Under the pieces are notes generated by a model that was not told where the DNA came from, made no database searches, and saw only the letters and a list, made by a program, of their open reading frames with translations. 30,367 nucleotides of DNA, taken from IMG/VR virus record IMGVR_UViG_3300008107_004856, positions 1 to 30,367 of that record; one strand, given 5' to 3'. This stretch comes from a virus. Position 1 is the stretch's first letter. Every line of letters begins with the position of its first letter. Below are positions 1 to 30,367 of this stretch, one piece after another. A program made the position numbers and the translations under genes.

Positions 1-384
1 TTCAAATATTTTATAAATACTTGCTAATGTTTTATAATTTGAAATTGGAGATTTAATAAATTCATCCAAATTGTAAGTATCTTTAATTTCTTTAATTAAA
101 TTATACTTTTCTTTTGTAAGTTTTTTTTCATCTAATCGTTTACGAGCTTCACATATGGTATTAATAAATTGTTCAGCTTTAGATTCTGAATTATATTTTT
201 CATTAATCAAATATTGATATAATTTTAATTCCTTTGATAATTCTTTTTTAGAATTAAAATGTTCTTTTAAAATTTTTTCAGCTACCGATTTATTTGCAGA
301 CATGATTTCCGAAGTAATCTGTCTTACTAATAGTTCGAATATAAATCCAGTATTTTTAAACTTTGAATGTTTTATTTTTTTCAT
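1..384 (-). CDS. Conserved T4-like head-region protein, C-terminus cut by window edge
   Basis: The gene is open from an ATG at 384-382 to the window edge, giving at least 128 residues. A shorter reading from the ATG at 303 is in frame but drops an N-terminal block (KHSKFKNTGFIFELLVRQIT) that I recognise as the conserved start of a protein found near the portal in marine T4-like phages, so I chose 384. The rest is helical and charged (EKILKEHF, KELKLYQYL). Its place directly downstream of the portal is where T4-like phages encode prohead core and protease components, but I see no protease motif and assign no function. A TATATTTA-like element lies 23 nt upstream. Confidence 0.75.
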   Translation of the reverse strand, partial: MKKIKHSKFKNTGFIFELLVRQITSEIMSANKSVAEKILKEHFNSKKELSKELKLYQYLINEKYNSESKAEQFINTICEARKRLDEKKLTKEKYNLIKEIKDTYNLDEFIKSPISNYKTLASIYKIFE

Positions 385-407
385 CAATTTGTATAATTTG
401 TCAGATA

Positions 408-415
408 TAAATATG
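408..415 (-). promoter_or_regulatory. Candidate late-promoter -10 element (CATATTTA)
   Basis: On the minus strand this reads CATATTTA, ending 23 nt before the ATG at 384, in a 47-nt gap after the portal gene. The same YAYATTTA element recurs at nearly the same distance in three other gaps. No TTTG box is seen at the expected upstream spacing, so this is the weakest of the four. Confidence 0.3.
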
Positions 416-431
416 TTTTTCTATGGGAATA

Positions 432-2174
432 TTACTCTTTATTTAAATCTTCTGTTAAAATCTTCTTTTTATTACCATTCATATCTTTAAATATTTCAAA
501 ATATGAACTTTTTCTAGGTTTATATGCTACTGAACCTTCTTTTTGTTTAAGAGTTTTAATACCCAATGGGTCTCTACCTTCTGGATGGTCATCCTTACCA
601 TATCTAACTGGGTCTTTTGGTCTACCTACACCATCTTCTTCTAATTCTGATTTTAATCTATCTAATTCTTCTTCAACATTCGTTGGCCCCTCTGTACCTG
701 TTTCTTTTGCAGGGTCTACACCTTGAGTTTCTATTGATGTTAAACGGAATGTCTGTTTTGTATCATCTAATACTTGCAATGTCATTTCATCCTGTTCATC
801 TTTAGCCATCTTCATTACTGCTTCATACATCCATTCTTTGGAGAACATTTTAGTTTGTTGCATTTGTTGAATTAATGCTACCTTTGAAGTATACAATTCA
901 ACTTGTTCTTGTTCATATATTTTTGATGGTATTGTAAGTTCCAAAGTAAAATCCGTCAATCTATCATCTTCAATACCTTGTGCGTATAAATGAATAATTG
1001 CTATTTTTGTTAATTCAGATACAATTACTCTTTGTATTCTTTCAATTGTTTTTGCAAAACGAATATCCATTGCTGCAAGAGTTGCTTTACCATTTGTATC
1101 TTCTTCATATCCCAAATATGCTTTTGGAATTTGCAGTGCGGCCATTAACTTACCTTTTAAATAGTTAATATCATCCGTCATATTGTACTCTAATCCTTTA
1201 AGAGTATCAATAGATGTACCATTATCACTACCACGAACTGGCATATAGTAATCTTCGATAAGATTTTGTACATTATATTTTAAATTGTACTCACCTGTTC
1301 TTTCATCAACAAAAGGAACTTTTTTAGATGCATTAATAATTTTTTGCATGTAGTTATCTACCTCATTCGGTGGAATATTACCAACATCAATTTTAAAGAT
1401 TCTCTTTTCAGGAGCCCTCATTACTCTATGGATTAACATTGCATCTTCCATCAACATTAATTGTTTCCATACTCTTCTTGCACCTTCTAACATTGATTTA
1501 CCATAAGGTAAGAAGTTAGAATCATTATTTAAACGGAAGTGAGCAATTTCATAGTTTTCATATTCTTTCTTTGCGGTTTGCCCTACTGCATTGTAAGGAT
1601 TTTGATATGGTGCGTATATAAATTTAACTCTTTGTGGGTTTTGTGGGTCAAATCCTTCAACTCTACTCATTTCGTATGTAGATAATGCAAGACCGTTTAT
1701 AATACCCAAACCTTCTGCCATTTCCAATTGTAAATAGAAATCACCATATTTAACTAAATTTCTAACCCATGGCCATAAATTAAATTCTACATTAAGAATA
1801 TCGTAAAATAAGTTTTCTAAAATTTGTTTTATGTTATCGTCTTCGTGATGTATTTTTAATACATTACCCATTTCATTTCTAGCCGTAGCTTCATCTGCAT
1901 ATGTATTTAATGCTGACGATAAAATTGGGTCACTATCCATTGAATCGTAATCTCTGAATAAATCTATACGAACTTGTTGATATGCCATAGATGATTCCAA
2001 TGCACCATTACCAAAATTGGTAACTCGCATTTTCATAAAACGGTCAACAAGGTTTGTTGTCATATTTTGATACTCATCGGTATCGACAACTTTAACACCT
2101 TTTGTAGTTTTACGAACTATGGTACTTGTTGAAAATAATTTTTGTAACCTACCGAATATTGTTTTATCTGCCAT
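432..2174 (-). CDS. Portal vertex protein, T4 gp20 family
   Basis: At 580 residues this is slightly longer than T4 gp20 (524). gp20-type proteins form the dodecameric ring at one capsid vertex through which DNA is packaged and to which the neck attaches. Recognisable features are the N-terminal region with YQNMTTNLVDRFMKMR, the conserved DYDSMDSDPILSSALNTYAD block (about residues 75-95) shared by marine T4-like portals, and the central LMLMEDAMLIHRVMRAPEKR helix region. The C-terminal part (about 490-580) is charged and probably flexible. The gene lies two genes downstream of the terminase, a usual packaging-module order. The start is an ATG with an A/T-rich leader and no Shine-Dalgarno; a promoter candidate lies just upstream. 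The family assignment is confident. Confidence 0.93.
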   Translation of the reverse strand: MADKTIFGRLQKLFSTSTIVRKTTKGVKVVDTDEYQNMTTNLVDRFMKMRVTNFGNGALESSMAYQQVRIDLFRDYDSMDSDPILSSALNTYADEATARNEMGNVLKIHHEDDNIKQILENLFYDILNVEFNLWPWVRNLVKYGDFYLQLEMAEGLGIINGLALSTYEMSRVEGFDPQNPQRVKFIYAPYQNPYNAVGQTAKKEYENYEIAHFRLNNDSNFLPYGKSMLEGARRVWKQLMLMEDAMLIHRVMRAPEKRIFKIDVGNIPPNEVDNYMQKIINASKKVPFVDERTGEYNLKYNVQNLIEDYYMPVRGSDNGTSIDTLKGLEYNMTDDINYLKGKLMAALQIPKAYLGYEEDTNGKATLAAMDIRFAKTIERIQRVIVSELTKIAIIHLYAQGIEDDRLTDFTLELTIPSKIYEQEQVELYTSKVALIQQMQQTKMFSKEWMYEAVMKMAKDEQDEMTLQVLDDTKQTFRLTSIETQGVDPAKETGTEGPTNVEEELDRLKSELEEDGVGRPKDPVRYGKDDHPEGRDPLGIKTLKQKEGSVAYKPRKSSYFEIFKDMNGNKKKILTEDLNKE

Positions 2175-2195
2175 TTTTATATAATTCTATTTTTC

Positions 2196-2227
2196 TAAAT
2201 ATAGGAAAAATTTTCCACTTTTCCAAA
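2196..2227 (-). promoter_or_regulatory. Candidate Bacteroidetes-type promoter of the portal gene
   Basis: On the minus strand a TTTG (2227-2224) is followed after exactly 20 nt by TATATTTA (2203-2196), which ends 21 nt before the portal ATG. Known Bacteroidetes promoters are TTTG, about 19-21 nt, then TAnnTTTG; only the last base differs. The spacer holds a 13-nt palindrome, GGAAAAATTTTCC on the + strand (2204-2216), which could be an operator or chance in A/T-rich DNA. Confidence 0.45.
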
Positions 2228-2773
2228 TTACCATTTTCTGCAACTCCAATATCTAGCTTTATGTCTTGGACCTGGACTATCACAATTATGTCTTGCTCTA
2301 AAACTTCTTCTTCTATCTGGATTATTTTTTTTAATTTTTACTCCCTTTTGACCAAAGTTTACTTTAACAACATTTCCTTGTGGATTTTTTACATAAACTT
2401 TGAATTTTTTAACATCACCTGCCATTGGTTTGCCCAACTTAACATCTCTACCTTGATATTCTGCCTCATGCATACAAGGGCAAGTTTCTTCATTTAAATC
2501 TTTTGAATATGCTCTCATAAAAGAAATAAAATCTTCCATGTCCTCATCTTCTACATCATATTCTTCAGGTTCAACCAAACCATAATTAACATCATCATCA
2601 CTATCTATATCTTCCGATACAGGTACACAATTAGGAACTTCTCTACCATCTTTGGTTTTCATTCCTATTTGTTGGTATCCTTTCCAACAAGGCCCCTTAT
2701 CTTCATTAAATTCTTCTTTTGTAAGAACTTTAATATCAGTAAAGTTGTTTGGTATAAAATTTATTAATTTCAT
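2228..2773 (-). CDS. Conserved phage protein with CWKGY and RARHNC/RYWSC Cys motifs
   Basis: This 181-residue protein has three parts. Near the N-terminus is a CWKGYQQIGMK block with C29 and, after a KDGREVPNC turn, C49. A strongly acidic linker spans residues 55-82. The basic C-terminal part has C98/C100, then SFRARHNCDSPGP and RYWSCRKW (C164, C178). I recognise both the CWKGY...VPNC and the RARHNC...ARYWSC signatures from uncharacterised proteins of marine T4-like phages, often near head genes. The paired Cys and His suggest metal binding. It lies between terminase and portal, separated by short gaps on both sides, so it may be expressed on its own. A role in head assembly is inferred from position only. 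Confidence 0.75.
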   Translation of the reverse strand: MKLINFIPNNFTDIKVLTKEEFNEDKGPCWKGYQQIGMKTKDGREVPNCVPVSEDIDSDDDVNYGLVEPEEYDVEDEDMEDFISFMRAYSKDLNEETCPCMHEAEYQGRDVKLGKPMAGDVKKFKVYVKNPQGNVVKVNFGQKGVKIKKNNPDRRRSFRARHNCDSPGPRHKARYWSCRKW

Positions 2774-2793
2774 ATTATAATAGTTTCAACATA

Positions 2794-2824
2794 TAAATAT
2801 ATATAATTTAACCAATTAACCAAG
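2794..2824 (-). promoter_or_regulatory. Candidate promoter upstream of the Cys-motif protein
   Basis: On the minus strand TATATTTA (2801-2794) ends 20 nt before the ATG at 2773. A CTTG (2824-2821) precedes it by 19 nt, overlapping the end of the terminase gene. This is a weaker match than the portal and 27.8-kb candidates, but the distance to the start codon is nearly the same. Confidence 0.35.
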
Positions 2825-4418
2825 TTAAGTTTTCTTTTTCACCTTTACCCAAATTCATTTCGTAAGGATTATCTTTTAAATGACTATGAGCGGTGTATAT
2901 TCCAGAATGTTTATTTACATGAGCAGCATTTAACATATTCTTTGTAAAGTCGATTCCCTCTTGTTTCAATCTCAACGCAGTATTACGAACCCATAATCCA
3001 ATTGCAAGTGCCATAATAAGGTCATCATTATAACTTTTCATCGCTTCTGCTCTACCACCACTCCAAATAAAAGTAAACATTTCATCTATCAATCTATTAG
3101 AACGAATAAGAATATCTTTTTCATTCATATAAGTGTCCAATGCTGATATGATTAATGGACGGGTTTTTGATGTTGTACTGAAACCTGCTACCATTTTCTT
3201 TTCATCTCTGTAAAACTTATTAGTCATTTGTCTTTCAACATCAATATATTTTAGGTCATTACTCATATAGAATAAATTACCATACTGTCTATCTATAATA
3301 GTTTGAATAGTTGACCAACCAACATTTGAATTCTCTACAACTAATAATGCATTATTCCATTCAGTTGCAACAGCAGTTAAAAAATTACCAAAATCTTTTG
3401 TTTCAATTTTCCCCCTATATTCTGCAACTTGTGATGAATCTTCTATATCAATAACTTGAAATGTAGAATAATCCGAACCATCACCTCTAGCAACGTCGGC
3501 TACTACCATATAGTTTCGATTGTAGTTAGGATGTTCCCATTTCCAATAGTTACCATCAAATCCAGTCTTCTCAACTGGTTCCATCACGTATGTATCTTTA
3601 TACCACATTAATAATTCGGGGTCTATGACAGTATCACCCGAACCAACGAAGTCACAATCACATTCTTGTGCGGCTCCTTTGACTCCTAAAATACGAGTTT
3701 GTTCATCTCTCCATGCTTGATTTCTTTCAGGATGTACCGTCCAATGTAGATTTATTGTATTAAATAAATTTGAACCACTTTCTCCTTCTACCCACATTTT
3801 ATGGAACCAGTTACCCACACCATTTGGAGTAGATAATACGATTGCAGAACCACCCGTTGATAGAGTTGATTGTGCAGATAACCAAATTTCATCAATATCT
3901 CTAATGAATGCCGCTTCATCCACAACTAATAGGGATAGGGCTTCCGAACGTCCTGCATCAGGTGAAGATGCAATTGCTTTTACTTGTGAACCATTTTTTA
4001 ATTTAAGAGAAAGTTTATTATCTTCTACTGAACTATTACTACCATCTCTTAACCAAATCGGAAGTAAGTCGTGCATAACTCTTACCTTCTCTACAAGATT
4101 CTTAGCTACGGTCACTTTTGTTGCAATAACCAATGCATTAAAATCTTGATTGAATAACATTTTCCAAAGTATAAATCCAGCAGAAAGTGTTGATAATCCT
4201 AGCTGACGTGATTTAAGAATAATATTAAAACGATTATCTTTGAAATCAGTTAAACAGTCTTCCTGGAAAGGATAAAGGTGAAAGGGTATTTTTCCTCTCA
4301 CCGGGTGCTGAATGATACAATATTTTTTCATAAAGTGTATTGGGTCTCCAGCACACTTACGAAATTCTTCAGCTATTATCTCTTTTAGGGTTTTCTTTGG
4401 TTGCCCTTGAATTGACAT
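2808..4418 (-). CDS. terL: Terminase large subunit, T4 gp17 family
   Basis: This 536-residue packaging motor has an N-terminal ATPase and a C-terminal RNase H-like nuclease. Walker A is SRQLGLST (residues 70-77), Walker B plus catalytic Glu is LLVVDEAAF (163-171), and the coupling motif is STPNGVGN (196-203). The nuclease acidic residues are D308 (VVADVARGDGSD), E362 (LLVVENSNVG) and D465/D466 (YNDDLIMA). T4 gp17 has a Lys in Walker A where this protein has Leu; SRQLGIST/LST forms are, as I recall, normal in marine T4-like terminases, so this is not a defect. The start ATG overlaps the previous stop as TAATG at 4420-4416. It translocates DNA into proheads through the portal encoded downstream and cuts the concatemer. 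Confidence 0.95.
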   Translation of the reverse strand: MSIQGQPKKTLKEIIAEEFRKCAGDPIHFMKKYCIIQHPVRGKIPFHLYPFQEDCLTDFKDNRFNIILKSRQLGLSTLSAGFILWKMLFNQDFNALVIATKVTVAKNLVEKVRVMHDLLPIWLRDGSNSSVEDNKLSLKLKNGSQVKAIASSPDAGRSEALSLLVVDEAAFIRDIDEIWLSAQSTLSTGGSAIVLSTPNGVGNWFHKMWVEGESGSNLFNTINLHWTVHPERNQAWRDEQTRILGVKGAAQECDCDFVGSGDTVIDPELLMWYKDTYVMEPVEKTGFDGNYWKWEHPNYNRNYMVVADVARGDGSDYSTFQVIDIEDSSQVAEYRGKIETKDFGNFLTAVATEWNNALLVVENSNVGWSTIQTIIDRQYGNLFYMSNDLKYIDVERQMTNKFYRDEKKMVAGFSTTSKTRPLIISALDTYMNEKDILIRSNRLIDEMFTFIWSGGRAEAMKSYNDDLIMALAIGLWVRNTALRLKQEGIDFTKNMLNAAHVNKHSGIYTAHSHLKDNPYEMNLGKGEKENLTWLIG

Positions 4419-5071
4419 TATTTTTTAAATTTAATCTTCCAATATACGCCACCACCAATATAAGGTGATAATGAACCATTAGTTCCATCGGTTACTCTAT
4501 TAGATACACCGATTCCTAAATTGTAGATTTTATCTTTTTTAGTTTTAACTAATAACCCAGCTCCAACATTTGAAACTACATCTGCTTTATTAAATCCACC
4601 AGTAAAACCATAATATACTTGTGTTTTAGGTAATTCTTTAACAATAAGAGTTTCTTTAATAGTTCTTTCTTTTACTTTAGCGTCAAATGTTCTACCTAAT
4701 ATTCTATTTTGTGAAATCGTATCGGTCACTGCAACTGTCCCCAATGAATCAGGTAATACTAACACATCTTTATACAATACTTTTGAATAATAATCCTTTA
4801 ATAAAGCTTGGGTATCTATAATTGCAGGAACTTGAACTTGAACTTCTTTTTCTACAATTGTTTCATGGTAGATATCCAAACCTTTTTTAGTTACTACTTT
4901 TGTTTTAACAACTTCAAATGTATCTATGTCATGTTTAATAACTTCATACTTTTTTCCTTCAATTCTAATAGTTCTACCTGGCATTTTTCCACCTGGGTTA
5001 AACCACTCTAATAAAATGATTGCAATTAAAACTGCAATTGCAATGTTTTTTAAATTCAATAATTTTTTCAT
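4418..5071 (-). CDS. Membrane-anchored protein with beta-rich C-terminus, function unknown
   Basis: This 217-residue protein has a short Lys-rich N-terminus and one hydrophobic helix (about residues 8-26, ending LLEWF), consistent with an N-in signal anchor. A long, mainly charged stretch follows (about 30-150) with repeated Val/Lys/Glu strands such as EVVKTKVVTKK and EKEVQVQVPA. The last 65 residues are Gly-rich amphipathic strands (YYGFTGGFNK, GVGAGLLVKT-like, YIGGGVYWKIKFKK) that resemble outer-membrane beta-strands. A one-helix anchor plus periplasmic stalk plus outer-membrane-seeking end would suit a cell-envelope-spanning role such as a spanin, but that is inference. It sits between a Cys-knuckle protein and the terminase, an odd place for a lysis gene. 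No family is assigned. Confidence 0.6.
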   Translation of the reverse strand: MKKLLNLKNIAIAVLIAIILLEWFNPGGKMPGRTIRIEGKKYEVIKHDIDTFEVVKTKVVTKKGLDIYHETIVEKEVQVQVPAIIDTQALLKDYYSKVLYKDVLVLPDSLGTVAVTDTISQNRILGRTFDAKVKERTIKETLIVKELPKTQVYYGFTGGFNKADVVSNVGAGLLVKTKKDKIYNLGIGVSNRVTDGTNGSLSPYIGGGVYWKIKFKK

Positions 5072-5076
5072 AATTT

Positions 5077-5745
5077 TTATTTTTTAATTAATTCTGGATG
5101 ATTTAACTCAACCAATTTTTCTTCTAATAACCTTTTTCTTTCTATTAATAATTCAATGGCCTCATACGCACCATTTATATCATTTCTTAAATCCTGTTTT
5201 ACTTTTTCAATATCAATATCCCAAGTCCATTTTTCAACCCTACCATCTTCGGTAACTTGTTCTATCTGCTGTTTAATTCCTAACAATGCTTCTTCGTATT
5301 GAGCTTTAACATCTCTAGCGAATCCCAATTTATTAAGAGTTACTTTATAATCTTCATAAAATGCATATGTACCATCATTCTTTAAATCTGTTTCAAATTT
5401 AGCCAAACATGTGATACAAAATCCAGTTTTTCTAATTAACTTTTTATCAGCCATTGATGGTTTCATTGTTTGACATTCTGTATTACTACAAGTATTTAAT
5501 TTATCTAAATACTTTCTAATGTCATCCATTTGCGTTACAGCTGAAACGAATCCATCTTGTTGTTCCCATTCTTTACCATCCTTATCGGTCCATCGTTCAC
5601 CAACTTCTCTTTTTTGCTCAACTTCTTTTTCATAACCAAATACTCTTTGAGTATTATCTTGCCTACCAAAGACAGTGTCTATAATGAGTTTACGAGATTT
5701 GTGCATCCCTTTTGATTTCTCATCAAAACTTTTTCTTTTTGCCAT
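5077..5745 (-). CDS. Conserved phage protein with two Cys knuckles, upstream of terminase
   Basis: This 222-residue protein starts with a basic segment (KRKSFDEKSKGMHKSRK) and has a conserved GERWTDKDGKEWEQ strand pair at about residues 49-62. It then has C86-x4-C91 and C110-x2-C113, a plausible zinc-binding pair. The C-terminal third (about 150-220) is long helical coiled coil (ELLIERKRLLEEKLVEL). Similar proteins occur, as I recall, in marine T4-like phages as unnamed ORFs. T4 places the small terminase gp16 just before gp17; this gene is two before terL and is helical, so it could be the small terminase, but the Cys knuckles are not a gp16 feature. Confidence 0.65.
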   Translation of the reverse strand: MAKRKSFDEKSKGMHKSRKLIIDTVFGRQDNTQRVFGYEKEVEQKREVGERWTDKDGKEWEQQDGFVSAVTQMDDIRKYLDKLNTCSNTECQTMKPSMADKKLIRKTGFCITCLAKFETDLKNDGTYAFYEDYKVTLNKLGFARDVKAQYEEALLGIKQQIEQVTEDGRVEKWTWDIDIEKVKQDLRNDINGAYEAIELLIERKRLLEEKLVELNHPELIKK

Positions 5746-5790
5746 ACTACTATATTTAAATAACTAATTGTTTATACTATATATATCATA

Positions 5791-8700
5791 TTATTCGTAA
5801 AAAATACCAAGTATTTGATTTAGTGGTGCAAATGTACCAGTCAGTTTGTAAGTATTTCCATTGTAAAAAAATACTAATCCCTCGCTTGCAACAATTCTAT
5901 CTACTCCACCTAATGAGTTTAATCTTGATAATTCTTGTTTTAATTTTTGAATTTGAGCAGGACTTCCTGAATCTCTAACTTGACTTGCTACCGATTTTAA
6001 TCTTTCTTTCATTGAACGTATTGCTTTATCAGGATGAACCGTCAATACACTACCAACAAATTCTAAAACATCAGCACCAACTCCTAAAAATATTTGTTCA
6101 AATGGTTTGATATTTTCTTTTTGTTGTTTTATTACATTTACTTTATCATTTTCAATCGCCCATTCTTGTAATTCTTTATTTGATATTGTATTCAAACGAA
6201 ATGATTTATCGCCAAATGCCCATCTTCTAATCAATGATTCTTTTGTAAGTTTATCAATTTTTGTAGGTGCCTTTGATTCAATCCACCAATCCCACCAACT
6301 TTGATGATAATTGGCAACATTATCCGAATCTTTTAAACCAAATTCATTTTGTAATTTATTTAATTTAGAAAGATATTTACCTTTCTTTGAAGATAGGTCA
6401 GCTGATTTAGGTATTTCGGTTATAGGAGGTCCTTGAATTGTATATCTAGATTGAACATCTGCATTTACTTGTTTAATCATTCCAGCTAACATAGTTGCTG
6501 CACCTTGATTTGCTCCTACCGCTACACCTTTTTCATCATAACACGTTGTATTATGAAATACCAATAAAGCTTGTCCGTAAGGAATAACGTTTACCGATGT
6601 TGGCCATATAACTTCTAAATTCATAAAACATTGCCCTTCGTTAAATATTTTTTTTCTTTGAGATTCTGAAAGTGATTGGATTGCTGCTGATAAATCTTTC
6701 ATTGCAAAATTATACGCATCTGTCAATCCACCTCTTCCTGCAAACTTTGATGCAACATCTTCGATACCCATTGCATTTGCTCCTGCATTAGCAAGATTGC
6801 CTTTATTTCTAGCTGCAATTAATCTACCATTTTTCCAACTTATTGCTAATGCTTGTCCATCGGTTTTTTCTCTAACTACCCCTAAATCACCTTCTAAAGC
6901 CTTTGTAATTATATCTTTTAAATCACCAAAGGTAAGATTCATATCATCAAACGGATGTGACATGTGCCCATATGCCCCACCTTCCATTAATAATTCTTCT
7001 TTTATAAAATCAGTTTTAATATATTTTACATCTGGTAAATTATCAATTGTGTATGTTATTGTTCTTTCTTCCGCATCTTCATCTCCAAATATTGCATCTG
7101 CTTTTGGAAAATCAGTTTGAGTATATCCACCATTTTTGTACCAATCTTCACCTTTTTCGGAATTTAATTTTCTTTTCTTACCTTTTGTGATAAATGCACC
7201 ATCCGGTACGTCGGCGGTGTTTGATATAGTAACATTACTAACTTCCGATAAATCAACTTGAATATTTAATTCCTTTTCCATTCTAGTTATATCATCGTAC
7301 CCCATATTTTTTAATTCTCTTGCAACTTCGTTTGGAGTTGGGTTTATATTTACTCTTCCAAAAAGATATGCGTTAATTCTTTTTTTAAATTTAGAATCTC
7401 TATACAACTTCATTATATTAATAAAATGAACATCTTTATTGCCCATCTCATATATATTTTGGCCTTTTTTACCCAATCTAAATGTAGTCGCCACCTTACC
7501 ATTGATAGTTGGCATTCCGTGGTCATCTTTACCGAAATTTTTAACAACAACTTTTTTGTTCTTAAATTTTCCCATTAAAACTTCATCACCCTTATCAACA
7601 TCTATATTAATATCTTCATTATAGATTTTTTTATTGATTCTACCATATTCTCTCATTAGAATTCCTGCTACCGCATGTGCTTGGTTTTCAATTGGAGAAC
7701 CATCTGCACCATCTTTCATTGGATTTTTTACTAATCCCAATTCGTCTTGCTTTCTATGAACCATTTCATGTGCAAGAGTTCTTAAAATATCCGCAGTCAA
7801 TCTTCCTTCGGTTGCAACAAATATTTCTTTTGATACGGGGTCAAATCCACCTAAACTGGTTTTTACTTCTGCAAATTCTCTACCTGCTACTAAACTTATC
7901 TTTGGTTGTTCTTTTAATTTTAATCTTTTAGTTGCAAACTCTACAAAGTTTTGAATTGATTGTTGTTTTGTTTCTGAAAGATTTTCATTTAATCCACTTG
8001 TAAAGTTTTTTAGTTTTGAAACTTCTTTTTGTTTTTTATATGATTCTAATGTTTTTAATAATTGTTGAGGGGTTGGTTCAAATGTTTCCATTTTTTTAAC
8101 AACATCTGCAACCAATTTCATAAACATATCACCATGTGCTTTTGTTTCATCTACTTCTTCCATTAATCCCATTCCTTTAAGTGCCATATGTCCTAATCCA
8201 GCAACACCTGCACTTACTTGTGCTTCAACGTGTCCCTCACCCGCTGCTAATCCAATAGCTTCTAATCCACAATGTTTTCCAAAATCAACTGCTGCGTGTG
8301 CCACAAATCCTCCTACACTTGATACGGAATGCGCTGCACCATGAGTTGCGGCATGTACTACTCCACCAATACCCTTCCCAGCTACTGCTGCTCCGGTTGC
8401 ACCTGCGATTGCGGCTCCAACAACAACCGATGCACCAATAACTGCTACATCTTTAAGAGTTGAAATACATGCTTTTCTTTGTCTTTTAGATTCATGTTCG
8501 CTATATTTGTATTGTCCGTCTTTATCTTTAAACCAGCCAAATTGAGGTTTACCGGTATACATTGTTGATAATGCCAAAGATTTTAAACCTCTACCTGTAT
8601 TTTTTAATTGATGATATTTTTGTTTTGCAACCTCATATACTTTTTCCGCTATATTTTTTGGAAGATTTGAAACAAAATCACCTATTCTTTGAGTCCAACC

Positions 8701-10050
8701 TTTTCTTGTTTCAGAATGTGGATTAGTTGTTTCATGTACATCATGTTGGTCTTCTTCGGAAAAATCTTTAATTATATCTTCACATTTTCTTTTTGCTTCT
8801 TTAGCTATTTCTGCAGCTTTTTCTTTAATTTTATCTATATTACTTTTTTCAGCATCAGATTTTAATTCAGCTCCTCCAATTTTTTGTTCAGGAGGTGGAC
8901 CTTGTTCTTGCCCTTTTTCACCAGGTGCAGCAGATGATTTTTCTTTATCTATTTTTCCTTGTTGTGTTTGGCCGTTTTTAGTTGGTTGACCAGGTGCGGC
9001 CGGTTTAGCGGCTTGAGTTGCTGCTTTTCCAGGTTCCGTTTTTTTCTTTGGTTCGTTTGCAGGTGCATCATCTGGCCCAGCTATTCTTGAAGCCTGTATA
9101 TGTGCTGGATGTTCTTTTGGTAATCTTAATGCGTCCCTTGCTTTAATTTTCTTTTGTTGACCCTTACTATTTGTATAACTAATATCAACATCCAATGCTT
9201 TATTTGAAGCTTCTCCAAAATATTCTCTAGCAAATTCTTCAAACATTTCATTTGTAATATATCTTTCTATTATTTCATTAATAGGGTCATATAATTCATC
9301 TTTTTTATACCAATCCGGTTCATCGGATGGATGTTCAGTCTCATGTCTTGTAGGATGTGGTTCTGGTCTCATTTCTGATGATGGTTTTGTATTATTACTC
9401 TCATCTACCGAACCAGTTGGTGCACCATTTATGTATCCACCGGGTAAGTTTAAACCAACTCCAATTCCACCAGGAAACCCTTCACTCAATTTTGTTGTTA
9501 TCATTTTAAAAATATCTTTGTCAAATTTTGGATATGTTTTTAAAAAAAACTTTTTAGCTTTTTCTTTGTCATTACTACCTAATCCCTTTCTAACATCAGT
9601 TCCACTAATTGGATTTTCTTCTGCAGGAATTGAATATGTATAACCAATTTCATCATAACCATACCCAGATTTACCTTTATATGGTTTAAAATATTTTCCT
9701 TGTAATCTACTTGCATCTTTTTCACCCACTGCTGCAATGTATGCAATAGTTTGACCATCATATTTTTTTAATATTTCAACTGGTCTGTATGGATTACTTA
9801 CTTTTATAAATTTAGTAGAAGGTACACCAAACATTTTTGTTGCAATTTCTTTTTTCTCATTAAAAGAGAATGGAGACTTATCCGAAGATGTATCGTTTGA
9901 GGTTGCAATATAAACATTTGCAGAACCAAATTCACTTACTAAATTTTGATATGCTGCATAATGTCCTTTATGAAAGGGTTGAAAACGTCCTGCATATACT
10001 ACAATTTCTCCTTGTATCTTTGGTTTATCTTTTTCTAATAATAAATTCAT
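5791..10050 (-). CDS. Giant multidomain protein: NMNAT-like domain, HExxH protease-like motif, ligase-type nucleotidyltransferase
   Basis: The protein has 1419 residues. Residues 15-185 are an NMN-adenylyltransferase/cytidylyltransferase-like Rossmann domain: GRFQPFHKGH (21-30, the HxGH motif) and ISGTDVRKG (148-156). Residues about 215-440 are Pro/Lys/Glu/Gln-rich and probably disordered. An Ala/Gly/Val-rich hydrophobic stretch spans about 534-610 and might contact membranes. A metallopeptidase-like HEMVH (761-765) is followed by an ENQAHAVAG segment that could supply the third ligand. The C-terminal 370 residues resemble covalent nucleotidyltransferases (DNA/RNA ligases): EKTDG with K1062 (motif I), MNLEVIWP and LLVFH (III/IIIa-like), SEGLVFFYNG (motif IV, 1390 onward) and YKLTG with K1402 (motif V-like). 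It lies directly upstream of the packaging genes. A virion-borne or injected protein, acting in NAD supply or nucleic-acid repair, is inference. Confidence 0.85.
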   Translation of the reverse strand: MNLLLEKDKPKIQGEIVVYAGRFQPFHKGHYAAYQNLVSEFGSANVYIATSNDTSSDKSPFSFNEKKEIATKMFGVPSTKFIKVSNPYRPVEILKKYDGQTIAYIAAVGEKDASRLQGKYFKPYKGKSGYGYDEIGYTYSIPAEENPISGTDVRKGLGSNDKEKAKKFFLKTYPKFDKDIFKMITTKLSEGFPGGIGVGLNLPGGYINGAPTGSVDESNNTKPSSEMRPEPHPTRHETEHPSDEPDWYKKDELYDPINEIIERYITNEMFEEFAREYFGEASNKALDVDISYTNSKGQQKKIKARDALRLPKEHPAHIQASRIAGPDDAPANEPKKKTEPGKAATQAAKPAAPGQPTKNGQTQQGKIDKEKSSAAPGEKGQEQGPPPEQKIGGAELKSDAEKSNIDKIKEKAAEIAKEAKRKCEDIIKDFSEEDQHDVHETTNPHSETRKGWTQRIGDFVSNLPKNIAEKVYEVAKQKYHQLKNTGRGLKSLALSTMYTGKPQFGWFKDKDGQYKYSEHESKRQRKACISTLKDVAVIGASVVVGAAIAGATGAAVAGKGIGGVVHAATHGAAHSVSSVGGFVAHAAVDFGKHCGLEAIGLAAGEGHVEAQVSAGVAGLGHMALKGMGLMEEVDETKAHGDMFMKLVADVVKKMETFEPTPQQLLKTLESYKKQKEVSKLKNFTSGLNENLSETKQQSIQNFVEFATKRLKLKEQPKISLVAGREFAEVKTSLGGFDPVSKEIFVATEGRLTADILRTLAHEMVHRKQDELGLVKNPMKDGADGSPIENQAHAVAGILMREYGRINKKIYNEDINIDVDKGDEVLMGKFKNKKVVVKNFGKDDHGMPTINGKVATTFRLGKKGQNIYEMGNKDVHFINIMKLYRDSKFKKRINAYLFGRVNINPTPNEVARELKNMGYDDITRMEKELNIQVDLSEVSNVTISNTADVPDGAFITKGKKRKLNSEKGEDWYKNGGYTQTDFPKADAIFGDEDAEERTITYTIDNLPDVKYIKTDFIKEELLMEGGAYGHMSHPFDDMNLTFGDLKDIITKALEGDLGVVREKTDGQALAISWKNGRLIAARNKGNLANAGANAMGIEDVASKFAGRGGLTDAYNFAMKDLSAAIQSLSESQRKKIFNEGQCFMNLEVIWPTSVNVIPYGQALLVFHNTTCYDEKGVAVGANQGAATMLAGMIKQVNADVQSRYTIQGPPITEIPKSADLSSKKGKYLSKLNKLQNEFGLKDSDNVANYHQSWWDWWIESKAPTKIDKLTKESLIRRWAFGDKSFRLNTISNKELQEWAIENDKVNVIKQQKENIKPFEQIFLGVGADVLEFVGSVLTVHPDKAIRSMKERLKSVASQVRDSGSPAQIQKLKQELSRLNSLGGVDRIVASEGLVFFYNGNTYKLTGTFAPLNQILGIFYE

Positions 10051-10064
10051 ATGTATAAATATCT

Positions 10065-11486
10065 TTAAATTAAAGTATTTTCACCTTGTAATAAAAAGTT
10101 AATCATTTTTGATTGTTCTTGCTTATGATTTTTTGAAAATGAAAGAAAGTGCTGTTGATTATATACACATATTTCTTTTACATTTTTTAAAAATTCATCC
10201 TTTTCTTCTTTTGATTTATTATGAAATTTCATTATTTCATGAATAGTTTTATACATCCTTGCTGAATCTTTTGTTTCCAAATCATAACTTTCATCAATAA
10301 ATCCATCAAAAGTTTTGAATCCTAATGAACGAATGTATTCTAATGATTTTGCCGGTCCCAATAATATAAATGGTTGACAGTGTCCAATTGGTTTCCATAT
10401 TTTTTCAGAAAGATATCCTGTAGCGAATTCTTTATCTTCATGTCCATGTGATGTTTGAAAAAATATTGATTCAGTAACAATGCTCATATAAGAATTTAAA
10501 TATATATCTTTATTTTCAAATCCGTATCCTGCTATTTTTGTTAAATCATCAATATCCAAATGATTAGATGTATTTTTTACTAAATCTATAAATGCATCAT
10601 CATCAAACATATATCTATGTTCATCTATAAGTTGTTGTGAATAAAATTTATTATCCCACGAAACTAAAAAATTATCTAACCCAGCTCTCCATAAATCATA
10701 TAATACTTTTATTCTATGTGGTTTCCAATGTCTACAAAGGAATAAAAAATCTTTTTTATCTTTACCGATAGAATCTGTAAATTCATTGGTTGTAACTACT
10801 GAATTTTTAGTAGATTCTATTTTTCCAACTTGAGGTTCATCATTGTTATTCCAATATGAAAAATTAGGATTTGTCAATGTATTTAAAAATTCTTGAGATT
10901 TTGCTATTAATGCTTGATTATAATCTAATACTTTTACATTTCTTCCCAATTTTTCAATATTCTTTTTTAATTTAAAATCTTGAAAAATAAAATAAACTTT
11001 TTCATCCGGTATTTCATTCTTGTCAATAAAGACAAATATTTTTTCAAAATTTTCTTTATTAACACCCAGTCCACCATCTATAAAATAACTTATAACTAAA
11101 TTTCCATCATAATTTTTAATTTCTTCAATTGCAGTTTTAGAAATAAATTCTAATGCTAATTGTGAATGTATTGAGCTTCCTATTCCAAAAAACTTTTCAA
11201 AATTACCAAATGGTTCTACTACATAAAACCATTTTTTTCTTATTCCTTTTTTTTCTCTATCTTTTATTATTTCAAATATAGATTTTCTATTAGTATATTC
11301 TGATAAATAATTACTATTATAAACGGCCCAATCATCTCCCCATCTTTCTCTAAAATATGGGCCAGATTGGTCAAATCTAAAATCAGATGCTCTAGAAATT
11401 GAACCTAAAAATTTAGGATTTAGACAATTTGGTTGCTCACCATTATAAGTCATTACATCATAACCAAATATCAATTGTTCTATCAT
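10065..11486 (-). CDS. Putative glycosyltransferase, TFDGFIDESYD family (copy 1)
   Basis: This 473-residue protein shares its C-terminal half with the product of 18522-19895. Shared features are LCRHWKPHR at about residue 255-265 (LNR..KPFR in the paralogue), NSYMSIVTES, SEKIWKP (360-366), QPFILLG (371-377) and TFDGFIDESYD (392-402). The arrangement of a Glu-Lys motif followed by a hydrophobic strand and Gly resembles the nucleotide-sugar site of GT10-type fucosyltransferases (TEK), so a GT-B-like transferase is likely; donor and acceptor are unknown. The N-terminal half is not recognisable and probably binds the acceptor. It is the last gene of the glycan cassette, 14 nt before the giant protein gene, and follows an SGNH-like gene by one base. 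Confidence 0.6.
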   Translation of the reverse strand: MIEQLIFGYDVMTYNGEQPNCLNPKFLGSISRASDFRFDQSGPYFRERWGDDWAVYNSNYLSEYTNRKSIFEIIKDREKKGIRKKWFYVVEPFGNFEKFFGIGSSIHSQLALEFISKTAIEEIKNYDGNLVISYFIDGGLGVNKENFEKIFVFIDKNEIPDEKVYFIFQDFKLKKNIEKLGRNVKVLDYNQALIAKSQEFLNTLTNPNFSYWNNNDEPQVGKIESTKNSVVTTNEFTDSIGKDKKDFLFLCRHWKPHRIKVLYDLWRAGLDNFLVSWDNKFYSQQLIDEHRYMFDDDAFIDLVKNTSNHLDIDDLTKIAGYGFENKDIYLNSYMSIVTESIFFQTSHGHEDKEFATGYLSEKIWKPIGHCQPFILLGPAKSLEYIRSLGFKTFDGFIDESYDLETKDSARMYKTIHEIMKFHNKSKEEKDEFLKNVKEICVYNQQHFLSFSKNHKQEQSKMINFLLQGENTLI

Positions 11487-11487
11487 T

Positions 11488-12561
11488 TTATAGTAATTTA
11501 TTTTTTAATTCATATTTTGATAAAAATTCACAAAGAATTTCTTGTACAAATTTTTTATTTAATCCAGATGATACATGTCCCAAATACCATTTATTATCCA
11601 TTTCATATTTTATTTCTTCTAATGTTTTATTATGATGCTCCATAAATAAAATATCAGCATATACTTCTTTATTAATATCTAAAGGTCTATTTGGATATGT
11701 TTTTATATTACTAATATCCCAATTTCGTATTGCCCATTCAATTATACCACCATGTTTTGTAATACCATCTTCACTATAAAACCAATGATTAGACCAATCT
11801 ATCATATCTATTAAATTTTTAACATATGGTGTATCTGAATAGTCATATATATTATCAAAATCCCATGTATTTGGAATAAACTTTCTATCTAATATTGCTT
11901 CTGAAAATTTATCTTTATCCTTTTCTCTATAATTTGGAAACCCCATACCACTATCTTTTGTGTAACTTTTAGAAAAATTATTTTGAATATCAAATGTTAT
12001 ATATTCTATTCCTTTTAATTTTAAATAATTTTGAAGTTTTAATATTGCTTCAAAATGATATATCAAACAATTATCATTTGATAAAATATATTTTATAAAA
12101 TATGGTAAAAATTCTTTTATTTTATTATCAACATGTCCTACTCCATATCCACCTGTTAAAAACCAATAACCATATTGACCATTATATTCTTTTTCTTCAA
12201 TCCAATCCGATATGTGTGCCAATCCATTTAAATCTATACCAAATTCATCTATTTTTTCATTTGATATAAAAAAAGCCTGTCTTGAAAAGTTTGACCATTG
12301 AGCTATTACCGAAATATCTTTTGGTAATATTCCTTTTTTTAATAATTTTTCAACACCATATATTATTGAATTTGCAATAGTATGATTATCATTTGTAGCA
12401 CTTCCATAATTTAAGACATTAACATGATATAATTTTTTTATCCAATGTGGCCATCTCCACATTTCAATAAAATCATTTTCAAAATCAACACAATTACCTT
12501 CGGTATTGCATCTATATTCTTGACGTGTGAATGAACATCCACTTGTTATTAAATATTTCAT
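11488..12561 (-). CDS. SGNH/GDSL-like protein (long paralogue A)
   Basis: This 357-residue protein begins with a strand and SGCSFT (residues 7-12), the place of the nucleophile Ser block of SGNH hydrolases. LNYGSATNDN follows (Gly/Asn block), then a VIAQWSNFSR strand, and near the C-terminus GHVSSGL (H329), a possible counterpart of the block V His. It is a full-length paralogue of the product of 16545-17621; both have a GGIIEWAIRNW-type segment (GGLIEWSIRNF in the other). SGNH enzymes in glycan clusters usually add or remove acyl groups on sugars. Whether this divergent form is catalytic is unproven. It lies between two putative glycosyltransferases with gaps of 1 and 3 nt. Confidence 0.6.
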   Translation of the reverse strand: MKYLITSGCSFTRQEYRCNTEGNCVDFENDFIEMWRWPHWIKKLYHVNVLNYGSATNDNHTIANSIIYGVEKLLKKGILPKDISVIAQWSNFSRQAFFISNEKIDEFGIDLNGLAHISDWIEEKEYNGQYGYWFLTGGYGVGHVDNKIKEFLPYFIKYILSNDNCLIYHFEAILKLQNYLKLKGIEYITFDIQNNFSKSYTKDSGMGFPNYREKDKDKFSEAILDRKFIPNTWDFDNIYDYSDTPYVKNLIDMIDWSNHWFYSEDGITKHGGIIEWAIRNWDISNIKTYPNRPLDINKEVYADILFMEHHNKTLEEIKYEMDNKWYLGHVSSGLNKKFVQEILCEFLSKYELKNKLL

Positions 12562-12564
12562 TTA

Positions 12565-13737
12565 TTACGCTGTTTCGTATATTTTTTTTATTGAATTTGG
12601 ATATATTTCATTTGTTAATATATTGAAATTATCTTTTGAATAATTATTATAATCTTCTTTAAATTGTTTTAATTCTCTTTTTGATAATTTCATTACCTGT
12701 TTGGTAAATTGCTTAACACCATCCATTCTTTCATAATCATTTTCTATATCATTATATGAATGATTCCAAAAATCATACCTATATTTCAATCCCATATCTT
12801 CTAACATTGATATTGTATTAACTTTTGAAATCATAATGAACGGGTGACCCATTAAAGTTGGTTTCATTGTTTTTTCTGAAATATTATTCCAATTTAAGAA
12901 AGTATCCGATGTCCCTCTTGAACGTTGTGTATAATAAAATCTAGTTTCTGCTACTATATCAAAATACGAATCTAAATAAGAAACAAAATTATAAGCGTTA
13001 TTTCTTTCTCTATATTTTTCGTAATTTTCATAATCATTCAAATGAGGTAACTCTTTTAATATCTTCATATTATTGTATTCCTCTCTAAATGCAACTGGTA
13101 TAAAATCATCAAATAAAGATGGTTCATAATCAGGTCCAGTTGATGCCCATATAAAATCTTTTATATAATCATTCTCATATAAAAATTCTAAAAATTGTAA
13201 TTTATGTATTCTGGTATGACCAGCATAAAACATACCTTTAAATTTTCTTAAAACTTTATTAGAGGCCATTTCGACTTTTTTGAAAGCTAAAATATTTTGA
13301 GGAATTATACTAGTTGGTTGAATGTAGTGAAACATCAACTCTTCAAACCATAATTGATTATCTCTATTTTTTATTAAATTTTTAGATATTACATAATTTT
13401 CAACCTTAATTAAATCACATAATTGGTCTATATGTTTTTGATTAATTTCTTGATTATCATATGTTGATAAATCAAAAAAAACATTTTTTAATGATATTGA
13501 TTTTATAAACGAATTCAAAAAATCATGCATACCCATTTCCGGAGAATCAAATGATTCAAATGAAATAAATAGAGATGTATTAAAATCTATTGAAGATAAA
13601 TCTATCAATTCAAATTTGGTAAATAAACTAAACGATTTAATAAGTTCATTAAAATTAGATTCAAAAGAACCAGGTATTATTTCATATCGTTGTAAATTAT
13701 TTGTTTTTTTTAAATGTACAAAACAAAATTTTTTCAT
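12565..13737 (-). CDS. Putative glycosyltransferase, diverged member of the TEK/DESYD group
   Basis: This 390-residue protein is a more distant relative of the products of 10065-11486 and 18522-19895. It keeps DSYFDIVAETRF, ISEKTMKP, GHPFIMI and an MLEDMGLKYRYDFWNHSYND segment in the position of the GF-TFDGFIDESYD block. The order Glu-Thr, Ser-Glu-Lys, hydrophobic strand is the same, so I place it in the same putative GT-B group, with less certainty about activity because Gly after the PFI strand is missing. The N-terminal 200 residues match nothing I know. The start ATG follows the stop of the 45-residue ORF by 2 nt. Confidence 0.5.
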   Translation of the reverse strand: MKKFCFVHLKKTNNLQRYEIIPGSFESNFNELIKSFSLFTKFELIDLSSIDFNTSLFISFESFDSPEMGMHDFLNSFIKSISLKNVFFDLSTYDNQEINQKHIDQLCDLIKVENYVISKNLIKNRDNQLWFEELMFHYIQPTSIIPQNILAFKKVEMASNKVLRKFKGMFYAGHTRIHKLQFLEFLYENDYIKDFIWASTGPDYEPSLFDDFIPVAFREEYNNMKILKELPHLNDYENYEKYRERNNAYNFVSYLDSYFDIVAETRFYYTQRSRGTSDTFLNWNNISEKTMKPTLMGHPFIMISKVNTISMLEDMGLKYRYDFWNHSYNDIENDYERMDGVKQFTKQVMKLSKRELKQFKEDYNNYSKDNFNILTNEIYPNSIKKIYETA

Positions 13738-13739
13738 AA

Positions 13740-13877
13740 TTAAAATGATTTATATACAAACGGGTCTCTTTTTTTGAGTTCTTCTAACTTTTTTTTAATT
13801 CTTTTTTTAGTTTTATAGTCATCATATTTCTTTACAAAAAAAGAAATTACAGGAATTTTTTTTAATAATTTTTTCAT
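13740..13877 (-). CDS. Small basic protein of 45 residues, unknown
   Basis: An ATG at 13877-13875 opens a 45-codon frame ending in TAA at 13742-13740. It fits exactly between its neighbours: 5 nt after the stop of the thiamine-enzyme Pyr subunit and 2 nt before the next ATG, the spacing seen throughout this operon. The product is very basic (MKKLLKKIPV start, then KTKKRIKKKLEELKKRDP and VYKSF at the end) and mostly helical. No function is recognised. Without it there would be an unusual 145-nt hole in the operon, which is the main support for it being real. Confidence 0.6.
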   Translation of the reverse strand: MKKLLKKIPVISFFVKKYDDYKTKKRIKKKLEELKKRDPFVYKSF

Positions 13878-13882
13878 ATTTT

Positions 13883-14425
13883 TTAATTTTGATAATATAA
13901 TTCTGGATATTCAACTAATAAATGAATACCTCCTTCTTTTAACGCGTATTGGTATGCTAATTCTATATCTTTCCAGCTTTTTAAATCGTGAAATTCAATA
14001 TTTTTACAAATTGATTTAAATTCTTCAAAATAGCTTCCTTTATGTTGGTGACCTGGGTCTAATGGTTTATCACTTCCTTTGCCTAATCTAATAATTAAGT
14101 TTAATTTTTTTCCAGTCATTAATTCAAATTTATCAACGTGATTTATTAGTTGGTTTGCCGCTGATACTATGAAATCCCAACGAGGATAAAATGTTATAAC
14201 TCTTTTACCAGTTATTGCTAATCCTAAACTCATTCCCATTTGAGTTTCTTCCATAACAGGCACTTCAATCATTTTTTCTTTTGGTACATTTCCCAAAGTT
14301 GTACTCATTGGATTACCTGCGTAAACTATTTGTTGGCCGATGAAAATTGTATCATCTAAATTTGCCAAATCTGTCATTGCTTTTGTTAAAGCATCTTTAT
14401 ATGGTGTATATTCTGGTGTATTCAT
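13883..14425 (-). CDS. Thiamine-diphosphate enzyme, Pyr-domain subunit (E1-beta/transketolase-like, minimal)
   Basis: This 180-residue protein matches the first (Pyr) domain of 2-oxoacid dehydrogenase E1-beta subunits and transketolases. VPVMEETQMGMSLGLAITG-like residues 56-73 carry the Glu (E59) that activates the thiamine ring. FYPRWDFIVSAANQLINH (79-96) matches the conserved subunit-contact helix. LGKGSDKPLDPGHQHKGS (114-131) corresponds to the E1-beta G..GPQHS loop with H128. The frame ends at EYPELYYQN, so the usual C-terminal domain of about 130 residues is absent. The ThDP-binding partner is encoded 5.5 kb upstream at 19906-20451. Together they could form a small ThDP decarboxylase or ketol-transferase acting on a sugar or keto acid. 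The size recalls ComD/ComE-type split enzymes, but the sequence is E1-like. Confidence 0.8.
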   Translation of the reverse strand: MNTPEYTPYKDALTKAMTDLANLDDTIFIGQQIVYAGNPMSTTLGNVPKEKMIEVPVMEETQMGMSLGLAITGKRVITFYPRWDFIVSAANQLINHVDKFELMTGKKLNLIIRLGKGSDKPLDPGHQHKGSYFEEFKSICKNIEFHDLKSWKDIELAYQYALKEGGIHLLVEYPELYYQN

Positions 14426-14427
14426 AA

Positions 14428-15546
14428 TTAATTAAATAAGTGATGAAAATTGTGATTTACATATTTTAAATTATGTATTTTTTTTACTTCTGTCATAAAA
14501 TCTCTAAATAAAATATTTGTTGGATTGAATACTTGCAATTCTTCTAAATATTCTGCAGGGAATGTTCCCCAATCTACTATTTGTCTATAATTTATAGTTA
14601 TGCCCCATTTAAATTTAGAATCTTTAAATATATCAGTTATTAGTTCATAAAACATAAACATTTCTTTGTAATTATGTTTACTGACTACCATAGAACAAAC
14701 AAACTCTTCTATTATATGGTCCTGTGTTGATAAAAATTTTAAATTTTCTATTAATCTATCCCATTGTCCATTCCATCTAGTTTTCTTTTCGTATGTTTCT
14801 TTTGTAGCAGCATCTATACTAATTTCAATTGTTTTTATGTATGGAGTTGCTTTCATTTTTTTCCACAAAGGTTCATCTAATAAATTTCCGTTTGTGATGA
14901 TTTGCAATTGTTCTAATTTTGGATATTTTGTTATATCAAAATTTATTAAATAATCTCTGTAAATTTTTGAATAAAATGGGTCACCACTTCCAGTAACCAT
15001 TATTCTTTTTAGTCCACTTGCAAAATTATCTTCAATTGATTTTAATAAATGTAGTTTTGCTTTGTGTTCGGGTGATTCTAAATCATCATTTGGTATTAGA
15101 TTAACTCTACAAGAAGGACATCTTAAATTACAACTTCTATCAAATCCAAAAAGTATTTCTTCTGGTGGTGTTTTAAAATTAACTATATCTTCTTCCGTGT
15201 GTATATTATAAACTTCTTTAAAGTCTTCTATTTCTCTAAACAAATATGGTTTTCTACCAGTATTTATTAATTCGTTTAATCTTGGACAGATGGTATGATT
15301 ACAATATTTGTAAGTACCATCCATTACCGATTTACGAATATTTTGAGCAGGTTCCGATGTCCAATTTCTCATAACATCATCACTCTCATTTACAGGAAAC
15401 CAGTTTTCCTTTCCACTTTCATCTACTCTAATAGATTGAGGTGCCCAAGATGGACAGCATATGAATTGAGATGACCATTGTACATCACTATACATAAATG
15501 GCATCTCACAAACATATTTTTTTAATATTTCCTCTTTATTATCCAT
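14428..15546 (-). CDS. Radical SAM enzyme with N-terminal Cys-cluster domain
   Basis: This 372-residue protein has the radical SAM motif CxxxCxxC in SCNLRCPSCR (C139, C143, C146), a GSGDP segment at 186-190 in the position of the SAM-binding GGEP motif, an ITNGN strand near 217 and an EISIDA strand near 242. Upstream it has an extra Cys set: C13, C30/C31 in FICCPSW, and C82/C87 in YCNHTICP, probably an auxiliary iron-sulfur cluster as in twitch/SPASM-type enzymes but placed at the N-terminus. The start overlaps the preceding SDR stop as TAATG, and it is 2 nt from the Pyr-domain subunit gene. Radical SAM enzymes in sugar clusters do dehydrations, epimerisations or carbon-chain changes; the substrate here is unknown. 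Confidence 0.85.
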   Translation of the reverse strand: MDNKEEILKKYVCEMPFMYSDVQWSSQFICCPSWAPQSIRVDESGKENWFPVNESDDVMRNWTSEPAQNIRKSVMDGTYKYCNHTICPRLNELINTGRKPYLFREIEDFKEVYNIHTEEDIVNFKTPPEEILFGFDRSCNLRCPSCRVNLIPNDDLESPEHKAKLHLLKSIEDNFASGLKRIMVTGSGDPFYSKIYRDYLINFDITKYPKLEQLQIITNGNLLDEPLWKKMKATPYIKTIEISIDAATKETYEKKTRWNGQWDRLIENLKFLSTQDHIIEEFVCSMVVSKHNYKEMFMFYELITDIFKDSKFKWGITINYRQIVDWGTFPAEYLEELQVFNPTNILFRDFMTEVKKIHNLKYVNHNFHHLFN

Positions 15547-16538
15547 TATGGTTTTGAGTTTGGATTAAATTCGTTTTTATGAGATTTATACCATTGTAAA
15601 GCATTTTCTAAACCAGTTTTTAAATCATATTTTGGTTTCCATCCTAACTTACGAAGCTTCTCATTAGAAAGTAATCTAACGGGTATCATTGGAGCTTTAT
15701 TACTCACATACTCAATTGGGTTATTATTATTTTCAACCTCTTTAATGGTGTTTAAAACCTCATTAACACTATAACCACTACCATAGCAAACATTATATAT
15801 ATCGTAAGTATCTACATTTTCTGCAACACATATAAATCCACTAACCATATCATCAACGTGAATTACATCTCTTACTTCCGTACCATCACCCCAAACTGGT
15901 ATTGGATTTAAATCATCTGCTACTTTACGAATATTTGCAGGAGTAACGTGACATTTTTCATAATCGTATTTATCGTTTGGTCCAAATGCGTTTGAAGGTC
16001 TAATAATTACACATTGCATTGGATTGTGAATATGATTTGATAAGAAGTCACAAAGTGTTTCACCATATCTTTTCATATTACCTACTGCTTTATATACCGG
16101 AAATATATTAGGTGTTTGGCAGTTTTCTTCTTCATAACAATACTCGCTACCCAAATCAGGATAGACGGTATTTGAAGAAATATACATAAATTTACGAACT
16201 TTATTTTTCCAAGCCTGTTCCATTAAATTTACATTCATTTCTACATTTGCAGTAACGTGTAATAAAGGATTTACTTTTGTATCTAATGCGTTTGATGTGT
16301 TTGCTGCACAATGAAAAATTACATCAACATTTTCTGTAACTTTACCACAAAATTCTGCAGTTTGTAAATCGCCTCGTAGATGTTCTACATTTTGCCATCC
16401 TTTAAAATCTTCTCGTAATCCTCTACCAAAGGTTACTGCACGGATATTTGTATATCCTTGCTCCCATAGGGATTTAATTAATCGTGAACCAATAAATCCA
16501 CTTGCTCCTGTAACTAAAATTTTGTCTGTTTTTTTCAT
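15546..16538 (-). CDS. NAD(P)-dependent sugar epimerase/dehydratase (extended SDR), Tyr-shifted active site
   Basis: This 330-residue protein has an N-terminal Rossmann fold with TGASGFIGS (10-18), a HCAANTS strand (77-83), SSNTVYP (121-127), and RPSNAFGPND plus GDGTEVRDVIHVDD motifs typical of nucleotide-sugar SDRs. The usual active site is YxxxK. Here the Lys is kept in VGNMKRYGE (K156) but the Tyr position holds V152; the nearest Tyr is Y149. I have a memory of other SDRs with VGWMKR-type sites, so this may be a real subfamily rather than a dead enzyme. It ends in the usual LGWKPKYDLKTGLENALQWY tail. Reaction unknown; likely a 4-keto-sugar or epimerase step. It lies between an SGNH-like gene and a radical SAM gene. 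Confidence 0.85.
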   Translation of the reverse strand: MKKTDKILVTGASGFIGSRLIKSLWEQGYTNIRAVTFGRGLREDFKGWQNVEHLRGDLQTAEFCGKVTENVDVIFHCAANTSNALDTKVNPLLHVTANVEMNVNLMEQAWKNKVRKFMYISSNTVYPDLGSEYCYEEENCQTPNIFPVYKAVGNMKRYGETLCDFLSNHIHNPMQCVIIRPSNAFGPNDKYDYEKCHVTPANIRKVADDLNPIPVWGDGTEVRDVIHVDDMVSGFICVAENVDTYDIYNVCYGSGYSVNEVLNTIKEVENNNNPIEYVSNKAPMIPVRLLSNEKLRKLGWKPKYDLKTGLENALQWYKSHKNEFNPNSKP

Positions 16539-16544
16539 ATTTTT

Positions 16545-17621
16545 TTATTTGAATATATCCCAATTTAAAACCACATCATTTACAAATTTTCTTGTCAATA
16601 TGGATGATGTGTGTCCATACCAACTTTTTTCTAAATACTTTTTTTGTCCTTCAATATCTAACCCATTCATTTCTCTCCATATAACTTTTGGTAAATTATA
16701 ATTTCCATCATCTAAATTATAATCAAAGTTTCTAATACTCCATTCAATTAGACCTCCAAATGAAGATACGGAATTTTCTTCGAAAAACCAAAAGTATTTT
16801 TCAAAATCAATTCTATCTGAATACATTTTTACATATGGATTATTTTCTATTATAGTAGGTTGGTTCCAAGTATTTTGTATTTTCTTTTGTTCTATCATTT
16901 GTTGATATGGTGTTCCAAATTTTGGATTATCCCAAGTATCATATGGTGGAGTTCTTGTATCTAATGCATTTTTAGAAAAATTATTATTCATATTAAATGA
17001 ATAAAATTTTGTAACTCCAACTTTTTCTAACCAACTCAATAAACCAACCAAAGAATCAAACCAATCTATATATCTTTCTTCTTTGGACATTATGCTATCA
17101 AGATAATGTGCTGCAAATTCATCTACTTTACCAGGGTGTTCTGTTAAATTATATCCTCCCGTTAAATAATAATATCCATGTTGATAGCAATATTCCTTTT
17201 CTTCAAATTTAATAAAATCGTTTGTATGTGGGTGTGAATCATTTTTTTCCAACCATAATTTTGTTAAATCGTTTTTGGGATTTTCAACATATTTTGATGG
17301 TGAAATAAAAAAGGAATTTCTAGTCAATGTTGTCCATTGTGCTATAACTACTATATCTTTTGGGTTAATTTTTTGATTATAAATTAAATCATTTACTTTA
17401 TAAAATATTGAACGACATATTGTTTTATTATCATTTGTAATCGTTCCGTAATTATGAAATTCTGCATCTTTACCTAATGTTCTCCATAACCAATGAAACC
17501 AAGTATAGTCTTCTTTTACATCGTTTTTCCATCTATCTTCTTTTTCAGGTAAAGATATATTAACTCTATAATTGTGAGTAAATGAACAACCGGATGTAAC
17601 TATGTGTAACTTATTTTCCAC
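16545..17621 (-). CDS. SGNH/GDSL-like protein (long paralogue B), GTG start
   Basis: This 358-residue protein is a paralogue of the product of 11488-12561 over its full length. It has SGCSFT at residues 10-15, a TITNDNKTICRS block (compare SATNDNHTIANS), VIAQWTTLTRNSFFIS (compare VIAQWSNFSRQAFFIS), GGLIEWSIRNF and GHTSSIL (H337). The only start that keeps the SGCSFT strand is a GTG at 17621-17619, which overlaps the preceding SDR gene by 11 nt. A role in adding or removing acyl groups on the glycan is inferred from the fold and neighbours. The shared QW-x-FIS region is not a standard SGNH block and may define a separate subfamily. Confidence 0.6.
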   Translation of the reverse strand: MENKLHIVTSGCSFTHNYRVNISLPEKEDRWKNDVKEDYTWFHWLWRTLGKDAEFHNYGTITNDNKTICRSIFYKVNDLIYNQKINPKDIVVIAQWTTLTRNSFFISPSKYVENPKNDLTKLWLEKNDSHPHTNDFIKFEEKEYCYQHGYYYLTGGYNLTEHPGKVDEFAAHYLDSIMSKEERYIDWFDSLVGLLSWLEKVGVTKFYSFNMNNNFSKNALDTRTPPYDTWDNPKFGTPYQQMIEQKKIQNTWNQPTIIENNPYVKMYSDRIDFEKYFWFFEENSVSSFGGLIEWSIRNFDYNLDDGNYNLPKVIWREMNGLDIEGQKKYLEKSWYGHTSSILTRKFVNDVVLNWDIFK

Positions 17622-18567
17622 AATAAAAATTATATGTTTTTTGTAATGCTTCTTTAAATCCCAACTTTGGTAATAGTGCCAATGCTTTTTGTTTTGTAGT
17701 ATCCATTTGCCTTCTCATATCACCATTTGGTTTGGTAGTATCCCAATTTATAGATATATCCTTGCCACTAATTTTAATTAATTCTTCAATCATTGATTTA
17801 ATTGTAATTTCTTCACCTGCTCCAAAATTTACAGTCGTATGCATTCTCATTTCATATAATTGAATGATAGCATCTGCAACATCACCGGCATAAACAAAAT
17901 CTCTAACAGGAGTACCATCACCCCATGCTTCAATTGAATCGGTTGCTTCGTGTATTTTTTTACATTGTGTTGCAATTACCGTCCCATTTCCACTAAAATC
18001 ATCATACTCTCCAAATATATTTGCTGGTCTAATTATTGCCCAATGAAGATAATTATGCTGAACTTTATATGCTTCTAATAAAATTTCACCCATTCGTTTA
18101 CTCCAAGATGGAAACCAATCTGCTTCGGATGGCAATGTTTTCCATACACTTTCTTCTTCAAATTTTTCAGCAGGGGCATATACTCCAACCGAACTTACAA
18201 ATACTAACCAAATGTTATTTTTTGCACATTGGTTAATAATTTCAGTATTAATTTTAAACGATGGATATAAAAAATCAACTGGATTATTTTTTGCTCTCAA
18301 TGGAGAACCTTTAATACCAAATGTATTAAATACGACATCAGGTGTTTCAAAAAAGAAAAGGTTTTTTACATTTTCTTCAATTGTTAAATCCATTTGATAA
18401 AATGTAAAATTATCGGATTTTGGTAAATTATCTGAATATTTTAAATCCACACCAATTACATCATACCCTTTTTCTAAACATTTTTTTACTAAATGTATTC
18501 CTACTAAACCACTACATCCGGTTATAATAACTTTCTTCCTTCTATTTGCATTTGTCTCGTTACCCAT
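17611..18567 (-). CDS. GDP-L-fucose synthase-like SDR lacking the catalytic Tyr
   Basis: This 318-residue protein has the NAD(P) motif TGCSGLVG (16-23), VSSVGVY (124-130), RPANIFGEYDDF, WGDGTPVRDFVYAGD, and a C-terminal WDTTKPNGDMRRQMDTTK segment typical of GDP-fucose synthases (4-keto-6-deoxymannose epimerase/reductase). Relatives carry YxxxK in a form like YGWAKRM. Here the site reads PSWSKRMGE: K157 is present but the Tyr position is P153. I confirmed the codons on the minus strand (CCA TCT TGG AGT AAA). Activity is therefore uncertain; it may use another residue. The ATG at 18567 makes a 46-nt overlap with the preceding glycosyltransferase gene, and no nearer start exists. Confidence 0.85.
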   Translation of the reverse strand: MGNETNANRRKKVIITGCSGLVGIHLVKKCLEKGYDVIGVDLKYSDNLPKSDNFTFYQMDLTIEENVKNLFFFETPDVVFNTFGIKGSPLRAKNNPVDFLYPSFKINTEIINQCAKNNIWLVFVSSVGVYAPAEKFEEESVWKTLPSEADWFPSWSKRMGEILLEAYKVQHNYLHWAIIRPANIFGEYDDFSGNGTVIATQCKKIHEATDSIEAWGDGTPVRDFVYAGDVADAIIQLYEMRMHTTVNFGAGEEITIKSMIEELIKISGKDISINWDTTKPNGDMRRQMDTTKQKALALLPKLGFKEALQKTYNFYCGK

Positions 18568-19895
18568 TCTTTTTCTATTTTTTGTAAATTATTTTTAAAC
18601 ATTGTTTTATCTGCAAAGGATATTAAATGTTTTCTATTGTGTATTAATTTTTCTTTAATTGAAATATACCAATTATATAATTCTTCTAATGGCAAATTGG
18701 ATATTCTTTCTACCTCATTACATAATTTTAAATATCTTTCTTCATTATTTTGAATATCATCATAACTTTCATCTATAAACCCATCAAAAGTTTCAAATCC
18801 CAATGACCTTAAATATTTTAAATATCCATGTGCGCCAAATACAATAAAAGGTTGCAATACTGCCATTGGATTACATATTTTTTCAGTAAGAAATATATCT
18901 TTTTCGAAATTAGTCTCCGTAACAATGTATATATAGGAATCTAAATAAATTTCTTTTTTAAAAGCCTTTGCCACTTCAAACGATTCTTTATCTTCTGAAT
19001 TTTGTGTATCAACTTCTATTGGTATTTTATTTGCAAATAATTCTTCTGCATTTATAATTTCTAAATCAAATTTTTCATTTCCTGTTTTATATAGAGCTTT
19101 ATTTTCTGATTTTTTAAGAAAGCTTGAATATATTTTATCCCATAAGTTTTTACTTTCTAAAAAACAACCAAACGTATATCTAAAAGGTTTTTGTGAATTT
19201 CTATTTAAACATACAAAATGCTTATTTCTCTTTACATCAATTTCATTTTCATTAATTATAGTTGTTTCATATCCAAGAGTATTGTTAGGTCTATATTGTA
19301 GTTCTTTTATTTTTTTAGCAGTTGATATCAAAATACTATCTTCGAATAAAAAAGTATATCCAATATCTTTTATTTCTGGAAATAGTTCAAATAAATTTGA
19401 AGTTCCTACAAAAAATATAAAATGAGAAGGATGTAATCCAATAGATTGTATATCTTTATGAAACCTATTTATAAAATCTAAATCTGAAAATGGTTCATGT
19501 GAATAATTAATTACAAATTTTAATTTTTCCCATTTTGCCATTTGAACCGCCTTAAATGGTATATTTTTTATAAAAGATGTACTATATTTTTTATCCGTTG
19601 TAGATATTCTATCTTCTCTAATTAAATTTCTATGGTCACCATACAATTCTATTGGATAAAAATAAAATCCTAAAATATCAATATCTCCATTTAAATAAAC
19701 ATAATCCTTTGGATGCTTAATTAAGTTATGATACAATTCCGAATGGCAAGTGTGTAAAAGAAATTCTTGACTATTTGAATTATAATTGTATTCTTCGTTT
19801 GTATGATTGTATTTTAAAAAAACTTCTCTGTGCCATAAATTTGGATATGGACGATTTCTCATATAATCTTCTCTATCAAATGCAAATTTTATCAT
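18522..19895 (-). CDS. Putative glycosyltransferase, TFDGFIDESYD family (copy 2)
   Basis: This 457-residue protein is related to the product of 10065-11486. Shared blocks are LNRNSQKPFR at about residue 232, DSYIYIVTET (319-328), LTEKICNP (336-343), QPFIVFG (348-354) and TFDGFIDESYD (369-379). The TEK motif and following strand resemble the donor site of GT10-type fucosyltransferases. The N-terminal half differs strongly from copy 1, which suggests a different acceptor. Its 3' end overlaps the GDP-fucose synthase-like gene by 46 nt; a fucose-like donor made by that SDR and used here is an attractive but unproven link. Confidence 0.6.
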   Translation of the reverse strand: MIKFAFDREDYMRNRPYPNLWHREVFLKYNHTNEEYNYNSNSQEFLLHTCHSELYHNLIKHPKDYVYLNGDIDILGFYFYPIELYGDHRNLIREDRISTTDKKYSTSFIKNIPFKAVQMAKWEKLKFVINYSHEPFSDLDFINRFHKDIQSIGLHPSHFIFFVGTSNLFELFPEIKDIGYTFLFEDSILISTAKKIKELQYRPNNTLGYETTIINENEIDVKRNKHFVCLNRNSQKPFRYTFGCFLESKNLWDKIYSSFLKKSENKALYKTGNEKFDLEIINAEELFANKIPIEVDTQNSEDKESFEVAKAFKKEIYLDSYIYIVTETNFEKDIFLTEKICNPMAVLQPFIVFGAHGYLKYLRSLGFETFDGFIDESYDDIQNNEERYLKLCNEVERISNLPLEELYNWYISIKEKLIHNRKHLISFADKTMFKNNLQKIEKEWVTRQMQIEGRKLL

Positions 19896-19905
19896 AAAAT
19901 ATTTT

Positions 19906-20451
19906 TTAAAATGCTATCCACTTACCAGTCCCGTAATGTGGAAATTTTGATTTATATGTATAATAAATTACATCCGATGGGATTTCTCTTTTTGTATTCC
20001 AAGTTGCTTCCGTTGGTGTATAGGTTGAAACTCCATTATCTTCTACTACAAATACAATTGGTAAGTCAAAGTTTCTAGCGTATTTATGTACTTCATAAAA
20101 TATTCCACTTTCAAATGACATATCACCTACAAATACAAATACCTTTTCATCACTACCTTTTTGTTTAATTCCCATCGCAACACCCAATGCAATTGATAGG
20201 GTGCCTCCTACGATTGCCGATGCATAAAATTTATCATCTATATCACATAGTACCCAATCATTTTCCGAAACTCTTTTGAATATTTCAATCAGTTGTTCTT
20301 CGTTTCCATTTGATAAATGAATAGGTCCTCTAATTTTTCCTGCTTCCCAATGTTCTACTATTCTATCTTCAAATCGGATTAATTTTTCCGGTGTCCATCC
20401 AATTTCGGTTTCAGTTCTTACTATTGGATATTGTTCTAAATTTTTAATCAT
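19906..20451 (-). CDS. Thiamine-diphosphate enzyme, PP-domain subunit (E1-alpha-like, minimal)
   Basis: This 181-residue protein resembles E1-alpha subunits. Near residues 37-46 is EAGKIRGPIH, a family hallmark; SAIVGGTLSIALGVAMGIK (78-96) matches the loop before the cofactor site. The ThDP/Mg motif starts at GD (109-110) and ends at N139 in FVVEDN. Two things are odd. The motif reads GDM where GDG is usual. About 65 residues normally found between the IRG..H block and the IVGG block, including the RxHG loop, are missing, as is much of the C-terminal part. Its partner Pyr subunit is at 13883-14425. The start overlaps the previous stop by 8 nt. Likely a compact two-subunit ThDP enzyme in sugar modification. 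Confidence 0.8.
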   Translation of the reverse strand: MIKNLEQYPIVRTETEIGWTPEKLIRFEDRIVEHWEAGKIRGPIHLSNGNEEQLIEIFKRVSENDWVLCDIDDKFYASAIVGGTLSIALGVAMGIKQKGSDEKVFVFVGDMSFESGIFYEVHKYARNFDLPIVFVVEDNGVSTYTPTEATWNTKREIPSDVIYYTYKSKFPHYGTGKWIAF

Positions 20452-21166
20452 TTGTTATATTTTTATATAAAAGTTCTGCTACATTTTTGTGTCCATTTAT
20501 TGAAAAATGCCCATCATTTGAATCAATTTCATCAGATATTCTTAATTTGTTATTTTCTATATGGTTTTTTAAATTTTTATGTCCATTAAAATTGATAATA
20601 TTAACATCTTCGTTTTCTAATAAAAAATAATCATACAAAATAAAATAAGGTGTAAATCCTTTTGAAATTAAATAGGAATTTAATAAATAAATTTCTTTTT
20701 TATCAATTTTACTTTGTATATTTTCATCAAATATATTTAATACAAAATTTGAATAATAATCAAATAATGGTTTAAATTCTTCTTGTCCATTATAAGGCCA
20801 ATCGGAATAATGTATACTATTTAAATTATATTTAACACCATCCCACCAAATAGTTTTTCTTTGTGGCATAGTTATTTGTATTATTGCTATTTTATTTTTA
20901 TATTTTGATAAATCAGTATCATGTATATATTCAAACGTTGTTTTAAAAATATTTTCATTTGAATTACAAGATTCTGCTAAATTTATATAATCACATCCAA
21001 TTTTCTTTGATAAAATATTGGAATATCTTAATTCTTCTCGTATTTCAAAGTATTGATTTTTTCTTTTAGAAAGCATATATCCGTATTTATTTAAAATATC
21101 TGGGTCTTCTAGTCCTCCACCTTCGGTAAAGCTACAACCATTAAATAAAATAAAATCCGGATTCAT
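20444..21166 (-). CDS. SGNH/GDSL-like hydrolase (short form)
   Basis: This 240-residue protein has GCSFT at residues 10-14, with the preceding hydrophobic strand FILFN, in the SGNH block I position. INLAESCNSNENIFKT follows as a Gly/Asn block equivalent. Near the C-terminus SNDGHFSINGHKNVAELL (about 216-233) is a good match to the block V pattern with catalytic His before a GH..xA helix. This is the most convincing SGNH member in the window. Such enzymes deacylate or transfer acyl groups on glycans. It starts with a TAATG overlap on the 3,5-epimerase gene and overlaps the ThDP PP-subunit gene by 8 nt, so it is tied to the sugar pathway genes. Confidence 0.7.
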   Translation of the reverse strand: MNPDFILFNGCSFTEGGGLEDPDILNKYGYMLSKRKNQYFEIREELRYSNILSKKIGCDYINLAESCNSNENIFKTTFEYIHDTDLSKYKNKIAIIQITMPQRKTIWWDGVKYNLNSIHYSDWPYNGQEEFKPLFDYYSNFVLNIFDENIQSKIDKKEIYLLNSYLISKGFTPYFILYDYFLLENEDVNIINFNGHKNLKNHIENNKLRISDEIDSNDGHFSINGHKNVAELLYKNITND

Positions 21167-21711
21167 TATTTGTCTCTTTTTTGTAAAATTGGGTCATTGG
21201 TTGGCCATTCCATTTGGTATTCCGGGTCATTCCATTTAACTACACCTTGTTCATCTGCATCCACATAACCATCTTTGTAAAATAAGTTATAATGAAACAT
21301 ACAATCGGTTAATGCGTAGTGTCCATTTGCGAAACCTGGTGGAACTAATACTTGGTTTCTATCTTTTTCAGTTATCATAAAAGATTCCCACTCTCCAAAT
21401 GTAGGACTATTTTTTCTCATATCCAAAACAATTAGGTAAATATCTCCAACTGCGGCTTGTACTAATTTCCAAGTCTTATTATCATAATGCAATCCTCTTA
21501 ATACACCTTTGTATGATTTTGAGAATCTACCATGAATACTAATCTCACTTTTATCATAATGAATTTGTGTCATTACGGGATGTTCTTCCGAATGAAAAGT
21601 TGTAAATATCTCACCTCTATATTCTCTATAAATTGATGGAGTATATGTTGGTACTTCATAACCAAATTTTTTCGATGGAGTAATTTGAAACTCATCCCAT
21701 TTATTACTCAT
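21166..21711 (-). CDS. dTDP-4-dehydrorhamnose 3,5-epimerase-like (RmlC family)
   Basis: This is a cupin epimerase of 181 residues, the usual RmlC length. Family motifs are LRGLHY (71-76; H75 is the expected base), KLVQAAVGDIYLIVLDMR (82-99), SPTFGEW (102-108), VPPGFANGH (123-131, with Asn where HG is usual), an aromatic FYKD Tyr (145), and VKWNDPEYQMEWP near the C-terminus. An in-frame ATG at 21759 would overlap the upstream SDR by 47 nt; the ATG at 21711 follows that gene's stop as TAATATG, fits operon spacing and gives the family length, so I use 21711. It probably epimerises C3 and/or C5 of a 4-keto-6-deoxy nucleotide sugar, before reduction by a neighbouring SDR. Confidence 0.88.
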   Translation of the reverse strand: MSNKWDEFQITPSKKFGYEVPTYTPSIYREYRGEIFTTFHSEEHPVMTQIHYDKSEISIHGRFSKSYKGVLRGLHYDNKTWKLVQAAVGDIYLIVLDMRKNSPTFGEWESFMITEKDRNQVLVPPGFANGHYALTDCMFHYNLFYKDGYVDADEQGVVKWNDPEYQMEWPTNDPILQKRDK

Positions 21712-21712
21712 A

Positions 21713-22684
21713 TTATGTTTGATTTGCGTATCCCAAAGGAAATCCATTTCTAAATTCAAAGCCCATTTTTGGTACTATCATTTGATATGCCATTATAAGT
21801 TCTTTAATACCTCTATCTAAATCCCATTGTGGGCCCCATCCTGTTGCTTCTAACTTATCGTTTGATACAATGTAGTTCCTCTTATCTGGGTCCTCATAAT
21901 AGTCATCGTAGACCACAGCAAAGTCCTTTACATGAGATTGTATTTTTTCCAACAATTCTTGCTTTGAAAGATTTGCTTTACTCAATCCTACATTGAAAAC
22001 TTCACCTTTGTATTTATCATAATGTTGAATCATAAAACAAAAAGTAAATGCTACATCCTGTATATGGATAAAGTTTCTTTTAAATTGTTTTTCAAATACA
22101 ACGATATATTTGTCAGTTATTGCTTTATAAGTAAAATCGTTTACCAATAAGTCCGTTCTCATTCTTGGTGATACTCCAAATACCGTTGCTAATCTAAATA
22201 TGATTGCATCGGTACAATTTCTTAAAAAGTTTTCTGCATCACATTTTGTTTGTCCGTAAACTGATATTGGTGTGAGTGGTGATTCTTCGGTACATTCCAT
22301 TTGACCTGTACTTAAACCATAACCACTATTTGTGTTTGGGTATAAAATTTTTTTACCTTTTCCGTTTGTAAATTTAACTATGTTTACTATCTGGTCAAAG
22401 TTAATTTCTTTAGCTAATTGTGGGTCTTGTGCACATGCAGGGAATCCTACAATTGCTGCTAGGGGTATGATGATGTCGGCTTCATTACAGAGTTTTTCTA
22501 ATAATTCTTCGTTACGAACATCGCCATGTATAAATTTAAATTTCGATTTAGAGGTATATTGTAATAATGAAGTTTGATTAAATAACAATTTATCTAATAC
22601 AATAACTTCATAACTTTGTTCTAATAACTTTCCAACTAATACTGAACCCAAATATCCTGCACCACCTGTGATGAGTACTTTCAT
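21713..22684 (-). CDS. NAD-dependent nucleotide-sugar epimerase/reductase (extended SDR)
   Basis: This 323-residue protein has TGGAGYLGS (6-14), LAAIVGFPA (75-83), PNTNSGYG (116-123) and an intact YxxxK in SVYGQTKCDAE (Y143, K147). It also has RLATVFGVSPRMR and FIHIQDVA substrate-side motifs. It resembles UDP-glucose 4-epimerase-like SDRs that act on nucleotide sugars with the cupin epimerase encoded next to it. Of the three SDRs in the window it is the only one with the complete active site. A 4-ketoreductase or 4-epimerase step is likely. The upstream leader has AAAGAAAG, and the gap to the LamG-like gene is 9 nt. Confidence 0.9.
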   Translation of the reverse strand: MKVLITGGAGYLGSVLVGKLLEQSYEVIVLDKLLFNQTSLLQYTSKSKFKFIHGDVRNEELLEKLCNEADIIIPLAAIVGFPACAQDPQLAKEINFDQIVNIVKFTNGKGKKILYPNTNSGYGLSTGQMECTEESPLTPISVYGQTKCDAENFLRNCTDAIIFRLATVFGVSPRMRTDLLVNDFTYKAITDKYIVVFEKQFKRNFIHIQDVAFTFCFMIQHYDKYKGEVFNVGLSKANLSKQELLEKIQSHVKDFAVVYDDYYEDPDKRNYIVSNDKLEATGWGPQWDLDRGIKELIMAYQMIVPKMGFEFRNGFPLGYANQT

Positions 22685-22693
22685 AACTTTCTT

Positions 22694-23452
22694 TTAAAAA
22701 TAAATATTATCTTCTATATAAATTTGTGGATAGTTTCCACTAAATGTCATATCCCATATCTTATATCTAGTACATTGATTAAAGTTACAAAAGAATGCAA
22801 AATTATCTTTCAATGGATAATGACCATGAAATTTTCTTAACCCATCAAATAATTCATATGTGTATTCATTACTTTTATAATTTTTAACTATATCATCAAC
22901 TTCCGACATTTCTATTTGTTTATTCAATAAAAATGCAGTATCAAAATCAAAATCACCTATTTGTCTATGTTCTTCTTCGCATATCATAGAACCACATCCA
23001 AACCAATAAAATGCTCCTTCATATTGTTTCTTTTTAGTTCCTTTAAAAGATATACTACCAACTAAAAAATTATTAAAATAACATTTAATCTCATTATTAA
23101 CCGAATTGTCACAAATCATAACATATTCATTTAAGTTGTCAATATCTTCGTTTTCTATTTTATGTGTAACACTTGTATATTCATATTTACCAGATTTGTT
23201 ATCAAGTATCCACCAGCTATATACAGCATGACATTCGTTGTTTGTGTCTTTAAAAACACTAATTCCGGAATGCATTCCATTTCTTGAAAACATATAGTTT
23301 TCCTTTTCAACCTCTAAAAATTCTTGGTTTATTTTTACTTTTAAATACAAAGTAAAATCATTTGTCATATGGCCATCTATTCTTGCAGAAACAGAATACC
23401 TATCTTCTGGCAATATAAAAAATATACTATCTTTATTTATTCTTAAACTCAT
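22694..23452 (-). CDS. Stand-alone LamG/concanavalin-like domain protein
   Basis: This 252-residue protein appears to be a single jelly-roll domain. Evidence is the NDFTLYLKVKIN strand (compare TISVLVK in LamG), a NSVNNEIKCYFNNFLVGSIS pair and a GDFDFDTAFLLNKQIEMSEV segment, which is a form of the LamG end motif (G-x-IDx...LS..E). The last 45 residues (YPLKDNFAFFCNFNQC onward) look like the N-terminal strand of LamG moved to the C-terminus, as in the two neighbouring fusion proteins. There is no catalytic motif. The start overlaps the next gene's stop as ATGA. A glycan-binding role beside the GT7 fusion genes is likely, but the ligand is unknown. Confidence 0.6.
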   Translation of the reverse strand: MSLRINKDSIFFILPEDRYSVSARIDGHMTNDFTLYLKVKINQEFLEVEKENYMFSRNGMHSGISVFKDTNNECHAVYSWWILDNKSGKYEYTSVTHKIENEDIDNLNEYVMICDNSVNNEIKCYFNNFLVGSISFKGTKKKQYEGAFYWFGCGSMICEEEHRQIGDFDFDTAFLLNKQIEMSEVDDIVKNYKSNEYTYELFDGLRKFHGHYPLKDNFAFFCNFNQCTRYKIWDMTFSGNYPQIYIEDNIYF

Positions 23453-26193
23453 ATTTTAATTGTTTTACAAAAATTATAAAATTCTTCTAATTCAGGGAAA
23501 GTTTTGCAAAAATTAGTACCTCTACGTTTGTCGTGTTCAGAAAAATACTTATAAAAACTATATCTATTTTTCATTTGTTGATTTGCATCTTGTGGTGATA
23601 CCATCCAATCATAAATTCTCTTTACCTTTTGTACTTCTACATCACTATATCCAATATGTTTGTTATCAAATGATGGTGACGCATAATATGTTATCAACTT
23701 TGTTTGGTTAATAATATGATTAGAAAAATCGTATGGTAAGATTTGAACCGTTTGGTGTAATGGAAATCTTAAATATGATGTATCTAAAAATACCGCTGAG
23801 TTCCAGTATCTATCAGTTGATGCGTATGTATTTTTTAACTTATACACATTATTAATCAACTTATCATAATTAAATACTGATAATGCATTATAGGTAACCA
23901 TAAATGTAATAATAACTCTTGGACATGCCGTAAGTATTTTATTTACATTATCCCAAAAGCGAGGGAATTCCAAACCCGTTCTAATATATTCTGCCTGCTC
24001 ACCCCATGTATCGCAAGATGTAAATATTACAATTTCTTTTGCTCTACCCTCATCTTCGATTCTCTTTATTTTTTCAATAAATTTATCAATTAAAGTATCA
24101 GGTACTCCTAAATTAGAATTGAATGCAAGTTTTAATTCTCTATTTGGATTTGGATGTTCAATAATGTAATCCAATACTTTCCAAGTATCTTTACTCATTA
24201 ATGGTTCACCACCGGTAATTCTAAAAGTATGTAAATCTTTATATAAATCAGGCCACCACTTCCAAAATGCATCAACATATGGGTTATAATCTCTATGAGG
24301 AATTGGTAATTTATCCTCATTTTTCATCCAATCAATTGCATTAAACCTATCCAATGTTGGATATTCACCATATTGTTGAATTTCTTCCATCCAAGTTGAA
24401 CTATATGCTGGGCCACAATATGAACATTTAAAATTACATGCATTACTGAATGAAACCTCTACATATTTTGGGTTATAATCATCTCTCCAATTTGAATTAA
24501 ATATTTCTTCTTTAAATGGATATGACCAACTTTCTCCTGATTTGAAAATTCTATCACTAAATCTATCGGAATTATCCTCTACATTCCAACAATAATCACA
24601 TTCTTCAGGCCTTCCACCTTGTAACATTTCTTTTCTACGAAGTTTTTTATATCTCGTATTATGAAGTGCCGATGGATTACGTGCAATTTCTGATTGTGAA
24701 ATTTTATGAGTACGTGGATGGTGACATGAGTGATTGTGGCCGCTTTGTAATTGTAAAGTTACTTGTGTCCATTTTGCAAGACACATACCTTTACCCATTT
24801 CATCCAATTCATCCTTAACCCTTAAATATATGGGGTTTTCAAACTTTTCTTTATCTTTATTGATTCCGTCACTTTTATAATCTATATTTCCTTGTTGCAT
24901 TTGTAGAACATATCTTCTTTCATTTGCTGCCGTAGTTTCTCCCTTTGCCCACTTATCTATTCCACCGATTTTAACCAATCCTTCCGTTTGGTGTGGTAAA
25001 CATCTGAATTTTCCATCTCGTCTATGTGGTAAAATTGTATGTGGAATTTCTATTTTTTCTTTTTTTAATTCAATATTTTCCATTTCACCAAACTCCAAAT
25101 TCATTGTAAAAATGTCTAATACTAAATTATCTTCAGGACAATTATTATGTAATTCTTTAATCTCATTCGCATTTAAACACCTATCCCACATTTGAATTTT
25201 AGCAATACCACCTTTAAAAAATTCTTCTTTGGGAGATTTGGAATAACCTACATAAAATGGTTCCATTCCATATTTTTTTAATGGTTCTATAAAACTTAAT
25301 GGAGATTGTGTACCGGTTCCCAATCTTGCATCACTTTCTCTACCATTTAAATAAAAATGTATTTTATTATTTTCAGTATCTACGGCCATAGTAACCCAAC
25401 TCCATTGATTTTCATATCTCTTAATCCATTGATACAAATGTCCTTTCATTCTATCCCAAAGTTGCATTGTATATGCTCTACTATTATTAAATGACAATCC
25501 CCAATCATATCCTGGTTTTCTAAAAATTGGATATTCAACAAACTTTCGTTCTTCATCTCCAATCAACCAAATAGGAACTTTTTCAATTTGCTGGTCAGCT
25601 TTTACTAATACTGAAATTGTATGTGAATTAGAAAGACAATCTCTTTGTTCTCTACTAGGTCTAAATTGAATTTTAGAATTTACACCATTAAAGTATGCCA
25701 CATATAACTCCTCATTATAATCTAATTTTGTTTTATCTGCATAACCTTCCATTACACATCTCCAAAACAAATCGTCATCTTCCATACCCCAATCCCAATA
25801 TCCATTTGAATATCCATTAGTTCTCTCTACTTGTTCTTTTGAAAATACAACTGCTCCACCAAAATACTCTTCATATTTTAGTTGATAGTCTGATTGTGAT
25901 ATTCGAACTGCAATGTGTTGTGGGTTTTCTTCTGGGAATGAATAATCACAACTTTCATCTTCTGGTACCATATCAATATCATGCCAAACAATGTAATCAC
26001 ATCCATCATCAAAAGCGTATTTTGCTGCAATGTTTTTCATTAACCCTCTATTGAATAATTTATCATCGCATTGGTGTGCTAAATAAATTGTATGTTCTAT
26101 TCCCTTTTCGGTTAAAAACTTTGATACATGTGGAACAAATATATTCATATGTTCCTCTCTATTTCTATATGGTACGCATACTCCTAATTTCAT
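23449..26193 (-). CDS. GT7 (beta-1,4-galactosyltransferase-like) with LamG insertion, fused to radical SAM enzyme
   Basis: This 914-residue protein joins three modules. The GT7 part has CVPYRNREEH (6-15), LFNRG (46-50), the metal-binding DID (72-74), YFGGAVVFSKEQ (110-121) and WDWGMEDDD (133-141), closely matching vertebrate B4GALT motifs. A LamG-like domain (about 165-350, ending GGIAKIQMWDRCLNANEI) follows, and then the rest of GT7 (about 385-445, with H401 in LPHQTEG). From about 470 a radical SAM unit begins: a Cys/His-rich N-terminal cluster (SGHNHSCHHP, ECDYC), CxxxCxxC at C586/C590/C593, and ITGGEPLMS. This resembles the twitch-domain radical SAM proteins of phages. It could bind a glycan, extend it and modify it in one polypeptide. 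Membrane segments are absent. The fusion start and end are clean, with no sign of frameshift. Confidence 0.88.
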   Translation of the reverse strand: MKLGVCVPYRNREEHMNIFVPHVSKFLTEKGIEHTIYLAHQCDDKLFNRGLMKNIAAKYAFDDGCDYIVWHDIDMVPEDESCDYSFPEENPQHIAVRISQSDYQLKYEEYFGGAVVFSKEQVERTNGYSNGYWDWGMEDDDLFWRCVMEGYADKTKLDYNEELYVAYFNGVNSKIQFRPSREQRDCLSNSHTISVLVKADQQIEKVPIWLIGDEERKFVEYPIFRKPGYDWGLSFNNSRAYTMQLWDRMKGHLYQWIKRYENQWSWVTMAVDTENNKIHFYLNGRESDARLGTGTQSPLSFIEPLKKYGMEPFYVGYSKSPKEEFFKGGIAKIQMWDRCLNANEIKELHNNCPEDNLVLDIFTMNLEFGEMENIELKKEKIEIPHTILPHRRDGKFRCLPHQTEGLVKIGGIDKWAKGETTAANERRYVLQMQQGNIDYKSDGINKDKEKFENPIYLRVKDELDEMGKGMCLAKWTQVTLQLQSGHNHSCHHPRTHKISQSEIARNPSALHNTRYKKLRRKEMLQGGRPEECDYCWNVEDNSDRFSDRIFKSGESWSYPFKEEIFNSNWRDDYNPKYVEVSFSNACNFKCSYCGPAYSSTWMEEIQQYGEYPTLDRFNAIDWMKNEDKLPIPHRDYNPYVDAFWKWWPDLYKDLHTFRITGGEPLMSKDTWKVLDYIIEHPNPNRELKLAFNSNLGVPDTLIDKFIEKIKRIEDEGRAKEIVIFTSCDTWGEQAEYIRTGLEFPRFWDNVNKILTACPRVIITFMVTYNALSVFNYDKLINNVYKLKNTYASTDRYWNSAVFLDTSYLRFPLHQTVQILPYDFSNHIINQTKLITYYASPSFDNKHIGYSDVEVQKVKRIYDWMVSPQDANQQMKNRYSFYKYFSEHDKRRGTNFCKTFPELEEFYNFCKTIKI

Positions 26194-27602
26194 TATATTG
26201 CTACATTTATTTGAGTTATATTATTATCATATTTATTTATACCATAAACATAGTATTCTAATGTAGAAAGTCCATCATTATTTATTAAAGAAATATGATT
26301 TCTAACTTCGTTTTGAAATCTCAATTGATTCCATCTGGTACATTGATTTTTCCATTTATCGCCTACAAATCCATTTTCTTCATGTGGCAATAATTGAAAC
26401 ATTGATTTTTTTCTATATGGTATTTTAATTTTAGTATATTCCTCCAATTCTGGTGTAACAATCGAACAACCTATTATTTCTCCATTATTATCGTTTCCAG
26501 ATAAATCTTTTAAATTATAATTTTGTACATAATCTGCATCATAATATGTTTTAAGAAATATTCCTGTATTTAGTTTTTTTAGAGATTTATTTGTTTTGGA
26601 TATATCTTCTATTTGACTATCGGATAACAATGTATCGTAATATGCAAAAGAATCAACTAAACCTTTAAAATAATTTGGAATAATTTCTCTATCAGGAGAA
26701 CCAACTCCAATGAAAAAATTAGGTTTATTTCTATATGGATATAATCTTGTACATGGTCTGGTTTCTCCTATATATTCTCCGTCTTGGTATACTTTGAATC
26801 TATTATCGGATGCATCAAATGTTACAACCATATTTGTTTTATAGTTGGTTTTAATATTTGAATTGACATATAATGCATTATTCCTATTGTCAAATGCACA
26901 AAAGTTATAACGTCTAAACGATGTATAAGAAATTGCTAAATCATAACCAGGAACACTAAATACCGTATATTCATCGGAATCTTTTAAATGATTTAACTCA
27001 GGCGGATTTGGATAAAATGAAATAAAAATTGTAAAACTAGAAGTAAAATCAATGATATTTTTTGATTTTACATATGAATTTATTCCATTAAATTCTAATG
27101 CTTTTTTGTTTGAATTTAAATTTTTAATTTTTAATTCATCTAATTTTACAAATTTCTCTTTACATCTTAAAAGTAGGTCATCATCTTCATATCCCCATCC
27201 CCAATATTTGTTAGAATATCCATCTATTTGTTCAAATATGTCTATTGGAAATAAAGTAACTCCACCGAAATATTCATCAAATACGATTGTTTTTTGTTTT
27301 GATGATATTGTAATAAAATCCGTTGCCAAATGTAATGGAATGTCGGAATAAGAATAGTCTACATCTATTGGTAACATATCAACATCATGAAATACAACAT
27401 AGTCACATCCCAATTCTTTTGCATGTTTAAATCCAATATTAAGGAGCATACCTCTATTGAATAGTTTTGCATCATCTTGCTCAACAATTATAATTTCAAA
27501 ATCAATTTTTTGATTTTTTAAATATTCAACAATTTTTTGTTTAAAAATAGCAAGTTGTTCAAAACGATTTCTATAAGGAACTATGATTCCTAATTTATGC
27601 AT
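26193..27602 (-). CDS. GT7 (beta-1,4-galactosyltransferase-like) with LamG-like insertion
   Basis: This 469-residue paralogue of the first two modules of the next gene has GIIVPYRNRFEQ (5-16), LFNRGMLLNIGF (47-58), the metal site HDVDMLP (72-78), YFGGVTLFP (111-119) and YWGWGYEDDD (133-142), matching B4GALT1 motif for motif. A LamG-like domain runs from about 166 to 385: FNGINSYV, an end motif GLVDSFAYYDTLLSDSQIE, then the normally N-terminal LSGNDNNGEIIG. GT7 sequence then resumes (395-469) with H407 and NNDGLSTLEYYV, aligning with the C-terminal SDGLNSLTYQV of B4GALT1. LamG is therefore inserted in the catalytic fold, where B4GALT has its mobile loop. It probably transfers a hexose to a bound glycan or peptide acceptor. 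Confidence 0.88.
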   Translation of the reverse strand: MHKLGIIVPYRNRFEQLAIFKQKIVEYLKNQKIDFEIIIVEQDDAKLFNRGMLLNIGFKHAKELGCDYVVFHDVDMLPIDVDYSYSDIPLHLATDFITISSKQKTIVFDEYFGGVTLFPIDIFEQIDGYSNKYWGWGYEDDDLLLRCKEKFVKLDELKIKNLNSNKKALEFNGINSYVKSKNIIDFTSSFTIFISFYPNPPELNHLKDSDEYTVFSVPGYDLAISYTSFRRYNFCAFDNRNNALYVNSNIKTNYKTNMVVTFDASDNRFKVYQDGEYIGETRPCTRLYPYRNKPNFFIGVGSPDREIIPNYFKGLVDSFAYYDTLLSDSQIEDISKTNKSLKKLNTGIFLKTYYDADYVQNYNLKDLSGNDNNGEIIGCSIVTPELEEYTKIKIPYRKKSMFQLLPHEENGFVGDKWKNQCTRWNQLRFQNEVRNHISLINNDGLSTLEYYVYGINKYDNNITQINVAI

Positions 27603-27816
27603 CTTTCTTTTCTTCCTCTTTTGGAACTAGTTTATGAAATTCTGCCAAGTACCATTGGATTCTGGCACTCCATTCTTCTTTATCGATTTCTTCGAACCAA
27701 ATTGTAAGTGCGTCTACTGAATTTGCGATTTTTTCTAAAGCTTTAACTTTTCTCTGTTCTAATAATAACAAATCGTCTTGTAATGGGTTTGTTTCTGTTT
27801 TTTTAGCTGTTGCCAT
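27595..27816 (-). CDS. Small helical protein, unknown
   Basis: This 73-residue protein has a short polar N-terminus (MATAKKTETNPLQDD), a heptad-like helix (LLLLEQRKVKALEKIANSVD), a tryptophan-rich helix (EEWSARIQWYLAEFHKL) and an acidic/basic tail. No family is recognised. It is the first gene after the only sizeable gap of the glycan region (53 nt), which holds a good promoter candidate, and its stop overlaps the next start by 8 nt. It may be a chaperone or scaffold for the GT7 proteins, but only position supports that. Confidence 0.65.
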   Translation of the reverse strand: MATAKKTETNPLQDDLLLLEQRKVKALEKIANSVDALTIWFEEIDKEEWSARIQWYLAEFHKLVPKEEEKKDA

Positions 27817-27836
27817 AACTTAATTTATTTAATATA

Positions 27837-27868
27837 TAAATGTACAATATTTTTTTTATATTACCAAA
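27837..27868 (-). promoter_or_regulatory. Candidate Bacteroidetes-type promoter of the GT7 gene group
   Basis: On the minus strand TTTG (27868-27865) is followed after exactly 20 nt by TACATTTA (27844-27837), which ends 20 nt before the ATG at 27816. Spacing and element match the portal-gene candidate at 2196-2227. It would start a transcript covering the small helical protein and the GT7 genes. Confidence 0.45.
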
Positions 27869-27869
27869 T

Positions 27870-28718
27870 TTATATTGATATTATTTTTTTTAATAATTTA
27901 TTCCAATGTGGATAATCCCACACTCCAATATTTTCAATCATAAATTCTGGATTAGTAATATCAATTTTAAATCTAGTTTTTGCCAGTGCTCTATACATTT
28001 TCCTATATTCTTCTGAATAAGAATAATCTTTCATAACATTTGCAACTTCTCTAATTCTATCTCCACAACTACTATCCCATTTGAAATGATGTACCTCAAC
28101 ACTATATACATCAATGGGTGCAATTAGTGGGTGATTCCAACCTTGCCATTTCCATGTAGTTTGGCCATCTATTTTTGCATAATGTTGTCCGGGTGTTACT
28201 TCAATATAACCTTTCATTATACAAATTTTATTTGGACATGCACCACTTAATGGATATCTGAAAAATCCTGCCAATGGAAATTGTTTAAATATATCCTCTT
28301 CATCATTTATTTCAGGAAAAGTTCCATCTATACCAATTCTATCTATAAAACCACCTCTAACTAATTCCCAACCATTTTCTTCACAATCTTTTATAATTTC
28401 TGATAATTCTTTTGAATAGATATGAAACTCATCATCATCTGATACTATCCACCAATCTTCTGGATACATTAATTTTGTTTCATTATATAATTGTGTTACA
28501 TATTCCCAATTATATTTTTCTCTTACTTCTCTTCTTACTATTTTAGCATTTGAAAATTTAGAAACAATTTCTTTTACTGAATCGTATGTAGAAAAATTTT
28601 CCCATTCATATACTACAACAAAAATTTCATCCACAATTTCAGCATAGTGACTTAACATATGCCATAGAGTGTTTGTTCTACTTCCTGTTACTGTAACTAA
28701 TCTTATTTTTTTATTCAT
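27870..28718 (-). CDS. Glycosyltransferase family 2-like (GT-A)
   Basis: This 282-residue protein opens with KIRLVTVTGSRTN (about 4-16), a first strand with a nucleotide-side loop, then VDEIFVVVYEWEN. It has the DxD-type metal motif VSDDDE at 92-97 after YPEDWWI. Late in the chain is VYSVEVHHFKWDS, the His/Lys segment typical of small GT-A enzymes of the GT2/GT92-like type. The YNETKLMYP region before the DDD is the usual donor-facing helix. The donor is unknown. It lies 7 nt from the methyltransferase gene upstream and ends at the 53-nt promoter gap. Confidence 0.75.
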   Translation of the reverse strand: MNKKIRLVTVTGSRTNTLWHMLSHYAEIVDEIFVVVYEWENFSTYDSVKEIVSKFSNAKIVRREVREKYNWEYVTQLYNETKLMYPEDWWIVSDDDEFHIYSKELSEIIKDCEENGWELVRGGFIDRIGIDGTFPEINDEEDIFKQFPLAGFFRYPLSGACPNKICIMKGYIEVTPGQHYAKIDGQTTWKWQGWNHPLIAPIDVYSVEVHHFKWDSSCGDRIREVANVMKDYSYSEEYRKMYRALAKTRFKIDITNPEFMIENIGVWDYPHWNKLLKKIISI

Positions 28719-28725
28719 TCTTTTT

Positions 28726-29484
28726 TTAAAGCTTTCTTGTTAGTAGTGCTAAACCTGTACTTGAAGAAGATGTACCGAACCTACGAAAATTTTTTAACTT
28801 TACCAAATTCCAATCACTATTTTTTTCTAAATCTTTAATATATTTTGCAGGCCCATCGAAAGTTGCAAAATCTTGCTTAGCATTTTCGGTTACAATAAAT
28901 GTATCATGATATGTTTGGTCTATGTCGTGAATTGTAATAATACCATTTTCAGACATAATTGTTGAGTATAATTCAAAATCTTTTTTTACACCTTCATATG
29001 AATGGTCTCCGTCAATATGTAAATAATCAATTTTAATATCCTGTCTTACAAAATAATCATAGAAAGTTCTTTCGGAAGTTTCTAATATAACTTGTGGTGA
29101 AAAATGTTGTCTTAAAAATGAATTTTCATTTGTCCAATCGGTAAAACCACCAACACTATTTGCTGCGTCAACAATTATAGTAGTTCCAATGTCACCCCAC
29201 TCCAAAGAATTATCACCTTCAAATATTCCCTGTTCCCAAAGGTCTCGTCTAGCTTGTGTCATTAAACGTGGAATAAAACCACCTCCTGACCCAATACAGA
29301 CACAAACTTTGGCACGATTGAACATTATAAGGGAATAAATTAAAAGTCCGTCTCCTAAATGTAAATCAGTTGCACCATGCGACCAACGATATTTTATAGG
29401 TTCCAATATCATATTACCATTTTCATCAATTGTGTGATTATTGGTTAGATATTGTTTAATGTATTCTTTATTAAATAAGTCCAT
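28726..29484 (-). CDS. Class I SAM-dependent methyltransferase
   Basis: This 252-residue protein has Rossmann motif I VCVCIGSGGGF (60-70), a TTIIVDAAN acidic strand (101-109), and LHIDGDHSYEGVKKDFE (155-171) followed by GIITIHDID. This arrangement is that of Methyltransf_24/rhamnosyl O-methyltransferase and cephalosporin-hydroxylase-like families. The HGATDLHLGDGLL segment before motif I is a lid-like region. Sugar O-methylation fits the neighbouring glycan genes, though small-molecule or protein methylation is not excluded. It overlaps the upstream SGNH-like gene by 14 nt. Confidence 0.8.
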   Translation of the reverse strand: MDLFNKEYIKQYLTNNHTIDENGNMILEPIKYRWSHGATDLHLGDGLLIYSLIMFNRAKVCVCIGSGGGFIPRLMTQARRDLWEQGIFEGDNSLEWGDIGTTIIVDAANSVGGFTDWTNENSFLRQHFSPQVILETSERTFYDYFVRQDIKIDYLHIDGDHSYEGVKKDFELYSTIMSENGIITIHDIDQTYHDTFIVTENAKQDFATFDGPAKYIKDLEKNSDWNLVKLKNFRRFGTSSSSTGLALLTRKL

Positions 29485-30256
29485 TTGGAATTAATATTTT
29501 TGGTAATATAAATTCATTATAAAAATTATATGATTGATGTTTATCAAAATGAAAATTTACTTTTGGATATTCATTTTTTTCTTTGTATAACCATTCCAAC
29601 ATACCACCACCCATTGGATTTCTTTCCTCATCGGAAAATACAAATTTATCATAATTTATTTTTTTCAATAAAAATGGTAATCCATCGGTATCTTCAAATG
29701 TTGCTTGCATTCTTTCTATGTTTTCCAATACATTTGTTTTTAAATTATAATAATCACCACCCGATTCCATTAAATTTTGTATTTGTTGAATTGTTGTTGA
29801 TAATGTAAATAAATTACCAATTGTAATCATACTATATGAAACATTTTCCGATTCCAATAATTGTTGAATGAATAATATATTTTCTAATGTATCAATCACC
29901 GCACCATATACTGAATAATAGTGTTTATAAAAATATTCATTCTTTCCTTCCAAATTTGAACCCATTGGCCAGTATCTAACAAACTGATTATGCTCTTCGT
30001 GTTGTATTGGATAATCCCACCTATCAATTGTACTCCATTGTACTATTATATGGTCCCAGTTTTCTTCCAAAACTTTTTTAGTAACTATTCTTTTTATAAG
30101 TTCATTACTTGCACCTGGCATACTTAAATTCATGACATATATCTCATCACCAATTTCTTTGGTAATCCAATCTCCCCAACACTCATGTAAATTATCATTA
30201 CCATCCCACACTTTATGTGAAAATGAACAACCAACTATTAATATTTTTTTTCTCAT
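29471..30256 (-). CDS. SGNH/GDSL-like protein (fourth copy)
   Basis: This 261-residue protein has VGCSFS (8-13) at the SGNH block I position, VMNLSMPGASNELIKR as the Gly/Asn block, IIVQWSTIDRW (compare IAQWSNFSRQ in 11488-12561) and GGGMLEWLYKE (compare GGIIEWAIRNW). HFDKHQSYNFYNEF near the C-terminus could supply the last catalytic pair (D-x-H). It belongs to the same QW/GG-EW subfamily as the two long paralogues but is about 100 residues shorter. A glycan acyl esterase or transferase role is inferred. The ATG follows the stop of the upstream partial gene by 2 nt. Confidence 0.6.
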   Translation of the reverse strand: MRKKILIVGCSFSHKVWDGNDNLHECWGDWITKEIGDEIYVMNLSMPGASNELIKRIVTKKVLEENWDHIIVQWSTIDRWDYPIQHEEHNQFVRYWPMGSNLEGKNEYFYKHYYSVYGAVIDTLENILFIQQLLESENVSYSMITIGNLFTLSTTIQQIQNLMESGGDYYNLKTNVLENIERMQATFEDTDGLPFLLKKINYDKFVFSDEERNPMGGGMLEWLYKEKNEYPKVNFHFDKHQSYNFYNEFILPKILIPNGLI

Positions 30257-30258
30257 TT

Positions 30259-30367
30259 TTAAAAAATAAAATTTTGAATTTGTTTTATATCATTCGAATA
30301 TTTTGCAAATATTTTTTGTTTTGTATCTTTTAATTTATGTTTATTTTCCTCATAAAAATTATTAATA
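30259..30367 (-). CDS. C-terminal end of a gene entering from the right edge
   Basis: A minus-strand frame is open from the window edge for 35 codons and stops with TAA at 30261-30259, 2 nt before the next ATG at 30256. That spacing matches the rest of the operon. The visible residues are Lys/Asn/Glu-rich and end KYSNDIKQIQNFIF. In A/T-rich DNA an open frame of this length is only modest evidence. No family can be named. Confidence 0.5.
   Translation of the reverse strand, partial: INNFYEENKHKLKDTKQKIFAKYSNDIKQIQNFIF

What the first reader, a model, noticed from the sequence alone, without database searches (positions are those of the whole stretch)
26193..27602. LamG-like domain inserted inside a B4GALT-like GT7 fold, apparently circularly permuted
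The N-terminal GT7 motifs (YRNR, FNRG, DVD, YFGG, WGWGYEDDD) and the C-terminal GT7 tail (NNDGLSTLEYYV, like SDGLNSLTYQV of B4GALT1) are split by about 200 residues with LamG features. The typical LamG N-terminal strand (LSGNDNNGEIIG) comes after the LamG end motif, which would bring its two ends together and allow insertion. The site corresponds to the mobile loop of B4GALT that closes on donor and acceptor. A glycan-binding module there could gate catalysis. I know of no described enzyme with this design.
Basis: partly seen in the sequence, partly recalled or inferred. Interest (0 to 1): 0.75.

Follow-up and report, generated by a model that had tools for sequence, protein, structure and literature searches.

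The report
Phage galactosyltransferase with built-in lectin domain
Large viruses of aquatic bacteria carry sugar-transferring enzymes, related to the animal enzymes that attach galactose, in which a complete sugar-binding (lectin-type) domain is spliced into the catalytic core just before the moving lid; the same lectin module recurs across neighbouring enzymes, which suggests one glycan assembly line.

Summary
The finding is real, with two corrections. ORF 26193-27602(-), "A", is a GT7 (B4GALT-like) enzyme whose fold is interrupted by about 240 residues of LamG/pentraxin jelly roll (residues ~154-395). AlphaFold gives pLDDT 92.8 and pTM 0.87. The two GT7 halves together match B4GALT1 (Z 26.6, 211 residues, model 1-469), and the insert matches PAPP-A, pentraxins and 4dqa (Z 17-21). 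Uninserted relatives show the empty site.

Correction 1: the insert lies between the catalytic-base helix and the metal/lid strand (human B4GALT1 ~327-330), about 10 residues before the lid (338-365), not in it.

Correction 2: the strand order is permuted only relative to phage tail-type LamG. It is the normal order of pentraxins, PAPP-A and a stand-alone LamG gene in the same cassette.

A has a paralogue B with the same insert. Of 80 IMG/VR loci, 80 carry the design and 75 carry both genes. The unit methyltransferase-GTA-A-B-radical SAM-LamG is conserved; in some relatives the radical SAM enzyme also carries LamG modules. No match in GenBank phages. Best reading: lectin-assisted glycosyltransferases of a phage surface-glycan pathway. 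The architecture is well supported; the function is inferred.

The parts
26193..27602 (-). Protein A, 469 aa: GT7 glycosyltransferase with inserted LamG domain
27144..27602 (-). A residues 1-153: first part of the GT7 fold (YRNR, FNRG, DVD 73-75, YFGG 111-114, WGWGYEDDD 134-142)
   Evidence: Pfam, alignment; phmmer to B4GALT7 3lw6 E 3.9e-29 over 1-154
26418..27143 (-). A residues 154-395: inserted LamG/pentraxin-type jelly roll
   Evidence: Pfam Laminin_G_3; VIA to PAPP-A, 4dqa, PTX3 and CRP over 160/166-383/394, Z 17-21
26421..26582 (-). A residues 341-394: last strands of the LamG (LKTYYDADY..DLSGNDNNGEI), equivalent to the first strand of phage tail-type LamG
   Evidence: hhalign E 8e-6 with shuffle control
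26196..26417 (-). A residues 396-469: rest of the GT7 fold (strand with H407, lid region, helix 420-435, strands 451-458 and 462-468)
   Evidence: AlphaFold pLDDT mostly over 90, lid block 411-420 at 72; VIA to B4GALT1 spans to 469; empty-site alignment
23449..26193 (-). Protein B fused to a radical SAM enzyme, 914 aa: GT7-LamG-GT7 paralogue (34% identical to A) joined in frame to a twitch radical SAM domain
25033..25725 (-). B residues 157-387: LamG insert at the same site as in A
   Evidence: family LamG HMM E 5.8e-72 (B is among the sequences the HMM was built from at family level); Pfam Laminin_G_3
23476..24792 (-). N_Twi_rSAM radical SAM domain (residues 468-906); a separate gene in most relatives
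   Evidence: NCBIfam NF033640 357.6 bits, cut-off 170
22694..23452 (-). Protein C, 252 aa: stand-alone LamG/pentraxin-type domain of the same strand order, no Pfam match over cut-off
   Evidence: AlphaFold pLDDT 92.7, pTM 0.92; VIA Z 18.8 to 4dqa over 1-246
27870..28718 (-). GT-A-like glycosyltransferase (weak Glyco_tranf_2_4, below cut-off), conserved next to A
   Evidence: present in 45 of 46 loci
28726..29484 (-). Methyltransferase (Methyltransf_24), conserved in the cassette
   Evidence: present in 45 of 46 loci

Best explanation
A is an inverting GT7-type glycosyltransferase (galactose-type donor most likely) into which a LamG/pentraxin-type lectin module was inserted between the catalytic-base helix and the metal/lid strand. 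Shown by computation: the GT7 fold is complete around the insert; the insert is a complete jelly roll of pentraxin order; the site, the paralogue B and the gene cassette are conserved. Inferred: the lectin holds the acceptor glycan (or a glycosylated protein) beside the active site, so that A and B act one after the other on the same growing chain. Related modules on the radical SAM enzyme in some relatives, and as stand-alone protein C, suggest that all members of the cassette recognise one common acceptor. The product is most likely a surface glycan, either the host lipopolysaccharide/O-chain or the phage's own tail-fibre glycan, made in the phage's host-recognition gene cluster.
For: Architecture; empty-site relatives in phages and bacteria; 153 split GT|LamG|GT ORFs in 80 of 80 loci and none without the insert. 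Catalytic motifs invariant: D75, E139, D140, H407. Purifying selection on all segments. Same-family LamG on B, C and radical SAM proteins. Sequence similarity of the LamG to sialidase carbohydrate-binding modules and pentraxins. Sugar-nucleotide genes nearby (epimerases, dTDP-4-dehydrorhamnose 3,5-epimerase, cytidylyltransferase-like). Pelagimyophage host-recognition clusters are known to hold glycosyltransferases and radical SAM cassettes: PMC7029224.
Against: No donor, acceptor or binding data. The LamG could serve oligomerisation or membrane/virion targeting rather than glycan binding. Modelled domain placement relative to the active site could not be measured (no coordinates or inter-domain error returned). 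In an ungapped alignment the strong Mn ligand His343 of B4GalT1 falls on N410 (Glu in B), and H407 falls on Met340, so metal use may differ. LamG also occurs in adhesion roles without any catalytic link.
Confidence: 0.6

Rival explanations
1. The LamG insert is an oligomerisation or scaffolding module: pentraxin-like LamG-LamG contacts hold A, B, the radical SAM enzyme and C together as a complex, without binding glycan.
For: Same-family LamG on several products of one cassette; the fold matches ring-forming pentraxins; the insert sits beside the B4GalT1 residues (E313/R330) that form its dimer salt bridge (PMC6198961; alignment).
Against: The A, B and C modules share only ~20% identity, so a common interface is not evident. 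Not tested by complex prediction.
Confidence: 0.2
2. The LamG targets the enzymes to LamG-bearing virion or tail proteins encoded next door, so that the phage glycosylates its own adhesins.
For: Many stand-alone tail-type LamG ORFs lie within a few kb of the cassette in relatives.
Against: Those LamGs are of the other strand order and a separate family; no direct link shown.
Confidence: 0.2
3. A and B are inactive lectins derived from glycosyltransferases, kept for binding only.
For: B in the window has lost its last ~20 residues through fusion to the radical SAM domain.
Against: DVD, ED and H407 are invariant in A and B.
Confidence: 0.05
4. Chimeric assembly or frame artefact joins an unrelated LamG ORF and a GT7 ORF.
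For: Metagenomic origin.
Against: The same architecture occurs in 80 of 80 loci from many independent contigs and in two MAG contigs; purifying selection in all three segments.
Confidence: 0.01

Closest known systems
Beta-1,4-galactosyltransferases B4GALT7 and B4GALT1 (CAZy GT7)
   Same: Catalytic fold and motifs: phmmer E 3.9e-29 to Drosophila B4GALT7; VIA Z 26.6, rmsd 2.2 over 211 residues to B4GALT1; Trp loop WGWG and lid region kept
   Different: Has a ~240-residue LamG insert between the catalytic-base helix and the lid strand; no membrane anchor or stem; H407 falls at the Met340/Met344 position
Uninserted bacterial and phage GT7 proteins (e.g. L111 Pelagibacteraceae 259 aa, L049 phage 245 aa)
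   Same: Same GT7 family and C-terminal RDGxFxxLxHDxNG strand
   Different: No LamG; the site is a short turn
Pentraxins, PAPP-A LamG, BACOVA_03559 (4dqa), neurexin LNS
   Same: Same jelly roll and strand order as the insert (Z 17-21 for pentraxins, PAPP-A and 4dqa; neurexin LNS2 matched by protein C)
   Different: Stand-alone or tandem modules, not inside an enzyme core; 10-18% identity
GalNAc-transferases (GT27) and MGAT4A (GT54), GT-A enzymes with lectin domains (PMC4432651, PMC9296478)
   Same: A lectin in the same chain tunes a GT-A enzyme
   Different: There, from general knowledge, the lectin is a C-terminal appendix of another fold, not an insertion in the catalytic core
Pelagimyophage/cyanomyophage host-recognition cluster (PMC7029224)
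   Same: T4-like phage, glycosyltransferases and radical SAM cassettes beside tail fibres
   Different: The paper reports GT8 as commonest; 'LamG' and 'laminin' do not occur in its text and the GT7-LamG design is not described in the passages read

Membership tests
GT7 (B4GALT-like) glycosyltransferases | Pfam Glyco_transf_7N and 7C over cut-off | tested here: met
   78.2 and 58.9 bits against cut-offs 27 and 23
GT7 (B4GALT-like) glycosyltransferases | Complete GT7 fold including the C-terminal strands | tested here: met
   VIA alignment spans model 1-469, 211 residues; AlphaFold pLDDT 92.8
GT7 (B4GALT-like) glycosyltransferases | DxD, WGWGxED catalytic motifs conserved | tested here: met
   D73, D75, W134, W136, E139, D140 invariant in 59 A/B sequences
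GT7 (B4GALT-like) glycosyltransferases | Metal-binding His of the C-terminal strand (His343 human, His347 bovine) | tested here: inconclusive
   H407 is invariant but aligns with Met340 of B4GalT1/His241 of B4GALT7 in an ungapped alignment
GT7 (B4GALT-like) glycosyltransferases | Transfer of Gal/GalNAc/Xyl-type sugar from UDP-sugar | not testable with these tools
   Needs an enzyme assay
LamG/pentraxin (Laminin_G_3) jelly roll | Pfam Laminin_G_3 over cut-off | tested here: met
   38.5 bits against 27.6
LamG/pentraxin (Laminin_G_3) jelly roll | Jelly-roll fold with pentraxin/LNS strand order | tested here: met
   Sequential alignment of 165-393 to PAPP-A and 165-387 to CRP/SAP
LamG/pentraxin (Laminin_G_3) jelly roll | Carbohydrate or calcium binding | not testable with these tools
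   No coordinates or binding data
Circularly permuted LamG | First strand of the reference order found after the last | tested here: met
   Met against phage tail-type LamG
Circularly permuted LamG | Order differs from all known LamG-like domains | tested here: not met
   Same order as pentraxins, PAPP-A and protein C
N_Twi_rSAM radical SAM (domain fused to B) | NF033640 over cut-off | tested here: met
   357.6 bits against 170

The most novel reading that the evidence does not exclude
A phage-encoded glycan assembly line in which one lectin module works as a shared address tag: it is inserted into the catalytic cores of two GT7 enzymes, fused to the radical SAM enzyme in some phages, and encoded alone, so that all act on one acceptor; in the GT7 enzymes, occupancy of the lectin also controls closure of the adjacent lid.
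Probability: 0.3. Interest if true: 0.8.

Novelty: new variant of a known kind. Interest (0 to 1): 0.6.

Why it matters
GT-A enzymes usually gain acceptor specificity through three known hypervariable regions or through appended lectins (PMC7185993). By my mapping this insert lies in none of the three regions: it sits in the turn between the xED helix and the strand leading to the C-terminal metal/lid segment, next to the moving parts. It is common in uncultured aquatic T4-like phages, and the natural empty-site relatives make a direct with/without comparison possible. If the lectin steers or gates catalysis, it is a natural design for processive or self-priming glycosyltransferases, and it points to how these phages remodel host or virion glycans.

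Tried and rejected
Insertion in the mobile lid: rejected, since the lid region follows the insert intact. Permutation caused by the insertion: rejected, since protein C, pentraxins and PAPP-A have the same order. LamG as a simple appendix after a complete GT7: rejected by the two-part structural match. Assembly artefact: rejected. One or two insertion events: trees of the GT part and of the LamG part leave the A/B relation unresolved; the identical site favours one event. An IQ-TREE run timed out. GenBank phages: no match for A; for B+rSAM only weak Vibrio phage radical SAM matches. Literature searches for LamG plus phage glycosyltransferase found nothing describing it. The insert was sought in bacterial GT7s: only two MAG contigs, which carry the whole viral cassette, have it. 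CBM40 and clostridial lectin-type chains align only with residues 1 to ~190 of C, fitting the other strand order, but this was not examined residue by residue.
Full report
What is there. The ORF at 26193-27602 (minus strand, 469 aa, 'A') is intact. The window is a fragment of a virus genome with T4-type portal and terminase genes. Pfam places Glyco_transf_7N at 2-85, Glyco_transf_7C at 103-158 and Laminin_G_3 at 173-331, all over their cut-offs. The closest solved structures by sequence are B4GALT7 and B4GALT1.

Structure. An AlphaFold2 model built on 59 family members has mean pLDDT 92.8 and pTM 0.87. VIA-align matches B4GALT1 1tvy with Z 26.6, rmsd 2.2 and 211 residues over model residues 1 to 469; B4GALT7 gives Z 26. 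Separately, model residues ~165-393 match PAPP-A, 4dqa, PTX3, CRP and SAP with Z 17-21. The residues before the insert number only ~153, so the match of 211 residues needs the C-terminal segment. A 258-residue giant-virus GT7 in the viral structure library also aligns across the whole model with a large gap.

Where the insert sits. Phage relatives of ~245 aa (L049-L055) and 25 bacterial GT7s (most ~250-280 aa; others have longer, probably over-extended N-termini) lack the insert and run on without a break: EDTDLAKRLESVGLA-IGY-RDGTFIALDHDSNG. An HMM of the GT7 part alone matches those proteins in one piece and matches A and B in two pieces around ~245 residues. Aligning the uninserted form with B4GALT1 and B4GALT7 puts E139 on human E313 and R397 on human R330. 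The insert thus replaces about two residues near 328-329. The Trp loop (309-318) and lid (338-365) of human B4GalT1 (PMC6198961) lie on either side, so the lid is intact. The three hypervariable regions of the GT-A fold are the beta3-alphaC loop, the beta6-beta7 segment and the C-terminal tail beyond beta8 (PMC7185993). By my mapping (inference) the insert is in none of them. H407 is invariant but falls on Met340 (weak Mn ligand) of human B4GalT1 or His241 of Drosophila B4GALT7; N410, or Glu in B, falls on the strong ligand His343. Metal use may differ.

The permutation. I built an HMM from stand-alone LamG ORFs close to the cassette in relatives. In those the SGNGNNGT strand comes first. In A it comes last: residues 341-396 match HMM positions 26-64 (E 8e-6; 100 column shuffles reach at most 14.9, observed 33.6), and residues 155-340 match 72-242. 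Rotating the order raises the score from 44.2 to 62.8; rotated shuffles reach at most 46.0. But the insert aligns in sequence order with CRP 5-206, SAP and PAPP-A, meaning those domains also end with this strand. Protein C (22694-23452, no Pfam match over cut-off) is a stand-alone domain of the same kind. Its family starts with the FNG-type strand and ends with the DxSGNGN strand, its model has pLDDT 92.7 and pTM 0.92, and it matches 4dqa, PAPP-A, pentraxins and neurexin LNS2 from residue 1 to about 247. A pentraxin-order module with adjacent ends could be inserted directly; no new permutation is needed.

How common. A scan with A alone found 53 relatives; a profile scan found 444 candidate relatives in IMG/VR, of which the best 80 were kept. 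All 80 have the design: 153 ORFs are split GT|LamG|GT, two are partial, none lacks the insert, and 75 loci have two copies, A and B. GenBank phages give no match to A. Two MAG contigs named Pelagibacterales and Flavobacteriales carry the whole cassette (L094, L095), probably binned virus DNA (inference).

The cassette. Next to A lies B, 34% identical to A and with the insert at the same site. In the window B is fused in frame to an N_Twi_rSAM radical SAM domain. In most relatives these are separate adjacent genes, and the fusion removes about the last 20 residues of B. The methyltransferase (28726-29484) and a GT-A-like protein (27870-28718) are conserved in 45 of 46 loci. In several relatives the radical SAM protein carries one (e.g. 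L030/L031) or two (L028, L036, L019, L025) N-terminal LamG modules of this family. Further LamG tail-type ORFs lie upstream. Around the cassette are epimerases, a dTDP-4-dehydrorhamnose 3,5-epimerase and a cytidylyltransferase-like protein. This fits the host-recognition cluster of pelagimyophages, where glycosyltransferases and radical SAM cassettes sit among tail fibres; its authors favour modification of the host O-chain (PMC7029224).

Function. Shown by computation: fold, site, catalytic motifs, cassette, purifying selection on all three segments (dN/dS about 0.06-0.25 in close pairs). Inferred: the LamG binds the acceptor. The reasons are that its nearest sequence relatives in the PDB include sialidase carbohydrate-binding modules and pentraxins, that the same kind of module recurs on different enzymes of one pathway, and that GT-A enzymes with lectins use them to tune activity or acceptor choice (PMC4432651, PMC9296478, abstracts). 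Y111 of the YFGG motif corresponds to bovine Tyr289, which favours galactose over GalNAc (own knowledge). Whether lectin binding gates the lid is open.

Verdict. A real and unusual architecture: a known catalytic family and a known lectin fold in a combination and at a site that I could not find described. It is filed as a new variant of GT7, not as a new kind of enzyme.

Noticed in passing
23449-26193: GT7-LamG protein B and the radical SAM enzyme are one ORF here but separate adjacent genes in most relatives; the fusion drops about the last 20 residues (the last strands) of the GT7 fold of B.
   Followed up: partly
22694-23452: ORF without a Pfam match over cut-off is a stand-alone LamG/pentraxin-type domain (confident model), following the radical SAM gene in ~30 relatives.
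   Followed up: yes
L028:8815-11637, L036:8827-11649, L025:8849-11650, L031:8843-10942: Radical SAM proteins with one or two N-terminal LamG modules of the same family, not seen by Pfam (L028 and L031 checked).
   Followed up: partly
L038 record 1.3-15.5 kb, L028 record 245.7-248.5 kb: Clusters of up to ~11 stand-alone tail-type LamG ORFs a few kb from the cassette, a possible adhesin repertoire.
   Followed up: partly
L094, L095: Contigs in MAGs named Pelagibacterales and Flavobacteriales carry the viral cassette; probably virus DNA binned with bacteria, and a hint at hosts.
   Followed up: partly
5791-10050: 1419-aa protein with only an N-terminal cytidylyltransferase-like domain recognised (residues ~9-183); the rest has no family match.
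   Followed up: no
14428-15546: Second radical SAM gene in the window, weakly related to N_Twi_rSAM (46.6 bits, cut-off 170).
   Followed up: no
L111-L113, L116, L118: Pelagibacteraceae single-cell genomes encode an uninserted GT7 relative (259 aa), a possible host counterpart of the phage enzyme.
   Followed up: partly
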